From the IMG/VR virus record IMGVR_UViG_3300045996_002431, positions 1-64,000 of that record: a stretch of 64,000 bases of DNA, one strand, 5' to 3'. Shown piece after piece: positions 1-64,000 of the stretch. This DNA is from a virus. Each line of letters begins with the position of its first letter. Position 1 is the first letter of the stretch. A program made the position numbers and the translations under genes. The notes under the pieces are model-generated. The model made no database searches and was not told where the DNA came from. It saw only the letters and a list, made by a program, of their open reading frames with translations.

Positions 1-1
1 A

Positions 2-553
2 TTAAGGCGCAGAATCAATCATCTGTGTCAGAGGCTTAAGTCAAAACAGAGACCGTGTATTTTATTTTTCGATGACATTAACACTTCACCCCCTGCCGTT
101 TCTTTCCGCGATATCGAAGACTTTAAACCTCTTCCTTTTTTCCAGGAAGTTATAAACGAAAAGATGAAAGAACTGAAAAAGGATCATGACAATTTAATGA
201 GGATTGTTTGGTCCATTCCTAGGAAACCCATCCTCACAACTCATGATGGAGTTGAGATTTTCGAAGGCGACGATCGTCCGGTTTACTGGATGAATAAAAA
301 CGATTTTCGAATCTTCCGCGCGGAAAAGCCTGAAATCATTAAATGGAATGATGGTGACATCATCTTCTCAACAGAAGAAGCTGCTGCGAGATATGTCGAG
401 GATAATAAACCAGTATTCTCTTTAATGGAAGTTATGGCCGCGATGACAAAAGCAAAAGTTGCAGCAGAAGAAGAGAAAGGAAAAATAGATATTGGGTATG
501 TTCAATACCTTCTTCAGAAAGCAAAAGAAAGGATCAGGAATGCTAAAGTTTAA
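2..553 (+). CDS. Hypothetical protein, 5'-truncated by window edge
   Basis: An ATG lies at 164, but the same frame is open back to base 2 with no stop, so the true start is probably outside the window. At least 183 residues are visible. The upstream part reads as normal protein (for example FFDDINTSPPAVSFRDIEDF). The C-terminal part is charged, with a Lys/Glu-rich tail that looks helical. No family is recognised. Its end overlaps the next gene, as expected in a compact early operon. Confidence 0.7.
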   Translation, partial: LRRRINHLCQRLKSKQRPCILFFDDINTSPPAVSFRDIEDFKPLPFFQEVINEKMKELKKDHDNLMRIVWSIPRKPILTTHDGVEIFEGDDRPVYWMNKNDFRIFRAEKPEIIKWNDGDIIFSTEEAAARYVEDNKPVFSLMEVMAAMTKAKVAAEEEKGKIDIGYVQYLLQKAKERIRNAKV

Positions 554-725
554 GTGGATATTCCTAACGATACTACTTTACACAGTAGTTCCCGCGGCTC
601 ACATTAAATTGTCAGAGTCGTGGGAGCCGATGGCAAAGGCCCTCACGGGAACATTACTATCGATCGCAATACCAGGTTATTTAATTTTTGGATACGCACA
701 TGATAAAAGGAAAGAAAGAAGCTAA
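540..725 (+). CDS. Small membrane protein, two TM segments
   Basis: A 61-residue protein. An in-frame ATG at 492 would overlap the upstream gene by 62 bp. The ATG at 540, preceded by AAAGGATCAGG, gives a protein that begins directly with a hydrophobic segment (FKWIFLTILLYTVV) and has a second one (LTGTLLSIAIPGYLIFGY) before a basic tail, so 540 is preferred. This suggests an inner-membrane protein with both ends in the cytoplasm. It overlaps the preceding gene by 14 bp and the following one by 26 bp. Function unknown. Confidence 0.6.
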   Translation: MLKFKWIFLTILLYTVVPAAHIKLSESWEPMAKALTGTLLSIAIPGYLIFGYAHDKRKERS

Positions 726-1008
726 GTATTTTCTCGATACTGACAAGCTAAGAAGAATTTTTGAAGAGAAGAATATGTCAGATGTTCAGGTTGCCTCAAA
801 AGCAGGACTTTCTAAAACAACTGTACTGAATGTTAAGCTCGGAAGAGTGGAAGGCCTGACGCTTGACACTGCTATAAGGATGTGTATTGCGGCTGGAATA
901 GACGTGAGTAATTGTATCACAGAAACCAAGCCATTCCGGGAACCAACAGCCGAGGATATTCGAGCTGAAAACGCAAGAAGAATAAGGCATTTAAAATCAT
1001 ACGATTAA
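700..1008 (+). CDS. XRE-like helix-turn-helix protein
   Basis: A 102-residue protein starting at the ATG at 700; a TTG at 688 in the same frame is less likely. Residues about 20-65 fit a small helix-turn-helix of the Cro/XRE type: VQVASKAGLSKTTVLNVK is followed by LTLDTAIRMCIAAGID, the usual 'which residues repeat, which helix closes' pattern of this fold. The C-terminal tail is rich in Arg and Glu. It lies in an early + strand cluster directly before the Acb2-like gene and could regulate that cluster. The target is unknown. Confidence 0.6.
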   Translation: MIKGKKEAKYFLDTDKLRRIFEEKNMSDVQVASKAGLSKTTVLNVKLGRVEGLTLDTAIRMCIAAGIDVSNCITETKPFREPTAEDIRAENARRIRHLKSYD

Positions 1009-1013
1009 AGAAT

Positions 1014-1247
1014 ATGGAAGCACAAACAACAACCAAAACACTCGGCGAACTAAGAGTTCGTACCGAGTTCAATCCAGCCGCAAATGGCGATGTGGATTTA
1101 ATTAAACAAAAAACAGCAGAGTTGATCAACCTTGTTGATAACTTAAAAACCGCAGACAGGCGACTCGTTTCGTTAGCTCAGACTTCTTTCGAAGAAGCTG
1201 CGATGTGGGCCGTAAAAGCGGCAACAGCCAGCGTGGTTAAGGCTTAA
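1014..1247 (+). CDS. Acb2-like hairpin protein, putative anti-CBASS cyclic-nucleotide sponge
   Basis: A 77-residue protein. The C-terminal half, DRRLVSLAQTSFEEAAMWAVKAAT, matches what I recall of the Acb2/Tad1 helical hairpin family (T4 Vs.4-like), in which R..(S/A)LA.T..EEA.MWA.KA is the hallmark. Family members bind cyclic oligonucleotides made by CBASS or Thoeris systems and so block abortive infection. The preceding VDLIKQKTAELINLVDNL is predicted helix, also as in that family. Its position among small early genes fits a counter-defence role. The assignment rests on motif memory and not on a search, and which nucleotide it might bind cannot be told from sequence. Confidence 0.65.
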   Translation: MEAQTTTKTLGELRVRTEFNPAANGDVDLIKQKTAELINLVDNLKTADRRLVSLAQTSFEEAAMWAVKAATASVVKA

Positions 1248-1267
1248 AATCATAACGCTATTAAAAA

Positions 1268-1299
1268 TACTCATCCCAAAATTGGCTGTTTGGTGAGTA
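1268..1299 (+). other. Imperfect hairpin upstream of the tRNA
   Basis: TACTCA (1268-1273) and CCAAA (1276-1280) pair with TTTGG (1289-1293) and TGAGTA (1294-1299), leaving a two-base bulge. It lies between the Acb2-like gene and the tRNA. No U-run follows, so it is more likely an RNA-processing or leader structure than an intrinsic terminator. Confidence 0.4.
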
Positions 1300-1305
1300 A
1301 AAACG

Positions 1306-1378
1306 TCTCAAGTAGTTCTACTGGTTGAACATCCCTTGATTTGATGGGAAGGTTGCGGGTTCGAGTCCCGTCTTGAGA
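1306..1378 (+). tRNA. tRNA-like gene with atypical anticodon arm
   Basis: A 7-bp acceptor stem (1306-1312 with 1372-1378) is followed by TA, a D-stem GTTC/GAAC (1315-1318, 1327-1330) and a canonical T-arm (1355-1371, loop TTCGAGT). The anticodon arm is odd. TCCC (1332-1335) pairs with GGGA (1346-1349) around ten bases that are an exact tandem duplication, TTGAT-TTGAT. A normal arm would have nine bases there. The anticodon cannot be assigned with confidence. CCA follows the acceptor stem directly with no discriminator base. Confidence 0.6.
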
Positions 1379-1453
1379 CCACATTTTGTATTATACAATT
1401 TGTTGAATACCATTCAATTGGCTTTTCCGCCGAAAATCTCCTACTTTTAGGTT

Positions 1454-2104
1454 ATGACCACCCACAAAAAGCACCGAATTAGCAGAAATTCTCAAAAATT
1501 GTTCAAAAATTCGGAGCCGGAGGTTCAAAAACTCGTTTCAGACATTATTTCCCGGTGTGAAGAGCACAATATTGTATTCATAGCCCATCACTGCAGGTTT
1601 AAGGACGGTAATCTTGGTCTATTTAACGCCGGAAACGCCTATTTAATGATTTGTACCAAGAATGATGACTGGATCTCCACCTTAATACACGAGTCATGCC
1701 ATATGGATCAGTACGCCGAGCAGGCAAAGGTATACCGGGGCTGGGCAACAGCTCCTGACGTGTTTAAATGGATGTGGGGCGATCTAGAGCTATCCAGGCG
1801 TCAATCATCAATCGCCCTTCACAAGTATCAGGAGATCGAACTGGACTGCGAAAAACGTACACTTAAAAAGATAAACGAATACGGACTAACTCACTTGATA
1901 AATGTCGACCGGTACGTGAGGATGTCCAACTTTTGCATCATGATGTATGGCGCGGCGAAAGTCCTAAAAGACTTCCCCAGGACCAAAAGACCAAAGGCCT
2001 GGAACTACAAAATGTGGTCCGGCATGCCAAATAAATTACTTCCGCTGGAGAAATACAAACGAACACCAAAATGGTTCGTTGAGGAGATAAGGACTATGCT
2101 GTGA
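1454..2104 (+). CDS. Zincin-like putative metallopeptidase
   Basis: A 216-residue protein. HESCH at about residues 78-82 fits the HExxH zinc-binding and catalytic motif of zincins and follows a hydrophobic strand-helix (DDWISTLIHESCHMDQ), as in that fold. A downstream EIELDCEKRT could supply a third ligand, but this is inference. The C-terminal half is aromatic and basic. It is the last + strand gene of the left cluster; its end overlaps the convergent - strand gene by 11 bp. The TTTCCGCCG motif lies 22 bp upstream of its start. The substrate is unknown. Confidence 0.6.
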   Translation: MTTHKKHRISRNSQKLFKNSEPEVQKLVSDIISRCEEHNIVFIAHHCRFKDGNLGLFNAGNAYLMICTKNDDWISTLIHESCHMDQYAEQAKVYRGWATAPDVFKWMWGDLELSRRQSSIALHKYQEIELDCEKRTLKKINEYGLTHLINVDRYVRMSNFCIMMYGAAKVLKDFPRTKRPKAWNYKMWSGMPNKLLPLEKYKRTPKWFVEEIRTML

Positions 2105-2318
2105 ATACAGACTCCTGGATCATTCTCTGAAAACAATAATCACATATGTCCCATAACTGATGGGCCGGGACCCGGTTATTACATTCATCAGAAGAACACT
2201 TCTTAACTTCCTGGGCTCTTCCAGCCAGGCTTGCTGTCATACGGCGCTTTGCCGATTCTTCGCTAATGTAAGTAAGCCAATCTACGAATGGCCTTGCTTC
2301 TTGTCTTTGATCGATCAT
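2094..2318 (-). CDS. Small Zn-finger-like protein
   Basis: A 74-residue protein. KCSSDECNNRV and WDICDYCFQ provide a Cys-X5-Cys and Cys-X2-Cys pair about 20 residues apart, consistent with a small zinc ribbon. The N-terminal half is basic and helical (EESAKRRMTASLAGRAQE). It is the 3'-most gene of the left - strand operon and overlaps the upstream gene by 4 bp. No specific family recognised. Confidence 0.55.
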   Translation of the reverse strand: MIDQRQEARPFVDWLTYISEESAKRRMTASLAGRAQEVKKCSSDECNNRVPAHQLWDICDYCFQRMIQESVFTA

Positions 2319-2686
2319 TTCCTTTTAAGTATTTTATTAAAAAATAAATTAAATACAACATTCCACACTACTCCATAGACAATCATATTGATCAAAAAGT
2401 TTACAACCGGGTGAATATTTTTTAATATCACCGGCGGTCCGTAGTTATAGGCGGTGAGAGCGGATACGGCAAGAAAAATTATGGCAAGTGTTTTTAGCAC
2501 ATGCCATCCGTCTGATAGTGAATCAGGGACCCATTTGGGTAATGAATATTTTCTCTTCCAGGACACTTCCGGATTCCAAAAATTATGATTAAGGTAGGCG
2601 AATTTAGATCTCCAAAAATGGAATTGCAGTTTATCCATTCCTGCGATCAGAGCGGCGGAAATAGCCCAAAAAACAATACTAATCAT
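2315..2686 (-). CDS. Membrane protein of unknown function
   Basis: A 123-residue protein if started at the ATG at 2686; a further ATG at 2743 would overlap the upstream gene by 65 bp. There are three hydrophobic segments: an N-terminal ISIVFWAISAALIAG, a central LKTLAIIFLAVSALTAY and a C-terminal FLINMIVYGVVWNVVFNLFF. Between the first two is a polar, aromatic stretch (HNFWNPEVSWKRKY). It overlaps both operon neighbours slightly. It probably sits in the inner membrane with the small two-TM protein encoded next to it. Confidence 0.6.
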   Translation of the reverse strand: MISIVFWAISAALIAGMDKLQFHFWRSKFAYLNHNFWNPEVSWKRKYSLPKWVPDSLSDGWHVLKTLAIIFLAVSALTAYNYGPPVILKNIHPVVNFLINMIVYGVVWNVVFNLFFNKILKRK

Positions 2687-2885
2687 TCTTAACGAGTTTG
2701 ATCGCAGTAGCCACGAATCCAATAGGCGAAATGATCGCAGCAAGCATAACCATTATCTTACCGTCCCACCCTTCGGCTTCATAAAAAGCCTCAGCGAGAA
2801 GGCTGATGAAAGATAGTTCCGTGATCAGCATAACCAGGAACAGGATCATCATTGCTGTAAAAAATATTCTGTCTTTCTTTGTCAT
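2679..2885 (-). CDS. Small two-TM membrane protein
   Basis: A 68-residue protein. A short basic start (MTKKDR) is followed by a long hydrophobic segment, a short acidic linker (YEAEGWDGK) and a second hydrophobic segment ending in LVKND. It overlaps the next membrane gene by 8 bp, which suggests translational coupling and perhaps a joint function. No family recognised. Confidence 0.6.
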   Translation of the reverse strand: MTKKDRIFFTAMMILFLVMLITELSFISLLAEAFYEAEGWDGKIMVMLAAIISPIGFVATAIKLVKND

Positions 2886-2906
2886 GATACTACTTGTTTG
2901 TGGGGG

Positions 2907-3140
2907 TTAACGAAAGTGTCCTAATAAAATTCTTGATTCAAAATGGTTAATTACATCATGGTGACTCTTTTCAGGCTGCCCATATCCTTCTGATACCCTA
3001 ACATCAGCAATCGGTTCAAGCGAGCCTTTTTTAAAAAGTTTTGCTCTCATAACTTTTGCGTCGTATCTGTCGCGTCTATACTGAAAGTAGTACCTGTCAT
3101 TAGACAAGTGATAAGTTTCAGACTCAAGTACCTCTTTCAT
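2907..3140 (-). CDS. Hypothetical protein
   Basis: A 77-residue protein using the ATG at 3140, which has CCGGGAA just upstream and overlaps the preceding gene by 17 bp. An ATG at 3209 in frame would give 100 residues but overlap by 86 bp. It is rich in Tyr, Arg and His (NDRYYFQYRRDRYD) and is predicted mostly beta. Function unknown. Confidence 0.5.
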   Translation of the reverse strand: MKEVLESETYHLSNDRYYFQYRRDRYDAKVMRAKLFKKGSLEPIADVRVSEGYGQPEKSHHDVINHFESRILLGHFR

Positions 3141-4215
3141 TTCCCGGTGCTTTTGGTAAGGGCATCCAATGAGATGGAGATATTCTTGACCTGTCCCACA
3201 CCTCTTCAAACTTACCGTCTATAAAAAAGCAAACTAAATGCTTCCCGCTTGTATTGATAAACACAAGAACTTTGTCAGCGTTTTCAGGCAATCTTTCTTC
3301 AACACTAATCCATTCCCCTTCTTTCTTTATAGGGAGGGATAAAGCTTTTTTGAAGCCAGTTATAAACCCTTCTGCCCTGCTTGATTGATGTCCATGAAAA
3401 TCAGTAATATCATTCGGAAACTCTAAGTCCGCCATTCTCTCAATTTCTCCTTCATCTATAACTTTCTTATCGAGACCTTCAATAAATTTCTTTGCCCTAG
3501 CAATTGAATCAGTGAATAATTCTTTCCCTTTAAATTTTTCCATCACCTCTTCTAAATCAACCTTTGGCTTGCTTTCGTCTGATAGTTTAGAAGATAAGTT
3601 TTTCATGAAATTTTCTCGTTCAGGTTTTGTTATATCGCCATACTTCTTGCACATTTCAAATCCAAAGTCGATGGCTGAGTTAATTTTATCCGTTGGCACT
3701 TCTGATACAGGGGTTGAGAGGGATTCAATGAATTTATCTAGTTGTTCTTTGAAATTCCAGCCTTTATCATTTTTCAAGATAAAATCTCTAGCCATTGCGT
3801 AAACTCTCTTATCGGCAATTACGCATCTAAGCATATACTCTGCCTCGTTTTCGTTAACCCTTGCTTTAAGTTCTGGATATTCTTTCTTGCTTGTCAATTC
3901 CTCTATCTGCTGCTTTAAAGAGGTGACTTGCTTTTCATAGTCTACCGCAGAATTATAATTAAGCTTGACTTTCTGTTTTTGAATAGTCAACTCAGACTTC
4001 AAATCATCAATCTCTTTCCTTAGCTCTGCTTCTATTTCTGAGGGTAGGGAGGATTGATACCAAAAGGAAGGATATTCTTCCGAAACCCGATCATCACGGC
4101 AACTCCAAACTGTTTCGCTTTTAAACCAAAACAGATTTCCTTTATCAGTATTATACCATCCTGCAACTTCAGGATTTATTTCTTTCGCTTTGTGTTGAAT
4201 GAATGTCTTTTCCAT
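3124..4215 (-). CDS. DUF551-domain protein with coiled coil
   Basis: A 363-residue protein. An N-terminal globular part (about 1-55) is followed by a Lys/Glu/Gln coiled coil (about 58-115) and a helical middle. The C-terminus (about 300-360) has EWISVEERLPEN...VLVF...HWMPLPKAP, the signature of DUF551, a small domain frequent at the end of phage early proteins. The domain's biochemical role is not established. It abuts the upstream gene (shared base 4215) and overlaps the downstream gene by 17 bp. Confidence 0.75.
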   Translation of the reverse strand: MEKTFIQHKAKEINPEVAGWYNTDKGNLFWFKSETVWSCRDDRVSEEYPSFWYQSSLPSEIEAELRKEIDDLKSELTIQKQKVKLNYNSAVDYEKQVTSLKQQIEELTSKKEYPELKARVNENEAEYMLRCVIADKRVYAMARDFILKNDKGWNFKEQLDKFIESLSTPVSEVPTDKINSAIDFGFEMCKKYGDITKPERENFMKNLSSKLSDESKPKVDLEEVMEKFKGKELFTDSIARAKKFIEGLDKKVIDEGEIERMADLEFPNDITDFHGHQSSRAEGFITGFKKALSLPIKKEGEWISVEERLPENADKVLVFINTSGKHLVCFFIDGKFEEVWDRSRISPSHWMPLPKAPGNERGT

Positions 4216-4934
4216 TATTTCGCCTCCGCTCTTTCGATGATTTTTTTCAACAATTCCTTATCAACCTTATACTGACCACGGCACCCGACATTGAGAGATT
4301 GGATTTGGCCCATATTCATATTATTGAGCAACTTCTTTAAGAAGGCAATGCCGTAATTCACTCCGTTTACCGTGACAAACTTATATCCAAATCCTTCATT
4401 AAACGAAACCGCGTACTCTCCGATCTTAATTTCTTCTTCCTTCACGATTTCGGCCCATTTCCCGTTCATGAATATCGTGTACCAAGATCGGGCGTTGAAG
4501 CCGTGAGTTTTGATTAAAAGTTGAGATTGATTCACCATAAAAGCTCCTCCATCATTAATAAAAACAATTTGTTTATCATTAATCATATTCTTGAACCTCG
4601 CACCCTTCACAAATCCTTTCTGTATGGCCATTTTTACCAAAACTTCCTTGATTTCGGCATTTGTGGCTAGAACGGCACCCTGAATACACCACATGGAATC
4701 ATCTTCAAAAATTGCATCTCCGTTAATGCCTATTCCTTTAACCCAATCCTTCGTCGACAGGCTATTTACAAGGAATACAGATCCAAACTCATTCCTATAC
4801 CACTTCCCAATCTCAATTGGCTGAGGTTGCGGAGGAGTAGCCTGACCGATCAGTTTTTTCTTGATGTTGTCAAGTTTTTGGTTATATTCTTTTTGGAGAT
4901 TATCCAGCTCATCAATTAGGTTCATGTTTTCCAT
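4215..4934 (-). CDS. Hypothetical protein with N-terminal coiled coil
   Basis: A 239-residue protein from the ATG at 4934 (MENMNLIDELDN). The frame is open to an ATG at 4973, but that extension (CWIPVQIQKSKT) looks non-genic. Residues 5-30 are coiled coil, followed by a proline/glutamine linker (PPQPQPIEIG). There are two similar beta-rich modules each containing a W-Y or W-Y-like start (GKWYRNEFG..., ARSWYTIFM...). No family recognised. It is the second large gene of the left operon. Confidence 0.6.
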   Translation of the reverse strand: MENMNLIDELDNLQKEYNQKLDNIKKKLIGQATPPQPQPIEIGKWYRNEFGSVFLVNSLSTKDWVKGIGINGDAIFEDDSMWCIQGAVLATNAEIKEVLVKMAIQKGFVKGARFKNMINDKQIVFINDGGAFMVNQSQLLIKTHGFNARSWYTIFMNGKWAEIVKEEEIKIGEYAVSFNEGFGYKFVTVNGVNYGIAFLKKLLNNMNMGQIQSLNVGCRGQYKVDKELLKKIIERAEAK

Positions 4935-4979
4935 GGTTTTGCTTTTTTGTATTTGTACGGGAATCCAGCACATAAGGTT

Positions 4980-5312
4980 TCAATTATTTTTTTTAAATTT
5001 TTGGAAAAATTCTCTGACCTTTTCACGGAAGGTTGGTTCGGGCTTGGTCATCTCGACACATTTAGCCAGGATCTCAAGGCGCTTCTTTTTTCCGTATTCG
5101 TTTCTCGGGAACCATATTGACCTAACGCCTGGTGGCTTCTGTGAATAAAACTCGGTTAGTTGAGCTTCGAGCTGAAACGGATACAGATCAAGTCCAAGAT
5201 TGTCCGCGGCTCGAAAAATTCCCAAACACATTAATGCCGATTCTCTTTTCTTGACGTATTCATAAGACAACTTATAAATTTCGTGTTTTTGTTCTCTTGA
5301 TAGTTTTTTCAT
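4980..5312 (-). CDS. Hypothetical protein, member of a window-wide paralogue family (copy 1)
   Basis: A 110-residue protein. It shares a layout with the proteins at 5575-5922, 5919-6209 and 13569-13859: an N-terminal helix 'EIYKLSYEYVKK', a conserved Cys near the middle of the first half, a hydrophobic P-F/L-F block, a W-F ahead of a charged stretch, and a final helix with R...L...C. Here these appear as LDLYPFQLEAQL, RSIWFPRN and RLEILAKCVEM. The C-terminal tail is very basic. The role is unknown. It overlaps the upstream gene by 4 bp. Confidence 0.6.
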   Translation of the reverse strand: MKKLSREQKHEIYKLSYEYVKKRESALMCLGIFRAADNLGLDLYPFQLEAQLTEFYSQKPPGVRSIWFPRNEYGKKKRLEILAKCVEMTKPEPTFREKVREFFQKFKKNN

Positions 5313-5572
5313 GGGTTTGTTTTTGATGCCATCTCATCATAAAATTTCATGGATGGCTTTATGTTGAATAATTTTTGGAACCAGTTCCTGTCTTTCAGCA
5401 TCTGCTGGTAATACCGCTCCCTGGATACTTCTCTGTCGTGTAGATAAGCCTGTAGCTCATCATAAAAGACTTTTCCGTCGCTTGTGACGTACTTGATCTT
5501 ATTCTCGGCCGGGTTTTTTAACTGGATGCCGATCCTGAACTCACTCAACAGATCAAATTCTTGGTAGTTCAT
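5309..5572 (-). CDS. Hypothetical protein
   Basis: An 87-residue protein starting at ATG 5572 (MNYQEFDLL); a longer start at 5593 would overlap the preceding gene. The central KYVTSDGKVFYDELQAYLHDREV resembles the 'T-x-DG-x-x-F-x-x-x-x-x-A-x-x-H' stretch often seen in short phage proteins. The C-terminus is helical and rich in Lys and aromatic residues. Function unknown. It is coupled to its neighbours by a 4-bp overlap downstream. Confidence 0.55.
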   Translation of the reverse strand: MNYQEFDLLSEFRIGIQLKNPAENKIKYVTSDGKVFYDELQAYLHDREVSRERYYQQMLKDRNWFQKLFNIKPSMKFYDEMASKTNP

Positions 5573-5574
5573 AA

Positions 5575-5922
5575 TTAAATCATTGCGGCACAAAATGCCA
5601 TTGCGGTGAAACGTTCCTTGTTAACTCGTATTACTTCTTTCCTGTAATCTATTCGCGTCATTATCGGTTCGTAATCGCCAATAAACCATACGCCGGTACT
5701 TATATCTTTCGGGCGGAGAAGCGCAAATTCAGGAAAAAGATCCATTATCTCCTCATCATCCGGATACCATTCGTTATCAGGATCTTCATCAGTATAATGC
5801 CTGTACATGAACTTAAGATAGCAGCAGATAAAAAATCGCTCATCCCCGGCATCGTAACCTTCTCTTGCGGTTATGAATGTCAGGTATATTTCCTTTCTAA
5901 TGGATTTCGGAAGTCTTTTCAT
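5575..5922 (-). CDS. Hypothetical protein, paralogue family (copy 2)
   Basis: A 115-residue protein. It begins with KEIYLTFITAREG, then ICCYLKFMYRHY, an acidic stretch (TDEDPDNEWYPDDEE), the family block IMDLFPEFALLRP, VWFIGDY and a final helix RFTAMAFCAAM. The block 'LFPEF...P.....WF' is shared with the protein at 13569-13859 (EFFPEFVMFQPE...RWFE). This shows duplication within the phage and copies on both arms. It overlaps the upstream gene by 4 bp. Confidence 0.65.
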   Translation of the reverse strand: MKRLPKSIRKEIYLTFITAREGYDAGDERFFICCYLKFMYRHYTDEDPDNEWYPDDEEIMDLFPEFALLRPKDISTGVWFIGDYEPIMTRIDYRKEVIRVNKERFTAMAFCAAMI

Positions 5923-6209
5923 ACAGTAAAATCCTCATCTCCCATCGCAAGAAGGAAGCATAAAATTGTTTCGCGAATTTCTTCAACTTGTTTCGGTGAT
6001 TCGTTGAAAAACTGAAAACTTCCGAAATGAACCCCATAAATCGGTTCCCGGAAAAATAAATCGAAATTCTTAAATATGCCGGTCCTGTCATACGGGCAAT
6101 TACTTCCGTAATCCTTTTTGTGGTAATAGCAAAGGCCATTAAGCTTGTAACCGGACAAATCCCTTTTTTCAAAGTAATTGAGGACAACTTCCTTAATTGA
6201 TGGTTTCAT
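5919..6209 (-). CDS. Hypothetical protein, paralogue family (copy 3)
   Basis: A 96-residue protein. The most divergent family member: KEVVLNYFEKR, LCYYHKKDYG, NFDLFFREPIYGVHF, and a final helix EEIRETILCFLLAM. The Cys positions and the ending with a Cys-containing helix match the others. An overlapping frame (5897-6187) is a shadow. ATGA overlap with the next gene suggests coupled translation. Confidence 0.55.
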   Translation of the reverse strand: MKPSIKEVVLNYFEKRDLSGYKLNGLCYYHKKDYGSNCPYDRTGIFKNFDLFFREPIYGVHFGSFQFFNESPKQVEEIRETILCFLLAMGDEDFTV

Positions 6210-6210
6210 A

Positions 6211-6522
6211 TTAATTGGCCAATACAGGCACTTCTTCTAATAGTTTGACATAAGTGATCATCGGAGCGCTTTTGGACTGTAGGGGAGTGAATCTTGAGGC
6301 CCTGAAGGTATGATAATACCCATCTTCTTCTATGCATCCACATATTGCGCATTCGCTAGTATGTTTTTCGTCTGGTATTTCTTTTAACTGAAGTTCCAGG
6401 ATACCGCACCCCGAGCAGCAAGTAACTGACTTTACGGTGTATTCGCGTCCTTTAGTCAGCCAGGGCTCGACCAGTGAGTCGTTCACGCAAAGGACCTTCT
6501 GATTTGGTTTGAATTGATTCAT
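6211..6522 (-). CDS. SH3-like hypothetical protein with Cys pairs
   Basis: A 103-residue protein from ATG 6522 (MNQFKPNQKVLC); a start at 6609 would overlap the previous gene. The N-terminus 'F(K/E).(N/G)(Q/D)(K/R)V(L/I)CV(N/D)D' followed by 'EYTVKSV' is shared with the + strand protein at 15073-15447, so the two are paralogues. Additional CCSGC and CAICGC clusters could bind metal. The fold is likely a small beta-barrel, as in many phage early proteins of this start pattern. Function unknown. Confidence 0.6.
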   Translation of the reverse strand: MNQFKPNQKVLCVNDSLVEPWLTKGREYTVKSVTCCSGCGILELQLKEIPDEKHTSECAICGCIEEDGYYHTFRASRFTPLQSKSAPMITYVKLLEEVPVLAN

Positions 6523-6583
6523 TGTCGATAAATTTACACACTTATACCGGATTCGAACTGCTGAGGTTGCGTTTTTTGATAAA

Positions 6584-6889
6584 TTATTTTTTGACAGCCT
6601 GTCCGGCAACCGGTGTAAAATCAGTTGACTTTAAGGATTCCGATATAGCCTGATAGTGCAGCATGTTCTTCCGGGCCTCCATAAGACCCTCTATTAGATT
6701 ATCCAGGCCTTTAGTTCCAACCTGGAACGCCAGCCGCTTAGGTTTTTGCTTGCGGCTAATTACGTTCTTCTTTAGTTCGTATTCCGGCTCCTCGATAAGG
6801 AGAACGACTTCGGTAATTGGCACTAAAACCCCTTCAGTAGTGTCTACGTGAAGCGAGTGGTTTGTTCTTAAGCTTAATAATTGTGACAT
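6584..6889 (-). CDS. Hypothetical protein, first gene of the left operon
   Basis: A 101-residue protein from ATG 6889 (MSQLLSLRTNHSLHV). The in-frame start at 6931 adds KKIHILVKKNLT and cannot be ruled out. The first half is beta (GVLVPITEVVLLIEE), the second a basic helix (GLDNLIEGLMEARKNMLHYQ). It is the 5'-most gene of the - strand operon, about 80 bp downstream of a candidate promoter and flanking direct repeats, so it may be expressed earliest. No family recognised. Confidence 0.55.
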   Translation of the reverse strand: MSQLLSLRTNHSLHVDTTEGVLVPITEVVLLIEEPEYELKKNVISRKQKPKRLAFQVGTKGLDNLIEGLMEARKNMLHYQAISESLKSTDFTPVAGQAVKK

Positions 6890-6941
6890 GGTTAGATTTT
6901 TTTTCACAAGTATATGGATTTTTTTCCTCAAGGTTGCGTTT

Positions 6942-6997
6942 TAGTAGAAAATAATCTCCATTTTTAACAAATTTAACTTTTATAGTAGAAAATAATC
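6942..6997. repeat. Pair of 15-bp direct repeats flanking the leftward promoter
   Basis: TAGTAGAAAATAATC occurs at 6942-6956 and again at 6983-6997, 41 bp apart (close to four helical turns). The candidate leftward -7 element (6968-6975) lies between them. One copy covers the upstream -33 side and the other the predicted transcribed start region. This is the arrangement of a pair of operator sites for a dimeric or tetrameric repressor or activator. Confidence 0.5.
6968..6975 (-). promoter_or_regulatory. Candidate leftward promoter -7 element
   Basis: On the - strand this is TAAATTTG, matching the Bacteroidota TAnnTTTG element. The -33 position has only a weak match (TGCG). It would drive the operon 6889-2094. 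Six bases downstream is an ATG opening a six-codon frame. Confidence 0.45.
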
Positions 6998-7079
6998 GCA
7001 TTTTTTGTCTTCAGCCGGGATTTTTCGAGACATTTGTTAATAGTTTTAACAGTACCTTAGTTAAAAGAGGTTAAATAAC

Positions 7080-7110
7080 TTGACTTTTCGCCGGTCTTGA
7101 GTTACTTTTA
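7080..7110 (+). promoter_or_regulatory. Candidate promoter for a small RNA
   Basis: TTG (7080-7082, in TTGAC) and TACTTTTA (7103-7110; TAnnTTTG with one mismatch) are separated by 20 bp, a good Bacteroidota spacing. Transcription would start near 7117 and run into the terminator at 7165-7187, with no open reading frame between. Confidence 0.5.
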
Positions 7111-7116
7111 CCTTAA

Positions 7117-7187
7117 AGCCGTACAACTGGTTTAGCTCGGATTTGGACTCCCTGCACAAGAATTAAGGCCCTCCGGGGCCTTTTTTC
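7117..7187 (+). ncRNA. Putative ~70-nt small RNA
   Basis: Defined by a promoter-like element ending at 7110 and a strong intrinsic terminator at 7165-7187, with no + strand gene in the preceding 4 kb that would need that terminator. The body (7117-7160) has no obvious coding potential. It lies in the divergent control region between the two early arms, where a regulatory or anti-host RNA would be plausible. The 5' end is inferred. Confidence 0.45.
7165..7187 (+). terminator. Intrinsic terminator
   Basis: AAGGCCC (7165-7171), loop TCCG, GGGCCTT (7176-7182), followed by TTTTTT. A perfect 7-bp GC-rich stem with a tetraloop. The U-run is only on the + strand transcript. Confidence 0.8.
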
Positions 7188-7988
7188 TTTAATTCCGGTA
7201 ATTACCATCACTATCCCTCAGATCCCCGCTCAATGTCGGTTTTAAACGACAATCTTATTGCATTTAAGGTATTAAGTTATTGATTATTAGTCATTTACAA
7301 TAAGTATCTTAACTGAAAGCTTGGATATTTTGGTGTGGGGTACTGTAGCATGCTTCTAACCCCTCCGGCCTCCAAAAACCGAAAGCCAAACTGACAGAGA
7401 CCCCCAGTGGGGAGGGGGTATCGACTTTTAAGGCCTTGTTACTCAGTTACTTAATAACAATATACCCATAAACTACATTATGTTAAGTAGAACAGCAAGG
7501 CATTTAATTTCTTGGCAACAAGTTGTTAATCAGATAGATGAGCAGAAAGAACTAATGATCTAAGGTACGTTGCTGTTAGGCTATTTAGTTGAGAGTCAGA
7601 CAAATATATTTGTGTATAATAAACAATACCCCAACACCTAAACATCTAAGCTTTTTAGGTCTTTAGCGAATACCTTTAGGACCTGAGAAGCAAAATGTTT
7701 TTACTCATGCATAGTACTTTGCAATACCTAGTACCTGCTTATACCCTTTAATGTCCTTAGTCCTTCTTCTTCTCCTTGTCTCTTTATAGCTTGTGTATAT
7801 TGGTCTATAATATGAGTATAATTTGATGCGTTATTTGGGCCGGTTTTTTCCGCCGCTGGTATCTTAAATTTGATTTTTTGGTATGTTCATAACTTAATTT
7901 GCAAATATCATCTATGTTCAGAATCAAATAGTTATAAACCTAGGCTTCGCAAAGTTATTAACAATTTACAATTTTAACAATTTAATAC
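7188..7988. other. Intergenic control region without recognisable genes
   Basis: About 800 bp with frequent stops in all frames and a 27-codon frame at 7480-7563 as the best candidate gene, probably by chance. It contains a G/C tract hairpin (CCCCAGTGGGG, about 7403-7413), the palindrome CAAATATATTTG (7601-7612), overlapping hairpins at 7636-7684, TTTCCGCCG at 7847-7855, a TAAATTTG at 7865-7872 and ATTTGCAAATAT at 7897-7908. It is AT-rich towards 8000. It could hold a replication origin, but no iteron array or DnaA-box cluster is evident. Confidence 0.5.
7636..7684 (+). promoter_or_regulatory. Two overlapping, mutually exclusive hairpins
   Basis: ACCTAAA (7636-7642) pairs with TTTAGGT (7654-7660). 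The AGGT of that second arm is also the start of AGGTC (7657-7661), which pairs with GACCT (7680-7684). Only one hairpin can form at a time, the logic of an attenuator or RNA switch. The nearest downstream gene starts at 8103. Confidence 0.35.
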
Positions 7989-8020
7989 TTGACAAACCCT
8001 TTTTTATTGTCGTATATTTG
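7989..8020 (+). promoter_or_regulatory. Rightward early promoter
   Basis: TTG (7989-7991, in TTGAC) and TATATTTG (8013-8020), 21 bp apart. This is the best match in the window to the Bacteroidota consensus. It would start the + strand early operon from about 8025, exactly where an ATG opens a 21-codon frame. Confidence 0.7.
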
Positions 8021-8024
8021 TACC

Positions 8025-8090
8025 ATGATTAACAGAAAGTTTAAAACAATTCAAAACCCAAACACGTTTAAAGTAATATATAATAACTAA
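8025..8090 (+). CDS. Possible 21-residue leader peptide
   Basis: The ATG at 8025 lies four bases after the predicted -7 element, so the mRNA would be leaderless or nearly so. The frame (MINRKFKTIQNPN...) is basic and ends at TAA 8088-8090, 12 bp before the next ATG. It may be a leader peptide or chance; the similar placement at other promoters in the window is why it is listed. Confidence 0.25.
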   Translation: MINRKFKTIQNPNTFKVIYNN

Positions 8091-8102
8091 AAATTAAATA
8101 CC

Positions 8103-8498
8103 ATGAAATTAGATAACCAAACACTAGAGCGCCTTACAAGACTCATTCACTTCTCAAACGGTTTTAGTTATTCATTAGCTCTTAATAAGATATTTGAAGC
8201 AGGTGAACCGTTCTATTTTGTTTCAGTCCCTGAACATGAATGGAAGCGCGAATTTTCCCCGTTTATGCTTGAAACTTCAGAATTAATTAAGAACTATGTT
8301 GATAGTCACCAGTCAGAACTATTAAAACCTCAGAACGTTTTAGGCGCTTGGGTTTATAATGGGCTCTTATACCTCGATGTTAGCGAAGCTGTTCACCAGC
8401 GGCACAAAACCCTTGAGACGGTCTTAAAATTAGCCAAGAGCAGGAATCAATTGGCAATATTCGATCTATTAAATAACAGAACTATTAACATAGCTTAA
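8103..8498 (+). CDS. Hypothetical protein, first gene of the rightward early operon
   Basis: A 131-residue protein, preceded by an A/T-rich leader (AACTAAAAATTAAATACC) of the type repeated before several genes here. The predicted fold is mixed: an N-terminal helix (NQTLERLTRLIHFS), strands (PFYFVSVPEHEW; WVYNGLLYLDVSE) and a C-terminal helix. Being nearest the strong rightward promoter suggests a very early role in host take-over, but no family is recognised. Confidence 0.7.
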   Translation: MKLDNQTLERLTRLIHFSNGFSYSLALNKIFEAGEPFYFVSVPEHEWKREFSPFMLETSELIKNYVDSHQSELLKPQNVLGAWVYNGLLYLDVSEAVHQRHKTLETVLKLAKSRNQLAIFDLLNNRTINIA

Positions 8499-8511
8499 CA
8501 CCTTAGAAACT

Positions 8512-9129
8512 ATGCATCCAATTAAAAAAGCATACAAATACGCCAAGGCACAAAATCTCATTCATGAGGGGCAAAACTGGTATATAGAAGCGCATAATTT
8601 TGCTTTTATCTTAAGCCAAACATATCAAATTAATTTAGATAAAGTTTGCGCGGTTATTTCTGCCTTAAGTCCTGCCGTATCTTGGGATCAAAATAAAAAG
8701 GACGCCAAAGCCTTATGCCAATTGTTTGACCTGAACTTACATAATGAGAATGTATATCAGTATCACAACTTTAGCACATATGGGCAAAATGTTCAGAAGG
8801 CTGTTAATATACTGAATTCAGATAAGAGTCCGATTGAGTTTTTCCCCGCTCAAAAGTCAGGTTTTAAAACTCACTCTTTCTACCTGAATATCCTAAACCC
8901 GTTCGAATACTCAAACGTAACAATAGACAGGCATGCGCTGGCAGTTTGTGACGGGTTTAATACCTCGAGACCTCAGTCACTCACTAGGCTAAAATACGTC
9001 AATTATGAGAAGCAATACCAAGGCATAGCAAAAGAGCTGGGTTTAATACCTTGTGAGCTACAAGCTATCGTTTGGGTAGCTTATAAGCATGCACAAGACA
9101 ATAATGTTAAAATATTTAAAACTAAGTAA
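8512..9129 (+). CDS. DUF7178-like (HhH-GPD-like) phage protein
   Basis: A 205-residue protein. ISALSPAVSWDQNKKDAKAL, QNVQKAVNIL, GFKTHSFYLNIL, VTIDRHALAVCDG and a C-terminal QAIVWVAYKHA are the blocks of a widespread phage family (DUF7178) that resembles the helix-hairpin-helix GPD superfamily of DNA glycosylases. The invariant TIDRHA segment sits where the catalytic loop would be. Activity has not been shown and the usual catalytic lysine is not obvious, so a glycosylase function is inference. Confidence 0.7.
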   Translation: MHPIKKAYKYAKAQNLIHEGQNWYIEAHNFAFILSQTYQINLDKVCAVISALSPAVSWDQNKKDAKALCQLFDLNLHNENVYQYHNFSTYGQNVQKAVNILNSDKSPIEFFPAQKSGFKTHSFYLNILNPFEYSNVTIDRHALAVCDGFNTSRPQSLTRLKYVNYEKQYQGIAKELGLIPCELQAIVWVAYKHAQDNNVKIFKTK

Positions 9130-9131
9130 TA

Positions 9132-9470
9132 ATGGGAACAATAATCGATCAATCCTACAGGGGTGACAAACAACAAAGATACACCAGCTACGTTAAAACG
9201 TTTAGAGTAGTTGCAATAAGCTCAAATACGAATTCCTTCGGACTTAAGCAGGTAATATTAATGGCACCCGACGGAATAACTTTTAAGGCATGTAAATATG
9301 GTCCTTTCATCCCGTCTAAAGGTTCGGACCTATCAATTGATACAAAGGTTGATAATGAGACTGGGCAGGCTACGTATAATTTTGCCGCCGCAGGTTTTGA
9401 GATACATGAAAAAATGCCCAATGCACCACAGAAAGTAAGACAGGAAGTGTTTAACAATAAAACCAAGTAA
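9132..9470 (+). CDS. Hypothetical protein
   Basis: A 112-residue protein. Predominantly beta (KTFRVVAISSN...KQVILMAPDGITFKACKYG), with a charged C-terminal tail. A small OB- or SH3-like fold is possible but not demonstrated. It lies 2 bp after the DUF7178-like gene and 1 bp before the next, so it is part of one transcript. Confidence 0.65.
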   Translation: MGTIIDQSYRGDKQQRYTSYVKTFRVVAISSNTNSFGLKQVILMAPDGITFKACKYGPFIPSKGSDLSIDTKVDNETGQATYNFAAAGFEIHEKMPNAPQKVRQEVFNNKTK

Positions 9471-9471
9471 G

Positions 9472-9774
9472 ATGAACCAGTTATTCGAATTATTCAAAGG
9501 GGTGCTTCACCAGTATTTAAAGCACAATAACATAAACCTCAATCCCGAGGAAAGAGCAGCCACAACTGAACGTGTAAAAACCAATTGGGAACGGTACGTT
9601 AAAAAGATAGTTGAGACTGCCCATTCTGACTCAGAAGCAGCAAGCTTCGGACTCAAAACTAAACGTCCTACTCAATTCCAACTGCAGGCGGCACGAATAT
9701 CAATGGAACATGGGCTGGTCTTATTCGCAAAATTTGCAGTAACAGGCGTGGAAACAATTGACGAAATAAAGTAA
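9472..9774 (+). CDS. Hypothetical helical protein
   Basis: A 100-residue protein, almost entirely helical by composition (LFELFKGVLHQYLKH; ERAATTERVKTNWERYVKKIVE; QFQLQAARISMEHGLVLFAKFA). No motif or family recognised. It starts 1 bp after the previous stop codon. Confidence 0.6.
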   Translation: MNQLFELFKGVLHQYLKHNNINLNPEERAATTERVKTNWERYVKKIVETAHSDSEAASFGLKTKRPTQFQLQAARISMEHGLVLFAKFAVTGVETIDEIK

Positions 9775-9793
9775 TAACTAAAAACTTAATAAC

Positions 9794-10195
9794 ATGAAAC
9801 CAACACAATTTAAGGCAGTAAAACTCGAAAGATATTCCCAAGATATTAGGAACGGAAAAACAGTCCTAGTTAAACCACTAACTAAACGAGGCATCATTAA
9901 TACCGAGACGGGTGAGCTTATCGCTTATATACCTGACTTTTGTCCTGAAGGCACAGAACAGGGGTTAATTGCTATCCTGAATAATAACAGGACTGTTGTT
10001 TTACCTTCGCTTATTTCCGCGCCTGAAAACTGGATTCCGAAAACTGGTGAATGGGTGAGGTTAAAATCAAATAACGTAGTATATGAATTCCGATCTATGA
10101 ACCTAGGAGGCAAATGTGTATTGAGAAAAATCAGCACAAGACTAAACGCAGGTCACATAAACAACATTGATATAACCGAAATTAAACCTTATTAA
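9794..10195 (+). CDS. Hypothetical beta-rich protein
   Basis: A 133-residue protein with the A/T-rich leader TAACTAAAAACTTAATAAC upstream. The second half (TGEWVRLKSNNVVYEFRSM...) has the 'V-x-L-K-x-x-x-x-x-Y' pattern of small SH3-like barrels that open many phage early proteins. No enzyme motif. Followed after 1 bp by the next gene. Confidence 0.65.
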   Translation: MKPTQFKAVKLERYSQDIRNGKTVLVKPLTKRGIINTETGELIAYIPDFCPEGTEQGLIAILNNNRTVVLPSLISAPENWIPKTGEWVRLKSNNVVYEFRSMNLGGKCVLRKISTRLNAGHINNIDITEIKPY

Positions 10196-10196
10196 G

Positions 10197-10439
10197 ATGG
10201 AAAAGAAAATTGAATTCACCCCATTCTTGGCAGTAGCATATGCCGAGGGGTTCTGCGAAGGCGAGAACGCCACAATAGTTGAACGTATCGAGGCATTCGC
10301 ATACATAGCTAAACACAACCTGCAATCAACCCTGCAGGGATTCTTTGGCCGGACCATAGCCGAGCTGAAAAACAGGGGCCTAATCACTGAAGACAATGAG
10401 CCGAACTACGAAAAAATTGATGAACTTTTAAACGACTAA
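10197..10439 (+). CDS. Hypothetical helical protein
   Basis: An 80-residue protein: FLAVAYAEGFCEGENATIVERIEAFAYIAKHNLQ is mostly helix and the C-terminus is acidic (LITEDNEPNYEKIDELLND). The length and charge pattern are typical of a phage inhibitor or adaptor, but nothing specific is recognised. Confidence 0.6.
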   Translation: MEKKIEFTPFLAVAYAEGFCEGENATIVERIEAFAYIAKHNLQSTLQGFFGRTIAELKNRGLITEDNEPNYEKIDELLND

Positions 10440-10442
10440 ACC

Positions 10443-10691
10443 ATGAAAAACATCAGAACATTTATTGTAAAGTACGTGCCAAGCACGGAAAGCAAACCAG
10501 CTAGAATACTAATAACAGACCTTCGCCACAAGGCATCGAAGACTATCAGTTATCATGAATTCGACGGCCGAGATATAGCCGAACGTGCCGAGAAGTATCT
10601 CAAAACAAAGGGCATCAGGATATCTTTCCAGTCAGAAGGGAGTCAATATTCTATGCTTCATACGGAAGATTTTGTAAGACCGATTAAGTAA
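10443..10691 (+). CDS. Hypothetical protein
   Basis: An 82-residue protein: a beta strand start (RTFIVKYVPS), a hairpin (ARILITDLRHKASKTISYHEF), a basic helix and a C-terminal strand. No family recognised. It starts 3 bp after the previous stop. Confidence 0.6.
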   Translation: MKNIRTFIVKYVPSTESKPARILITDLRHKASKTISYHEFDGRDIAERAEKYLKTKGIRISFQSEGSQYSMLHTEDFVRPIK

Positions 10692-10708
10692 TTTAAAAAC
10701 TAGAAATC

Positions 10709-11002
10709 ATGAAAAAGAATAAACAAAAAACATTCCCCAACGGATTCAAGAGCTGGGTGGAAACCCATCATGAGGTGGTATCGGAAATTACACAGGCCCT
10801 GACAGCCGAAGAACTTGGTCCTGAGTTTAAGAACAGGGCAGTGAGGGTCAGCGAAGAAGAAGGCACAGGTGGTATTTACCAACTAGCCGAGGCGCTTACA
10901 GACAAGTTCGAAGAACTGAATAAGGGCAGGGTGTGGGATGGTGAATTCTTTGATGAGGTCAATGAATTCATGAGAACAGAACTAAACAAGGAAGAAGACT
11001 AA
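10709..11002 (+). CDS. Hypothetical acidic protein
   Basis: A 97-residue protein with a basic N-terminus (MKKNKQKTFPNGF) and a strongly acidic remainder (EELGPEFKNRAVRVSEEEG; FFDEVNEFMRTELNKEED). Helical. Such charge asymmetry is common in early phage proteins that bind host factors. No homologue recognised. Confidence 0.6.
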   Translation: MKKNKQKTFPNGFKSWVETHHEVVSEITQALTAEELGPEFKNRAVRVSEEEGTGGIYQLAEALTDKFEELNKGRVWDGEFFDEVNEFMRTELNKEED

Positions 11003-11019
11003 CTTAAAAAATATCAATT

Positions 11020-11361
11020 ATGAAAGATCAATTTGTAACATACGAAATAGCCAAGAAGCTTAAAGAACTTGGATTTAATGAGCCATGCTTTACCTGCTAT
11101 TCCAAAAAAAATCAATCGGATAAAGAGTGTAAATTATTTGATGATGAGATTTCAATTCACAATTGGAATGAATATTCAGGTCAAACATATTCCTCACCGC
11201 TATGGCAACAAGCTATTGACTGGCTGAGGGAAAAACACGATATAATTGTTTGTTTTAACCCCGAAGAAAGAATGTGGGACACATACAACGGAAATTGTTT
11301 GGAATTTGCAGGAAACACCCGCGAAGCAGCAATACTAAAAGCACTTGAATTAATTAACTAA
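11020..11361 (+). CDS. Conserved phage hypothetical protein
   Basis: A 113-residue protein. PLWQQAIDWLREKHDIIVCFNPEERMWDTY and the C-terminal REAAILKALELI resemble a hypothetical family I know from Bacteroidota phages and prophages, usually among early genes. N-terminal EIAKKLKELGFNEPCFTCYSK carries a Cys pair. Function is not known for the family. Confidence 0.65.
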   Translation: MKDQFVTYEIAKKLKELGFNEPCFTCYSKKNQSDKECKLFDDEISIHNWNEYSGQTYSSPLWQQAIDWLREKHDIIVCFNPEERMWDTYNGNCLEFAGNTREAAILKALELIN

Positions 11362-11375
11362 ATAATTTTACGCTC

Positions 11376-11675
11376 ATGAACAAGAATCAGACAACAGTAA
11401 GCACAGACTTCTTGATCCTTAAAAATGTTCGCATGCCTCGCGGCATAGAGAACGAGACAGGAGCTCAGGTAGTATTCGAATATCAATGCGAAGAAACAAA
11501 AGAGAGACTGAATGTATATGGCCGCAAGAACGAGGAAAAAGAACTGGACCAATGGGCTGATCGAGACGGGGATAATATTCCGGAGAGCGAAGCTAACCTT
11601 CTTCTTCAAAACTCAGCAGCACTGAAAGCATGGGCCGAGCACGGCTGGAGTTATGTTAAACGTTATTGTATGTAA
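11376..11675 (+). CDS. Hypothetical protein
   Basis: A 99-residue protein. The start (TDFLILKNVRMPRG) is beta; the middle is charged (ETKERLNVYGRKNEEKELDQW) and the end is a Trp-containing helix (LKAWAEHGWSYVKRYCM). No family recognised. Confidence 0.6.
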   Translation: MNKNQTTVSTDFLILKNVRMPRGIENETGAQVVFEYQCEETKERLNVYGRKNEEKELDQWADRDGDNIPESEANLLLQNSAALKAWAEHGWSYVKRYCM

Positions 11676-11677
11676 TC

Positions 11678-11950
11678 ATGAGAAAAGTAAATGGAGAAAT
11701 TGCCCTTCGAGAAGGAGAGAGATTTCAATTAAACGGAAAAACGTATGAAGTAACTTTTGCAGAACCAATGTATGGCGGAAGGATATATGTAGAGATACCA
11801 AAACCTGGAGCCACTAACGCACTAGGGCGCGTGACTAATAAAGGCGCTATAGATGTTACAGAAGGCGTTAGAGGATATGCAGAAGAAATTGGAACAGATT
11901 CGTCCAAAATGATTTATTGGGGTAGGGCAATTTTCGTTGAGAAAAAATAA
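11678..11950 (+). CDS. Hypothetical beta-rich protein
   Basis: A 90-residue protein starting at ATG 11678, just after the previous stop. A start at 11666 adds four residues and is less likely because it overlaps the upstream gene. The sequence (GERFQLNGKTYEVTFAEPMYGGRIYVEIPK) suggests a small barrel. No family recognised. Confidence 0.55.
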   Translation: MRKVNGEIALREGERFQLNGKTYEVTFAEPMYGGRIYVEIPKPGATNALGRVTNKGAIDVTEGVRGYAEEIGTDSSKMIYWGRAIFVEKK

Positions 11951-12003
11951 ATTGTTCAAAAGTGTAACCTTAACTTATTAACTAACGTAAAAGGAAGAAA
12001 AGA

Positions 12004-12321
12004 ATGAAACTATCAGAATATAATCAGAGACCAACAAGAACGAGGATCGACTCGGCAGGGAAGTTCTTCCTTGAGACTATCTTTGTCAATGGCAAAAGAG
12101 ATGTTAAGGTCCGGACCAAACAATCGAACGGCACCTTACTATCTGAGTATATGTATGGCATATGGAGTAATATGGCTGGTGACTTTACGGTGACGTTCAG
12201 TGGCCATCTTATATTCATGACTTCCGCCGAGGGAAGAGTAACTTTGAACAAACTGAAACAGGTTCATCAAAATGCACTTGATAAATTTATCGAGAAGGTT
12301 AAGAAAGGAGAAATATTATGA
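12004..12321 (+). CDS. Hypothetical protein
   Basis: A 105-residue protein, preceded by AAAAGGAAGAAAAG, a fair ribosome binding site. Basic and beta-rich in the first two thirds (TRTRIDSAGKFFLETIFVNGKRDVKV), with a helical end (HQNALDKFIEKVKKGEIL). It overlaps the next gene by ATGA, so translation is coupled. Confidence 0.6.
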   Translation: MKLSEYNQRPTRTRIDSAGKFFLETIFVNGKRDVKVRTKQSNGTLLSEYMYGIWSNMAGDFTVTFSGHLIFMTSAEGRVTLNKLKQVHQNALDKFIEKVKKGEIL

Positions 12322-12500
12322 CTATCAAAGAACTCAAGAACAGGGAAGCTACGAGAGTTTGGATCAACTGCCCTAGCCACAATCTTCACGGAAAGGTCGC
12401 TATAGCCATTGTGGATAGGTGGGATAATGTTAGGGTGTATTTCACCGAAGGTAATTTAATATCAATGGAAATTGATCCAATATACTTAGAAAGGAAGTAA
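12318..12500 (+). CDS. Small hypothetical protein
   Basis: A 60-residue protein with one of the clearer Shine-Dalgarno sequences (AGGAGAAATATT) before its start. Beta-rich (KVAIAIVDRWDNVRVYFTEG). Overlaps the upstream gene by 4 bp and ends 4 bp before the DnaA-like gene. Function unknown. Confidence 0.55.
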   Translation: MTIKELKNREATRVWINCPSHNLHGKVAIAIVDRWDNVRVYFTEGNLISMEIDPIYLERK

Positions 12501-12504
12501 TAGA

Positions 12505-13140
12505 ATGAAAAGAGACGAATCAATATTAGACAAGCACATTTTTATCGTGGTATCAGATGCCGCTGGTAAAAAGTATACGGTCGAGATACCAAAGCAGGAC
12601 GTTTCTGTGTACAGAGTCCGCAAGACTATATCCAAGATACAAACAGACGAGAACTTCCTTAACGGAAAGATGCGTCACGACGAGGTAATCAATTACTTCA
12701 ATATAAAGGGCATCTTTGCCCGAGCTAAGTTCGACTTCAAAGTTATGTACCTGAATCCGGTTGTAAGGGCAAGAATGCGTGACAAGACCGTTAGCCAGGC
12801 CCTGAAGATCATCTACGAATGCGTAGCCACATACTACCGAATGAGACCGGAAGATCTTAAAAGCAAGTCACGCCTTAAGAGATACGTTATGTTCAGGGAA
12901 ATGTTCGCATACATAGCCAAGACAAGGTGTGATCGGGCTACTTACTGGGAGATCGGCGAAGAGCTTGGGGGGATGTCTCACTGTACCATGCTACACCATA
13001 AGAATAAGATCGATGGATTTGTTGAGACCGGAGATGAGATGGTGACTCATGATATTTCCGAGATCGACAGGCTAATCAGTCTGAGGTTAATAGAAGAGGA
13101 CAAAAAAGTTTCAAAAGAAATACAAGTTGTTAATAGTTAA
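12505..13140 (+). CDS. DnaA domain IV-like DNA-binding protein
   Basis: A 211-residue protein. Residues about 95-180 resemble the C-terminal double-stranded DNA-binding domain of the initiator DnaA: MRPEDLKSKSRLKRYVMFREMFAYIAKTRC, then YWEIGEELGGMSHCTMLHHKNKI, which corresponds to the DnaA signature 'G.RDHSTV.HA...I' that contacts the DnaA box. There is no AAA+ ATPase domain. The N-terminal 90 residues are unlike DnaA. It may be an origin-binding or transcription factor that recognises DnaA-box-like sites, or a decoy for host DnaA function. The family link is well supported; the role is inferred. Confidence 0.75.
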   Translation: MKRDESILDKHIFIVVSDAAGKKYTVEIPKQDVSVYRVRKTISKIQTDENFLNGKMRHDEVINYFNIKGIFARAKFDFKVMYLNPVVRARMRDKTVSQALKIIYECVATYYRMRPEDLKSKSRLKRYVMFREMFAYIAKTRCDRATYWEIGEELGGMSHCTMLHHKNKIDGFVETGDEMVTHDISEIDRLISLRLIEEDKKVSKEIQVVNS

Positions 13141-13519
13141 ATTCATATTAATCGAGGTTGGAAAACTAACCATCATAGGGGCGGCGAATATGTTCCTGCT
13201 TCCGGTGCATCTTGTGATGTTTGGATGGAAGTCTTTCCGCCGCAAAAAACGAAAAATGGAAACAGAAGAAGAACAGATGAACGACAAGAAACTGAAACTC
13301 ATCAAGAAAGTAAACAAGATGGGTTTTTTCACCGGATCAACAAACGTTGCCATCATTGGTCGCGAAGCCCAGCTAGGGTACGGAAAGATCATAAAAATGG
13401 ACTACGATCCGGAGTATTATAAGCCATACGACGTGAACCCGAGTCACCTAGTTCTTCATGTTCAATTCCCAGGAGACTCTACTGTTTGGTTTGTGAACAT
13501 CGATAAGTTGAGAAAATAA
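13127..13519 (+). CDS. Hypothetical protein with N-terminal TM segment
   Basis: The 130-residue frame starts with TTG at 13127 and overlaps the preceding gene by 14 bp. An ATG at 13190 would give 109 residues. The longer form contains a full membrane-spanning stretch (KFILIEVGKLTIIGAANMFL... up to VMFGW) followed by a basic RRKKRK stop-transfer, which favours the upstream start. The cytoplasmic part is soluble and charged (TGSTNVAIIGREAQLGYG). The TTTCCGCCG motif falls inside this gene at 13234. Confidence 0.55.
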   Translation: MLIVKFILIEVGKLTIIGAANMFLLPVHLVMFGWKSFRRKKRKMETEEEQMNDKKLKLIKKVNKMGFFTGSTNVAIIGREAQLGYGKIIKMDYDPEYYKPYDVNPSHLVLHVQFPGDSTVWFVNIDKLRK

Positions 13520-13568
13520 CATACATTAACAAATAAATAAAATTAATCACCGTAATATTGTAAAAGCC

Positions 13569-13859
13569 ATGATTGAAGCTCCTGACACAAAAAAAAGAAT
13601 TCAGATCTACACAAAGGCAATTGAGATCGTTGGAGACAATAACACTTTAAGCAAGAACCATACATGTACTTGCAAGGCGCTGTTCGATCAATTAATGCAA
13701 TTCCATTGCGGTCTTTACTACAGGGATATGTCTGAATTCTTTCCTGAGTTTGTCATGTTTCAGCCTGAGTACAAAACCACAAGAGAGAGATGGTTCGAAA
13801 CAAGATTGGAACGTCAAATTGCACTTGAGTTTTGCATACAAATCACTAAAGACAAATAA
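13569..13859 (+). CDS. Hypothetical protein, paralogue family (copy 4)
   Basis: A 96-residue protein related to the left-operon proteins at 4980-6209: KKRIQIYTKAIEIVGDN, CKALFDQLMQFHCGLYY, MSEFFPEFVMFQPE, ERWFETRLERQIALEFCIQI. The match to the 5575-5922 protein (LFPEFALLRP...VWF...FTAMAFC) is the clearest. Copies on opposite strands in both early arms point to past duplication and exchange. Function unknown. Confidence 0.65.
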   Translation: MIEAPDTKKRIQIYTKAIEIVGDNNTLSKNHTCTCKALFDQLMQFHCGLYYRDMSEFFPEFVMFQPEYKTTRERWFETRLERQIALEFCIQITKDK

Positions 13860-13874
13860 AAATTAAATCGTAAC

Positions 13875-14096
13875 ATGAGAAAAGAATCAGTATTTGGGAA
13901 ACCATCAACAGAGGTGTCAATTGATCCGGAAATTCCATTCGGAGACTGGCTGGCAAGAAATAACTTCCAACCTTATCACGCAAACTGGAGAATGGAGTCA
14001 CCTCAGTGGATCCAAACAGGAGTTAATCCTACATTGTTCTCAACAACAGAATTGTTTAACCGATATAAAACCGAAACGCAACATGAAACCAAGTAA
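13875..14096 (+). CDS. Small hypothetical protein
   Basis: A 73-residue protein (MRKESVFGKPSTEVSIDPEIPFGDWLARNNFQPYHANWRM...). The leader AAAATTAAATCGTAAC is typical of this operon. Trp- and Asn-rich, with no recognised fold. Its last 14 bp overlap the next gene. Confidence 0.55.
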   Translation: MRKESVFGKPSTEVSIDPEIPFGDWLARNNFQPYHANWRMESPQWIQTGVNPTLFSTTELFNRYKTETQHETK

Positions 14097-14622
14097 GGCA
14101 TTATTCCACATCTTCGCAGGCATATCCCTGCAGTATTTCAAAGACTACTACAAAGACGAGCAACAGTCTTTCATCGATGACGAGAACAAACGCATCGAAG
14201 AAGCGCCAAACTCCAAGCTTAAAAGCAAAGCAAAAAGCAATATGAAGACTGGACTGGACCAGCTCAAAAACTATCACAATCGCACTATAAACGCACTTGA
14301 GTTCGCCATGAAGAGTAACGTCTCCAGGCTCAACATCGAGGCTCAGGAGCACCTTAACAAGTCAATGGCTGGGGTTAAACTTATGGTTGAGAAAATCAAG
14401 TCTCCTGAAGACTTCCCGAGACTAATCACCCTGATCGATCTGTACAACACTGGTGCTTTTAAAGAAGTGTTTGCCGATCTTGATGGTAAGACGGCGGAAG
14501 AATTGGAAGAGGAGAATTACTCTCAATACAACGAATCTGATAAGGATAAATTTGTTGAAGAATACCCGGTTGATGCGAAAGACGCGTTCACGCAAAACGA
14601 TCCTGAAGAACAATTGCCATAA
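14083..14622 (+). CDS. Hypothetical helical protein
   Basis: A 179-residue protein from ATG 14083 (MKPSKALFHIFAG). The frame is open back to 13894, but that extension overlaps the previous gene completely. Residues 20-120 are helical with basic and amphipathic repeats (SKLKSKAKSNMKTGLDQLKN). The C-terminus is very acidic (KTAEELEEENYSQYNE...DPEEQLP). No family recognised. One base is shared with the next gene. Confidence 0.6.
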   Translation: MKPSKALFHIFAGISLQYFKDYYKDEQQSFIDDENKRIEEAPNSKLKSKAKSNMKTGLDQLKNYHNRTINALEFAMKSNVSRLNIEAQEHLNKSMAGVKLMVEKIKSPEDFPRLITLIDLYNTGAFKEVFADLDGKTAEELEEENYSQYNESDKDKFVEEYPVDAKDAFTQNDPEEQLP

Positions 14623-14873
14623 TGATAGAACTGACAGCCAAGGAAGAAAAGTGGGCCGAGGCCGTAAGTAAGGCAATCGCATCCACGGCATACGACTCAG
14701 CTCACTGGAAGAGCCTCAAAGATATCATTAGAACCGCAACTGGTATCTATCGATCATCGAATGAAGAGGAGTCCATCCTGGACAACAACACACTAAGAAG
14801 GGTAGTCCTTTACCTCACACAAAAAGGGAATAAGATCAGATTCGAAAAAGGAGTTATTCATGCAGGAGTTTAA
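14622..14873 (+). CDS. Small hypothetical protein
   Basis: An 83-residue helical protein (TAKEEKWAEAVSKAIASTAY; HWKSLKDIIRTATGIYRS; LRRVVLYLTQKGNKIRFEKG). The C-terminal part could be a small helix-turn-helix with wing, but this is weak. It overlaps the winged-helix gene that follows by 14 bp. Confidence 0.55.
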   Translation: MIELTAKEEKWAEAVSKAIASTAYDSAHWKSLKDIIRTATGIYRSSNEEESILDNNTLRRVVLYLTQKGNKIRFEKGVIHAGV

Positions 14874-15072
14874 AGACACACTAAGAAAAGCAGCGGACCT
14901 CGCTATTCACCATAACCAGGCTTCGGTGCCATTCTTCCAAAGGAAGCTTAATATGTCCTACCTGAAGGCGGAAATCGTTTGTACCGCACTGGAAGGATAC
15001 GGAGCCATCCGGCAGACAGAAACAAGGGAGTATGAAGTTAATCATGAAGTAGCCAAACAATTATTCAAGTAA
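14860..15072 (+). CDS. FtsK-gamma-like winged-helix DNA-binding protein
   Basis: A 70-residue protein. ASVPFFQRKLNMSYLKAEIVCTALEGYGAIRQ follows the pattern of the FtsK gamma domain ('S.S.LQR.L.IGY.RA..I...LE..G.I'), a winged helix that reads the strand-polar KOPS motif on chromosomes. Here it stands alone without motor domains, as in several phages and plasmids. Given that this genome carries its own strand-polarised 9-mer, a sequence-reading role is worth considering, but no direct link can be shown. Confidence 0.65.
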   Translation: MQEFKDTLRKAADLAIHHNQASVPFFQRKLNMSYLKAEIVCTALEGYGAIRQTETREYEVNHEVAKQLFK

Positions 15073-15447
15073 ATGGAAAACTTATTTGAAATAGGGGACA
15101 GGGTGATCTGTGTTGACGATCGCCGAAACCATCCTCAGACTGTATTCGACTTCCGGCAATGGGTCGTAAGGGAAAAGGAATACCATGTAAGAGGCTTTCA
15201 GGGGAATGATGGTATCGTAACAGGTATTCTTCTTGAAGAGGTCCATAATCCACCCATATTCATTAAATTACTGGGTAGGAAACAGGAGCCCGCATTTGCG
15301 GTATGGAGATTCAGGAAAACTAAATCTGCGTTTTTGATCGCTGAAGAAAAAGAAGAAGAGTGTGTTCCGATAGAGGAACTTCCGCCCGGAGAACTTAACC
15401 CAGGAAAATTCACAATAGATTTAAGACCAGCAGCACAAAATGTCTAG
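15073..15447 (+). CDS. SH3-like hypothetical protein, paralogue of 6211-6522
   Basis: A 124-residue protein: FEIGDRVICVDDRRNHP, EYHVRGFQGNDGIVTGILLEEV and EPAFAVWRFRK. The opening 'G-D-x-V-I-C-V-D-D' and the EYxV strand match the left-arm protein at 6211-6522. The family usually has a small SH3-like barrel followed by 'RF-x-P'. The stop codon TAG falls inside the first inverted repeat of the downstream regulatory element. Confidence 0.65.
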   Translation: MENLFEIGDRVICVDDRRNHPQTVFDFRQWVVREKEYHVRGFQGNDGIVTGILLEEVHNPPIFIKLLGRKQEPAFAVWRFRKTKSAFLIAEEKEEECVPIEELPPGELNPGKFTIDLRPAAQNV

Positions 15448-15530
15448 GTTGTTAGAGAAATCAGAGGAACCTAGACATAGACCTAGACACGATGTCTAGG
15501 TTGATGAAGAAATTAAAAGGAACCTAGACA
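15441..15530. promoter_or_regulatory. Tandem inverted repeats (two hairpins/operators)
   Basis: TGTCTAGGTT at 15441-15450 and 15493-15502, each followed by its exact reverse complement AACCTAGACA at 15468-15477 and 15521-15530. Loops are 17 and 18 nt. The copies start 52 bp apart (about five helical turns). A fifth partial half-site ACCTAGACA lies at 15481-15489. As DNA these are paired operator dyads; as RNA, two tandem hairpins upstream of the gene at 15544. Each left arm also contains an ATG (15440, 15492) opening frames that begin MSRL. Confidence 0.75.
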
Positions 15531-15543
15531 TTAACCCACTAAC

Positions 15544-15825
15544 ATGAAAGCAACAATATTCTATTCATCACGCCGAAGGGCAGAATCCATGAAAATGTGG
15601 TTATCGATCGATCTTCAGAAAAAGATCGGTAATTCACTGATATTCGAAGAGTCCCCCAATCCAAGGATCCGGTCAGCCGGAGATCTTGAGAACGGTAACA
15701 AGATTCATGCTAATGACAAAGTATCCACTTGCGTTGTAATCCTTAAGGGAGTGCATAACGATGATCTAAGAGGAGATTACGAAGTTGAACAGGAGGGTGA
15801 TTGGTTTTATCTTGATAAAATTTAA
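15544..15825 (+). CDS. Hypothetical protein under the tandem repeats
   Basis: A 93-residue protein (MKATIFYSSRRRAESMKMWLSIDLQKKIGNSL...). It starts 14 bp after the tandem inverted repeats, so it and the genes after it are the likely target of regulation. Basic N-terminal half, beta-rich C-terminal half. No family recognised. Confidence 0.6.
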   Translation: MKATIFYSSRRRAESMKMWLSIDLQKKIGNSLIFEESPNPRIRSAGDLENGNKIHANDKVSTCVVILKGVHNDDLRGDYEVEQEGDWFYLDKI

Positions 15826-15829
15826 AAAC

Positions 15830-16018
15830 ATGAGATATATTATTATTCCTTTACTAATACTGTTTTACATTTACTGGTCTTATTTATCAGTGGTGAATAT
15901 ACTTGACTGCTTTCCTAGACTGGAGTGGTATGCCGCTTTGTGGTTTACTGTACACTCAGCAATCAGTGTTAGTATAGTGTTCACGTACTTGTTGTATTTC
16001 ACAATCAAACACTGGTAG
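15830..16018 (+). CDS. Small two-TM membrane protein
   Basis: A 62-residue protein from ATG 15830 (MRYIIIPLLILFYIYW); a start at 15785 would overlap the previous gene by 41 bp. Two hydrophobic segments are joined by a short loop with a Cys and Pro-Arg (LDCFPRLEWYA). Ends KHW. Function unknown. Confidence 0.6.
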   Translation: MRYIIIPLLILFYIYWSYLSVVNILDCFPRLEWYAALWFTVHSAISVSIVFTYLLYFTIKHW

Positions 16019-16273
16019 ATGACCCTAAAAAGGATCTTTGACGACACATTGAGACCGGGGGATCCGGTTATTCATAGACTGTCAGATCAAACATGTGAGT
16101 ATGTCGCGGTATTTATAGATGATATCATTATTGTTAAGTTCGGAGACTATCACTATAAGGTTCATCAGAAGCATGTGAGTAAGTTCAGGTTGTATATGTT
16201 TTTTAAATGGATAGGTCAGAAAGCTTATGGAATTAACTGTAGACTCGGAAGGATTTTCCGCCGTGGAAAATAA
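16019..16273 (+). CDS. Hypothetical basic protein
   Basis: An 84-residue protein starting directly after the previous stop. Beta strands (CEYVAVFIDDIIIVKFGDYHYKV) then a strongly basic C-terminus (FKWIGQKAYGINCRLGRIFRRGK). Could bind nucleic acid or membrane. TTTCCGCCG lies at 16255 near its end. Confidence 0.55.
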   Translation: MTLKRIFDDTLRPGDPVIHRLSDQTCEYVAVFIDDIIIVKFGDYHYKVHQKHVSKFRLYMFFKWIGQKAYGINCRLGRIFRRGK

Positions 16274-16279
16274 AGAATC

Positions 16280-16816
16280 ATGTTCAAGCCATTCAAAGGA
16301 GAATGCAAAGATTGTGGTAATTGGCGTTGGATCGTCGTTAAAGCCGGATTTTGTAAAGCGTGTAATGAGCGGCGAAAGTTCAGTTCTTCTAAAAGAGATG
16401 GATGGACCCAGGATATTGTGGCCACAAAAGAGGACAAACATAATTATAAAAAAGACTTCAAGACAAAAAAACCGATTCAGAAAAAGGCATCAAAGATACA
16501 GTACCGCAAAAAAAGTACTGGTGAGCTGGCGCTTTTCCTTGAAATGTGGCAAGAGGCAATCGAGAGTCCTACGGGTCCCGTATGTAGATGTTGCGCCACG
16601 CCCCTGGGATTCTTCTCTGTGTCATACTTCTCTCATTTACTGGGAAAAGGAGCCTACCCTAAGTTTAGACTCTTTAAAGAAAATATTTGGATTAAATGCA
16701 CGGAGTGTCATAAACTTTGGGAAACAAAGGCCATCTCCGATCTTCCAATTTGGTTCTCAGGAGCCATAGCTGAAAAAGAAAGATTAAAACAATTATATTA
16801 CACCAAAACACTATAA
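16280..16816 (+). CDS. HNH-like / NinG-like treble-clef protein
   Basis: A 178-residue protein with two zinc modules. The N-terminus has CKDCGNW...GFCKAC (Cys-X2-Cys twice). The C-terminus has CRCCATPLG followed by SHLLGKGAYPKFRLFKENIWIKCTECHKLW, which follows the HNH-type treble clef of phage NinG/HNH proteins (C..C, H in the first strand, N, C..CH). The lysine-rich linker (about 55-80) would contact DNA. Likely a structure- or sequence-specific endonuclease or recombination accessory protein. A longer overlapping frame (16227-16769) is a shadow. Confidence 0.65.
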   Translation: MFKPFKGECKDCGNWRWIVVKAGFCKACNERRKFSSSKRDGWTQDIVATKEDKHNYKKDFKTKKPIQKKASKIQYRKKSTGELALFLEMWQEAIESPTGPVCRCCATPLGFFSVSYFSHLLGKGAYPKFRLFKENIWIKCTECHKLWETKAISDLPIWFSGAIAEKERLKQLYYTKTL

Positions 16817-16819
16817 ATT

Positions 16820-17005
16820 ATGAAATCACCTAAATATTCTCTAATGCCCTTTCTTCTGTCAGTTTTATTAATAACAGTATTGTACTTTATTTTTGTTTTC
16901 ATTTCACTCAAATGGGACCCCTCTGATTGGAGGTCTGATGGTCGGTTCGCTTTTGTTTTTTTTTCACTAGTGCTTATAGTTGGCGTCTTGACAGCCAAAG
17001 GTTAA
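16820..17005 (+). CDS. Small two-TM membrane protein
   Basis: A 61-residue protein: a hydrophobic segment (LMPFLLSVLLITVLYFIFVF), a polar loop (KWDPSDWRSDGR) and a second segment ending KG. Leader AACACTATAAATT. It is one of several tiny membrane proteins spread through this operon. Function unknown. Confidence 0.55.
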   Translation: MKSPKYSLMPFLLSVLLITVLYFIFVFISLKWDPSDWRSDGRFAFVFFSLVLIVGVLTAKG

Positions 17006-17007
17006 AA

Positions 17008-17460
17008 ATGAGATCGTTCACCGGAATATTTAACGCCAAGATAGATCGAGGGGAAATCTACTTTGATTCTCCCAACGATCACGACGCATATCTTAACCAT
17101 CACGATGGCCAGGACATAACAGTGACTTATGAAATAACTTCCAGGTCATCTGTAAAAAAGAAACTCTACAACTATTATCACGGACACGTACTCGACATGT
17201 ATGTAAAGAAATTTACAGAAGACGGTTTCGCTGGAATTGATAAAGTAGCTGCTGACGAATTCATAAAATCACGTATCGCAAGGTTCAAGGTTTACAACGA
17301 AAAAACCGGAGAGACTATTGAGTATCATGAAGACAAAAGAGGAATGAATAAAGAGCGGCTGACTAAATTTGTGTCAGATGCTATTTATCTTGGAGAAGAG
17401 ATGGGTATTCAGTTTGTGGATGCGGAAGAGTATAAAACAGGATGGAAAAAAGCAAAGTAA
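17008..17460 (+). CDS. Conserved phage early protein
   Basis: A 150-residue protein. GEIYFDSPNDHDAYLNHHDGQDITVTYEITSRSSVKKKLYNYYHGHVL resembles the opening of a family of phage early proteins: a short strand, a 'G-x-x-V-x-V-x-x' strand, then 'RS..Q...Y-x-x-G-x-V'. That family often lies next to single-strand annealing or nuclease genes. Here the recombination nuclease begins 660 bp downstream. The C-terminal half is charged and helical. The exact role is not known to me. Confidence 0.55.
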   Translation: MRSFTGIFNAKIDRGEIYFDSPNDHDAYLNHHDGQDITVTYEITSRSSVKKKLYNYYHGHVLDMYVKKFTEDGFAGIDKVAADEFIKSRIARFKVYNEKTGETIEYHEDKRGMNKERLTKFVSDAIYLGEEMGIQFVDAEEYKTGWKKAK

Positions 17461-17801
17461 CAATATTAACGCCGGAGGCTCTTCGCGAGGCCTTTGATTC
17501 AATGCCATATAGGACAGACGACTGGAGAGATGAGTATTTGAAATTCGAAAACCTTACATTCAACCTGGCATTCACCGATAATAAAAAGGTAGTGTCTTGC
17601 TGGTTTGTTTATTGTCCACTTTTTGGTGATGACGAGCCTAAGCCACCTAGGTTATTTTCAATTGAAGATTCTCATGCGATTAGTGCCATCAAAAATCAAA
17701 TCCCTGAGCCTATTTTTGGTCAAGATCCATTCATCGCACAAAAACAGCTTAAGGAGTATTATGACTTAATAATAAGTAAATTTGATGATTTGAAAAAATA
17801 A
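17442..17801 (+). CDS. Hypothetical protein
   Basis: A 119-residue protein overlapping the previous gene by 19 bp (ATG within the last codons). MEKSKVTILTPEALREAFDSM, NLAFTDNKKVVSCWFVYCPLFG and a helical end. Its stop codon lies in the first of two near-identical 33-bp direct repeats. No family recognised. Confidence 0.6.
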   Translation: MEKSKVTILTPEALREAFDSMPYRTDDWRDEYLKFENLTFNLAFTDNKKVVSCWFVYCPLFGDDEPKPPRLFSIEDSHAISAIKNQIPEPIFGQDPFIAQKQLKEYYDLIISKFDDLKK

Positions 17802-17806
17802 ATTTG
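17799..17806 (+). promoter_or_regulatory. Candidate promoter -7 element, copy 1
   Basis: TAAATTTG, five bases before the ATG of the gene at 17812. No good -33 element is seen at the expected distance, so this may need an activator, or may function as an operator only. Confidence 0.35.
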
Positions 17807-17811
17807 CAAAT

Positions 17812-18075
17812 ATGAAAAACAGCAACAAATCCGTATTCCCATTCATAGAGTTGAATGAAATAACAGGGAAACCTTTCGATCAACAATTTGGACTAACAAA
17901 ACGCGAGCATTTTGCTGCAATGGCTATGCAGGGTATTTTATCCAACAGTAATCAAGTTGAAAAATTTCAAGTAAATGACTGGGGAATAGACTCAAACAGA
18001 GTGGCTCAATGCGCTATTGATTGTGCCGACGAACTTTTAAGACAACTGGACAACCAGCAAAGCCCGATGATTTGA
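17812..18075 (+). CDS. Phage conserved hypothetical protein (GLTKREHFAAMAMQG family)
   Basis: An 87-residue protein. GLTKREHFAAMAMQGILS and a C-terminal helix AQCAIDCADELLRQL are the two conserved blocks of a very common small phage protein found beside recombination and replication genes. No biochemical function is established. The predicted transcript start lies at or next to its ATG. Confidence 0.65.
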   Translation: MKNSNKSVFPFIELNEITGKPFDQQFGLTKREHFAAMAMQGILSNSNQVEKFQVNDWGIDSNRVAQCAIDCADELLRQLDNQQSPMI

Positions 18076-18081
18076 AAAAAA

Positions 18082-18089
18082 TAAATTTG
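18082..18089 (+). promoter_or_regulatory. Candidate promoter -7 element, copy 2
   Basis: TAAATTTG within the second direct repeat, upstream of the nuclease gene at 18121. The first ATG after it (18095) opens a 9-codon frame (MKFAYYIAK) whose TGA overlaps the nuclease ATG, so it may be a leader peptide with coupled translation. Confidence 0.35.
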
Positions 18090-18120
18090 CAAATATGAAG
18101 TTTGCGTATTACATTGCAAA

Positions 18121-19191
18121 ATGACCCAAGTAACCAACCGCTACAAGTACCCTCAGCCATTAGTTGATGCCGTCTCTCACGACGGCCACATCACTTCGGG
18201 CGACATTTCAGTAACAACATTAATCGATGCTCCTCAGATATTTTATTTGAGAAAGAAGCACAAGGTTGATATACAAACAGACGTATCAGATTTGATTTGG
18301 GCTCTTATCGGGACTGCCATTCATGGTATCCTGGAACGAGCAAATATCACCAGCCACAGACGCAACGCCTTAATGGAAGTTATCCAGTTGCTGAAAGAAT
18401 TCTATTACAATAACCGTGAAAAGGAGGACCTTAAGGATGAGGCTTCCCAGGCAGAAAGAGTTTTCAAGTGGTTACTAAAGTTCATGTTCAAACATTATCC
18501 CGAACTCGAGTCTCGATATGAATTTGAAACTCATGTTACTCTTGAGGTTAACGGATGGGTTGTTTCCGGCACTGTCGATTTATATGATAAGATTGACAAG
18601 AGGATCCAGGACTATAAAGTCACCAGCACGTACATGTATACAACTCCGGAGGCTAGGAAGAAGTGGAAGCTTCAGGTAAATACATATGCTTATATGCTTC
18701 GAAAGAAAGGATACGAGGTTCTTGGTGCCGACATCATTGGTATTTTCCGCGATTGGTCAAGAAAGAAAGTAGGAAAGCCTAATTATCCGCCTCTTCAGGT
18801 AATGACCATGGAGATAATGCTTCACAAACAAGAGGATCTTGAAAAGTGGATTCTTCATAGGGTTAAGCTTCATCAAAAGGCACACGAGGGAGATTTTCCG
18901 CCTTGTAGTGGCGAAGAACGATGGGCGGTTGCCGATCAGTATGCGGTCCTGCAGTATAAAGAAGGCAAGGCGATATCGGGAAGCATAGTTTCCGAACGAG
19001 GTCTTGCTGAGAAGTTCGTAAAAGAGAACCAGCACAAATACAAGAAGCCCCTAATCATTGAGCACCGACCATCTGAATGGCGCAAGTGTGAGAGTTATTG
19101 TTCAGTTTCGAAATTCTGCGATCAGTGGGCGGAAAGAAAAAAACAAACAAGTTCACAATTTGTTAATAACTCTTCCGGTTGGGAAGGGTAA
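18121..19191 (+). CDS. PD-(D/E)XK exonuclease with Cys cluster (Cas4/RecB-like)
   Basis: A 356-residue protein. The RecB-family nuclease motifs are present in order: GTAIHGILE at about 63-71 (metal-binding His), SGTVDLYDK at about 149-157 (catalytic Asp), and DYKVTS at about 164-169 (D/E-X-K), followed by a Q/N-rich helix with 'QVNTYAYML'. One Cys at about 260 (PPCSGE) and three at the C-terminus (CESYC, then SKFC) fit the 4Fe-4S cluster of Cas4- and AddB-type enzymes. Probable role: resection of DNA ends for recombination or host DNA degradation. TTTCCGCCT, one base off the genome motif, lies within it at about 18895. Confidence 0.85.
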   Translation: MTQVTNRYKYPQPLVDAVSHDGHITSGDISVTTLIDAPQIFYLRKKHKVDIQTDVSDLIWALIGTAIHGILERANITSHRRNALMEVIQLLKEFYYNNREKEDLKDEASQAERVFKWLLKFMFKHYPELESRYEFETHVTLEVNGWVVSGTVDLYDKIDKRIQDYKVTSTYMYTTPEARKKWKLQVNTYAYMLRKKGYEVLGADIIGIFRDWSRKKVGKPNYPPLQVMTMEIMLHKQEDLEKWILHRVKLHQKAHEGDFPPCSGEERWAVADQYAVLQYKEGKAISGSIVSERGLAEKFVKENQHKYKKPLIIEHRPSEWRKCESYCSVSKFCDQWAERKKQTSSQFVNNSSGWEG

Positions 19192-19206
19192 CTTTTTCTA
19201 CATTTG
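19179..19206 (+). promoter_or_regulatory. Candidate promoter
   Basis: TTG (19179-19181) and TACATTTG (19199-19206) spaced by 17 bp, slightly short of the Bacteroidota norm but with a perfect TAnnTTTG. It would serve the genes from 19226 onward. Confidence 0.45.
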
Positions 19207-19225
19207 ATCGTACAAGAGTAAAAAA

Positions 19226-19504
19226 ATGGAAAAGAAAGTACGAATAAAGAGAAAAGAACTGATCGCAAAAAGAAATCCCGGTTGCATTGTTATTGATGAC
19301 TTTCACGTTGTCGAGAACTTTGAGAACGACGCAGTATCTGACATTATAAGAAGCGCCACGGCTCATTCAGCAGCAAGAAAGATAGCCGGTAGATTCAGAG
19401 TGGAGATGTTGAAGTTGCTCAATGATATTACCGCAGGCAATCCATCCCACGAAAGATTGATAGTGAGAATTAATGAATTAAAATCAAAATATAACCATGA
19501 ATAA
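19226..19504 (+). CDS. Hypothetical basic protein
   Basis: A 92-residue protein with a very basic start (MEKKVRIKRKELIAKR) and a helical remainder (SDIIRSATAHSAARKIAGRFRVEMLKLLN). Likely nucleic-acid or partner binding, without a recognised family. It overlaps the next gene by 8 bp. Confidence 0.55.
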   Translation: MEKKVRIKRKELIAKRNPGCIVIDDFHVVENFENDAVSDIIRSATAHSAARKIAGRFRVEMLKLLNDITAGNPSHERLIVRINELKSKYNHE

Positions 19505-20378
19505 TTTCCAAGAATTAAAAGAAGAATTGTTAGTAAAAGCAAAAGAAGCTAACGCCTGCTCTTCCGAATACAGGAGAGCGTATGGATCAGAAACCCAAGA
19601 ACAGTTATTAAAAGTAGTATACGATAATTTAAGTTGGTGTTTTGATCATAAAATTATTTCTGACGAATATTTTTCAAAATTCGATCAAGAAATTTTCCTA
19701 AAATCAGGCCTCGCAAATACAGGAGAATGTAATACTGGTTTTGCCAACGACGGATACGCCAACGCCGGAAACCGAAACGCCGGATACGCCAACGCCGGAA
19801 ACTACAACGCCGGAAACTACAACGCCGGATACGCCAACGCCGGAAACGACAACGCCGGAAACTACAACGCCGGAAACTACAACGCCGGAAACCGAAACGC
19901 CGGATACGCCAACGCCGGAAACGACAACGCCGGAAACGACAACGCCGGAAACGACAACGCCGGAAACTACAACGCCGGAAACTACAACGCCGGAAACTAC
20001 AACGCCGGAAACCGAAACGCCGGATACGCCAACGCCGGAAACGACAACGCCGGAGCCTTCAATACTATTCAATCTCCATACATGATGTTTAATAAGCCAT
20101 CTGACTGGACTTTTGAGAAATTCAGAGATTCAACAGCCTTCGGTCTTCTTAATTCAATAGACACAACTCTTTGGATCCCATCAGACAATATGAGTGATCA
20201 AGAAAAGAAATATCATCCATACCACGAAACGACTGGCGGTTACATTAAAAATATTCCTTTCAAAGAGGCTTTTACTAACCAATGGAATAATTGGTCAAAT
20301 TCTGCTAAACAATCATTTAAAGACCTGCCCAACTTTGATGCTGAAGTGTTTTTTAAAATAACCGGTGTAAAGATGTAA
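19497..20378 (+). CDS. Pentapeptide (xNxGx)-repeat protein
   Basis: A 293-residue protein. Residues about 76-188 are a run of five-residue units of the form NAG followed by NY, ND, NR or YA. This matches the xNxGx type of pentapeptide repeat, which can fold as a regular solenoid. The DNA is a 15-bp tandem repeat. N-terminal residues 1-75 are helical. The C-terminus (WTFEKFRDSTAFGLLNS... FKDLPNFDAEVFFKITGVKM) is a unit I know from pentapeptide-repeat proteins of phages and mobile elements. Function is unknown; DNA-mimic proteins of other pentapeptide types inhibit gyrase, but that is only an analogy. Confidence 0.75.
   Translation: MNNFQELKEELLVKAKEANACSSEYRRAYGSETQEQLLKVVYDNLSWCFDHKIISDEYFSKFDQEIFLKSGLANTGECNTGFANDGYANAGNRNAGYANAGNYNAGNYNAGYANAGNDNAGNYNAGNYNAGNRNAGYANAGNDNAGNDNAGNDNAGNYNAGNYNAGNYNAGNRNAGYANAGNDNAGAFNTIQSPYMMFNKPSDWTFEKFRDSTAFGLLNSIDTTLWIPSDNMSDQEKKYHPYHETTGGYIKNIPFKEAFTNQWNNWSNSAKQSFKDLPNFDAEVFFKITGVKM
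19724..20053 (+). repeat. 15-bp tandem repeat tract
   Basis: About 20 units of CGCCGGAAACTACAA-like sequence, in register with codons. Units differ mainly at one or two codons (TAC, GAC, CGA, or TACGCC), so variation is confined to fixed positions. Because the unit is a multiple of three without stops, other frames and the complement are also open across it. Such tracts can change length by slippage. Confidence 0.85.
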
Positions 20379-20380
20379 TC

Positions 20381-20551
20381 ATGACAACTAGATTTGAAAT
20401 AATACAGTGGCTTCAGGAAAAGGAAAGAGAGGCCATGAAGAATAAGACTGACAACGCATGGAACGCGGACATGGAAGAAGTCCGTTATGAAGAAGGAAGA
20501 ATCGATCTCATAAATGAATTAATTGAAAAACTAGAAGAAGATGAACAATAA
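20381..20551 (+). CDS. Small acidic protein
   Basis: A 56-residue protein (MTTRFEIIQWLQEKEREAMKNKTD...EKLEEDEQ) between the repeat protein and the ATPase. It starts 2 bp after the previous stop and overlaps the ATPase start by 11 bp, as operon genes here do. Mostly helical and strongly charged. Confidence 0.6.
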   Translation: MTTRFEIIQWLQEKEREAMKNKTDNAWNADMEEVRYEEGRIDLINELIEKLEEDEQ

Positions 20552-21935
20552 CCTCAAACTACAACAACTCGAAATCGAGAATTTTAAAGGCATTGGCGAG
20601 TTTCGCCGCCTGGACATCAATGGACGATCATTTGTTATTATCGCAAAGAATGAGTCAGGTAAGTCATCACTGATTGATGCGATCATTAGTCCGGTAAATA
20701 AGAAAGTCGTTCCGTCTAAGCCAATCAAAAAAGGCGAGGAAAGAGCAACCATCAGAGAGGTCCTGGCTGGTGAGGTTAATGGAGAGCAACGCGAATATAC
20801 TCTTGACCTTCATTTCACACCATCTCAGCAGACGGGTAAATTAATCGTTTATAACGAGAAGGAAGAAAAGATCGCACGTCCGGGTCAGTTTCTCGATGAT
20901 ATCCTTGGCAACTGTTCGTTTGATGTTGAGGAGTTTCTTAGAGGAAGCAGAGCCGAAGATCGCGAACGTCGCCTGAAGTTATTACGTCAGCTTACAGGCA
21001 AGGAAAAAGAGCTTGATGAATTGGATCGTCAGAAGAAAGAAACCGTCTCCAAGCGCGAGGAAATGAGCCGGGAGATCAAAACTCTCGACGCTAACGTATA
21101 CTCGCATGGGATTACCGACGAGGAGTTTCAAAAGTACATGAATCCGCCCAAGGTTTCTCCCGAAGAAATTGAAAAGGAACTTAAGGACGTGCAGCCAAGG
21201 ATCGACACCTACAATAAGCAAAAGGAAGAGTTTGCTAAGATCCTTAACCAGGTTGCTAATCTTGAGTCAGCGTCTTCCGCGAGCGAAATCGTAATTAAGG
21301 AACAGGAAGAATTAATCAAGAACCTTAAAAATCAGATCGTAGCGGCGGAAAAACGAATCGAAACCAACCGCGACATCATCAAACAATCATCCGAAGCCAT
21401 CGCGACTCACAAGGTTCGTATCGCAAAAGCAGAAAAATGGTTTGAGGCTCAGAAACTTCCGGATATTTCCGAAATTACTGATCGATTAAATGAAACCAAC
21501 AAGCACATGAATACGTACAAACGTATAGTTGAGTTTCAGGAAAAGCAGCAGACTCTCTTCAAGAAAAAACAAGAATATGAGAACCTATCAACAAGCATCG
21601 ATGAAATTGACAGACGAAAGGCGGGAATTATTGCGAAATCGAACCTGCCTGTTGCCGGACTCACGTTTGACGAGAGTGGGATATATCTCAATGGCCTACC
21701 TCTCGAATCCGGACAGATCAACTCCGCAAAAATACTTGAGGTTGGTGAAGAAATATCGATGGCTCTCAACCCAGGCCTCAAAGTCTTATTTGTTAGAGAT
21801 GGATCTCTTTACGATTCGGAGAACCTTAAGCGTCTTGTATCTAAGGCAGAATCTAGGGGTTATCAAGTCATCATTGAGATTGTTGGAGACAATCAGGAAC
21901 TTGAAATAAAGTGGACTGAAGATTATTTTAAATAG
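20541..21935 (+). CDS. SbcC/RecF/SMC-like ATPase
   Basis: A 464-residue protein. It opens LQQLEIENFKGIGEF, the usual start of ABC-type DNA-repair ATPases, with Walker A AKNESGKSSLIDA at about 34-46. A coiled coil runs from about 150 to 345. The ABC signature-like LESGQINSAKILEVG is at about 387-401 and a Walker B-like LKVLFVRDGSLYD at about 412-424. It is much shorter than SbcC (about 1000 residues). Together with the nucleases at 18121 and 29263 it probably forms a phage end-processing or recombination system. Confidence 0.8.
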   Translation: MNNNLKLQQLEIENFKGIGEFRRLDINGRSFVIIAKNESGKSSLIDAIISPVNKKVVPSKPIKKGEERATIREVLAGEVNGEQREYTLDLHFTPSQQTGKLIVYNEKEEKIARPGQFLDDILGNCSFDVEEFLRGSRAEDRERRLKLLRQLTGKEKELDELDRQKKETVSKREEMSREIKTLDANVYSHGITDEEFQKYMNPPKVSPEEIEKELKDVQPRIDTYNKQKEEFAKILNQVANLESASSASEIVIKEQEELIKNLKNQIVAAEKRIETNRDIIKQSSEAIATHKVRIAKAEKWFEAQKLPDISEITDRLNETNKHMNTYKRIVEFQEKQQTLFKKKQEYENLSTSIDEIDRRKAGIIAKSNLPVAGLTFDESGIYLNGLPLESGQINSAKILEVGEEISMALNPGLKVLFVRDGSLYDSENLKRLVSKAESRGYQVIIEIVGDNQELEIKWTEDYFK

Positions 21936-22094
21936 CTAACGGTTGCATGTTGATCCGTGTGCAATGGAAGATAGCCTAGAACGGATCCCACATTAAAAGA
22001 CAGGGAAGGATATTGTACACGCGAATGGTAGTAGTCTACTGGGTGACGAGGTTCAATGCAAGTGCGGTAGTCGGCACACTCCCTGTTTAAATAA
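21936..22094 (+). ncRNA. Structured non-coding segment (two hairpin modules)
   Basis: GATCCGT (21952-21958) pairs with ACGGATC (21981-21987) around a 22-nt loop. ACAGGGA (22000-22006) pairs with TCCCTGT (22080-22086), closing an 87-nt domain with an inner GTGC/GCAC hairpin (22062-22077). The 87-nt size and 7-bp closing stem recall a class II tRNA, but no acceptable T-arm precedes the 3' strand. No credible reading frame is present on either strand. Confidence 0.4.
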
Positions 22095-22313
22095 GCACCT
22101 GTGGCGGAAATGGAAGACGCACTACCTTGAATGGTAACACAGAGACTCGCGGGTTTTACGCTGGCGAGAAGTCGAATACCATAATGCCTATCGCTGATCG
22201 AAAAGGAAGTTACCTCGAAAGAGATATTGTACAATAGATCGAAATGGAAAGCCAGTAGTTAGTACAGATAGGAGAGAAAGACTTGTATGGAGGTTCGAAT
22301 CCTTCCAGGTGCT
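22095..22313 (+). tRNA. Class II tRNA-like gene interrupted by about 120-130 nt
   Basis: The 5' part is GCACCTG (22095-22101), TG, a Leu-like D-arm with stem GCG/CGC (22104-22106, 22118-22120) and a TGGAAGA loop, then the 5' strand of an anticodon stem (22121-22126). The 3' part is GTAGT (22254-22258, complementary to ACTAC at 22121-22125), a long variable-like segment, a canonical T-arm (22289-22305, loop TTCGAAT) and CAGGTGC (22306-22312), fully complementary to the 5' acceptor strand. Between the halves are extra hairpins, including CTCGC/GCGAG and a palindrome TATTGTACAATA. The insert is too small for a normal group I intron. It may be an unusual intron, or a decayed tRNA. Confidence 0.5.
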
Positions 22314-22338
22314 CAAAAAATTAAGTTCTTTAAAATAG

Positions 22339-22476
22339 TGTCGCTAAGACGAAGTGAATACAGTGGCCTATAACGATCATAGATGTGGTTTTGGCTTATA
22401 ATCAAAACATCACTAAGGTGATTCGCACCCGGCAAGGTCGCTCCCCAACGAGCATTGCATTCACCTCTTAGCGACA
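22339..22476 (+). ncRNA. Structured RNA with long closing stem
   Basis: An 11-bp helix (22339-22349 with 22466-22476) is extended, after a small internal loop, by GTGAAT/ATTCAC (22354-22359, 22459-22464). Inside are four local hairpins: CTAT/ATAG, an imperfect GATG..TTTTG/CAAAACATC, GGTG/CACC and GCTC/GAGC. It ends 19 bp before the start of the membrane protein gene at 22496, so it could be a cis-acting leader as well as an independent RNA. I cannot match it to a known family. Confidence 0.55.
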
Positions 22477-22495
22477 ACCTTATTAAAAAAAAACC

Positions 22496-22708
22496 ATGAG
22501 TGACGCAAAATTATTTATCGTAATCGGGATCACGTTCTACGTGATTTGGATTCTAAGTTGGCTTTTTTCTATCTACAAGTGGACCCTTGACGATAAGAAA
22601 AACAAAATACCATACTATCGTTCTGAAGTTGGTATACTCTATGACATGTGGATGCTTGCAGTAACCGGATTGTTGATAATTTGTTTCGTATTCTTAAACA
22701 TTTTTTAG
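22496..22708 (+). CDS. Small membrane protein
   Basis: A 70-residue protein with two hydrophobic segments (LFIVIGITFYVIWILSWLFSIY and MLAVTGLLIICFVFLNIF) joined by a basic loop. It directly follows the structured RNA and abuts the next membrane gene with no gap, so the two may act together. Function unknown. Confidence 0.55.
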   Translation: MSDAKLFIVIGITFYVIWILSWLFSIYKWTLDDKKNKIPYYRSEVGILYDMWMLAVTGLLIICFVFLNIF

Positions 22709-22942
22709 ATGAAACCTGAGAATATTTTTCTTATCTTTCTGATCCTGGAGTTGAGTTATGTGATCACATTTATTTGGTCATACATATCATGGAATCGACA
22801 CAAAAGATTCGTTGATTACTTAACCTTCAGGCACCTTACACTTCTGTGGTTTCTTCTTGACATGATCCACGGAATTATATACACGATTGCTCTTGTTGCC
22901 GGGGCCTTCGCGTTACTCTTACAGGCAGTTAGGATTATATGA
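22709..22942 (+). CDS. Small membrane protein
   Basis: A 77-residue protein with two long hydrophobic segments (IFLIFLILELSYVITFIWSYI; LTLLWFLLDMIHGIIYTIALVAGAFALLL). It starts right after the stop codon of its neighbour and overlaps the helicase gene by ATGA. Function unknown. Confidence 0.55.
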   Translation: MKPENIFLIFLILELSYVITFIWSYISWNRHKRFVDYLTFRHLTLLWFLLDMIHGIIYTIALVAGAFALLLQAVRII

Positions 22943-24597
22943 GACAAATAGAATTTCCGGACCGTTACACAATTAAAATGAATAAGGCCATTTGGTCTGA
23001 GCAGGAACTTTCTCTTGCGGCGTGTTATAGTTTTAAGGTTTCCGCCGAGGAAAACTTCACTTCAGTGATCTGTAACATTAAAAGAACATCCAGGCAATCA
23101 GTTGAGAATTTTATCTCGCTGGCTTTTCAGGCCCTTGTTCAAAGTCCTCTTCGGGAGAACGAAAGGAAAACTACTTTCGCTCACATCGACAAAATGTACC
23201 TTGATATGATTACTGCCAGGGACGGGATCATGAGTGACAGATTGAAGTATTGGTCCATGCTCCGAGAATATCAGAAAGAGTCTGTTATGCTCATGACCGG
23301 AAGGAAACACAACCTTCTTTCACTTCAGCAGGGTATGGGAAAGTCAATCACCGCAGCAACCGTCTCTCGTGCTCTTAAAATCCGTCGCACCCTCATCATC
23401 TGTATTCCTGTAGCCAAATGGAATTGGCAAGATGACCTTTGTACAAAATTCGGATACAATCAACTGTATTTCTCGATCCTTGACAGCAAGAAATCCAAAA
23501 CAATTAAGGCCCTGTCGCCATACCATGAGCGGTTCGTGATCACGCATTACGACGCCATCCCCAAGCACATGGATTACATTCTTTCTGCACCAATTGATCA
23601 TATCATAATAGATGAGTCGCAATTCATTAAAAACACAAATACTGCCAGGTATAAGCTTATTTCACGAATCGTTGAAGCCAATCCCCAGGCCAAGATCTCA
23701 TTCCTCTCCGGAACTCCAATCAAAAATAGAGTCGATGATCTCTTTGCGTACTTCAAGCTCGCCGGACATGAACTCGGCAAGAACAGAGCGAAGTTTATCA
23801 GGGAGTATGCGAAGACCGGCCAGGGCAGGAACCTCGACAAAGTAGTAGGGGCAAGAAACATGGATCAGTTATCCATGAACATGGCGAACTTCATGATCCG
23901 TAAAACCAAGAAGGACTGCCCGGAAATTCCTGACAAAACTTACATGAAGGTAGTAATGGAACTCGGAGATTACCGGGAAGAGTACGATCGCATCATGCTC
24001 GAGCTTCTTCAGTCAAAGGATCGAGGCGCAATCAATGGCCATATCATCTCAATGAACAGGATCTTTGCAATGGCAAAGGTTAAACCGGCCACAGAGATGA
24101 TTGAGGACCTTATAGACAAAGGTGAGAAGGTTGTGGTATTCACGTCCTACAAAGATCCGATACGCGAACTGGAGGCTTATTTTGGCGACAGGTGCGTTAA
24201 AGTTGACGGAGACGTTGACCACTCAGAGAGATTCGTTCGCGTGAAGAAATTTGTGAACGATCCTAAATGCATGGTCTTCCTTGGCAACATGATCGCAGCC
24301 GGGACCTCACTTAATCTTACAGTTTCATCAGAAGTAATATTCCTAAACTACCCATTCACGGCCACCGAGATCGATCAGGCTGTTGATAGAACTCACCGCA
24401 TCGGACAAGAGAATAAAGTTAACGTTTATTTTCTTACCTGTAAAGATACAATTGACGAAAATATTTATAACTTAGTCGCATCGAAGCAGGGGGAAATAAA
24501 TCAGATCATCGACGGGGGAGACGGCCTAGATTACGGATCCGACGTCAAAGAGAAACTTTATCAAATGTTCACCAATCAACCAGCAATATGTCAGTAG
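22939..24597 (+). CDS. SNF2-family (SMARCAL1-like) DNA helicase/translocase
   Basis: A 552-residue protein with the superfamily 2 motif set: Walker A LQQGMGKSITAA at about 131-142, motif II IIDESQF at about 223 (DESQ, close to the DESH of SNF2), motif III LSGTPIKNRVDDLF at about 255, motif V/VI LNLTVSSEVIFLNYPFTATEIDQAVDRTHRIGQ at about 456-489. The 'QAxDRxHRIGQ' box is diagnostic of SNF2. Likely remodels forks or strips proteins during replication or recombination. TTTCCGCCG is at 23039. Confidence 0.9.
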   Translation: MRQIEFPDRYTIKMNKAIWSEQELSLAACYSFKVSAEENFTSVICNIKRTSRQSVENFISLAFQALVQSPLRENERKTTFAHIDKMYLDMITARDGIMSDRLKYWSMLREYQKESVMLMTGRKHNLLSLQQGMGKSITAATVSRALKIRRTLIICIPVAKWNWQDDLCTKFGYNQLYFSILDSKKSKTIKALSPYHERFVITHYDAIPKHMDYILSAPIDHIIIDESQFIKNTNTARYKLISRIVEANPQAKISFLSGTPIKNRVDDLFAYFKLAGHELGKNRAKFIREYAKTGQGRNLDKVVGARNMDQLSMNMANFMIRKTKKDCPEIPDKTYMKVVMELGDYREEYDRIMLELLQSKDRGAINGHIISMNRIFAMAKVKPATEMIEDLIDKGEKVVVFTSYKDPIRELEAYFGDRCVKVDGDVDHSERFVRVKKFVNDPKCMVFLGNMIAAGTSLNLTVSSEVIFLNYPFTATEIDQAVDRTHRIGQENKVNVYFLTCKDTIDENIYNLVASKQGEINQIIDGGDGLDYGSDVKEKLYQMFTNQPAICQ

Positions 24598-24791
24598 TTT
24601 TAAAAGTCAATGTTAACGACGAATTTCTAAAAGAAAATTTCCAGGTATTTAAAGATGAGGTTTATCAATCACATCACAACGAGTGGGGCAAAGACAAGAA
24701 TGGATTCGAGCAACGAGCCTACCTGATCAATACTCCAAACGACAGAGCAGTCGTTCTTTATAAATCTGAAATAGATATCCTAAGTGAGTAA
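24588..24791 (+). CDS. Small hypothetical protein
   Basis: A 67-residue protein overlapping the helicase end by 10 bp. KVNVNDEFLKENFQVFKDEVY is a helix; the rest is mixed with HH and a C-terminal VVLYKSEIDIL strand. No family recognised. Confidence 0.5.
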   Translation: MSVVLKVNVNDEFLKENFQVFKDEVYQSHHNEWGKDKNGFEQRAYLINTPNDRAVVLYKSEIDILSE

Positions 24792-25155
24792 ATCCCTATT
24801 CACATATCCTACAGAAATTCCAAAGAGCGCCATGAATGATTATGTTATGGTGAGTAAATACAACCACGCTGAAATGATAAAGCTTGGGAGAATCTACTAC
24901 GTCATTGACACTACTTTTCATAAGCCTCATTTAATGGGAGTGTATTGCATATATCCGTGTCTTCGGCCGAATTCAACATTAGTCGTGAAGGGCGATCATT
25001 CTACTCCTCGCGCCAATTATGAAGTTTTCTGCAAGGATGGTCAAAAGTATGATGACTGGAAGGATGGATACGATTCAGTTATTAAGATGTACGAGAACTC
25101 AGGCATGCTATATGTTAAAAAAGGAGAAAAACTCGTAAAGTTCGAATTTAGGTAG
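24784..25155 (+). CDS. Hypothetical protein, GTG start
   Basis: A 123-residue protein starting at GTG 24784, overlapping the previous stop. Beta-rich (KLGRIYYVIDTTFHKPHLMGVYCIYPC; GMLYVKKGEKLVKFEF). No enzyme motif. An alternative ATG at 24832 (MNDYVMVSKYN) would shorten it by 16 residues. Confidence 0.5.
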   Translation: MSKSLFTYPTEIPKSAMNDYVMVSKYNHAEMIKLGRIYYVIDTTFHKPHLMGVYCIYPCLRPNSTLVVKGDHSTPRANYEVFCKDGQKYDDWKDGYDSVIKMYENSGMLYVKKGEKLVKFEFR

Positions 25156-25204
25156 TAATTTCGAAACCTCTGCAATAAGAATTGCGTATAAGACCAAAAA
25201 AACT

Positions 25205-25420
25205 ATGATAGTGTTAATTATAATCCTGGCTTATGTGGCCAGTGTTTTTCTGAACAGGTGGATGAATAAGTTACTGTATAAGTGGGATATTGAAATCGAA
25301 CCGAATCCCACGGCCTGGTTTCTTTCATTAATATGCACCGTGTTACTTATCTTTGTGTTCTTTTCAATTTTGATCGAGAAAAACAGGAGTTGGTTCATTG
25401 GAGAAAACTGGAAAAGATAA
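25205..25420 (+). CDS. Small two-TM membrane protein
   Basis: A 71-residue protein: MIVLIIILAYVASVFLN, a basic/acidic middle (RWMNKLLYKWDIEIEPN), then AWFLSLICTVLLIFVFFSIL and a polar end. It ends 3 bp before the sliding clamp gene. Function unknown. Confidence 0.55.
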   Translation: MIVLIIILAYVASVFLNRWMNKLLYKWDIEIEPNPTAWFLSLICTVLLIFVFFSILIEKNRSWFIGENWKR

Positions 25421-25423
25421 ACT

Positions 25424-26566
25424 ATGAGCAAAACCACAATAATTTTCGAAAAAGATCAGATCATCAATGACCTGATAAGAATCTACAACATCGTTCCATC
25501 GAAGCCACTTGTGCCGATACACGACTACTACCTGTTTCATGTCGTGGATATGCACACATGTCACATCTATGCCTCTGACGCTACAATGACGATCAGGGCC
25601 ACGGCACAGGTTCAGGCAGATGCTGATAATTTCAGATTCTGTATTCCGGCAAAACTCTTCACCGAGACAGTGAAACTTCTTCACGAGCCAACCTTCACCC
25701 TGACAGTAAAAGATAACGTCTGTCAGCTAAAATCAGGAAAGTCTAAGTTTAAACTACCTACGGAGAATCCCGACTTCTTTGTAATGATCGAAGAAGGTGC
25801 TCAGAAATCTGAAGTGTCAATTCTTGGACTTCAGTTTAAAGATGCCTTCCGCGTAGCTTCATCGTTCATCAATAAGAAACAGGACACCGCGCTAAAGAAT
25901 GTAAACCTTTCAATCAGGGATAATAAACTGGTTGTGATCGGTGGTCAGACAGTTTGTTTATCAAAGAATAACATAGCGCCACACTCACTCACTTCATTCG
26001 AGGAAACATCTATTCCGCTGGGAACGGCCAAGATTCTTCAGACGCTGTTTCAGGATAAGGATATTGTAGATGTTTATCACGACGGACGTACCGCGATGGT
26101 GAGTAATAGTTCTCTTAAGTTGATCTTTACTCTATTCGTAGGAAAGTATCCAAACACATCTACCCTTTTCAGCAGGGATAAATGTCAATACTTCAGGATC
26201 TCAACTTCATATCTACTTGAGGCTGTAAAGCGAGTTGAGTTGTATTCAGAGGAAGGTTCGTATCAATCGATATTTACTATTTCCGCCGAGAATTTATCAA
26301 TTACGACTGACGCACCGGAATCCGGGAAGGCAGCAGAAGAACATCTTGAGATTATTTCTCCACAGGAATTTACAGTGGCTCTTCCTTCGAATCAATTGAT
26401 CGAGGTATTGAGTTCTCTCACGGACCAGGACACTCTTAATACAGAGTCGATAAGGTTCTATATGCCCGACACTCCTAAGAAACCAATCATCATAACCGAT
26501 GACAGTGATTCGCCAAGCAGGGAGTTTTTAATTTCACCAATGATGATAAATAAACCAAAACCATGA
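25424..26566 (+). CDS. dnaN: DNA polymerase III beta-like sliding clamp
   Basis: A 380-residue protein, close to the length of bacterial beta clamps (about 370). It shows three repeated strand-helix modules: domain 1 with FRFCIPAKLFTETVKLL, domain 2 with VSILGLQFKDAFRVASSFIN...LSIRDNKLVVIGG, and domain 3 with YFRISTSYLLEAVKRVELYSEE...FTISAENLSI and the C-terminal FLISPMMI, which corresponds to the 'Y(L)LMPM(R)' end of DnaN. A phage-coded clamp would tether a polymerase (the host's, or one outside the window) to the template. TTTCCGCCG is at 26280. Confidence 0.8.
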   Translation: MSKTTIIFEKDQIINDLIRIYNIVPSKPLVPIHDYYLFHVVDMHTCHIYASDATMTIRATAQVQADADNFRFCIPAKLFTETVKLLHEPTFTLTVKDNVCQLKSGKSKFKLPTENPDFFVMIEEGAQKSEVSILGLQFKDAFRVASSFINKKQDTALKNVNLSIRDNKLVVIGGQTVCLSKNNIAPHSLTSFEETSIPLGTAKILQTLFQDKDIVDVYHDGRTAMVSNSSLKLIFTLFVGKYPNTSTLFSRDKCQYFRISTSYLLEAVKRVELYSEEGSYQSIFTISAENLSITTDAPESGKAAEEHLEIISPQEFTVALPSNQLIEVLSSLTDQDTLNTESIRFYMPDTPKKPIIITDDSDSPSREFLISPMMINKPKP

Positions 26567-26955
26567 CAATAAACGACATGCGAGATAAGGCATATGCCAA
26601 CTCGAAATCAAAAGGATTCCATGATGAGCCGGTGGAATTTGGAACGCGGCTTGCTCTTATTCATTCTGAAGTTTCTGAAGCTCTTGAGGCCCATAGGAAG
26701 GGCGGAAGTTTAAGTAACCTTGAAGACTTCAAATTAAATTACGATTGGAGATTAAGGAACGGCGAGGACGAGGCGACTGCGTTTAAAATGGCTTTTGAAA
26801 ATCACATAAAAGATTCGGTTGGAGATGAATTATCAGATGCCATGATAAGAATCGGAGATCTTACCGGGCTTATGAAGATAGACATCCAGGAACACGTTCG
26901 TTTAAAAATGCGTTACAACTCAATGAGACCACATAAGCATGGAAAAAACTACTAA
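26563..26955 (+). CDS. MazG-like NTP pyrophosphohydrolase
   Basis: A 130-residue protein. LALIHSEVSEALEAHRKG (metal-binding 'E-x-x-E' helix) and DELSDAMIRIGDLTG (second 'E-x-x-D' helix) are the paired motifs of the MazG fold. The insert between them is longer than usual. Such enzymes clear non-canonical NTPs or lower (p)ppGpp signalling during infection. It overlaps the clamp gene by ATGA. Confidence 0.8.
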   Translation: MTINDMRDKAYANSKSKGFHDEPVEFGTRLALIHSEVSEALEAHRKGGSLSNLEDFKLNYDWRLRNGEDEATAFKMAFENHIKDSVGDELSDAMIRIGDLTGLMKIDIQEHVRLKMRYNSMRPHKHGKNY

Positions 26956-27064
26956 GCCGGGATCATACGACCAGGAAGGTCGTTACAATCCAACAGATAA
27001 AGAGTTAAATAAAACTTTGCTAATCGTGATCGCAATCGCTATATTAGCGGTCCTTGGTCATTAA
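26939..27064 (+). CDS. Small single-TM protein
   Basis: A 41-residue protein (MEKTTKPGSYDQEGRYNPTD...) with a polar N-terminus and a C-terminal hydrophobic segment (LLIVIAIAILAVLGH), i.e. a tail-anchored layout. It overlaps the MazG-like gene by 17 bp and ends 3 bp before the primase-helicase. Confidence 0.5.
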   Translation: MEKTTKPGSYDQEGRYNPTDKELNKTLLIVIAIAILAVLGH

Positions 27065-27067
27065 TCT

Positions 27068-29074
27068 ATGAAAGTAAGCGTCTTCAGTAATACTTGGGAT
27101 ATAACTCCCATCGCAACCTCTTCCATTAAATCAATCTTCCGGACCATACAGTCTGAGAAGTTTAAGAGTAATGTTGAATTAATTCGAAAGCTTAAAGCCG
27201 ATGAAGACAAAAATTATCGAGAAGAAAAAAAGAAACTCCCCGCAGTCACATTCTCAGGAGTTTTTACTGAACGTAATGTTAGTTCTTTGGTTGATTATGG
27301 GGGCATCCTATGTGTGGATATTGATTCAATATCTCAGGGGCAACTCCTGGATCTACGAGTAAAACTCAAAGACAATAAAATGGTCCTGGGGTACTTCGTG
27401 TCTCCGAGTGGCGACGGTCTTAAGGTGTTACTGTATTCGTCAGCGGTTTCTAAGGAGTATCACCAGGCATTTTATTTTTCGGCCGAGAAATACTTCAGAG
27501 AGACTTATTCTGTTGAGATCGATCGTGCATGTAAGGACGTGAGTAGACTATGTTACATCTCTTATGATCCGGAGGCTTATCTTGCCTCAGAGGTTGAGTC
27601 GTTTCCGATCGACTTCGACATACGTCCGGTTGAGTTCTTCTTAAAGAATAGTTTTCCAACCACGAATACAGAAATATTCAATGCCGATGTTGATCGTTGT
27701 TTCAGGACCGCCAAGAAATGGGTGGAGCGGATCTTCATGTATGAGGACGGCCAAAAGAATAAGTACCTGCACAATCTTGCCTGCTCACTTAATAGACTGG
27801 GAGTTCCAATGCAGACCTGTGTCGAACTTATCGATGCAAATTACATAACTCCCGATCGTAAATGGCTGCAGTCAATTGAGTCTGCCTATAAGCACAATGC
27901 TCAACAGTTTAATTCTGTCCAGCTTAAAAACTGGAACGGAGATGATCTTAAACCATACGAGGAGAGGCCGTATAAGCACGGAGATGTCGAGAAGAGTATT
28001 CGTCGCATCATCATGAGGCTTTTCGAGAACCGGTTCCCTGTTGACGTTATTAAGCCACAGGCCGAAGTTTGGATCCAGGTGTATAGGAACTTTTTCGATC
28101 AGGAGATTATCGAGTCTGAAGGAATCAGTGCGGTAGTTGAATACCTGATCAATGAGGCCCAGCAGGAATTTAAGAACAATGAATTACTGAATATTAATCC
28201 CATAAAGGCGGAAACAATATTCGACCTCGGAATGGGCATAGAAGCTATGCTATCTCAACCATCGGACTTCTCTTCGGGAATTGATGAGGAATACGATGAA
28301 CAGGTTCCGGGATTATTCTCAAGAGGTAACGTTATTGGTGTGATTGGACGCGAGAAGACCTTTAAGTCTGTGTTCGTTCAGAATATGGCCTACAAGAACG
28401 CCAAAGCAGGCCTTCCTGGCATCTATATCAACGGAGAGATGTCTACGGGTCAATTCATCAAAAGAGCCGTTAAAATCGATTCCGGAGTGGATTTCGACTA
28501 CTACCTTGGAAAGAAGGAAAAGATCCCTACAGAGACCTACAAAACAGCCATGGAGAGTCTTAAGAGCGCCGTGGGCAAGAACCTATATGTGCACTCGGGA
28601 CTTGGTTTCACAAGGGATGGTATTCATGATCTTATTAAGAAACTAAGGCACGAAGGACTCGATATCGGATATGTGATAGTGGATGGGTTGTCTCAAATGC
28701 ACCAATGTAAGGGAGAAGAAATCCCTTCAGCTATTCAGAACGCAATGGAACTTAAGGAACTTGCCAAAGAAGCAAATGTCCTTGTGATTGTTCTGATCCA
28801 CATGAAGTCCGGTATTAAAAAGACTGTTCGAGATACTGGAGAATACGTTCGTGGCGGTATTAAAGTAACGGCTAACTTCGATGCATACTTCTCAACTTCT
28901 CTTCTTGAGATTCAGTCTGTCGACGATGATCTAGAGCCTGAGTTCCACAAGGGAGTGTTCTGCTTGAGGCTAAACGACAAGAGAGGAGCCCTGGATATCA
29001 TTACAAAAATCATCGAGGTTAAGGACCTTAAATTAAAAACATCAGATAAACAACTATCAGATTATGAGTTTTAA
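27068..29074 (+). CDS. Primase-helicase: BT4734-like N-terminus plus RecA-like motor
   Basis: A 668-residue protein. Residues 1-190 match the BT4734/VirE-N type domain: KKLPAVTFSGVF, GGILCVDIDS, FVSPSGDGLKVLL, DVSRLCYISYDPEAYL, a primase-like module common in Bacteroidota elements. Residues about 240-350 are a helical linker with a PriCT-like section. Residues about 420-650 are a RecA-like motor with a Walker A-type GREKTFKS (about 427-434) and Walker B YVIVDGLSQMHQ (about 535), similar to DnaB/RepA-like helicases. It probably primes and unwinds DNA at the phage fork. Confidence 0.8.
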   Translation: MKVSVFSNTWDITPIATSSIKSIFRTIQSEKFKSNVELIRKLKADEDKNYREEKKKLPAVTFSGVFTERNVSSLVDYGGILCVDIDSISQGQLLDLRVKLKDNKMVLGYFVSPSGDGLKVLLYSSAVSKEYHQAFYFSAEKYFRETYSVEIDRACKDVSRLCYISYDPEAYLASEVESFPIDFDIRPVEFFLKNSFPTTNTEIFNADVDRCFRTAKKWVERIFMYEDGQKNKYLHNLACSLNRLGVPMQTCVELIDANYITPDRKWLQSIESAYKHNAQQFNSVQLKNWNGDDLKPYEERPYKHGDVEKSIRRIIMRLFENRFPVDVIKPQAEVWIQVYRNFFDQEIIESEGISAVVEYLINEAQQEFKNNELLNINPIKAETIFDLGMGIEAMLSQPSDFSSGIDEEYDEQVPGLFSRGNVIGVIGREKTFKSVFVQNMAYKNAKAGLPGIYINGEMSTGQFIKRAVKIDSGVDFDYYLGKKEKIPTETYKTAMESLKSAVGKNLYVHSGLGFTRDGIHDLIKKLRHEGLDIGYVIVDGLSQMHQCKGEEIPSAIQNAMELKELAKEANVLVIVLIHMKSGIKKTVRDTGEYVRGGIKVTANFDAYFSTSLLEIQSVDDDLEPEFHKGVFCLRLNDKRGALDIITKIIEVKDLKLKTSDKQLSDYEF

Positions 29075-29270
29075 CGATCCAACATCACCAAAGTCATTTG
29101 CCGACAAGATTTTTAAAGACATTGACGGGATGCTCGTTACAGAACAGGATGCCGTAGACATCACGGAATATATTCTTGAATTACTAAGAGATCGTGAGGC
29201 GAGGCCCGGACCTGGATATCAGGGTTCATATGAATATTATCAACGAGCAATAAAATCACTTTATGAGTAA
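29064..29270 (+). CDS. Small hypothetical protein
   Basis: A 68-residue protein overlapping the primase-helicase by 11 bp and the nuclease by 8 bp. Acidic helix (DQDAVDITEYILELLRDR-like) then a Gly/Tyr-rich end (PGPGYQGSYEYYQRAIKSLY). No family recognised. Confidence 0.5.
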   Translation: MSFNDPTSPKSFADKIFKDIDGMLVTEQDAVDITEYILELLRDREARPGPGYQGSYEYYQRAIKSLYE

Positions 29271-29712
29271 ATACAAACAAACCCATATGTCCCTAACGGC
29301 ATTCACCGAGAAGGACGGCAAGGTCAAAAAAACAAGGGTCAAGAGGCCTAAATCAGACCTATCAGAGGACGATCTTCAGAAACTATGCGTAAGATGGTTT
29401 GAGATTCAGTACCGGGACGTACTCCTTCATCATAGTCCTAACGGAGGATCTCGTCACTTACTCGAGGCTGTCAAACTAAAGGCCATGGGTACTCGTCCAG
29501 GATGCCCGGATATTCTTATCTTTCATCCCGGTAAGTTGGTTGTTCCTATGTCGGGTCTTGCTATAGAGCTTAAGATTCCGGGCGGGAAGGTTACAGAACA
29601 CCAAAAGAACTTTCAGCACCAATTGGCAGTGGCCGGATGGTATACTGAGGTTGTTTGGTCCTTTGAGGAGTTTCAAAATACTGTTAATAAGTATTTCGGG
29701 AAAAATTCGTAA
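29263..29712 (+). CDS. VRR-NUC domain nuclease
   Basis: A 149-residue protein. LSEDDLQKLCVRWFEIQY, HHSPNGGSRH, AMGTRPGCPDILIFHPG, LAIELKIPGGKVTEHQKNFQHQLAVAGWY and EVVWSFEEF are, in order, the blocks of the VRR-NUC branch of the PD-(D/E)XK nucleases: catalytic Asp in GCPD at about 82 and E-L-K at about 101-103. Phage stand-alone VRR-NUC proteins probably resolve Holliday junctions or flaps. It lies directly after the primase-helicase, which supports that. Confidence 0.9.
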   Translation: MSKYKQTHMSLTAFTEKDGKVKKTRVKRPKSDLSEDDLQKLCVRWFEIQYRDVLLHHSPNGGSRHLLEAVKLKAMGTRPGCPDILIFHPGKLVVPMSGLAIELKIPGGKVTEHQKNFQHQLAVAGWYTEVVWSFEEFQNTVNKYFGKNS

Positions 29713-29735
29713 CTTGAGGTTTTACCTACAAGATT

Positions 29736-30005
29736 ATGAGTCAAGAACTTCCCCTTATATGGATTAAAAAAATAGTAAGACGAGACGGTCAGATCATCAA
29801 CATCGAGGATGACGTTATTCGTAAAGCAGACGTTAAGCGTATCCGCAGATGGCATAAGAATGATAAGGATGAATCCATTACTGGAGATATCACCCTTGTG
29901 ACCGTTGAGAACGTGAGAGGTATTCCGCTGGTTAATATCCAGGTCAATGAGAGCCTCGAGAGTCTTACAAAGAGATTAGGTAATGTCGATCAAATTACAA
30001 GCTAA
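29736..30005 (+). CDS. Hypothetical protein
   Basis: An 89-residue protein. Basic first half (WIKKIVRRDGQIINIEDDVIRKADVKRIRRWHK), then strands (DITLVTVENVRGIPLVNIQV). No family recognised. Its last 23 bp overlap the next gene. Confidence 0.55.
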   Translation: MSQELPLIWIKKIVRRDGQIINIEDDVIRKADVKRIRRWHKNDKDESITGDITLVTVENVRGIPLVNIQVNESLESLTKRLGNVDQITS

Positions 30006-30378
30006 TGAATATGGGATCTTCGAGTCATTCGATATCCGGAAGGCGCTTATAGACAATCTCAGAAAGTATTCTGATATTTCCGCCGTCAAAGCCTGCAATT
30101 CACTTAACATTGACTATCAGAAATTTTACAAACATTATTTGAATAATCCGCACCCGAACGGTGTGACGATGAGTCGTATCTTAAATGTCACGCAGTTTAA
30201 AAACTTTTTAAAACTTTACGGATTAGATCTCAAATACACCCTATATTTGAATAATTCATTCGATCCAAATGAGGCAAACGAAGTCATTAGAACAGGAATT
30301 AAGAGACTCAGAATTACTTCTGACTCGTCAGAGGGACTTCACAACGAAGTACAAGGCTCTGATAAAGAAACTTCATGA
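29983..30378 (+). CDS. Hypothetical protein with helix-turn-helix-like region
   Basis: A 131-residue protein. DIRKALIDNLRKYSDISAVKACNSLNIDYQKFYKHYLN reads like a short helix-turn-helix. TTTCCGCCG (30077) lies within this region. The C-terminal 35 residues (from about residue 96) overlap the next gene in another frame and are of lower complexity, so one of the two reading frames may be shorter than listed. Confidence 0.5.
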   Translation: MSIKLQANEYGIFESFDIRKALIDNLRKYSDISAVKACNSLNIDYQKFYKHYLNNPHPNGVTMSRILNVTQFKNFLKLYGLDLKYTLYLNNSFDPNEANEVIRTGIKRLRITSDSSEGLHNEVQGSDKETS

Positions 30379-30619
30379 GATCGCGCCGAAGGTCGTGATC
30401 ATAGAGAGCGAGAATCACAAGCAGACTTGTATAGATATACTGAATGCCCTTGCTGACCTTAGAATAAGAATGATTCCGGAGCTGGAAGGTGAGATCAGGG
30501 AGTTAAGGGATGCCACAAAAGTTAAAAACAAGTTGAAAAAAAGTTTACGCTCTGAGGATGAGACTAAAAGAATTTATCGTAACTTCGAACAAAATATAAA
30601 AACCAAAAAACAACTATGA
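30269..30619 (+). CDS. Hypothetical coiled-coil protein
   Basis: A 116-residue protein (KSLEQELRDSELLLTRQRDF; HEIAPKVVIIESENHK; IPELEGEIRELRDATKVKNKLKKSL), entirely helical and charged. It overlaps the preceding gene by 110 bp in a different frame, an unusually long overlap for this genome, and the SSB-like gene by 4 bp. A later start is possible. Confidence 0.5.
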   Translation: MRQTKSLEQELRDSELLLTRQRDFTTKYKALIKKLHEIAPKVVIIESENHKQTCIDILNALADLRIRMIPELEGEIRELRDATKVKNKLKKSLRSEDETKRIYRNFEQNIKTKKQL

Positions 30620-31206
30620 GTAACGCGAAACAAACAGCGGCTACCACTTCTCAGGATGATGAGTGGGAATCAACAAAAGGATCAGGCAGTAGCTGGAATC
30701 CAAAACAAGACGATGAAGGAATTATGTACGCGCCAGCCGAGCGAGTATATGATGCTACCAAACAACCAAATCACGCGGAGAAAGATATCCTTGTAGGGTA
30801 TTATATCGACAAGCGCGATGGAATTGGTCAGTACAATTCTTCTGTGATCACTGTGGTTGAGAAATCAACCGGAACCAAAAAAGATGTGTGGCTGGATACG
30901 GTTCTTGCAAAGGAATTGGATAAAGTTCCATCGATGAACATCCTTGTGAAACTTGAGTGGCTTGGAACCAAGCTAAAAAAGGACAAGAAGGAAGGTCAGA
31001 AAGGCGCAACCTTTAACGCATGGGATGTGAAATACAATTCCAAAGACGTTTACCAGGGCGGTGCTCCGGTTCCGAATGTGGCCTCAGAAGCTCAACAATC
31101 AAAATCTGTTCCTGAATCAACCCCAGCGAAACCTGCTCCGGTAAAAGGAGCTAAGATGAATGTTGATGAGGTGAGCGGTGAGGATACTGACGATCTTCCA
31201 TTTTAA
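30616..31206 (+). CDS. SSB-like protein with acidic DDLPF tail
   Basis: A 196-residue protein. The disordered start (residues 1-40) is followed by a beta-rich core (ILVGYYIDKRDGIGQYNSSVITVVEKSTGTKKDVW... MNILVKLEWLGTKL...) that could be an OB fold. A Pro/Ala/Ser linker and the tail EDTDDLPF follow. Acidic tails ending in DDIPF/DDLPF are the interaction tip of bacterial and phage single-stranded DNA-binding proteins. The core does not resemble E. coli SSB closely, so the assignment rests on layout and tail. Confidence 0.65.
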   Translation: MSNAKQTAATTSQDDEWESTKGSGSSWNPKQDDEGIMYAPAERVYDATKQPNHAEKDILVGYYIDKRDGIGQYNSSVITVVEKSTGTKKDVWLDTVLAKELDKVPSMNILVKLEWLGTKLKKDKKEGQKGATFNAWDVKYNSKDVYQGGAPVPNVASEAQQSKSVPESTPAKPAPVKGAKMNVDEVSGEDTDDLPF

Positions 31207-31212
31207 TCTTAA

Positions 31213-31572
31213 ATGACGAATAAGAAACACGTACAAATCGCAAAAGTAGCGCACGAGTTAAATCGTGCCTACTGTCTTTCTCTCGGTGACGATAGTCAGC
31301 CGACTTGGGAAGAAGCGCCTGAATGGCAAAAAACATCTGCAATCAACGGAGTAATATTCCATCTTGGACATCCTGAAGCTACACCTGAAAACTCTCACGA
31401 GAGTTGGTTGAAGCAAAAAAAGGAAGAAGGATGGAGCTATGGCCCTACAAAAGATGTTGAAAAGAAGGAACATCCTTGTTTCGTTCCATACAGCGAATTG
31501 CCGGTTGAGCAAAAAGCAAAGGATTATATCTTTAGACAAACAGTGCACAGTCTAAGAGAAATCCTGTTCTAA
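31213..31572 (+). CDS. RyR-domain protein
   Basis: A 119-residue protein. IAKVAHELNRAYCLSLGDDSQPTWEEAPEWQKTSAINGVIFHL, HESWLKQKKEEGWSYGPTKDVEKKEHPCFVPYSELPVEQKAKDYIF fit the RyR domain named after ryanodine receptors, including the W-E-x-A-P and the 'K-x-H-P-C-x-x-P-Y' blocks. Stand-alone RyR proteins are found in many phages; comparative-genomic work has suggested ligand binding, but the function in phages is not established. It is the last gene before the bidirectional terminator. Confidence 0.85.
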   Translation: MTNKKHVQIAKVAHELNRAYCLSLGDDSQPTWEEAPEWQKTSAINGVIFHLGHPEATPENSHESWLKQKKEEGWSYGPTKDVEKKEHPCFVPYSELPVEQKAKDYIFRQTVHSLREILF

Positions 31573-31590
31573 AGTGTCAAGTTCAATAAA

Positions 31591-31625
31591 CAAAAAACCC
31601 GGTTATTAGCCGGGTTTTTCTTTTT
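31591..31625. terminator. Bidirectional intrinsic terminator between early and late arms
   Basis: AACCCGG (31596-31602), loop TTATTAG, CCGGGTT (31610-31616), with an A-run before and a T-run after, so it works for transcripts arriving from both sides. It separates the + strand early operon from the - strand late operon. Confidence 0.85.
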
Positions 31626-31647
31626 AAACTAATAGCCACTAATTTCT

Positions 31648-31950
31648 TTATAACCATCCATTGATAATCACCAGGGCGGCATTTAAGTCTACAGGAGTAC
31701 CGCCGGTTAAAGCAGCTAGGGCGCCGCCGGTTATTTTCTGAAGATCAAACTTTAAAGGACTCTGAGTCTTGTCAGTGAAGTATATTGCAACCTCTGTCAT
31801 GGTAGGATATGGATAGTTATCCGGATAATTCATTACCGGCAAATATTGACCATAAACCTGGGCCACGTCAGCCACTGGATAGAATTCTGAAATTGCACCA
31901 GCCACACCTGAGTTGACCTCTATTGAGTTACCTGTTAATTGGACGATCAT
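31648..31950 (-). CDS. Hypothetical protein, last late gene
   Basis: A 100-residue protein (MIVQLTGNSIEVNSGVAGAISEFYPVADV...). Beta-rich with low charge, as in minor virion proteins. The C-terminus (ALAALTGGTPVDLNAALVIINGWL) is hydrophobic. No family recognised. Confidence 0.6.
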   Translation of the reverse strand: MIVQLTGNSIEVNSGVAGAISEFYPVADVAQVYGQYLPVMNYPDNYPYPTMTEVAIYFTDKTQSPLKFDLQKITGGALAALTGGTPVDLNAALVIINGWL

Positions 31951-31973
31951 AACTTAAATATATAAAACTTTTT

Positions 31974-32639
31974 TTATTTGACAAATACCCTTATGGCCTG
32001 CCTTGTTCCCTCGGCGGCAATCACTCCGATCGCAAACCAGGTGTCGGGCCTCTCCCACCACTTTTTCTTCTCCTTTATCGTTAAACTTTGAATCTGATCT
32101 GTTTTCACGTATGGATTGGAATGCGATATAATGGCCTGCTGTTCGCTTTTGAATAAGCCGGTCTTTCGTTTACCCTCTATTAGGCTTATTTTATCGTTTA
32201 TAGCGATACTTTCGAACGTCACCTGGTCTTTGGATACCTTCAGGTCAATTCGATAGTGAGGGGTCTCTTTTGTGAGCAGGAATGGCTTAAAGTCGCATGG
32301 GATTTGACCGTCTTTGATCTTTACGCTGTCACGTATATTCGTATAATTGTGAAATGTTGTGACGGAGTTTACCTTTTTGAATTCTTTTACAAGTTTCTTA
32401 AGGGTGTCGTTTTGCGCGATCAAGCTTTTCATCTGCTCTTGAGTTTCCAGGAGAGCTTGGTGTACCGAAGCGATGTCGATTCCTTTAACTGTTTCTTGTT
32501 TTGTGGAGTCGGTAAAATAGCGGGATGTTTCCGCCGCGATTTTGTCAGGATTGGGTTTTGGCCAAAAAAGAGCCCAGGCCGCCAACATTAAAAGTCCAAC
32601 AGTAATAACGATTATTACGTTCTTGATTTTATTTTTCAT
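31974..32639 (-). CDS. DUF6808-like membrane-anchored coiled-coil protein (possible spanin)
   Basis: A 221-residue protein: a basic start and one TM segment (VIIVITVGLLMLAAWALFW), a periplasmic coiled coil (VHQALLETQEQMKSLIAQNDTLKKLVKEFKK), beta strands, and a C-terminal KKKWWERPDTWFAIGVIAAEG. The latter resembles the ending of DUF6808 proteins found beside lysis genes of Bacteroidota phages. An inner-membrane spanin role is plausible from layout and position only. TTTCCGCCG is at 32528. Confidence 0.55.
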   Translation of the reverse strand: MKNKIKNVIIVITVGLLMLAAWALFWPKPNPDKIAAETSRYFTDSTKQETVKGIDIASVHQALLETQEQMKSLIAQNDTLKKLVKEFKKVNSVTTFHNYTNIRDSVKIKDGQIPCDFKPFLLTKETPHYRIDLKVSKDQVTFESIAINDKISLIEGKRKTGLFKSEQQAIISHSNPYVKTDQIQSLTIKEKKKWWERPDTWFAIGVIAAEGTRQAIRVFVK

Positions 32640-32853
32640 CTTTTGGCTCTAAATAAAGGCAGCCGAGGACAATCTTATCAACAACAAATGACAGTATTGC
32701 GGCGGCGAGCGTATGACGATCGTCAGACATTACGAATGTCGAACCTGTGATCACGGTTGCCAGTCCGGCCCAAACCATTTGAAGCTTAACGACCTCTTCT
32801 TGAGTGGAAGAGGTTAAGTTAAAGATTGACCAATGTACTCTGTATTTTTTCAT
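32629..32853 (-). CDS. Small membrane protein (possible holin/lysis accessory)
   Basis: A 74-residue protein with a polar start (KKYRVHWSIFNLTSSTQEE) and two hydrophobic segments (VWAGLATVITGSTFVM; TLAAAILSFVVDKIVLGCLYL). It overlaps the spanin-like gene by 11 bp. Holin-like size and layout, but a second holin candidate (37244-37486) lies next to the endolysin. Confidence 0.5.
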   Translation of the reverse strand: MKKYRVHWSIFNLTSSTQEEVVKLQMVWAGLATVITGSTFVMSDDRHTLAAAILSFVVDKIVLGCLYLEPKDEK

Positions 32854-32854
32854 A

Positions 32855-33268
32855 TTATTCTTCGGCTTTTTCCGGAATCACAAACCCCGAGAAAAAGTGT
32901 TGTTCTACTTCTGTCAGCTCAGGGATCTCAGTTGAAAAGTAAGGTTCAAATTCAACCTCTTCTTTAAGTAACTGTTTTTCCTGATCTCTTTTTTGCTTCA
33001 GCTTTTCGGCTGTGTAAACCTTGTTGCCATTTGGATCGATAATAATATTCTTTTTTTCGTCCGTAGAGGCAAGTTCGTTTGCAATGTCTTCCAGTTTTTC
33101 GTAGTACTTAGAGATCGCGTCCGTAAGCCTACCTGGTTTTTTGAATTTGGCATCACCGATCATTTTTTTAATCGAGTAAGCCATTTTCGTGTTCTTGTTT
33201 TCTTCTTTATGAACGTGATTGTAAGCAGGTTCGATAAAATCGAAGATTTCTTGATACGTCTTTTTCAT
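32855..33268 (-). CDS. Hypothetical charged protein
   Basis: A 137-residue protein. Very rich in Lys and Glu, helical (EIFDFIEPAYNHVHKEENKNTKMAYSIKKMI; EKLKQKRDQEKQLLKEEVEF). In many phages a small protein of this type follows the tail-fibre genes and aids fibre assembly; here that is only a positional guess. Confidence 0.5.
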   Translation of the reverse strand: MKKTYQEIFDFIEPAYNHVHKEENKNTKMAYSIKKMIGDAKFKKPGRLTDAISKYYEKLEDIANELASTDEKKNIIIDPNGNKVYTAEKLKQKRDQEKQLLKEEVEFEPYFSTEIPELTEVEQHFFSGFVIPEKAEE

Positions 33269-33318
33269 GTTTCTTTGGTCTTTTTCCTAATATATAAAGA
33301 TATTTTTATCTATGCAAA

Positions 33319-35583
33319 TTAGGCGTTTGCGATCACCGTAATGGTTCCTGATGAACCTCTGTATTTTAAGGCCCCGGCTTCCACGTATAAAATTCCACCA
33401 CCTGTGGGATTCGCGCTTGGTGCTGTACCGTTGGCTATGAATAACACTTTAACGCCGGATCCGAACGAAGTACCGTTAAATCCGAAGTTACCATCCGATG
33501 TTACGGTTCCTTTGATGGAGTCATTGGTTAAGATCTCGAACGATGTGGCGTTCCTTGTTCCAACCAAGCATCCACCACCTGATAAAGCGTAAAGGGCGAC
33601 TTTGTTAGTAGCTGTAGGCACAGCCGTATGAGCTGAAGAGAATGCGCCGAATATACCAATGGCAGTATCTGCCGTCATGTAGTAAATGGCCCCGGCACTT
33701 GTTCCGGTACTCGTATTCTTTAGTTCCATTGATATGGATGAGGTGCTGTTGTCTGATCCAACGATGGCAAACGGATTTGTTGCTGAAACTGTTGAGATCG
33801 CGCCACCACCTGTAGCTACAATGTGAAGTTTTGTTGCCTGGGTTACTCCGGTAGACGCTCCTATATTTAATCTAGCATCATTCCAAAGTAGGTTTGTACC
33901 AGCCTGGAATAGTACGGTATTGGCGGTGTGTACTGTTGATATTTGACCAACTCTAAAACCAGTTGCATCAAGCCTGTAACCGTAATTTGTAGAGGTTGTT
34001 CCAACCACACCATAAATAGGTGTACCAGCTAACAATAAAGCTGATGCCGCATTAGAAGTTCCAAACTGAGATAAAGAGGCTAGATTTATAGAGGTTCCGG
34101 AGAAAACGCCAGGAAAAGCAGAACCGTATACTGCAAAACTTGCAATTGTTGAGTTTTGTTCACAGGTAAAACCAACAGCTCCGGTTGTAAGTACATTTTT
34201 AGCAATCAAACCAACACTTGTTGCATTATCACTAATGTTAATGTTTCTGTTTACTACGGGAGCCGCACCGCTACCTATTGTTACTCTTGAGTTAGCTGAA
34301 TCATATTTAAAAGAAGCAGCAGATGTAACAGTATCAGCCACGCCTGTGCCAAACGGTATAAGCCCGGCTGTTGCGCCAATAGAACCTTTTATTTTAGCGT
34401 CTGTATAAGTTGTGGAAATAGAATTTCCCTGCCAGGTCTTGTTTGTCAGAACATCTACAGAGCTTGCTGTAATAAATCCTGAGTCGTTTACAAAGATTGA
34501 TATGTTCTGCCCGGTTAATGCGGTTATTGCCCTGGCATTCGTGAAGTATAGGTTTCCGTTTTCAGGTACTGCAGAAGTGTCGAGAGTTTGCCATGTTTTA
34601 TCGCCCCTCCAGTACTGAGTTATTAGCCCGGCAGCAATAGCATTCTCCTTGTTATTGAATGTGGTCCAGTCGGCAGAACTTAAATATCCGTCCTGGGCTC
34701 CAGTGGCTTGTTGTATTGATACTTCGTTCTTCGCCGAAGAGAATACGAGCGGTGTGATATAAGACCTTCCCCTATCAAGCTCAACAGACTCAACGATGTT
34801 TCCGTAATTAACATTAGGATAATCGATGGCTTTGATTTTGATGGAGTAAAGTATCGCTACTTGAGGGTCTGTGTAGGCTCCTGTCGCTGCCCAAACGCCT
34901 GTTGTCGGATTAAGGGACGCAGTAACCACATTCCCAAGCGCAGTCTTAGGAGATATAAAGGTCGGCTTATTTTGTACATCAAGCGTCGAAAGAACGGCAT
35001 TTGCGTTGTTTCCGAACTCGTCTTGATTGATGGTAGCCCCAAGTGGCAATGTAACGGTACCGCCTGCTCCTGAGACAATTTCGAAATACGTAATCTTGTA
35101 CTCATTGTTTTCAAGTAATGTTACCCGGTTAGCAAGTGACGCTGACTGGGCGATGATTTGTGCAATAGTTTGAGACACCTCATACTCTACGGTTGAAGTG
35201 TCTCCGTCCTCAACATAACGAAACTTGGTCCCGCTCGCTGTTGGAACTAAATTCTCACTGATACGACTTGATACGAAAAGATACGATTCAGGTGTAGATG
35301 ATACTCCGTTCTTACTTATTACAGTAAGATTTAAGAGCATGTCTGATTTTCCCGCGATCGAATTTAAACTATCGGATACCTTGTAAGTAACCTTTAGGCT
35401 ATTCGTAACCTGGCGGACCGATCCTTTTAATTGATTTGATACAATTATGGAAGAGGTTCCGTCGTTTCTTATTGGAACAACAATATCATCAACATCTAGA
35501 GCGAAGGTTGAGGCAAATGATTGCCACTCTAACCTGCCCTGGAACTGTCGTTCAGTAGCGGTTAATGATATTAGTTGTGACAT
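33319..35583 (-). CDS. Tail fibre/appendage protein A
   Basis: A 754-residue protein. Residues 1-170 ([20 protein letters not shown]...[10 protein letters not shown]...[23 protein letters not shown]) are shared with the adjacent protein B at 35590-36753 and presumably attach it to the virion. The rest is Thr/Ser/Ala/Gly-rich beta repeats typical of receptor-binding fibres. The C-terminus [24 protein letters not shown] is a common fibre end, 'G.LY...GALK..G..GT'. Probably contacts the host surface. Confidence 0.75.
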
Positions 35584-35589
35584 TGTTTA

Positions 35590-36753
35590 TTAAACTAGAG
35601 TGAAGGTTTTGGTTACTCCGCCAACCTGTGCTTTAAAGTCAGCTCCGTCAAGCCATATATCTCCGTTGTTCGGCGCTGCCGGAGCAACCCCTTCGCGTAT
35701 TCTTAAAGATGCTCTTGAAATGTTTGATGCAACTAAATCCAGGGCTGCTGTCGCTACAGCTTGGCCGAGACCAACAAGGTTGCCTAATGGATTGATCATT
35801 AAATTGAGACCATCGAACGACTGAATCCACTTGTATGTAGATTTCTGACCCAAAACGAGTCCGTTACTTGCCAGTGATGGATCAACGTCTCCGCCGATAG
35901 TAATATACCCGTCAGTAACAATGATACCAGGGTATGCTAAGTTAGGGGCGGCACCTAAGAATAATTGACCAGTCGCACTGAAGATCGCCCTTGTGGTATT
36001 GTCTGTTTTAACGTAAAAAGAATTGAGATCAGTTGTTCCGATGAAATTTACACCTGGAGTTGTTCCGGCGTTACCGCCCAAAGTCCAAAATCCAGCAGCA
36101 GAAGCGGCTACTTTTTTGATCTTTCCGGTAGCATCAATAACAAGACGATCGTCACCGGCAACACCGGCAGGAACGTTATCAAACGTTAAGTTAAAAGCAC
36201 CGAAGTCAAGAGTTGTATTTTGAACCAAAACGCCACCAAGCTGAACAAATCCAGCCGCAACACTCAGTCCGTTATTCGCTCCGAAAAGCGCAGAAACTAA
36301 ATTTGTTTGAGCAACGATATTTGCAATACTGTTTGATACTTCGTATTTAACCGGGCGAGAAAGACCATCTTCCAAATACATGAATTCGGTTCCGCCTGCA
36401 GTTGGTACGAGGTTTTCTGAAATCCTGCTCGCTACAAAGACATAGTTTTCTGAAGTCGCCAACGCAACCCCGTCAATCTTTGTAACAGTTACGTTTATAA
36501 GTCCTGGAGATTTTCCCGAGATCACCGCAAGGGTGTCTGTTACGCGGTAATCTACCTTAACACTATTTTTAGATCCACCGTCTGAATCTTTTAATGGATT
36601 CGCGGTGAAGTAAGATCTGTTTAATACTGTATCACGACGAATAGGGCTTACGATGTCATCGACGTCGAATCCTATTGTTGAAGAGAAGTCTTGCCATTCG
36701 TTACGGCCTTGAACTTTTCTTTGTGTCGCTGTAAGAGAAATAAGTTGTGACAT
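35590..36753 (-). CDS. Tail fibre/appendage protein B
   Basis: A 387-residue protein. The N-terminal 170 residues are paralogous to fibre [21 protein letters not shown]...DVDDIVSPIRRD...[23 protein letters not shown]. The C-terminal part is different: fibre-like beta repeats ending GDIWLDGADFKAQVGGVTKTFTLV. Two fibres with one attachment module and different tips suggest a branched adsorption apparatus or an expanded receptor range. Confidence 0.75.
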   Translation of the reverse strand: MSQLISLTATQRKVQGRNEWQDFSSTIGFDVDDIVSPIRRDTVLNRSYFTANPLKDSDGGSKNSVKVDYRVTDTLAVISGKSPGLINVTVTKIDGVALATSENYVFVASRISENLVPTAGGTEFMYLEDGLSRPVKYEVSNSIANIVAQTNLVSALFGANNGLSVAAGFVQLGGVLVQNTTLDFGAFNLTFDNVPAGVAGDDRLVIDATGKIKKVAASAAGFWTLGGNAGTTPGVNFIGTTDLNSFYVKTDNTTRAIFSATGQLFLGAAPNLAYPGIIVTDGYITIGGDVDPSLASNGLVLGQKSTYKWIQSFDGLNLMINPLGNLVGLGQAVATAALDLVASNISRASLRIREGVAPAAPNNGDIWLDGADFKAQVGGVTKTFTLV

Positions 36754-36758
36754 AATTT

Positions 36759-37244
36759 TTAATCTTTATAAACGTTTGGACGAACAAAAATTGCATTCTT
36801 ATATTTACGATCGTCCCTGTACATGAATTCTCCGCCATTTGAATCATTTCCTATAGCGGTGTTTCCTTCATAGGCTGCGAATTTTCCGCCGCCAAGATCC
36901 TTATCGAAGATTCCGGTGTGATCAAACCTTCCGTCGCCATTCCAATCATAGAAGGTTACGTCTCCAGGAAGAGGTACGGTGACGATTCGTCCCCATTTCT
37001 TTACATTGGCTACAGCGTATGGGCAGCCAGCGAAGCCTCTTAAGAAGCCTACTTTTCCAAGATTTATTTCAGCTTGATCAAATATCCAGGAAACAGATGT
37101 TCCGCACCATGGGTATTCAGCTCCTGAAACTTCTTTTCCGTAGAACCAGGTATTGTACTTTACTTTGTTGCTTCCTGCCGGAGATTCTTTAATTCCAACC
37201 TGGGCCTTTGCAATTTCAAGTACTTTTATTCTTAACTGATTCAT
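36759..37244 (-). CDS. CHAP-like endolysin
   Basis: A 161-residue protein from ATG 37244 (MNQLRIKVLEIAKAQVG). YPWCGTSVSWIF at about 42-54 carries the catalytic Cys of a CHAP (NlpC/P60-like) amidohydrolase, and RFDHTGIFDKD at about 105 the His. AYEGNTA supplies a third polar residue. There is no signal peptide, so it needs a holin. It would cut peptidoglycan peptide bonds. TTTCCGCCG at 36883 is within it. It abuts the holin-like gene. Confidence 0.8.
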   Translation of the reverse strand: MNQLRIKVLEIAKAQVGIKESPAGSNKVKYNTWFYGKEVSGAEYPWCGTSVSWIFDQAEINLGKVGFLRGFAGCPYAVANVKKWGRIVTVPLPGDVTFYDWNGDGRFDHTGIFDKDLGGGKFAAYEGNTAIGNDSNGGEFMYRDDRKYKNAIFVRPNVYKD

Positions 37245-37486
37245 TAAAGTCCGAATACGTGTGTTTTTATCCAAGACCAGGCAACTACCAGCACCGGTGT
37301 GCCGACGGCTATGCCGCCAGCAACCTTGTGCTTGAATTTCTGATCAGCCTCCTTGTAGTCTTCGAGAGTTTTCATTCTCTTAACCAGCCCGGTAGTGCCA
37401 GCTTCCTCGTCGCCGAGTACCGCCATTTCTATTCGAGTCAAGGATCTTTTGATCTCCTTTATGTCTTCCTTCTCCTGCTCAGACAT
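37244..37486 (-). CDS. Holin-like protein (XhlA type layout)
   Basis: An 80-residue protein: a charged coiled-coil N-terminus (EKEDIKEIKRSLTRIEMAVLG; LVKRMKTLEDYKEADQKFKHK) and one C-terminal TM segment (VAGGIAVGTPVLVVAWSWI). This is the layout of XhlA/hemolysin-type accessory holins and of some phage holins. Its direct contact with the endolysin gene supports a lysis role. Confidence 0.65.
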   Translation of the reverse strand: MSEQEKEDIKEIKRSLTRIEMAVLGDEEAGTTGLVKRMKTLEDYKEADQKFKHKVAGGIAVGTPVLVVAWSWIKTHVFGL

Positions 37487-38103
37487 TACGCTACTGTGAT
37501 TTCTACTGTGTCAAAAATTGAAGGATCTGAAATTGAAATCGCTTTGATTACAACGAATCCTGGAACGATTGATGTTACAAGTCCTGTCGCGTTTACTGTA
37601 GCTACAGCAAGGTCGTTTGATTCCCAAGTTACGCCAAGGTTGCTTGCGTTTGCAGGCAGAAGCGTAGCTGTTAACTGAAGGGTTGCGGCTGGAGCCATGT
37701 TACGGGTTCCAGCACCATCAATTGATAACGAGGTTACGTTGATGTTTCTTGGTCCGCTGTTAACCGAGCAAGATGTATTTCCTTCTCCGTCATCAGTCTC
37801 TACGTTAGTAGAATTGAATCCGAGGCTTATTAGGGCCTGAAGTTGCGTTGCATCTATTAACCCTTTGTTTACCGCGCACATTACTTGCTTCCAGTAGTTT
37901 TCTACTATTTCACAAGAACAGCATTCAGTAGCGGTTGTTGAAGTTGATGATGTAGCCCGAGCTTCTAAGTCAACAATGTCACGATCTGAATCCATATAGG
38001 ATAGATGGTTGTTGTTGGTCGAATCCCTGAACAGTTCTACTGTTCCGGCGGCTGGTGTTACGATTGAGCTCGGATTTTTCGAGCTTACTATGATGTCAGG
38101 CAT
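37486..38103 (-). CDS. Minor virion protein with Big2 Ig-like domain
   Basis: A 205-residue protein. The N-terminus begins DIIVSSKNPSSIVTPAAGTVELFRDSTN, a motif seen at the base of phage fibre proteins. A Cys cluster ECCSCEIVENYWKQVMC is at about 60-76. Residues about 117-204 are a Big2 Ig-like domain: VTSLSIDG...LQLTATLLPANASNLGVTWESNDLAVATVNATGLVTSIVPGFVVIKA. Ig-like domains on virions bind surface carbohydrates weakly. It shares a base with the holin-like gene. Confidence 0.7.
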   Translation of the reverse strand: MPDIIVSSKNPSSIVTPAAGTVELFRDSTNNNHLSYMDSDRDIVDLEARATSSTSTTATECCSCEIVENYWKQVMCAVNKGLIDATQLQALISLGFNSTNVETDDGEGNTSCSVNSGPRNINVTSLSIDGAGTRNMAPAATLQLTATLLPANASNLGVTWESNDLAVATVNATGLVTSIVPGFVVIKAISISDPSIFDTVEITVA

Positions 38104-38110
38104 ATCTTAA

Positions 38111-38431
38111 TTAAACTACGATTGATGATAAATACGTTGCGTACTCTGCCGGTGTAAGACAACCAAGAAAAACATCAGCTACCGTGAATACTTTAATGTA
38201 TCCGTCGGGGCAGACGATAGTGTTTTTCTTATAAAGTTCTGCGTCGTTTGGAGTAAGACAGCCAAGTGAGTTTCCCTCTTGGTCCTTAACTTCCACTAAA
38301 CCCGGAGGGCAGCAGCTACATTCTGAAGTAGAACCGCATCCTGAATTACAGTCTTCGCAATCAGAACATTCTGAACTTGAAGATGTTAGAGCGAGGTATT
38401 TCGCGTATTCTTGTTGATTGGTATAAGCCAT
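38111..38431 (-). CDS. Cys-rich tail-region protein with internal duplication
   Basis: A 106-residue protein. Residues about 21-45 contain ten or so cysteines (SECSDCEDCNSGCG, ECSCCPPG). Two similar blocks follow: KDQEGNSLGCLTPNDAELYKK and FTVADVFLGCLTPAEYATYL. This gives a Cys-rich head and duplicated small modules ending in 'LGCLTP-x-(D/E)-x-x-x-Y'. It could be a metal-binding or disulfide-bonded virion component. No family recognised. Confidence 0.6.
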   Translation of the reverse strand: MAYTNQQEYAKYLALTSSSSECSDCEDCNSGCGSTSECSCCPPGLVEVKDQEGNSLGCLTPNDAELYKKNTIVCPDGYIKVFTVADVFLGCLTPAEYATYLSSIVV

Positions 38432-38444
38432 TTTTTAAATAAAG

Positions 38445-38807
38445 TTAGCAGTCGCAATTGCAGTTTTCACAAAGTATTGAAAGTTGTTCCCTTAGTTGGC
38501 AGATCTCGTCAGGACTCAGGCAGTTTGCCTCTTCCGGATCGATTTCAATACATTTTGTTTTGTATAAATTTAATGATTTGCAGTCAAAGTTCAAAATGTC
38601 CGATTCACTGACAATCACCGAGGCTACCTGCACCTTTTTCTTAGGATGAAAATCATAATTTGCAAGCGCACTGTAGAGTTGATACATCGATAAAAGCTTA
38701 AGGTCTTCGGTTTCGTTGTTTTCTCCGAAGTTAAGCTTATCGATCCATCCACTAAGGTAGTCGACAAGGCAGTTTTGATATGTGCATATTAGCTTTTGGC
38801 TGATCAT
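38445..38807 (-). CDS. Hypothetical protein with Cys-rich C-terminus
   Basis: A 120-residue protein. The helical body (LICTYQNCLVDYLSGWIDKLNF) resembles small phage neck or tail-fibre adaptor proteins. It ends CENCNCDC, the same kind of Cys-X-Cys tail as at 40230. It overlaps the collar-like gene by one base. Confidence 0.6.
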   Translation of the reverse strand: MISQKLICTYQNCLVDYLSGWIDKLNFGENNETEDLKLLSMYQLYSALANYDFHPKKKVQVASVIVSESDILNFDCKSLNLYKTKCIEIDPEEANCLSPDEICQLREQLSILCENCNCDC

Positions 38808-39646
38808 TAACCTATGAGCTTAATAAATACTCCAGCGTAATAAGGAGGTAGGTTGTTGTGTGACAATCCGCCGCCCGAGTTGGCCATTGTTATTCCTGTA
38901 GCTTCGCTTGCTACGGTTGCGCCGGTAAAAGCAGATTGGGCAGAAACTCCTGTTGCCGCAGCATCTACCGAAACAGTAGCTGGATTGGTTGGAGGATTTG
39001 TGGTTCCTGTATGGAAGTGATCACCGGCTACCCCTGAACCTGAATAAGCAACAGGACTTGCCGCTGCAAATGAGTCAGGACTTGCTCCGCTGGCCTCAAA
39101 CGAGTTCGGAAGATCAGGTATTGGGTGACTGTGATTACCGGTTGTGTTTGTAGTGAAAGCGTGAGTGTGGTTATCTGTAGAGCTTGATGCGTGAGTGTGG
39201 GTTGGATCTGTTATTCCGTGCGTGTGTCCCGGATCAACGACGTTATGATCGTGACCAGGATCTGTTAATGGGTGCGAGTGAGCCGGGATCTGATTGATGG
39301 AAAGCGTTTCTGACGCTGTTCCGCCGGTGTCACCTGTATTGTAGAGATTCCCTGAACCAACAATAAACCTATCTACAAGGTTTGGGGTAGTAATCGTTAC
39401 TCCCTTAGAGTTGACGTGAGACTGTCCATCACAAACAGCGTATAGCGCGTAGTCGCCTGATCCCTTACCTGTAGCGTAATCAAATAAAGCGATGTCACTT
39501 GCATCCTCAATAAAAAGGATAGGGTGACGGTTGATAAAAGGAGCCAAGAAACTGGTTAAGTTGTCTACAGTTTCCTGTAGTGTGATAACCGAATCTTCAA
39601 CTGAACTTGATGATGCGCTTGTGCAGCCGCAATTATTGTTGCTCAT
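38807..39646 (-). CDS. Tail collar/short-fibre protein with His-x-His repeats
   Basis: A 279-residue protein. N-terminus [10 protein letters not shown], then a coiled stretch. TITTPNLVDRFIVGSGNLYNTGDTGG and the C-terminal LPPYYAGVFIKLIG are the hallmarks of the phage tail collar (microcystin-dependent-protein-like) fold. Between them are many His motifs (PAHSHPLTDPGHDHNVVDPGHTHGITDPTHTH...), which in related short fibres bind metal ions along a needle. Likely a host-binding fibre tip. Confidence 0.8.
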   Translation of the reverse strand: MSNNNCGCTSASSSSVEDSVITLQETVDNLTSFLAPFINRHPILFIEDASDIALFDYATGKGSGDYALYAVCDGQSHVNSKGVTITTPNLVDRFIVGSGNLYNTGDTGGTASETLSINQIPAHSHPLTDPGHDHNVVDPGHTHGITDPTHTHASSSTDNHTHAFTTNTTGNHSHPIPDLPNSFEASGASPDSFAAASPVAYSGSGVAGDHFHTGTTNPPTNPATVSVDAAATGVSAQSAFTGATVASEATGITMANSGGGLSHNNLPPYYAGVFIKLIG

Positions 39647-40215
39647 TAGTATTTGAATTTATGGAACATCCAGGCATTCAGCGTTGGATTTGTTCCGGTA
39701 GCGATTAATCTTAAGTTTAATTCGGTAGCTGGACCGGCAAGAGGGGTTTCATCAGGGACCATTACGGTAACTGTATTCTTCCCGACTTGTAATTGAGTTT
39801 TCCACGAAGTCCCGGCGCTGAACACGTATGCTCCGCCTGCTTGATCTACAAACGACCAGGTTAATTCACCAGCGGTATCAATATCTATCTCAAGAGTAAT
39901 GATGGCAGAGATGGTCTCGCCGTTTACTCCATGGATTAAAAGGTCGTAGGCTACTGATATGTCTTGCGGAAACTCAAAGAAACTACCATTCTCAACCGTT
40001 ATAGCGGTTGTTCCGGCAGGGCCTTGAGGACCGGCAGGACCTTCAGGGCCAGCAGGACCGGCAGGACCTTCGGCACCAGCAGGGCCAGCGGCTCCGGCAG
40101 GGCCAGCGGGGCCAATTGGTCCTTGAGGACCTTTAGGGCCTTGAGGACCTCTAATACCTTGTCTGTCAATTATTTTGACACACTTACAATTATCTACACC
40201 GCAACTGGTACACAT
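39646..40215 (-). CDS. Collagen-like fibre protein
   Basis: A 189-residue protein. N-terminal Cys cluster ([12 protein letters not shown]), then about 45 residues of Gly-X-Y triplets from [14 protein letters not shown] to [11 protein letters not shown], which form a collagen triple helix in phage fibres. A beta-rich head follows ([21 protein letters not shown]). The GC- and proline-rich repeats give this stretch a base composition unlike its surroundings. Confidence 0.8.
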
Positions 40216-40229
40216 GCTTTATTGGGAAT

Positions 40230-40784
40230 TTAAAAACAACAATCACACTTACATTGAGCGTATATTGTCTCAATGGATTTTTGGGCTTCTTTGAAACGTC
40301 CGCAATCTCCGGCGATCTTAGTCATTTCCATAGCGGCTGACAAAAGGGCGATCTTTCTTTGATACTCGTCTCCCTGAAGCAGGAGTTTAATGTCTACTTT
40401 GTTTCTCAGTTTTTCAACACAACACTCAGCAAGTCTGCTAAGTAGTTTTTGAGTCTTGGCTGATTTGTACTGTTTTCCGCCGATTTCCAGGATATATTGG
40501 AACGTCCAAACTCCAGGAATAACAACGCCGCCAACCATGAAACTTCTGACCAAGTAACCAACCCCGTCTGTACGCGGCATGTCGCCGGTCATATTGATTT
40601 CGTAAGTGGTTAATCCGTCAGGAGTTGTTGCTAATAACGTAGCTTTGTCAAAATCACCAATAGCTGGATTCTTTATACCAAAACCACCGGTATTCGATGA
40701 AGAGTGTGTGCCGGTGCAGTCATAAGCTATGAATCCTTCCGAATCTTCGGTAATGGAAACTTTTGGCTTAACAGTTTGAGACAT
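40230..40784 (-). CDS. Minor tail protein with CKCDCCF end
   Basis: A 184-residue protein. A beta-rich N-terminal half (PKVSITEDSEGFIAYDCTG; TYEINMTGDMPRTDGVGYLVRSFMVGGVVIPGVW) and a helical C-terminal half (LRNKVDIKLLLQGDEYQRKIALLSAAMEM) ending AQCKCDCCF. It is the first gene after the giant ejection protein and has its own candidate promoter with the predicted start at the ATG. Specific family not recognised. TTTCCGCCG is at 40474. Confidence 0.65.
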   Translation of the reverse strand: MSQTVKPKVSITEDSEGFIAYDCTGTHSSSNTGGFGIKNPAIGDFDKATLLATTPDGLTTYEINMTGDMPRTDGVGYLVRSFMVGGVVIPGVWTFQYILEIGGKQYKSAKTQKLLSRLAECCVEKLRNKVDIKLLLQGDEYQRKIALLSAAMEMTKIAGDCGRFKEAQKSIETIYAQCKCDCCF

Positions 40785-40788
40785 ATTA

Positions 40789-40818
40789 CAAATTTAAGAA
40801 AATAGGCGAGAAATCAAA
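40789..40818 (-). promoter_or_regulatory. Late internal promoter
   Basis: On the - strand, TTTG (40818-40815) and TAAATTTG (40796-40789) are 18 bp apart, an excellent Bacteroidota match. It lies in the short gap between the giant gene and the tail/fibre/lysis block. Only four bases separate the -7 element from the ATG at 40784, so the mRNA would be leaderless or start within the ORF. Confidence 0.65.
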
Positions 40819-40823
40819 ATGGA

Positions 40824-43800
40824 CTACTCGTCCACTGTTTCGAGATCCGAGAATAGTTGTTTTTCCACCTTTTTATCAAAATTGGAGATCTTGGACTTAA
40901 TGGTGGATTCAAATTCTGAATCAGTCATCTCGGACAGTCTCTCGAAATTGTTCTCCATGTAATCAAGAAGCATTGAGCCGCGCATCTTATTGGCGTCGTA
41001 TCTTTGTTTGGCGTCCAGGGGAATCGTTTCGATCCTTACTCCGCCATCGTCGTGAATGTTAACCTTTATCTTCCGCTTGTTGTAACCAAATGGCAGATAG
41101 TGTTTGTCTACAAACATTTTGTAATACTCGTCATCTCCTGTTTTCTGATATCCGGCTATACCGAACTTCTCTTTTATTGGACGACCAAGCACGTCTATCT
41201 TGGACTCATTACCGTAGAATTGCTGAGAAACTACGTCTACTATAGGCATGTCTTTAATCACATCGTCCATAAATGACGTAGAGGCTATCCTGTCCTGATC
41301 GAAGAGTGCTTTGATGTCGGTGTTTGTTTGTGTTGCAATGTTTGGTACGAGTAGGGTTTTAGCTATTTGAGCTGATTTTTTACTAACGAATTCGTTAAAT
41401 TTCCCGCCCTTATCTCCACCGCCTTTGATCATTTCATCGTACCCCTCTTCAACTGCCTTTAAAACCTCATTTACACCCTTCATGGAGGCCTGATCGTTAA
41501 CGAGTCCCAGGTAGTTTATAAATACGTTTGAGGTCACGGAGGCTCCCATGTCTTCAGGTATACTTCCGTTATTCTCTATTCTCAGGTCATTAAGTAGTCC
41601 CGGGATAGCGAAGATGGTCATCCATGGTGTGTACTGATATTTAAGAAGTGGAACTCCGCCAACGTACACGGTGTATGGTTGATCGTATCCAGCCTGCTCG
41701 CGAGCCATTGCGTCAGTGTAGCTCTTTCCGTTCTTTCCGGTTATATAGAAGAATGGCTTATCGTCATCATCTCTTAGACCCTCCTGGAGGGCAATAAGAG
41801 CGGCAGTTATCGCGGTATGAGTGATGGCGCTTTGTACGTGGCTCATGTATTGATCTCGTGTCATCTTCTCTCCGCCACCAAATTGGCCACGAACTCCGTA
41901 TCCGCCATGAATTAGCGGGGATGCTATTCTTACCAGGTTCAGGATCGGTGCATTCTGAATAAGGTTATTGGCCACATTCATAGGAACCTTCAAGAACGGA
42001 ATAAACACCCGGGTAGCTGGAACTTTATTTAAGAATCCTTGTATACCCTGGTAAAACCTTCCCATTGTTCCGGTAGGATCGTTCTGAAGAAGGGCCTCTT
42101 TAGACCATTCAATAGCTTCGGACATCACCTCTCCATCTCTTTGGTTTACTATTTGACGATATATCTCTCTTTGGTATTCCGCCTTTATTGTATTCCTTCT
42201 TTTAGCATCCTTGCCCGACAATTCTGCCTGAAGATCGAAATCTTCGCCGTAATAGTTTTTTAGAGACTCTTCTGCTTTCGCAGTAGCCGCATCAATCGAT
42301 TCTTTAGTGTAGCCAAGATCTTTGTTAACCGACTCCATTACTTGATCATGAACTACTTTTTCGCCCATGTCTTGCAGGGCCTTAACTCTTTTGTTGTATA
42401 GGATTTGTTTTGCTTTAGACTCGGTTAATCCAACTGTTCCGAAAGCGTCTTCAGCAGACAACGCCCTTGTTGGCAGGTACGCGTACCTGTATAGTGTTTT
42501 ACCAAGGAAGCTGTCGGATTTTGAAAGTTGCTCAAGGGATGATTGAGCTACCGGCTTCCCGGTGAATGCGTTCGTTCCTGTAAGCATCACTCCCTTTGCT
42601 TCATTTAACATGAAGTTAGCGACATTCTTAGTGTACGAGGCGTAAGCAGCACCCGACTTTAAGCCGCCCTTCTGAAGCATCATCTGAACAGGTTTATTGA
42701 GATATGTTTGAATCGCGTTGAATAAAACAAAGTTTTTCAGATGAGTTTCGTATCCTGAAAGGATCGAGTTATAGTAAATATCCGTGCCGAGCTCCCATGA
42801 TCCGGTAGGTGTGTATTTACGCATCTCATTATACAAGTCTCTCATCGCTTTGTCTTTCATGACTGAATTTTCAGTCTGAGATGCAACCTTTATAGATAAT
42901 TCCCTTATTCTATCCTGAGCAGCGGTGTCAGCTTCCTTGAGTCCGATCGCTTCCATGAAGGCTGGTTTTAGCTTTTCCCCCTCGAAAGTTCCGTTTAAGA
43001 CATCATTTACGATTCTGTCTTCAGCGACCTTATTATTCTTTTTTATTGTAGAGATTAACCCCTTATTTTTAATGGACTTTAATTTGGATCTTACTTGTTT
43101 CCGGGCCTGGTTTTCAAATTCCGAACTAAAGGTGTCAACTATGTGTTGAGCGTACCCGTTGGTTAAACCAAGCTCTGATATTAATCTTTTTTTGATCTTA
43201 TCCTTAGACTCCTGAGATGTGTTGCTGTCGGCGAGAATGGATCTTATTGCGTCGGATTGTTCTTTTACCTTGTCTTTAGCCTGAGATGCGATAAGGGAAT
43301 CAACCTCCCTTGGAGACGCATTCTTATATGCTTCTTTGATGGCCTGTGATACCTTATTGTTAAGGTTTCCCCACGCCTCCTGAAGTTCCTTCCCGTATAC
43401 TTCGACACCGGCGGATTGTAGAGCGGATTGCATTTTCCTTGACCATTGATTATACGTCAAGTATCCCTCATCAATGAAAGTCTCACCAACCTCTTGTATT
43501 GATTTTAGTTTTTCGGCATCAATCGGAGTTGAATTAGGTTCTTCAAACGAGAACTTTTCCCCCGGCTTGTTTTTACCGAACTTCTTTTTTAATTCCTCTA
43601 GTTTTGAGTTTCGCTTTTCGCGAATTGCATTAAGGTCTTTGCTTGATTTGGTGCCAACTGGACCATTGTATTTTGGTTGTGAGTACGCCGAGTTTGCGGC
43701 TTTTGATGAGGCTTTTGATTTAGCATCATCAACTACGCTTTTAGCTTCGGACGCGAATTTATTTATTCTCTGAGATGCTGATTCGCTGGCTGTGCCAAGT

Positions 43801-46800
43801 TTTTTCTCCAGTATTTTGGACTGAACATTCGCTATGGCAGCAACTTGCTTTTCAGCAAATATTTGAGGATTCATCTTATACATGAAGTTGTAGTAAGAGA
43901 TCCTTCTTCCGGATTGTTCTCCGAGACTAGCAATATTGTCTATAATCTCAGCCTGTAGGTTTTTATTCAACTCGGGGTCTATACCCTTCTGCTCTAATGA
44001 ATATGCAGCAGATAAGGCGTTGTCGAGTATGGCAGCTTGAATGTCTCCATCCATCTTGTCTCCATTACTCATGGCGAATTTAACGGCATCGCTAATGTTC
44101 TCGAATGCGTTCACTATTTCGGCACCAAGCCCCCTGGCCTCTTCTTGAGAGTATCTTTTTGAATTGAGGGCTTTGTTGTAATCTCCACCAAACCTTTTAG
44201 TGATAGCGGCAATGAGTGTTCTTGGAGCGTCGTCATTATTGAATACCCTCTCAATAACCGCTCTTACCCTGTCTTCGACCGGAATACGATCGATAGCGAT
44301 AATTTTGTCTTTAGTCTCAACGGAATGTCTAACCATCTTTGATTGACGGTTCTCCTCCTCCTTGATTTGTTGTTCCTGGGTTTTTTGTTCAGTTTTTGAG
44401 CCCTGTTCATTAGTCATGAACTTTTGTTTTTCCTGAACAGGCTTTTTTGCCGACTTCATAATGTCGGCTATCATTTTGTCGGAAAGACCTTTTCGTTTAA
44501 AGTATTTAACGACGTCTTCTTCTGAGGCGCCTTCCTCTAATTTTTTGGCTACTGTTTCTCTGACTTTTCTTCCTGATTCTGACTCGGGGTCAAATTGGAA
44601 TTTTCCTCGTTTTTCATCTCCTGAAGACCTTTCAGATACGCCTCTCCCGCCTTCTTGCTCCACTCCTCCGCTTCCGATAAATTCTTGAAGCCGTTTACTG
44701 TCTCCGATGAGTCCTGCGTAGAGGCTTTCGACTGGGAATTTTGATCCTTTTTCGAGTTCTCCTGATTTGTATTGTCGTTCGATTTCATTTTTAATGTTCT
44801 CCTTCGCCTTTTCGAAGTCTACTTTTATCTTTTTTACGTCTTCTAATGAAATAGGTTTCGGTTCACCCTTCTTAAAATTGTTGTTAAAATAATGGAAGGA
44901 TACGTTTTTATTGTCCTTGAAGTGTTCAGAAAGTTCTATAATAGTCTTAAGGGCCTTCCTATTTATCTCAGTAGCAATATCATAAGGCACTGTTCTGCCG
45001 ACCTTTTTTGCTCTTTCAATAACCCCACCCTCTTTGCTGGTGAATGAATTTACCGGATCACGAAATGTGAACATAATATCAACACGCTTACCGTGATCGA
45101 TGGCTTCTTGGATGTCGGCTACGGCACGAGGGAAGTTTGATAAATTTGTGTCAACCGTGATTTGGTTGTTTAATTTCATGTTCTCGGCAGCGCGAGACTT
45201 CCCTACACCGGATCCACCTGCAGTGAATATAACTGAATTAGTCTTTCCTTCAGGAGCCTCTTTCTGAAGCTCTTCCTTGTACATTTTGCTTACAAATTCC
45301 CTTGCTGGTATCTGAGTTGCATTTGAAAGAAGTTCCGGATTGTTGTTGTACTCGGGAGAAAACACACGCGCACGATCGGTGTCAAAAATGTTTCCATTCT
45401 TTTTGAGATACTCTGTCTTTCTTTCCTCGTAATTCTCTTCCAGGTCTTTTTGCATTTTATCCTGGATGGTTTTTTCCGCCGGAGTAAGAGAGTTTTCGTA
45501 AGACTTCTTTCCTTGAACAACCCAATCAGGTAATAGCCCAATTTTCTGTTCAGCGAAAGGGCGGTTTTTTGCATCAAGATAACCTTCCTCGCCCTTCTTG
45601 ATAATAGCCCCTTCTGAATTCCTCATGTGAGGACCGAAGTTTACGAAAGAGTTTTGGCCACGAGTTTCAGTCGTCATGGCCCTCCTGGCTGATTCTGAGT
45701 ACATTTTCGAATGCACGTTCCATGCATTTTCCTCGCCTATCGGCCCAAATCCATTGCCAAGTTTGCCATGACCGAAAGCGTCGTGAACTCCGCGAAACAC
45801 ATCATTAACAAGCAGTGGCTTGCCATTAATATCCTTGTGACCTGAATCTCTCAATAACGGATTCTCATCGCGCTGAGAGTCTGAAATCTTGTTATTGCCG
45901 AATTCTTTATCAGTGGATAAAACAAAGAGATGTTTATTATCTCTTAGGTCCTTAAGCATCGCTTTGCTGTCAGCGTAAGGCTCGCCTTCGCCTTCGAATA
46001 TTTCAAACTTATACCCAGCTCCTGTTAGTGTTTTGTACTGATCAATGGTTTCTGTGGCCATTGCCTCATAAGCAGCCTTCACCTCGGGATTCTGAGGATC
46101 ATGCTTCATTGCTATAAAAGCATCGGCGATTTTCTTTGAATTCTCATTATCCAGGCCTTTAACCGTCTCGGGAATTGAGTAATCTTTTATTCTTTTTGAA
46201 TTAGCGTAAGATCTTGCAACGTCTGCTATTTCGTTGTCGTGTTGGAATTTAATATCCTTGCGTTTTGCGTTTGGCTTAAAGTTCCTGCTTTCCTCATTAC
46301 TGTATTTTACAACGTTGCCAACCATTTTATTGTATGGTTCGGCTTTTAATGCCTCGGTTGTTTGAGCCCTTAGCGCTTTGGTTTTTCCGATATTCCACTC
46401 GGCAACCGTTACTTTGAATCCTTTTTCCGCAGCAAGCTTGGATATATATCCTACCTGCTTGTTAGGATCAAATGCCTTTCCGGGATGGTCTTTTTCAAAC
46501 ATAGCCTTTGCTTCATCGTAAAGATTAAGCGGGTCTCTGTTTATTGGATAAACCTCTCCTTTCGGAATCCTGACTATGTGGCCGTAATTACTTGGGACGT
46601 TCGACTCCTGTAGATCAGGACGGGTATAGTACATTGAAATATTCACCCCTGGCTGTTCGTCCCTTCCGGTAGCTTGTGTGTTTGATCCGAATTTATTTGG
46701 ATCTATTTTCTTTAATTCTTTTGACGAGTAGTGGTAGAATACATAATTACCCTTGTCGTCTTCAGTCATTTGCTTACGCAGTCCTGATTCCTCTACAAGA

Positions 46801-49800
46801 TCTCTTTTTTCGATCTGCTGCTTCTGATCACCTTGCTTTTCTGAAGTTTTGATCTCTTTATTTTTAGCCAGGTCTTCCGCCGCAAGTTCTACGAATTTGG
46901 TAAACGAAGTGTTCTCGTCGAACTTAAAATCATTCATTCCAAATGCGTTCTTAATAGTATCCCACATGTCCTTCATGGCCTGTGTAAATGCATTTTGATT
47001 AGCCATGTCAGAAAATACGTCTACGCCTTTCTTTCCGAGAGCCTGCACAAACGACTCTTCTGCTATATCATTATCTGATAAATGAGAATAGTTTGGGTTA
47101 GATTTCGCTTCCTTGTAGAAATCTGACTGCCTGGAAAGTTCGAGCATCTTGTCGTATGCTCCTGGGTTTTTTTCAAGAAGAACATCGGTCCATATGTGTC
47201 CGAACTCATGAACCGGGGTGTCCTTTTTAACCTTCGAAGGATTGAGATATATTTTATTGGTTTTCGGATCGTAGAAACCATTTGAATTAATAGCGTTTTC
47301 ATGTTCAGAAGCCTGAGCGGCCTGATTGAACTCTTCCTGATTAAAAGAAACATCTGTCCCTTTAAATACCTTTCCTAATCTATTTTTAACGGCAAGATTC
47401 CAGGCTTCATTACCCGGCTTTAATACCGATGAGGTTTGTTGTTTTTGTTGTTCGTAGTCGTCCTGTTTTTTCAGAGCCTCTACTTCTGCATCCTCAAGAC
47501 CTAAATCAACAGGCTCTTTCACTAGCGCTTTGTCGCGAACAATTTTCATGTTCTTGCCTTTTCCGCCGGAGAAATCTACCATTGAGGTTCCGTTATTCAG
47601 CTTGTATCTGATGATTCCTTTCTTAATGGATCCCTCTTCAACATAAGACACTTCAGAACCATCTTTGAGGTCAGCAATTTCTTTGTCAGTTAGAAATTCA
47701 AACTCGGGGGCCTTCTGCTCTTCGGGCTTATCTTTCTTTTCTGTATTCTCAGGTTTCTTCTCGCCAACTTTTTCTGTTTCCTCTTTAACAGGATCAGCAG
47801 TTTCGAACTCTTGGAACGCCTTAAGCTGCGCGTTTACTTCTGATAACTTAGCTTCGTCTCTGAATTTGAAATTCTCATCAAGCCTTTTTACAGACTCGTC
47901 GAGAGACGCCTTTTCTCTTAGTAAAGGGATGACGCGAGACTTTGATTCGTCTGAGTAACTAGATGGAATTTTATCGTAAAGTTCTTTTGTTCTTTCAAGT
48001 GTGGCTGAAACTCTATTGTACGCTTCGTTTGACAACTTCCCGCCATCTTTCATCTCGGAAAGAATTTTCTGAGACTCGTCGTAATTTTTCAACAACTCAA
48101 GAGTAGCCCCGTCCGTAATGGCTGACGAGCTTGATGATTGGGCTATCGCTGTGGCGGGGGCTGTTAAAGCAACAGAAAGAATGGTGTTTGACAGGAATTC
48201 GCTTTTTGATATCTCCTCATCCATCTTTCTATAAGACGGATCTCTTCTTGCTGAAGAGTTAGCGAGTATATTCACAGCCTTTTCGGCAATTGATTCAAGA
48301 TTCTCCTGACCGGCTTCTTTTAGAGCCTCTTTTGAAGAGGTTCCTATAACACTTACTGCCTCGGAAATAAATTTATTGAATGTTTCTTTTTTAGTTAAAG
48401 ATATCATTCCCTGTGAGGCATATCTTTTCGCCAAATCCTGCAACGATCCTTTGATTGTTGTTGGATTTAATAAAGCCTCGTTTGGAGACAGAGCGGCCAT
48501 TATTGATGTAGCTGCGCTTGCTGCTAATCCATACGCAGAAGCTTCTTTATCTGACATCCCATGAGCAACAGCATCTTTCTTGTAATCATCATACGTAAAT
48601 ATGAATTGAGAGGATACAGCAGCGGCCTCGTCTGCGTATTTTCCCAGCTTCGCTGTTTCGCCTAATTGACGAAGGCGACCAACCGGAGCCAGCATGATAG
48701 CCATGTCGGTTCCGACTTTTGCAAGATTTGGACCAAGGCGATACATTCTCATGTTGCCGTTTTCATCAAAAAGATCAGTCTCGGAAACCGTGGCCTTTAC
48801 AGTCGATTCAGTGAAACTGTTCAATTTGTCAATGATTCTGTCGTTTACAGAGTATCCTGAATTGGCAACATCGCCAATGTCTTTAAGTGTTTCAAGTAGT
48901 CCGGCTCCGTTATCAACAACGGTATTCCAAACGTTTGACAACGACTCTCTACCCTGATACAGCTTTGCTCTGCCGAATGTTCCCGACTTTATGTCTTCCG
49001 GGGTTACATCTTTGAAGTCTCCGGCGATAAGTTCTTCTTGTCTCTTGATGTCGGCTTGATCCTTCATCTTTTTGAGAACAGAAGGATTGTCTTTGATTAT
49101 TTTAGCCTGAGCTCTTAAAACTTCGTCGTACTGTTTTTCAATATCGGAATAGGAGTCCAAAGCGTCTTTGTACTTAGGATCCGCGTCGAGTTTTTCTTTC
49201 TGTTGAGATAGGGAATCCCATTTACTTTTAAGTTCTGTTTTCTTCTCGTCCGATAGTGCGTTCGGATCACCATATGATTCAATCTCGCTGGCAAGTTGGT
49301 TCATTTGACCAACTACTTTACTGTATTCTTTTATTCTGTATTCGTGGCCCCTGGCTTTAGCTACTTCGGCATCATTCTTCGCCATACTAGCATTGAAGTT
49401 AAGAGCCTCCTGAAATTCGTTATGTCTTTCTTTATCAGAAAGATCAAAACCATAATTCATCAACTTCTCGTACTTTTCATTGAATTTCTCAGGATTATTA
49501 TCTTTCAGGTGCAGTAAATACTTTCCGTAAGCAGCCCCTTCAGGACCGTATGCTTTGCCGCCAGCTAATCTCGCTGTTGCGTTAGATACAACCTGGATGT
49601 CCGACTTCATTATGTCGGGATCTTTTGAAGAAAGTTTTTCACGAGATGTTTGCTCGTGCTGTTTTTCTTGCCAAGAATCTATTTTATCCTTAAACGCCTT
49701 CGATGCCCGGTATTGACCACCAAGCATATTAGTTGTTTCGGATGGCATTGATGAGTTTGTCTTGTCAATGGTGTAATCCATCCTCGACATATCGGAAGCC

Positions 49801-50093
49801 ATTTTAGGCAACTCTTCATTGGCTCTGTCAAAATCTTCAACTGTTGTGGACGGAAGATTCTCAACTTTTTTCGAAGGAGATGCTATGCTTGGTAGCTGGA
49901 AGTTAAATGTATTGAAATCCTTTTTAAAGGATTCTCCGTAGGCCTGTTTTAGATTAGAGTGAACGGTTCTCCTGTAATTAAAATCAGAATTGAGCTTCTC
50001 TCGAAACTCTTCTTCCGTTTTTGTGAAATCATTAGAATAGGCTTGCTTTAGGTTTTGGTAAACCGTCGAAATGTAGTCTTGATTTTCAGGCAT
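40824..50093 (-). CDS. Giant (3089-residue) polyvalent ejection protein
   Basis: A long helical protein with embedded enzyme-like domains. A zincin motif VHEFGHIW is at about residue 960; an ADP-ribosyltransferase-like stretch (FYHYSSKELKKIDPNKFGS...YYTRPD) starts near 1115. NDVFRGVHDAFGHGKLGNGFGPIGEENAW...TTETRGQNSFVNFG near 1430 is a domain common in polyvalent phage proteins. A P-loop FTAGGSGVGKS near 1620 with LNNQITVDTNLSNF resembles zeta-toxin kinases. The C-terminal third has a hydrophobic, membrane-like region. By position it matches the T7 gp16/N4 type internal protein that is ejected into the host with the DNA. Contains four TTTCCGCCG or near copies. Confidence 0.75.
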   Translation of the reverse strand: MPENQDYISTVYQNLKQAYSNDFTKTEEEFREKLNSDFNYRRTVHSNLKQAYGESFKKDFNTFNFQLPSIASPSKKVENLPSTTVEDFDRANEELPKMASDMSRMDYTIDKTNSSMPSETTNMLGGQYRASKAFKDKIDSWQEKQHEQTSREKLSSKDPDIMKSDIQVVSNATARLAGGKAYGPEGAAYGKYLLHLKDNNPEKFNEKYEKLMNYGFDLSDKERHNEFQEALNFNASMAKNDAEVAKARGHEYRIKEYSKVVGQMNQLASEIESYGDPNALSDEKKTELKSKWDSLSQQKEKLDADPKYKDALDSYSDIEKQYDEVLRAQAKIIKDNPSVLKKMKDQADIKRQEELIAGDFKDVTPEDIKSGTFGRAKLYQGRESLSNVWNTVVDNGAGLLETLKDIGDVANSGYSVNDRIIDKLNSFTESTVKATVSETDLFDENGNMRMYRLGPNLAKVGTDMAIMLAPVGRLRQLGETAKLGKYADEAAAVSSQFIFTYDDYKKDAVAHGMSDKEASAYGLAASAATSIMAALSPNEALLNPTTIKGSLQDLAKRYASQGMISLTKKETFNKFISEAVSVIGTSSKEALKEAGQENLESIAEKAVNILANSSARRDPSYRKMDEEISKSEFLSNTILSVALTAPATAIAQSSSSSAITDGATLELLKNYDESQKILSEMKDGGKLSNEAYNRVSATLERTKELYDKIPSSYSDESKSRVIPLLREKASLDESVKRLDENFKFRDEAKLSEVNAQLKAFQEFETADPVKEETEKVGEKKPENTEKKDKPEEQKAPEFEFLTDKEIADLKDGSEVSYVEEGSIKKGIIRYKLNNGTSMVDFSGGKGKNMKIVRDKALVKEPVDLGLEDAEVEALKKQDDYEQQKQQTSSVLKPGNEAWNLAVKNRLGKVFKGTDVSFNQEEFNQAAQASEHENAINSNGFYDPKTNKIYLNPSKVKKDTPVHEFGHIWTDVLLEKNPGAYDKMLELSRQSDFYKEAKSNPNYSHLSDNDIAEESFVQALGKKGVDVFSDMANQNAFTQAMKDMWDTIKNAFGMNDFKFDENTSFTKFVELAAEDLAKNKEIKTSEKQGDQKQQIEKRDLVEESGLRKQMTEDDKGNYVFYHYSSKELKKIDPNKFGSNTQATGRDEQPGVNISMYYTRPDLQESNVPSNYGHIVRIPKGEVYPINRDPLNLYDEAKAMFEKDHPGKAFDPNKQVGYISKLAAEKGFKVTVAEWNIGKTKALRAQTTEALKAEPYNKMVGNVVKYSNEESRNFKPNAKRKDIKFQHDNEIADVARSYANSKRIKDYSIPETVKGLDNENSKKIADAFIAMKHDPQNPEVKAAYEAMATETIDQYKTLTGAGYKFEIFEGEGEPYADSKAMLKDLRDNKHLFVLSTDKEFGNNKISDSQRDENPLLRDSGHKDINGKPLLVNDVFRGVHDAFGHGKLGNGFGPIGEENAWNVHSKMYSESARRAMTTETRGQNSFVNFGPHMRNSEGAIIKKGEEGYLDAKNRPFAEQKIGLLPDWVVQGKKSYENSLTPAEKTIQDKMQKDLEENYEERKTEYLKKNGNIFDTDRARVFSPEYNNNPELLSNATQIPAREFVSKMYKEELQKEAPEGKTNSVIFTAGGSGVGKSRAAENMKLNNQITVDTNLSNFPRAVADIQEAIDHGKRVDIMFTFRDPVNSFTSKEGGVIERAKKVGRTVPYDIATEINRKALKTIIELSEHFKDNKNVSFHYFNNNFKKGEPKPISLEDVKKIKVDFEKAKENIKNEIERQYKSGELEKGSKFPVESLYAGLIGDSKRLQEFIGSGGVEQEGGRGVSERSSGDEKRGKFQFDPESESGRKVRETVAKKLEEGASEEDVVKYFKRKGLSDKMIADIMKSAKKPVQEKQKFMTNEQGSKTEQKTQEQQIKEEENRQSKMVRHSVETKDKIIAIDRIPVEDRVRAVIERVFNNDDAPRTLIAAITKRFGGDYNKALNSKRYSQEEARGLGAEIVNAFENISDAVKFAMSNGDKMDGDIQAAILDNALSAAYSLEQKGIDPELNKNLQAEIIDNIASLGEQSGRRISYYNFMYKMNPQIFAEKQVAAIANVQSKILEKKLGTASESASQRINKFASEAKSVVDDAKSKASSKAANSAYSQPKYNGPVGTKSSKDLNAIREKRNSKLEELKKKFGKNKPGEKFSFEEPNSTPIDAEKLKSIQEVGETFIDEGYLTYNQWSRKMQSALQSAGVEVYGKELQEAWGNLNNKVSQAIKEAYKNASPREVDSLIASQAKDKVKEQSDAIRSILADSNTSQESKDKIKKRLISELGLTNGYAQHIVDTFSSEFENQARKQVRSKLKSIKNKGLISTIKKNNKVAEDRIVNDVLNGTFEGEKLKPAFMEAIGLKEADTAAQDRIRELSIKVASQTENSVMKDKAMRDLYNEMRKYTPTGSWELGTDIYYNSILSGYETHLKNFVLFNAIQTYLNKPVQMMLQKGGLKSGAAYASYTKNVANFMLNEAKGVMLTGTNAFTGKPVAQSSLEQLSKSDSFLGKTLYRYAYLPTRALSAEDAFGTVGLTESKAKQILYNKRVKALQDMGEKVVHDQVMESVNKDLGYTKESIDAATAKAEESLKNYYGEDFDLQAELSGKDAKRRNTIKAEYQREIYRQIVNQRDGEVMSEAIEWSKEALLQNDPTGTMGRFYQGIQGFLNKVPATRVFIPFLKVPMNVANNLIQNAPILNLVRIASPLIHGGYGVRGQFGGGEKMTRDQYMSHVQSAITHTAITAALIALQEGLRDDDDKPFFYITGKNGKSYTDAMAREQAGYDQPYTVYVGGVPLLKYQYTPWMTIFAIPGLLNDLRIENNGSIPEDMGASVTSNVFINYLGLVNDQASMKGVNEVLKAVEEGYDEMIKGGGDKGGKFNEFVSKKSAQIAKTLLVPNIATQTNTDIKALFDQDRIASTSFMDDVIKDMPIVDVVSQQFYGNESKIDVLGRPIKEKFGIAGYQKTGDDEYYKMFVDKHYLPFGYNKRKIKVNIHDDGGVRIETIPLDAKQRYDANKMRGSMLLDYMENNFERLSEMTDSEFESTIKSKISNFDKKVEKQLFSDLETVDE

Positions 50094-50105
50094 GTAGCTT
50101 TATCT

Positions 50106-51866
50106 TTATAAAGGCCCAATAGGCTTGAGTCCGCCTTTGGATTTTGATGAAGATACAGATTTTTTCTGATTTTTGCCAACAGTTTTAGGATTTTCTGTCC
50201 TGTTATATTCATCCACTGCCTTTAGGCGCTCGTTGTCCTGAAGTTTAGCTTGCTTCTGAACATCATTAGCCATATCAGTCAGGTCAAGTTCGCCCTGTTT
50301 TTTATCAGGTTTTGCATAGTGGCCAATAACTTCATTGAGCGGCATAACAACGGTCCTGTTAACCTGATCTTTGCCGGTTTCGCCTTCCTGTGTTTCGGTA
50401 ACGTTGAACATAGCCACCGACTGCATGTTGTAGAATGATGGATTTTTGTTTGTTGTTCCTGGCTTATCAACATCTACAGAACCTACAACCATTCCGCCAA
50501 CATCTTTAGTTTCGTATATAGCCCTTCCATCCTTGTCGACACCGGTCTTAACAGGTAGCTTAAGTCCTTTTTTGTAAACTGGAGCTACACCTATATCTGA
50601 CACTGTTCCGCGAACATAACCATTGCCTGTTACAGCTTTTCCGTCGGTGTATTTTAAGCCTTGGCTTATAGGAACCGATACTACTTTTGACTGATCTGTC
50701 GCGGTTGTTTTGTAAACGTTATTTAAAGTGAAACTGGTCTGAACTTTTTCGTTTCCTGACGTTCCTCTCGATTGCGTACTTATGCCTCGGGCTGTTTCTT
50801 TATTGTTGTACGAATAGGCGTCGTTATTTCCGCCGCTGTTTTCTCGTGGAGCAAATTGGTTTGCGTGAGTCTGAAGCTGGTTCTTCTTGGTATAAGGAAG
50901 CGCCTTTTGGAATCTTGCACGAACCTCTTCTTTTGTGAATGTATTTGTCCCCTTGAATTTGTTTTCGTAAACACTGTCGGCAAGTTCGTTTATTAAATTG
51001 CGATCCTTATTTGTTTCTTCCGTAGTAGTCAGCATGTCATAGATACCCATGTCTTTCTTTGTAGGATCACTTTCAATCACCTGGGCCTTATAGTGCTGCA
51101 GGGCGTCGTTTACTGCCAAGTCAAGATCGTAAGACTGGTTTAATTTAAACGCCTTGGACGTGAAGTTTTGAGCTTCGGGATTAGTTGGGTCGCTTAGTGT
51201 TGCTGCGCCAGCTAAAAACGATTTATAGGCTTCTCTAGTGTCGGGGCTAAAATACATTTTTCCCTCATCCATCTCTTTGCCCATTTGAGCATACTGTTCA
51301 TATGCGGCATCGTTTATTTTCCCGGCAGTCTTAACGTCATTCATCCAGGCCTGGAATCTCGGATCCTTGGACATTGTTTTAATGTCGCCACCGTACATCT
51401 GCTTCCACTTTTCAACTCCGCCAAGATAAATATCATTCATCTCCGGTTGATCAGGAGCGTTTTTTAACTGAGGAACTTTATAAAGATCGTCCTCAAGTTG
51501 TTTGATTTCCTTTGCTTTTGCTTGGGCAGCCAGCGCTAATCGCTGTTCGCGATATGCATTTGGAGTTGTGGCGACCATTGAGTTGTCAACAAAAATAGGA
51601 ATGTTGCCCACGATGCTTCCGCTGTAGGATCCTACGTTTATTGGCTTGTTGTAGCCAAGGTTTACGATATCTCTGCTGTTATTATCCTCGAATGGATTTG
51701 ATCTCTGAGCCTCTACTGGCTGAAATCCTTCAGGGTAATAAGACGATATGTCGTTAACGCTTGGTTGAGGTTCAGAGCCTCTGTTTTGAATACCTCCCAA
51801 GGTCGGAGCCGATGGCGGAGCCGGTGGTTTTGGGCTGTATTCTTCATAATTTTCTACTCCTGGCAT
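50106..51866 (-). CDS. Internal virion (ejection) protein, gp15-like position
   Basis: A 586-residue protein. The N-terminus is Pro-rich (YSPKPPAPPSAPTLGG), followed by helical segments (YREQRLALAAQAKAKEIKQLEDDLY) and a low-complexity basic C-terminus (KNQKKSVSSSKSKGG). It lies between the small gp14-like protein and the giant, exactly where T7 places its gp15 core protein. Family not recognised by sequence. Confidence 0.6.
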   Translation of the reverse strand: MPGVENYEEYSPKPPAPPSAPTLGGIQNRGSEPQPSVNDISSYYPEGFQPVEAQRSNPFEDNNSRDIVNLGYNKPINVGSYSGSIVGNIPIFVDNSMVATTPNAYREQRLALAAQAKAKEIKQLEDDLYKVPQLKNAPDQPEMNDIYLGGVEKWKQMYGGDIKTMSKDPRFQAWMNDVKTAGKINDAAYEQYAQMGKEMDEGKMYFSPDTREAYKSFLAGAATLSDPTNPEAQNFTSKAFKLNQSYDLDLAVNDALQHYKAQVIESDPTKKDMGIYDMLTTTEETNKDRNLINELADSVYENKFKGTNTFTKEEVRARFQKALPYTKKNQLQTHANQFAPRENSGGNNDAYSYNNKETARGISTQSRGTSGNEKVQTSFTLNNVYKTTATDQSKVVSVPISQGLKYTDGKAVTGNGYVRGTVSDIGVAPVYKKGLKLPVKTGVDKDGRAIYETKDVGGMVVGSVDVDKPGTTNKNPSFYNMQSVAMFNVTETQEGETGKDQVNRTVVMPLNEVIGHYAKPDKKQGELDLTDMANDVQKQAKLQDNERLKAVDEYNRTENPKTVGKNQKKSVSSSKSKGGLKPIGPL

Positions 51867-51868
51867 GG

Positions 51869-52597
51869 TTAAGCTGTTGTTGGTGCAAATGATGATAAAT
51901 TTCCGAGCTGGCCGCCTAATCCTTGCGATCCTTCAGCTCCGCCGAAACCGCCCATTAGTCCTGATTGTTTGTTATTTCCAGTCGGGCTCTGCCCGTTGAA
52001 TGATTGTTTGGTTCCGCTTCCGCTTCCGCCACCCATCATTCCAAGTCCTGCTGAGTCTGTGTCGTTTAAGTGATTGATTAAGGCGGTTCCTTGTGCGTGG
52101 GCCTGCTGGCGATAGTTCATGGCTTGAGCTAAGTACTGAGCCCTATCGGCCAGTTGTAACTGCATGCGTCTGTCGGCTATCTTGCTAACGAGGCCACCGG
52201 CCATCTGTGTTAACATATTTTGAGTGTTCTGCGAGTTCGCGAAAACATCCGAATACTGTTGGGCTCCCATCCTGGCAGCTAATAGCATACTGTTAATTGA
52301 GGCCCCAAGATCACCACCGGCAACTTTAGACATCATGTTTTGGGTATTAGCTACCGTCTGATCAGCCTGTCTTTCTCCAGCCGCATATCCAACGCCGGTG
52401 TCAAGATTTTTCCTCTTCATGTTTATTTCATCGAGGAATCCAGCCTCTTGTTGATCAACAAGTGGTGGTTTAGCCGCGTCGGCTTTCTTTTGGTATTTTC
52501 TTGCTTTTAGGAAACTATTACCGGTCTCAAGAGCCATATGAGTGGTCTGAGTTCCGTGTTTAATCCATTGAAGCCAAGGTAAGTTAGGTCCGGCCAT
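51869..52597 (-). CDS. Internal virion (ejection) protein, gp14-like position
   Basis: A 242-residue protein: Ala/Gln/Met-rich helices (QNMMSKVAGGDLGASINSMLLAARMGAQQYSDVFANSQ) and a Gly/Ser-rich C-terminus (GMMGGGSGSG). Composition and size fit small ejection proteins that form the first part of the trans-envelope channel. It directly follows the nozzle gene. Confidence 0.65.
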   Translation of the reverse strand: MAGPNLPWLQWIKHGTQTTHMALETGNSFLKARKYQKKADAAKPPLVDQQEAGFLDEINMKRKNLDTGVGYAAGERQADQTVANTQNMMSKVAGGDLGASINSMLLAARMGAQQYSDVFANSQNTQNMLTQMAGGLVSKIADRRMQLQLADRAQYLAQAMNYRQQAHAQGTALINHLNDTDSAGLGMMGGGSGSGTKQSFNGQSPTGNNKQSGLMGGFGGAEGSQGLGGQLGNLSSFAPTTA

Positions 52598-52626
52598 GAT
52601 ATCAAATTTAAGTGAAATTTATGTGA

Positions 52627-55600
52627 TTACCTAATCTTTTTGTATTGAACTCCCGAATCATGGAGCACAAAATCTTCAGGTAAATCGTGTTTAATTTTAT
52701 AGTAAATAATCCTTCTTTGGAATCTTGGTTCCTTTGAGTCTACGGAAGATAGTAGTCTTGGAACATACTGTTCAAATCCACCGTAATTCTTCAGGTAGTG
52801 TGTGCCTTGAGAAGGGTCAAGAAAACACATGATTGCGCCATCAAGCGTGTCTGTAAATTCTACTCGGGTAGGCTTCTTTGAGCTGTTTATTCTCACCCTT
52901 ATGAATTCTTTATCAACAGCCGGTTCAGGAGCATGGGCCTGCACAGCTTCGAATACGATGTTTCCGCCGTTTATAACGTAACCGTCATTTAGCTTGTAAG
53001 TATCGAGTCCGCGCATGCCATACATGTGGCTTCCGTTTGCAAGGAACTTATCGAATCTGTAGTCGTTATAGCCTGACCATGTTTGTTCCTGTTGATTGAA
53101 TACAAACGTCCTCTTGATATTTCCGTTTTCCGGATCTCCATCAATATGCAGCCAGTATTCCTCGTGCTTACGATCAAACCCGGCTGTTACGTGCGTAGAG
53201 AATCCTGAACGAACTCTTGTAGAGAAGTCGTTAAATATTCTGTAATGGTAGGCATATTCATTCTTTGCGATGTCCTTTACGTTATTATTATAAAGGGCGT
53301 ATGCAGATTCCTTATTAGCCAGGAAAAGCGTGTCTATTCTCGCTTCTCCGTATGTTGCTGATGAGGTTTCCGCGATAGTTCTCCACATCTCGTCAGGAAC
53401 TCCAACGTCTTTGCTTAACCAGTATTCATCACTTATGAAGTTATCGGCCTGCATGTATGCAATTTGACCGGCATTAGCGTCACTCAGCGTGTTCTTATTT
53501 GTGGTTAAAAGACAAATACCACGACTGCATATAGCATAAAGGTTAGTACCGCGGCCAGTATTAGCGTCATAAGCATAGTTGATGCATCCCTGGTTGTCTG
53601 AAATATCTCTGACATTTAATGAAGGGAATGTTTTTAATCCCGGAACATCTTGAGCATTTACCGCTCTTTGTATAGACCAAATAACCCTCGAACAGTACCA
53701 ATTCTGCTCCACAAAACCAACCAGCGGCTTAGAGGTATATATCCTATCATTGAGTGATACTGAATAATCCGCGTTAGATGATGGAAGGAACTTGAATCCG
53801 CCGTAGCCCCATTCATTTTCCTCTCCCGGATAATCAGTGAAGTATTGACAATAAATCTTATTATTGTCGGTGCACATGTTACTGGTTATCTTGTATCGGT
53901 GCGGACGAACAACGTAATGTACGTTCGGGAATGTTTTACCAAAAAATAAATGAGAGGCCGCTCTTGATTCAGAAGGATACATTACCACCCACTGACGAAC
54001 AAAGTCTACCAGTGTTTCGAAAACAGTGTCCTGAACATTGTTCCCGGCTCCGTATGACTTAAGATCCACGAAGTAATTCGAGTTGAACTTATGGCCATGA
54101 TAAGGCATTCCTGAGCACATTAAGAATTGTGCGTTTTCATCAGGATCATTGTCATTACCCGGTGAATATCTATCTATAGGCGAGAATACGTTTTCACCAA
54201 CGAAGTGTTCGCCGGGAAACAAAGCAATAGGGAACCTATTGTCGTATTTTACTTTGATGATACTTCCCGTCTTCGGTATGTAAAAGTCATTGCTGTAAAG
54301 CGAATCAATGATCGAAAATTCAACTCCAAACGTTCTAAACGAATTATCGTAAGAAGTGTAGACGCCTTCGATATTATGAGTTCCGTCGTAATGAAATCCA
54401 TTTATTTGAATGTCGTTTAGAATTGTTGTTAATTGAGTTGCGCTTTTGTATGTTACGTTAAGCCAAACATGATCAACTCCAAATTCGTCCTCAATAAATA
54501 AGTACGTGTTTATGTTTGCAACACCGGCATCAAACTTATTAGGAATACAGTCTTCCCATCTCTCATCAATAAGGTCGTATCTGTTTGGATTTCCATCGGA
54601 CCTTCCTATGATTGAAGTTAATTTCTGATAGTGACCTGTTGGGTAATAATTCGTTGTATTACCCTTTGGCGGCTGTGCTCCGTCGCTGATAATATTGATA
54701 ATATAAAACGGCTCTTTAAATTCTCGAGTAGTCCCATCATCGATATCCCATCCTTCAAGTCCCGCAGCGCCTTGGCTTTGCTTATTGTAGATTGGGCGAT
54801 CTAATTCTATTTGATAATAACCATCCCTTCCTTCTGAAACATAATTAAAACTCTTCAGTCCGAATTTAGTTTCAGCGAAGTCAGGACCGGTATTAACCGG
54901 TAGTGAATTAGGAATAGTGTTGAGATAATTTCCAAACTCTACCTGTCCTGGAGTCTCTGTTGGATTTATTGTTCCATCTTCATCTTGAACGCGAGCATAA
55001 GTGATCATGTCGCAAGAACGATCCATTGCAGGAGGAACTATTTTCTTTACGTTATTGTAAACTTCAGTGAAATATCCTACAGGAGAAATAAGCTGAACCT
55101 TATAGTTAAGTGGATTCGCTTTCATGTCGGCTATGATGGCCGCATCTACAAATCCCATCTGAATGTCTGGAGAGTGGAACCAAAGCTTTGCTGTTTCTTT
55201 GGTTAATCCCTTACTGAAAGTGTATGGAACGATTCCTTTAACAGCAGGGCTCAGGCTGTATATTCCTATTCCCTGACAAACAGTTCTTTTAGCTGATTTG
55301 GTTCTGACTATGGAGAAGGCTTTTGCCCATTCAGGCAAGGAGGCTGTGTTAAGTCCTTTGATTGTGATTCCTCTGCTCCACCAGTTTGGTCCGAATCCTT
55401 GCGGATTGTAGTTTACCCAAGTACCAAGAGATCTCTTGACTTGAATGTTTACCTTCAGATCATGTTCAGTAACATCACCATCACCATCACTTGTTGGATT
55501 AAGAATTCCATATTCCCTTGCCGCGCTTATGATTGGTATGCTTTCGCTACATATGTTTACAAGGGAGTCATTTGTTTTTTGAACAGCATCATTAAGGTCC

Positions 55601-57006
55601 CATATTTCGTGAACCCTATTAATGTTGTTCTGAGTGTCTTTGAGAAGCGGAGCGCCTTGGCCACTTGTCACGCAATAAGCTAGTGATCTTGCCGATAGGG
55701 CCTTTCTGTGATTAGGTACTGTTTGAATGTCCTGCATTTGAGTTGCAGTCATTTCTTTAACGTGCGATGTTCCGCCGGATCCATCTAAAATTACGGCACC
55801 GTAATTATACCTCTCAGCAGACATTAAGTTTCTTCTGTATGTATGATTCCATGGATCAGAATGGCCTGACTTACCGAGAGGCCACATGATTGGAAATCCC
55901 GAAGTGCCATCATTCTCCTGAAGGAATTGAACATTTGAAACATCCATTGATGGATATTTTATGTTCATTAAGACGATGCGCTTGTCGTAATATCGGATTG
56001 ACTTGGCAGCACTGAATGATGAAAATCTTTGAAGGTCTTCAGAATCAGCTAACGTTAGTGGTGTTGAGAATGCATCGGATGGATCAATGAAATCCATGAT
56101 ACCTATTTCACCAGGACTTACCGGTATTTTTGCGATAATTTCAGGAGAAGGAACAAATGATAATCCAGCTCCGCTGTTGTATGCGATTCGTCTTACTTCA
56201 ATATAACTATAGTTGTAAATGTTAGTTATCCTGAATCTGATTTTTATTCCGTATTGAGATTTGAAAGATGGATTGGCTCCGCCGCCATACGTTTTTACGT
56301 AGTCGTACTGTCCTGATGGAGTTCCGTAATTTGCAGGAACATCTATAGGAGGAGTCTCCATTGAAAAGTTTGTGCTGTCTCCTTTTTCAGAAACATATCT
56401 AATAGAGTATGCGTATGATCCATACGGCAATCCGCCGCCACCACCGACATTTATCAGTGAATCAAACACCGGCATGTCAAGAGGGGTCTTGAGCGATATC
56501 TTGTATAGATCAGGATTGAATGCGGCAAAGTATTTGGTTGGATTTCCTACAAGGGAATCAACCATATCTTTTACATTGAATATGTATGGAGCCTGAACGA
56601 AGTCTGTTACATAAACTTCACCGCCCACGCAAGAGTCATTAGTATCTCCCTGTAGCGGATTATTCCATGTGAACCCAAGCCTGCTTGACTTGCAAACTAC
56701 AACGCCATTGACGCGAATAAGAGGATCTTCTATTCCGGCCCTGTCTGCCCAAAACTCCACGATATCCTCGTTTACATTAAAGGCACCAATACAGAAATAA
56801 TTTCCTACGTTGAAGTTTTTCGGATAAATAATAACCTCTCCCTTGATTTTCTCAAGAGCTTTGTCTTTCCCGTTTCCGCCCCTAAGTCTTGCGTTTCGAG
56901 CGTCTACGAATTCATCCTGCGACTGTTGTGTTTCTTTATCGTGGTCAGTGTTAGCGCCGCCGCTGTACGCCTTCATGTGCCACGGATAGTGTTGTAAAAT
57001 AGGCAT
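52627..57006 (-). CDS. Tail nozzle/tubular protein B-like (1459 residues)
   Basis: It starts MPILQHYPWHMKAYSGGANTDHD and has alternating beta repeats rich in Tyr, Asn and Gly across its length (for example FNQQEQTWSGYNDYRFDKFLANGSHMYGMRGLD near the end), consistent with a beta-propeller tail tube of the T7 gp12/P22 gp10 class. It is larger than T7 gp12 (about 800), as in the 'muzzle' proteins of crAss-like phages. It lies directly after the ring protein gene. The assignment is by size, composition and gene order. Confidence 0.65.
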   Translation of the reverse strand: MPILQHYPWHMKAYSGGANTDHDKETQQSQDEFVDARNARLRGGNGKDKALEKIKGEVIIYPKNFNVGNYFCIGAFNVNEDIVEFWADRAGIEDPLIRVNGVVVCKSSRLGFTWNNPLQGDTNDSCVGGEVYVTDFVQAPYIFNVKDMVDSLVGNPTKYFAAFNPDLYKISLKTPLDMPVFDSLINVGGGGGLPYGSYAYSIRYVSEKGDSTNFSMETPPIDVPANYGTPSGQYDYVKTYGGGANPSFKSQYGIKIRFRITNIYNYSYIEVRRIAYNSGAGLSFVPSPEIIAKIPVSPGEIGIMDFIDPSDAFSTPLTLADSEDLQRFSSFSAAKSIRYYDKRIVLMNIKYPSMDVSNVQFLQENDGTSGFPIMWPLGKSGHSDPWNHTYRRNLMSAERYNYGAVILDGSGGTSHVKEMTATQMQDIQTVPNHRKALSARSLAYCVTSGQGAPLLKDTQNNINRVHEIWDLNDAVQKTNDSLVNICSESIPIISAAREYGILNPTSDGDGDVTEHDLKVNIQVKRSLGTWVNYNPQGFGPNWWSRGITIKGLNTASLPEWAKAFSIVRTKSAKRTVCQGIGIYSLSPAVKGIVPYTFSKGLTKETAKLWFHSPDIQMGFVDAAIIADMKANPLNYKVQLISPVGYFTEVYNNVKKIVPPAMDRSCDMITYARVQDEDGTINPTETPGQVEFGNYLNTIPNSLPVNTGPDFAETKFGLKSFNYVSEGRDGYYQIELDRPIYNKQSQGAAGLEGWDIDDGTTREFKEPFYIINIISDGAQPPKGNTTNYYPTGHYQKLTSIIGRSDGNPNRYDLIDERWEDCIPNKFDAGVANINTYLFIEDEFGVDHVWLNVTYKSATQLTTILNDIQINGFHYDGTHNIEGVYTSYDNSFRTFGVEFSIIDSLYSNDFYIPKTGSIIKVKYDNRFPIALFPGEHFVGENVFSPIDRYSPGNDNDPDENAQFLMCSGMPYHGHKFNSNYFVDLKSYGAGNNVQDTVFETLVDFVRQWVVMYPSESRAASHLFFGKTFPNVHYVVRPHRYKITSNMCTDNNKIYCQYFTDYPGEENEWGYGGFKFLPSSNADYSVSLNDRIYTSKPLVGFVEQNWYCSRVIWSIQRAVNAQDVPGLKTFPSLNVRDISDNQGCINYAYDANTGRGTNLYAICSRGICLLTTNKNTLSDANAGQIAYMQADNFISDEYWLSKDVGVPDEMWRTIAETSSATYGEARIDTLFLANKESAYALYNNNVKDIAKNEYAYHYRIFNDFSTRVRSGFSTHVTAGFDRKHEEYWLHIDGDPENGNIKRTFVFNQQEQTWSGYNDYRFDKFLANGSHMYGMRGLDTYKLNDGYVINGGNIVFEAVQAHAPEPAVDKEFIRVRINSSKKPTRVEFTDTLDGAIMCFLDPSQGTHYLKNYGGFEQYVPRLLSSVDSKEPRFQRRIIYYKIKHDLPEDFVLHDSGVQYKKIR

Positions 57007-57007
57007 A

Positions 57008-57808
57008 TTACCAGGCTGGTTTTGCTAAATATTCTCTGATGGCTTCGCGTTCGTGGCTACCCATGTTTCTTACTCTTTCTTTGGCTTTATACCAACTTCC
57101 AGTGTAGAATCCGTAATTCTCATGGTAGTTAAGATTCTTTTCGTATGTTCTCCAAACGTTTATCAATTGAGGCTCGTCTTTTAATCTATTCCGGAGTGAT
57201 ATCTCACAAACCCAATCCTTAACGGCCTGTCTGAAGAAATTCGGAATTATCGGCAGCTCTCCGATCTCACACCCGGTTCCATTAATCACCATTGCGATCT
57301 TTTGGAAAGTTCTACACGCAGGGCTCAACATCACTACTCCGTTGTAAACATTGTAGTAGTATGTGTTCTCGTTGCCTGAGTTGTGAAAATTAGAACCGGT
57401 ATTAAGTTGATTGTCGTTTAGAAAATTGCGTCCATTCAAACTTGAATAGAACGGATCATTGTTGGATGCAGTATTCCTTGCCAGGTATCCATTACCTTTA
57501 GTGAAGTAATTTCTTTTTGGCCAAAGATTTCTTTTTGAAGAAATATTGCAAAGATCTCCGTTGAATACGTACAGTTGTTTTATATTGAATGTACCCGCAG
57601 GCAGATCCAAATTAAGATTCTGTGGAACAGCGAAATCCAATACCTTAGTGTTAAATAAAGTATCAAAAGAAAGTTCCTCAAGAGCCTCTTGCATTTGGGA
57701 TATGTACCATCCCTTCGAGTTATGTCGATAGTCTTCGTCACCAACAGATTTTAGTACGTCTGCAAGAATCTCGTCAGGTGTAACAAAACTTTTTCTTGAG
57801 AATTCCAT
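57008..57808 (-). CDS. Head-tail adaptor/ring protein (T7 gp11/P22 gp4-like)
   Basis: A 266-residue protein: TPDEILADVLKSVGDEDYRHNSKGWYISQMQEALEELSFDT, then LDLPAGTFNIKQLYVFNGDLCNISS, and PIIPNFFRQAVKDWVCEISLRNRLKDEP. This order of an N-terminal helical part, a 'lP-x-G-x-x-x-I-k' strand and a C-terminal helix is that of tail tubular protein A/ring proteins in Bacteroidota podoviruses. It joins the portal to the nozzle. Confidence 0.7.
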   Translation of the reverse strand: MEFSRKSFVTPDEILADVLKSVGDEDYRHNSKGWYISQMQEALEELSFDTLFNTKVLDFAVPQNLNLDLPAGTFNIKQLYVFNGDLCNISSKRNLWPKRNYFTKGNGYLARNTASNNDPFYSSLNGRNFLNDNQLNTGSNFHNSGNENTYYYNVYNGVVMLSPACRTFQKIAMVINGTGCEIGELPIIPNFFRQAVKDWVCEISLRNRLKDEPQLINVWRTYEKNLNYHENYGFYTGSWYKAKERVRNMGSHEREAIREYLAKPAW

Positions 57809-57812
57809 TTAT

Positions 57813-58544
57813 TTAAGCTTGTTGTGGATTGTTCATGTTTTGATCATTTACGCTGATCAGTTTTTGCGTAGGAACCTCTTGTCCTTTAGTTCCGTCATCT
57901 CCATCATTGGTTCTTTCTGAAGGCACCATGAGAACAAATCTTCCAAGATCAAGAACCTGCTTTTTTAAAACCGGCAGAAGCTCTTCAGGGAAGTCAAACG
58001 GAGCGTCGATATCAATAGACGTAATCGGATCAAAGGTGCTGTATAAGCCTACCTCTAGGCTTTTTACAATAGTGTGTTCTATTCCTAAAAGACCAACATA
58101 ATTACCGGTCCTGTAGAAGTACGGGTTTTTCGGCGACGGTTTTTCGTATTTTGAATAATACAATCTTTCCGCCGGTCTTCCCGCCTTTGTTCTGTTAAAT
58201 CCAATTCCTGAGTAAGCGAGATCGCATTCCGCATTCTTAGCATAAGATACATAAGCTATCCCTTGATCTTTATGAAAGTCGTATATGGATTTTGGTAGTT
58301 CGAAATATTTCCTTCCTTTTACCAAATCAGGAACCGAGTTTGTTGTGGCTGTCAGTACCGGAACTTCCGCGAATATGTGAAGGAATGCTCCTGAATCTCG
58401 CTTTTCGATGTGCTGAGACTTGATTCTGTTCCCAACCATTAATACATAGAAAGCAATTTTAGGAAGAGTGATCTCCCTGTCGTCGCCGGTCTGTTTTAGG
58501 TCGCTCTGAATATCGTAACAGATATGTCGTAAAATATGATTCAT
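57813..58544 (-). CDS. Structural protein of the connector block
   Basis: A 243-residue protein: LRHICYDIQSDLKQTGDDREITLPKIAFYVLMVGNRIKSQ at the start, FELPKSIYDFHKDQGIAYVSYA in the middle and a Lys/Asp/Gln-rich end. Mixed alpha/beta. It shares a base with its upstream neighbour and lies 4 bp before the ring protein gene. Similar proteins occur between capsid and ring genes in related podoviruses; role probably in the neck. TTTCCGCCG at 58166 is inside. Confidence 0.6.
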   Translation of the reverse strand: MNHILRHICYDIQSDLKQTGDDREITLPKIAFYVLMVGNRIKSQHIEKRDSGAFLHIFAEVPVLTATTNSVPDLVKGRKYFELPKSIYDFHKDQGIAYVSYAKNAECDLAYSGIGFNRTKAGRPAERLYYSKYEKPSPKNPYFYRTGNYVGLLGIEHTIVKSLEVGLYSTFDPITSIDIDAPFDFPEELLPVLKKQVLDLGRFVLMVPSERTNDGDDGTKGQEVPTQKLISVNDQNMNNPQQA

Positions 58545-59311
58545 TAGCTAAGAAGTCCTGTTATTCGTTTAATGTCACCTTCTGAAATGTTCCATAGGGT
58601 GGTTTGATCTCCTTGTTTTGTCGACATGAATGACAACATCTTTTCGGTGATCACCTGAGTCATGGATTCAGGAAACTCTAATACGTCGGTAATAAGTGTT
58701 ACCGGAGTTGGGTACTTCAGGTATTCTATAGCAACGTATTTTCCGCCGATAGAAGGCCTGATTTCAATTTCGGGCGCGCTTGGGTTAGAGTATGTCGAAG
58801 ATGAGTAATCCGCGAAATCTCTGTAAGAAAACTGCCGAAGTCCACTTGTCGACGAAAATACCTCACTGCCCTCAAGGAATGGGTTCTTATGGTTAATGTT
58901 TGCTTGCTCGGATGTCTTCCTGGCTGCCGAATAATCACTCCTGACAAATGACTTGCCGGGCATGAACTTTGATTGATTAGGATCAGCAAGGGGGGCTATT
59001 GAGTTATTTGGGTGAAGCTGAGGTTCAGGATATACTCCAATTATGGTCCAAAGACTGTGACCGACATCTGCCGGATTGAAAGATACCCTGGAATATTGAT
59101 TGGCCTGGAATACTCGGACCTTAACAAGATCTCTAAGTTGTTCAGGCACAACCTTTTTCTTACCAAAAATTTCATTAAAAACCAGCACCAGCCACTCTAT
59201 GGCTGAGTTTATGTTTGGTTTATAGTCCTGGTCGAATTTGTAGTAGTCGTTATTTTCCGCGTCGAGGGCCGCAGCGCCTCTGTCAACTACCGTTTGTACT
59301 TGGATGGCCAT
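58544..59311 (-). CDS. Structural protein of the connector block
   Basis: A 255-residue protein from ATG 59311 (MAIQVQTVVDRGAAALDAENNDYYKFDQDYKPNINSAIEWL). The frame is open to 59359, but that extension crosses an inverted repeat and is unlikely to be translated. The order 'A-L-D-A-E-N-N-D-Y-Y' start with a helical N-terminal part and beta C-terminal part (IEIRPSIGGKYVAIEYLKYP) fits a neck protein. TTTCCGCCG is at 58740. Confidence 0.6.
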   Translation of the reverse strand: MAIQVQTVVDRGAAALDAENNDYYKFDQDYKPNINSAIEWLVLVFNEIFGKKKVVPEQLRDLVKVRVFQANQYSRVSFNPADVGHSLWTIIGVYPEPQLHPNNSIAPLADPNQSKFMPGKSFVRSDYSAARKTSEQANINHKNPFLEGSEVFSSTSGLRQFSYRDFADYSSSTYSNPSAPEIEIRPSIGGKYVAIEYLKYPTPVTLITDVLEFPESMTQVITEKMLSFMSTKQGDQTTLWNISEGDIKRITGLLS

Positions 59312-59345
59312 TCCAGTAAATTTAACGAATTGAAACGGGAAAAGC

Positions 59346-59381
59346 AAAGCCCGATACATATCCTGATGTACCGGGCTTTGA
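59346..59381 (-). terminator. Strong hairpin between late genes
   Basis: CAAAGCCCG (59346-59354) pairs with CGGGCTTTG (59373-59381) and TACAT (59356-59360) with ATGTA (59367-59371), with one A-C mismatch. On the late transcript it is followed by only GCTTTTCCC, so it may act as a weak terminator or an RNA-stability/processing hairpin. Confidence 0.5.
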
Positions 59382-59411
59382 AACCCTTTCTACCGATGGT
59401 TAGATGGGTGA

Positions 59412-60218
59412 TTATGGATTGAAAGTAGTCTTTACTTCCAGTTGCTTCGCAAAGATATCTTTGAAGAAGTGTTGTTGTGCATCCTTATCGGCAGCGATTT
59501 CCTTTTTAACAGCTTCCAGGGCCAGGTAATTCTTCATGGCTGTGATGTCTGCTGATTTAGGATAACCGGCCTTATTGTACATGGTCACGATTTGAGCCGG
59601 TTCCATAGAAGCCAGCGCATTGATGTGCTTGGTGATCCTTGACGCGATATCGGCATTTACTTCCATAGCCTGCTTTGCAGTTTCAAAGAAGTGGATCCCG
59701 TACTTACTGTGGGCTCTTAACCATTCCTTCTCCTTTTTAGAGTAGCATGGGTATGTTGAATAAGAGTACAGGTCGTAATGATTTCCGTTTCTCACCTTCT
59801 GTGTAGCTTGGTGCATGAAGAAGATGGACTTGTTTACCGGTGGAATGATTGGCTTACCGTTGCGCTTGTCGTCGGTAATAACGTATCCGTATCCGTAAGA
59901 ATAGAATATGATCGGGTCTTCAAGAACATCTTCAGGATCGATTTCTTCCGCCGAATAGAATTTAAGCGGGTTTCCGATGTCCTGTAGATCGCTTTGTTGT
60001 TTGAACATCTTGGCTGCTAAAGTAGCAGCAAGTTCAGCAATATCCTGATTTCCTTGTCCGCCTTTTTGACGTTTAAGTTCAGCGATTTCTCGTTCTTGAT
60101 CTTCGAGTTTGCCTAATAATGTTTGTAGTAATTCTGCGGTTTTATCCGTGTTGGAGACAGAGGATTCTTCTCCGAGATTGCCAAGGTCATCGCTTGGCTT
60201 GTTGTTGCCTTTTGCCAT
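59412..60218 (-). CDS. Hypothetical structural protein with coiled coil
   Basis: A 268-residue protein. Residues 1-60 are disordered and coiled coil (KTAELLQTLLGKLEDQEREIAELKRQ). Then a beta-rich central domain (DVLEDPIIFYSYGYGYVITDDKRNGKPIIPP) and a helical C-terminus. Located between two hairpins, hence possibly separately processed. The leader TAAGATAAAAGAAAA is like that of the scaffold gene. Its role might be capsid decoration or assembly, by position only. Confidence 0.55.
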   Translation of the reverse strand: MAKGNNKPSDDLGNLGEESSVSNTDKTAELLQTLLGKLEDQEREIAELKRQKGGQGNQDIAELAATLAAKMFKQQSDLQDIGNPLKFYSAEEIDPEDVLEDPIIFYSYGYGYVITDDKRNGKPIIPPVNKSIFFMHQATQKVRNGNHYDLYSYSTYPCYSKKEKEWLRAHSKYGIHFFETAKQAMEVNADIASRITKHINALASMEPAQIVTMYNKAGYPKSADITAMKNYLALEAVKKEIAADKDAQQHFFKDIFAKQLEVKTTFNP

Positions 60219-60249
60219 TTTTCTTTTATCTTAATCGTTATTATTAAAA

Positions 60250-60280
60250 AATAACCCCGACCGATGTAGCCGGGGTTATT
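60250..60280 (-). terminator. Intrinsic terminator after the capsid gene
   Basis: AATAACCCCG (60250-60259) pairs with CGGGGTTATT (60271-60280), loop 11 nt. On the late (-) transcript the stem is followed by TTTTTT. It lies 14 bp after the stop of the capsid gene, so most transcripts would end here and capsid mRNA would be in excess over downstream genes. Confidence 0.75.
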
Positions 60281-60293
60281 ATGTTTTTTAGGA

Positions 60294-61577
60294 CTATTGA
60301 ACGTCGATCCAAAAAGATGCAGGAGGGTTGTGGAATTGAAGACCCATCTGAGCCTCAACATACATATCCTGGAATCCTTCGCGAGAACCTTGTACACCTT
60401 TGTCAAGTGTGCTTTGCTCACCTGAGATGGTTGGGATTCCGCGCATTGATACCGGAGTGATTGTCTCCTGGTCAAGAACCAAGATACGACGCTTCCAAAT
60501 TGCAGGGAAACATGATGTTTCTTTGAACAATTCACAAGGAACTGTTACGAAACGCATTCCGCCGAATTCGTATTCTTTAAGATCAAGCTTCGCGATCTCA
60601 TCGTTCGGAGTGTAACGAAGACCTGGATCTTTGAAGATCTTGCTTAATTCATACAACATCTCTGCAGTAGCGTAGATAAAGCGAATTTCACCTTCAGCTT
60701 TGAAGTTTGTTGCGAAAGCAAGCGCCTCGAATGCAGGACGAAGACCGGCAAGAGTTGGGTTCGCGCTCATTGAACCAGCAGCTACCATTGTAGGGAAGAT
60801 ACCGCCTGTTGCTTTAGCGATATAACCGCTGGAGATTGCGAACTCACCGCGAGTACCGTTAAACAATGTATTGAACATGTCAATACGAAGTTGTTTAATC
60901 TTCTGCTCCTTGTCGATAACAAGATAATCAGTCTTGTTGCTGTTGATGTGCTTCTGAAGCTCGATACGGCCCCAACGAGAAGCGCGTAAGAAGAATTGAA
61001 CGTAGTTGTAACGCTCAACAACATCCATACGGCTGTAGTTAGAGAAGTATGTCATTGCATCAGCAACGATCGTAGACTGAGTTGAAAGAACTGTGGTTGC
61101 AGCGGCAGCAGGGATACCTAAAGAGGTTAATGAAGAAACTGTAACCTGATTACCGGGACCAACAACTGTGATCACTGCTTTTTCGTTTCCAGGGAAAATA
61201 AGAACTAAATCCGGAGTCACGAAAGACATTGAAGCTGCTGTAAGCGGAATTGTCTGAGTTACGTTAGTACCTGGCACTGCAGCAACGGCACCCGAACCGG
61301 GAGCGTCAACGATGATCGGTGAACGACCAAAGGTGTTCTCAAGGTAAGAGAATTCGTCGAGGTCTACTTCTTTGAAAGGTTTCGCAAAAAGCAGCTTTAA
61401 CGCGTTGTACAATTTTGGAGCAGCATCAAAAATCTCACGCTTAAGCGCTTTGGCGATCATGATACTCTCGTCAGGAGATTGACCTGAGTCTACCGAGTAA
61501 TTTGAGTTCTCGGGATTGACGTTGGTGTTACCATACGGTAGACCACCTAAGCCTGGGGTATAGTTAGTGTTTGACAT
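60294..61577 (-). CDS. Major capsid protein
   Basis: A 427-residue protein of HK97-like layout: an N-terminal helix-rich arm (KALKREIFDAAPKLYNALKLLFAKPF), an extended E-loop-like region with low complexity (GSGAVAAVPGTNVTQTIPLTAASMSF), a central domain (YNYVQFFLRASRWGRIELQKHINSN) and C-terminal strands (EYEFGGMRFVTVPCELFKE...FPAIWKRRILVLDQETI). Located between the scaffold gene and a terminator, as expected for the most expressed virion protein. Confidence 0.8.
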   Translation of the reverse strand: MSNTNYTPGLGGLPYGNTNVNPENSNYSVDSGQSPDESIMIAKALKREIFDAAPKLYNALKLLFAKPFKEVDLDEFSYLENTFGRSPIIVDAPGSGAVAAVPGTNVTQTIPLTAASMSFVTPDLVLIFPGNEKAVITVVGPGNQVTVSSLTSLGIPAAAATTVLSTQSTIVADAMTYFSNYSRMDVVERYNYVQFFLRASRWGRIELQKHINSNKTDYLVIDKEQKIKQLRIDMFNTLFNGTRGEFAISSGYIAKATGGIFPTMVAAGSMSANPTLAGLRPAFEALAFATNFKAEGEIRFIYATAEMLYELSKIFKDPGLRYTPNDEIAKLDLKEYEFGGMRFVTVPCELFKETSCFPAIWKRRILVLDQETITPVSMRGIPTISGEQSTLDKGVQGSREGFQDMYVEAQMGLQFHNPPASFWIDVQ

Positions 61578-61602
61578 AATTAGTCTTTACTTTTTTTTGT
61601 TT

Positions 61603-62823
61603 TTAGAATGTTTTGTTTTGCTTCAAACCTTTCAAGAAATTCATTGCGCGTTTTCCATTTTCAGACAGCTCTTGTTTTTTATCGGCTGCGTTTCCGCTTG
61701 CGATTTTATCAGGAGCCTTTGAAACAAATTCTTCGCGAACTTCTGTCTCGGTTCGTTTTGTGGCGAAGTTCATGTACTGCTGGAGAGCCTCCATTCCATG
61801 TTTCGCCATTGTGAGTTTCATTGCAGCATCCGGCCTGAGTGAGCCCTTTTCATCTATGAATTCGGCAAGGATCGCATTCGCACCACCTTCAAGCGTCTTA
61901 GCGGAATCGTTTATGGCGATATCGCTAATTAAGGGAAGTGTTTTCCGAAGGTTTTCTACGGAACCGTTTATCGAAGCTTTATAAGCCTCCATTTGGGCTT
62001 TTTGCTTACCGACAATCTCGGCACGTTTACCATCGAAACTGCGTTTGTCAACATCATACTTGAGTTTGGCAGCATCATACGCTACTTCAAGTGCCTTATT
62101 CTCCTCTTCCGCGTCTGTAAAGTCATCTTTCGAAAACTTTCCAGGGAAGTAATGGTTAATAAGTTGTTCCTTGGAGTAATCGTCTACTTTCTTGTTGAAG
62201 TTGAGACCCGGATCCTTTTGGAATTGACTTTCCCAGTCTTCGCCCTGATCAAAGGCCATAACTGCGTTGAAAAGTTTTTCCGGCATGGTTTCGAAGAACT
62301 TGTCGTAACTTTCGACTTTCTTAGAAACATCTCCAAGTTTCTGAGCTTGTTCGCGCCATTTAGGAGCGATCTCGGTCAGGAACTTTTTTGCGTCATCAAC
62401 ACCGTAGTTCGATTTGACGTATTTTTCTATGTCAGAGAACTCTTTGAACTCTACCTGATTTTCACCAGGAGTTTCTTTTTTTCCACCAATTTTTTGTTTT
62501 CCAAAAAGTTTGGTTTCAATTTCAATATCTTTTTCGCCTTCGCCTGTCTTTGCAGCTCCCTCGCCAGGAGTCTGTTTGTCTTCCGGCTTTGCAGCAGGAG
62601 TTTCAGCAGGTTTTTGTTGTGGCGGCGTAGTATTATTCGGCGGAGTTGTATTTCCAGCCGGTTTTTTCAAGGACTCAACATCCTTTTTAAAATCATTTTC
62701 AGTCTTCATTCCGCTAAGAAAGGCAGAAGTGCCGGTTAGCTTTGGACTTGAAGTTTGTGAAGGAACGTTATTTTGTTGGCTTGCAACATTCTGCGTACCA
62801 GCATTTTGGTTTTCTGTAGACAT
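61603..62823 (-). CDS. Scaffold protein
   Basis: A 406-residue protein: the first 130 residues are disordered, with Pro/Thr/Gln/Lys repeats (NNTTPPQQKPAETPAAKPEDKQTPGEG); residues about 140-400 are charged helices, with a basic C-terminus (MNFLKGLKQNKTF) as in scaffolds that bind the capsid shell. It lies between portal and capsid genes, the canonical place. The + strand frame over this gene (61993-62739) is a shadow. Confidence 0.7.
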   Translation of the reverse strand: MSTENQNAGTQNVASQQNNVPSQTSSPKLTGTSAFLSGMKTENDFKKDVESLKKPAGNTTPPNNTTPPQQKPAETPAAKPEDKQTPGEGAAKTGEGEKDIEIETKLFGKQKIGGKKETPGENQVEFKEFSDIEKYVKSNYGVDDAKKFLTEIAPKWREQAQKLGDVSKKVESYDKFFETMPEKLFNAVMAFDQGEDWESQFQKDPGLNFNKKVDDYSKEQLINHYFPGKFSKDDFTDAEEENKALEVAYDAAKLKYDVDKRSFDGKRAEIVGKQKAQMEAYKASINGSVENLRKTLPLISDIAINDSAKTLEGGANAILAEFIDEKGSLRPDAAMKLTMAKHGMEALQQYMNFATKRTETEVREEFVSKAPDKIASGNAADKKQELSENGKRAMNFLKGLKQNKTF

Positions 62824-62895
62824 GAATCTTTTATCTTAAATCAAGAGGTGTTGATTAAAGTTAATAAAAAATTCTTAATTACCAAAAGCGTGGCA

Positions 62896-64000
62896 CTATT
62901 GTTGAGTTTTGAGCGCCTGCGACATGGCTGCGATACGCTCTTTAGACTTTGTTTCCATTGCTGTTTTTGCAAGTGAATTCTGTTCCGCCATGTGTTGGCT
63001 CTGAAGATTGTTTAACTGATTCTGTTCTTCTCGAGCGCCTTGAAGCTTGTTTTGAGTGGCCATCTTGTTATACATGTCCTCGGTTTGAGCGGCCTGGTTT
63101 TTGATAGCCTGGCGACGCATTTCAAGTTTCTCTTTAGCGTATTGACGCATAGCCATGCCAACTTCAGAAGGAGTTGCACGACCCCAAAGATCAGCGATAC
63201 GAATATCATCAAGCATGTCGAGTTGCTTTAACTGCATCATTAAGTTGTTTGCTGCATTGATTAATACTTCGTCGACGTTCTCGCGAACTATGCTTGTTCT
63301 GAAGTCTTCTGACTTCATGTCTTTAGATATACGGATTATCTGAACACCCTCGTCACCAACCGCAATCGCCAACTCTCTTTCGTTATCGGCGTATAGGTTT
63401 TTTCCATAACTAACGATAGCCTGGTACATGCGTTTCATTTTTTCAGCTATCGCATTATAGAATGGCTCCTGCATTAAAGATCCTCTTTGGATCATTAACT
63501 GTGTTGTTCCGACTAATTGATCACTTCCGCCCTGCTGGCCCTGTAGAGCTTCGTTTACGCCGGTCATCCTGGTTGTGTAGTTATTTAATGTATCGATTAC
63601 ATTAAATAGTACCTGAGTGCCTTGACGAATGGTTCCGTCGTACTGGCCAACCATGTTTTGAATACCGCGGCCGCGAGCATTTACTGTCACCGGCCTGGAT
63701 TGATTCATTGCCCTTAGCGCTTCTGATTCTTCGTCCGGGTGATCGAATACTGACTTGTCAAGTATTGTTCCGGCTCCTCGGCTGTTGTTAATTTGGTTTT
63801 CCGCCACGGATAGTACGCGGTTGATTAACCTTTGAGGATCGATGGCGTCATCAACCGGAGCGATGACCTGTCCGTCAATGTAGTTCCATGTATAAATACA
63901 GAATGGGAATTTCGCGCTGTGAAAATCCATATTATCGGTTTCCTGGTAAGCTAAAACTCCGTAGTCAAGAATAATGTCTTTTTTATTGAATTGTGATTGG
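62896..64000 (-). CDS. Portal protein, N-terminal part beyond the window
   Basis: The frame is open to the right edge, with no stop up to base 64000, so the ATG at 63930 is not the true start. The visible 367 residues include the portal-like stretch VLFNVIDTLNNYTTRMTGVNEALQGQQGGSDQLVGTTQLMIQRGSLMQEPFYNAIAEKM, with the 'TG-x-x-(E/D)' and helical repeats of the stem and crown, and a Gln/Glu/Lys-rich C-terminus that probably forms the crown barrel. It lies next to the scaffold gene, supporting the call. Confidence 0.75.
   Translation of the reverse strand, partial: QSQFNKKDIILDYGVLAYQETDNMDFHSAKFPFCIYTWNYIDGQVIAPVDDAIDPQRLINRVLSVAENQINNSRGAGTILDKSVFDHPDEESEALRAMNQSRPVTVNARGRGIQNMVGQYDGTIRQGTQVLFNVIDTLNNYTTRMTGVNEALQGQQGGSDQLVGTTQLMIQRGSLMQEPFYNAIAEKMKRMYQAIVSYGKNLYADNERELAIAVGDEGVQIIRISKDMKSEDFRTSIVRENVDEVLINAANNLMMQLKQLDMLDDIRIADLWGRATPSEVGMAMRQYAKEKLEMRRQAIKNQAAQTEDMYNKMATQNKLQGAREEQNQLNNLQSQHMAEQNSLAKTAMETKSKERIAAMSQALKTQQ

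What the first reader, a model, noticed from the sequence alone, without database searches (positions are those of the whole stretch)
22095..22313. Interrupted class II tRNA with an undefined ~120-130-nt insert
A perfect 7-bp acceptor stem and a textbook T-arm lie 200 nt apart from a Leu-like D-arm and half anticodon stem, and the two anticodon stem halves (ACTAC, GTAGT) also match. The insert is near the anticodon, as in group I intron-bearing tRNA-Leu genes, but is much shorter than the roughly 200 nt of the smallest well-known self-splicing group I introns and lacks clear P7 core sequences. It contains its own hairpins. It could be a new minimal intron, a tRNA-derived regulatory RNA, or a decayed gene.
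Basis: partly seen in the sequence, partly recalled or inferred. Interest (0 to 1): 0.7.

Follow-up and report, generated by a model that had tools for sequence, protein, structure and literature searches.

The report
Phage tRNA-like RNAs lacking anticodons
A virus of bacteria carries an RNA gene with the two ends and the elbow of a transfer RNA but a long foreign-looking stretch where the decoding part should be; hundreds of similar RNAs turned up in other viruses, including the laboratory phage SPP1, so this appears to be a widespread, little-noticed kind of RNA that probably does not decode the genetic code.

Summary
The interrupted tRNA is real: window 22095-22313 has a 7-bp acceptor stem, Leu-type D-arm and 5-bp T-arm around a 168-nt middle; shuffles give about 0.017 such ARAGORN calls per window. 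It is probably not an intron. Kin phages (TerL 43-44%) carry other tRNA-like genes with perfect top halves and unrelated middles. A pattern holding only D- and T-arm found such RNAs across viral contigs: in 108 of 120 the ends form an acceptor stem the pattern did not ask for. A second class (T-loop UGCAAAU, 6-bp T-stem) gave 119 of 122, including unannotated genes in phages SPP1 and Gut-P1. In both classes anticodon stem and U33 are gone, whereas simulated introns would have been detected (z -1.64 versus -0.14). Instead a stem ends 2 nt before the T-stem, where a class II variable arm sits. I read the window RNA as a non-decoding tRNA-like RNA: constant tRNA scaffold, hypervariable insert. 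Its task is unproven; a decoy for a host tRNA-binding factor is my first guess. An intron is not excluded for this one copy.

The parts
22095..22313 (+). whole tRNA-like RNA gene (219 nt; 22094 may add an eighth acceptor pair)
   Evidence: ARAGORN intron mode, own scanner, shuffles
22095..22101 (+). acceptor stem, 5' strand GCACCTG
   Evidence: 7 Watson-Crick pairs with 22306-22312
22104..22120 (+). Leu-type D-arm GCG-GAAATGGAAGA-CGC (A14, A15, G18G19 present)
   Evidence: sequence
22121..22288 (+). 168-nt middle that replaces anticodon arm and variable region; hypervariable in relatives
22121..22125 (+). putative anticodon-stem 5' half ACTAC (doubtful)
   Evidence: chance 19% by shuffle
22255..22259 (+). 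putative anticodon-stem 3' half GTAGT (doubtful)
   Evidence: as above
22288..22288 (+). U48, partner of A15 in the Levitt pair
   Evidence: T at this place in 75/79 class 1 relatives
22289..22305 (+). T-arm GGAGG-TTCGAAT-CCTTC
   Evidence: 5 pairs, one G-U
22306..22312 (+). acceptor stem, 3' strand CAGGTGC

Best explanation
The segment encodes a non-decoding tRNA-like RNA of a widespread phage type. SHOWN by sequence: the top half of a tRNA (acceptor stem, D-arm, T-arm, A15-U48) is kept; what lies between D-arm and T-arm is expanded and differs between phages; in the family the canonical anticodon stem and U33 are absent and a stem ending 2 nt before the T-stem occupies the place of a class II variable arm. 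INFERRED: host RNase P and RNase Z trim the ends and CCA is added, giving a stable tRNA-shaped scaffold that carries a variable RNA domain instead of an anticodon. GUESSED (about one in three): it acts as a decoy or competitor for a host factor that recognises the acceptor/elbow of tRNA, such as a tRNA-directed defence enzyme, with the insert keeping it out of the ribosome.
For: Interrupted tRNA beyond chance. Independent tRNA-like genes with perfect acceptor/T/D arms and unrelated 106-177-nt bodies in kin phages G006 and G026; none in 1.29 Mb of other viral DNA. Class 1: 108/120 pattern hits show >=6/7 acceptor pairs, not asked for by the pattern; 79 nonredundant inserts, 37 of them on the same acceptor AGTCAGG. 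Class 2: 119/122 with acceptor pairing, 118/119 with a sixth T-stem pair, T before the T-stem 85/85. Variable-stem position: z -0.88+-0.11 (class 1), -1.63+-0.16 exactly 2 nt before the T-stem (class 2). No anticodon stem: z -0.14+-0.14 and +0.32+-0.11, against -1.64+-0.10 for simulated introns. Changes on both sides of helices among close relatives: L237 versus L200 group, L282 versus L183, L273 versus L235. Many carriers have no other tRNA gene, so it is not debris of a tRNA array.
Against: The window copy has no close homologue, so covariation cannot be tested on it. It keeps U33 and possible anticodon-stem halves, unlike most of the family, and its best helix 2 nt before the T-stem holds four G-U pairs. 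It does not match the exact D-arm pattern used for the family (GGAAGACGC for GGTAGACGC). Function is not shown: no antisense match to the phage's own genome beyond chance, no conserved neighbour gene, no transcript data.
Confidence: 0.6

Rival explanations
1. A tRNA with a new, very small intron in the anticodon loop, self-spliced or removed by a protein, here joining ...CTACCTT(GAA) to ..GTAGT.
For: ARAGORN builds a tRNA with a 126-nt insert in the anticodon loop. The window copy and G026 L169:2241-2416 both read CGC-ACTAC..., keep U33, and offer GTAG before a variable arm.
Against: ACTAC/GTAGT has a 19% chance; the family lacks the anticodon-stem signal and U33 although simulated introns show it. 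No shared insert or Rfam group I match. Sequence alone gives two different anticodons (GAA contiguous; UGU in ARAGORN).
Confidence: 0.12
2. A decaying tRNA pseudogene whose lower half has filled with random sequence.
For: Inserts share no sequence between phages; no function known.
Against: Acceptor, T- and D-arms stay perfect in hundreds of copies with unrelated inserts; U48 and the variable-stem position are kept; helices change on both sides; solitary copies in compact genomes.
Confidence: 0.1
3. A processing element: the tRNA shape invites RNase P and RNase Z to cut the polycistronic phage transcript, and the RNA between the cuts is free to vary (tRNA punctuation).
For: Only the top half, which these nucleases read, is kept. 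Start codons follow the 3' end within 40 nt in 18 of 76 class 1 relatives and in several copies of G006 and G026 by eye.
Against: Ordinary tRNAs of the same contigs show it nearly as often, 21 of 138. Does not explain the kept variable stem.
Confidence: 0.12
4. An amino-acid donor: a leucine-accepting RNA kept out of translation, used by a non-ribosomal transferase.
For: Leu-type D-loop; base 73 is A in 58 of 79 class 1 relatives; class 2 has a G at position 55 and a 13-bp acceptor/T helix, features that should weaken normal translation use (the last step is established knowledge of tRNA-Sec and EF-Tu, not tested).
Against: Base 73 changes to G between close relatives (L237, L268) and is U in the window copy; no transferase gene recurs next to it. 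The D-arm was part of the search pattern.
Confidence: 0.06

Closest known systems
Class II tRNA (tRNA-Leu)
   Same: acceptor 7 bp, D-loop GGCGGAAxxGGxAGACGC, T-arm, A15-U48, variable stem ending 2 nt before the T-stem; Rfam RF00005 scores class 1 relatives at 32-44 bits
   Different: no anticodon stem or U33 in the family, middle 58-168 nt instead of about 34; the window copy is below the Rfam and plain ARAGORN thresholds
Group I introns in tRNA genes (tRNA-Leu UAA of cyanobacteria and others)
   Same: insert near the anticodon of a Leu-like tRNA
   Different: far shorter than any known group I intron, no Rfam match, no shared core, anticodon stem not kept in the family
tmRNA
   Same: tRNA-like ends with the anticodon arm replaced by an insert with helices
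   Different: intact D-stem, no tag reading frame recognised, no Rfam tmRNA match, far smaller
Phage tRNAs that evade tRNA-directed defences (PMC10264068, PMC11555353)
   Same: phage-borne tRNA-shaped RNAs whose anticodon region departs from the host's
   Different: those are intact decoding tRNAs with point changes; these have no anticodon arm
ROOL and GOLLD RNAs (PMC12286853)
   Same: structured phage RNAs of unknown function near tRNA genes; one class 2 gene (L395:1269-1373) starts 20 nt after a ROOL RNA
   Different: much larger, unrelated structure, not tRNA-shaped

Membership tests
Expanded, anticodon-less tRNA-like RNAs of phages (defined here) | 7-bp acceptor stem formed by the two ends | tested here: met
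Expanded, anticodon-less tRNA-like RNAs of phages (defined here) | Leu-type D-arm and T-arm, U48 | tested here: met
   one base off the family pattern (GGAAGACGC)
Expanded, anticodon-less tRNA-like RNAs of phages (defined here) | variable-type stem ending 2 nt before the T-stem | tested here: inconclusive
   best helix -9.7 kcal/mol but four G-U pairs
Expanded, anticodon-less tRNA-like RNAs of phages (defined here) | anticodon stem and U33 absent | tested here: inconclusive
   U33 present; stem halves no better than 19% chance
Group I intron-bearing tRNA | P3-P7 catalytic core, match to Intron_gpI | tested here: not met
   no Rfam match at gathering score or up to E 10
Intron-bearing tRNA of any kind | flanking anticodon-stem halves pair after removal | tested here: inconclusive
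   possible for this copy; not for the family
Intron-bearing tRNA of any kind | splicing | not testable with these tools
   needs RNA
Functional decoding tRNA | 7-nt anticodon loop on a 5-bp stem | tested here: not met
   plain ARAGORN and Rfam do not call it; contiguous arm would have a 6-nt loop and an unpaired C27/A43
tmRNA | tmRNA tRNA-like domain with tag ORF | tested here: not met
   no Rfam tmRNA match; forced ARAGORN tmRNA mode gives only a senseless permuted call

The most novel reading that the evidence does not exclude
Phages of many lineages carry a distinct class of effector RNA built as a natural tRNA scaffold: a constant, host-processed tRNA top half whose anticodon arm has been swapped for a hypervariable RNA domain that acts on the host, for example as a decoy or inhibitor of a tRNA-directed defence or of a tRNA-binding enzyme. 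The window RNA is one of them.
Probability: 0.35. Interest if true: 0.92.

Novelty: new variant of a known kind. Interest (0 to 1): 0.8.

Why it matters
Why phages carry tRNA genes is an old question, and the answers on offer (codon supply, evasion of tRNA-cutting defences) assume RNAs that can decode. A large set of phage RNAs that keep everything of a tRNA except its decoding end would separate the non-decoding uses of the tRNA fold from the decoding ones. Biotechnology already hides RNAs in a tRNA scaffold by replacing the anticodon arm (known to me, not looked up); phages would have had the same design. A copy in SPP1, an old laboratory phage of Bacillus subtilis, makes the matter testable at once.

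Tried and rejected
Group I intron: a passing likeness of CAGAGACTCG (22140-22149) to the P7 strand of tRNA-Leu introns has no Rfam support and no room for P3-P6. Pseudoknot between anticodon loop and variable region: pretty in single cases (L182, L178, L262), but given the variable stem it is not enriched, z -0.21+-0.12, so dropped as a general feature. Antisense action on the phage's own transcripts: no excess (class 1 relatives and window copy). Punctuation: start-codon distance little different from ordinary tRNAs. Conserved neighbour gene: only common phage genes, methyltransferase and terminase most often. Relatives by single flanking proteins: none in viral contigs; found only after aligning ATPase and exonuclease with distant phages. 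RNAs at the same locus in kin L010 and L011: none, the helicase follows the ATPase directly. tmRNA: not met. First reading of the class 2 hits gave 0 of 120 acceptor stems because I assumed a 5-bp T-stem; with a 6-bp T-stem 119 of 122 fit.

Full report
1. The observation. The window belongs to a 75,216-base IMG/VR virus record. Its proteins (BT4734-type primase, SNF2 helicase, exonuclease, SbcC-like ATPase) point to a phage of Bacteroidota, an inference. Between the ATPase gene (ends 21935) and a small ORF (starts 22496) lie 560 bases without a plausible gene. In it, 22095-22313 has a 7-bp acceptor stem, a 3-bp Leu-type D-arm and a 5-bp T-arm. A scanner written here for acceptor + D-arm + T-arm agrees.

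2. Kin phages. Single proteins found no relatives. Aligning the ATPase with distant phage homologues gave L010 and L011, and an exonuclease alignment then gave L051, L053 and L054, whose records hold a large terminase 43-44% identical to ours. A terminase alignment added L148-L154. In these records the scanner finds further tRNA-like genes with perfect acceptor and T-stems but bodies far longer than a tRNA: G006 (L133:15200-15326, 127 nt; L133:18801-18915; L134:15675-15782) and G026 (L169:2087-2228 and 2241-2416 in tandem; L168:17253-17357). Their middles share no sequence with each other or with the window copy. In 1.29 Mb of other viral loci the scanner found two normal tRNAs and nothing expanded. 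So the phenomenon recurs in this clade, but not at one locus and not with one insert.

3. A wide family. I searched viral contigs for a Leu-type D-arm followed 61-91 nt later by a T-arm half; the spacing is too long for a tRNA-Leu and too short for two tandem tRNAs. The pattern says nothing about the acceptor stem, yet in 108 of 120 the flanking sevens pair at six or seven places. They fall into 79 nonredundant inserts; 37 of these sit on the same acceptor AGTCAGG/CCTGACT: constant scaffold, changing insert. Many contigs hold no other tRNA. Rfam's tRNA model matches class 1 members over 110-126 nt with 32-44 bits, so annotation pipelines may well file them as odd or pseudo tRNAs. The same pattern over 84,980 bacterial and archaeal genomes gave 72 stretches; 41 have paired acceptors, of which seven are visibly duplicated tRNA-Leu genes, leaving about 34, many in Bacteroidota (Bacteroides, Sphingobacterium, Dysgonomonas, Chitinophaga), some in Paenibacillus, four alike in cyanobacteria.

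4. A second class and isolates. A 30-base query of the D-arm in annotated phages led to unannotated stretches in isolates: Bacillus phage SPP1 between genes 9 and 11 (X89721.1 3423-3532), Lactiplantibacillus phage Gut-P1, Leuconostoc phage phiLM33_01 and Flavobacterium phage FL-1. The first three have the T-loop UGCAAAU. A scan for that class was again cut at 120; of these plus SPP1 and Gut-P1, 119 of 122 have paired acceptors and 118 of the 119 a sixth T-stem pair, a 13-bp acceptor/T helix. FL-1 (about 175 nt, TTCGA loop, 6 acceptor pairs) is closest in size to the window copy.

5. No anticodon arm. If these were tRNAs with introns, the anticodon-stem halves would still pair. I put random inserts into 17 intact tRNA-Leu genes: the helix starting at base 26/27 then stands out with z -1.64+-0.10. 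The family gives -0.14+-0.14, class 2 +0.32+-0.11. U33 is 17/17 in the intact set, 25/79 in class 1 and 26/85 in class 2. What does stand out is a helix whose 3' strand ends 2-4 nt before the T-stem (z -0.88+-0.11; next places -0.17 and -0.05), in class 2 exactly 2 nt before it (z -1.63+-0.16, and nothing at 0 or 1 nt). That is the place of the variable stem in class II tRNAs. In class 2 its 5' strand begins mostly 8-18 nt after the D-stem, leaving no room for a normal anticodon arm. U48, partner of A15, is kept in 75/79; in class 2 the base before the six-pair T-stem is T in 85/85. Close relatives show changes on both sides of helices: GATAAC/GTTATC to GGTAAC/GTTACC (L237), ATAG/CTAT to TTGG/CCAA (L282), GTAAC/GTTAC to GCAAC/GTTGC (L273).

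6. The window copy. It shares acceptor, D-arm, T-arm, A15 and U48. It differs by a longer middle, a kept U33 and, perhaps, stem halves. G026 L169:2241-2416 is its nearest likeness (CGC-ACTAC... GTAG, then a variable arm). For these two an insertion into an anticodon loop remains possible. I give the intron 12% and non-decoding tRNA-like RNA 60%.

7. How it may work. Inferred: ends trimmed by RNase P and RNase Z, CCA added, a stable tRNA-shaped body. The task is open. A decoy or competitor for a host factor that reads the acceptor or elbow fits the constant top half and the fast-changing insert (arms race), and that some carriers have nothing else of tRNA kind. A processing element fits too, but start codons lie downstream hardly more often than after ordinary tRNAs. 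Antisense to the own phage genome is not seen; host targets could not be tested.

8. What is known. Reviews and searches on odd tRNAs, phage tRNAs and structured phage RNAs named no such class. The library lacks most subscription papers and preprints, so priority is not settled; I therefore rate it a new variant of a known kind (tRNA-like RNA) rather than categorically new.

Limits: both viral scans were cut at 120 rows, D- and T-arm are conserved by construction of the patterns, redundancy was removed by insert similarity only, helix energies come from a simple stacking model, and no RNA was measured.

Noticed in passing
window 21998-22088: Well-folded RNA (9-bp closing helix AGACAGGGA/TCCCTGTTT, z -3.3) directly upstream; shares the 11-mer GATATTGTACA with the insert of the tRNA-like RNA (22009 and 22223). 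Not tRNA-shaped.
   Followed up: partly
window 22340-22475: Another well-folded RNA (10-bp closing helix GTCGCTAAGA/TCTTAGCGAC, z -3.3) directly downstream; no Rfam match.
   Followed up: partly
L053:8480-8745 and L054:9750-9960: Coding-free stretches next to tRNA-like genes in kin phages, rich in GNRA and UUCG hairpins; both hold GTCTGGTAAAC and a GGTAGCGG motif.
   Followed up: no
L184:13388-13459, L197, L203, L222, L225: A second tRNA-like RNA 3-4 nt after the expanded one, whose anticodon arm is a closed hairpin (CATACAA-CACC-TTGTATG) with no 7-nt loop.
   Followed up: no
L217 and L261 upstream flanks, L201 downstream flank: Shared hairpin ACGGCTCGGAAAGACGAGCAACAT placed just before tRNA-like genes in unrelated contigs.
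   Followed up: no
L395:667-1248: ROOL RNA (Rfam, 260.7 bits) ending 20 nt before a class 2 tRNA-like gene.
   Followed up: no
L365:1015-1061 (SPP1): A 47-nt mini tRNA-like hairpin pair (acceptor and T-arm only) followed by a T-run, just after the tRNA-like gene of SPP1.
   Followed up: no
L295, L308, L319, L339: Four cyanobacterial genomes share an expanded Leu-like gene with a conserved insert (AAAAACCTT...AAAGGC...), the only insert seen conserved across host genera.
   Followed up: no
L168:17157-17242 (G026): tRNA-like gene with an 18-nt anticodon loop that folds into a further hairpin (TTGG-TGAAAAT-CCAA).
   Followed up: no
window 19497-20378: Pentapeptide-repeat protein gene whose repeat region is open in several frames on both strands.
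   Followed up: no
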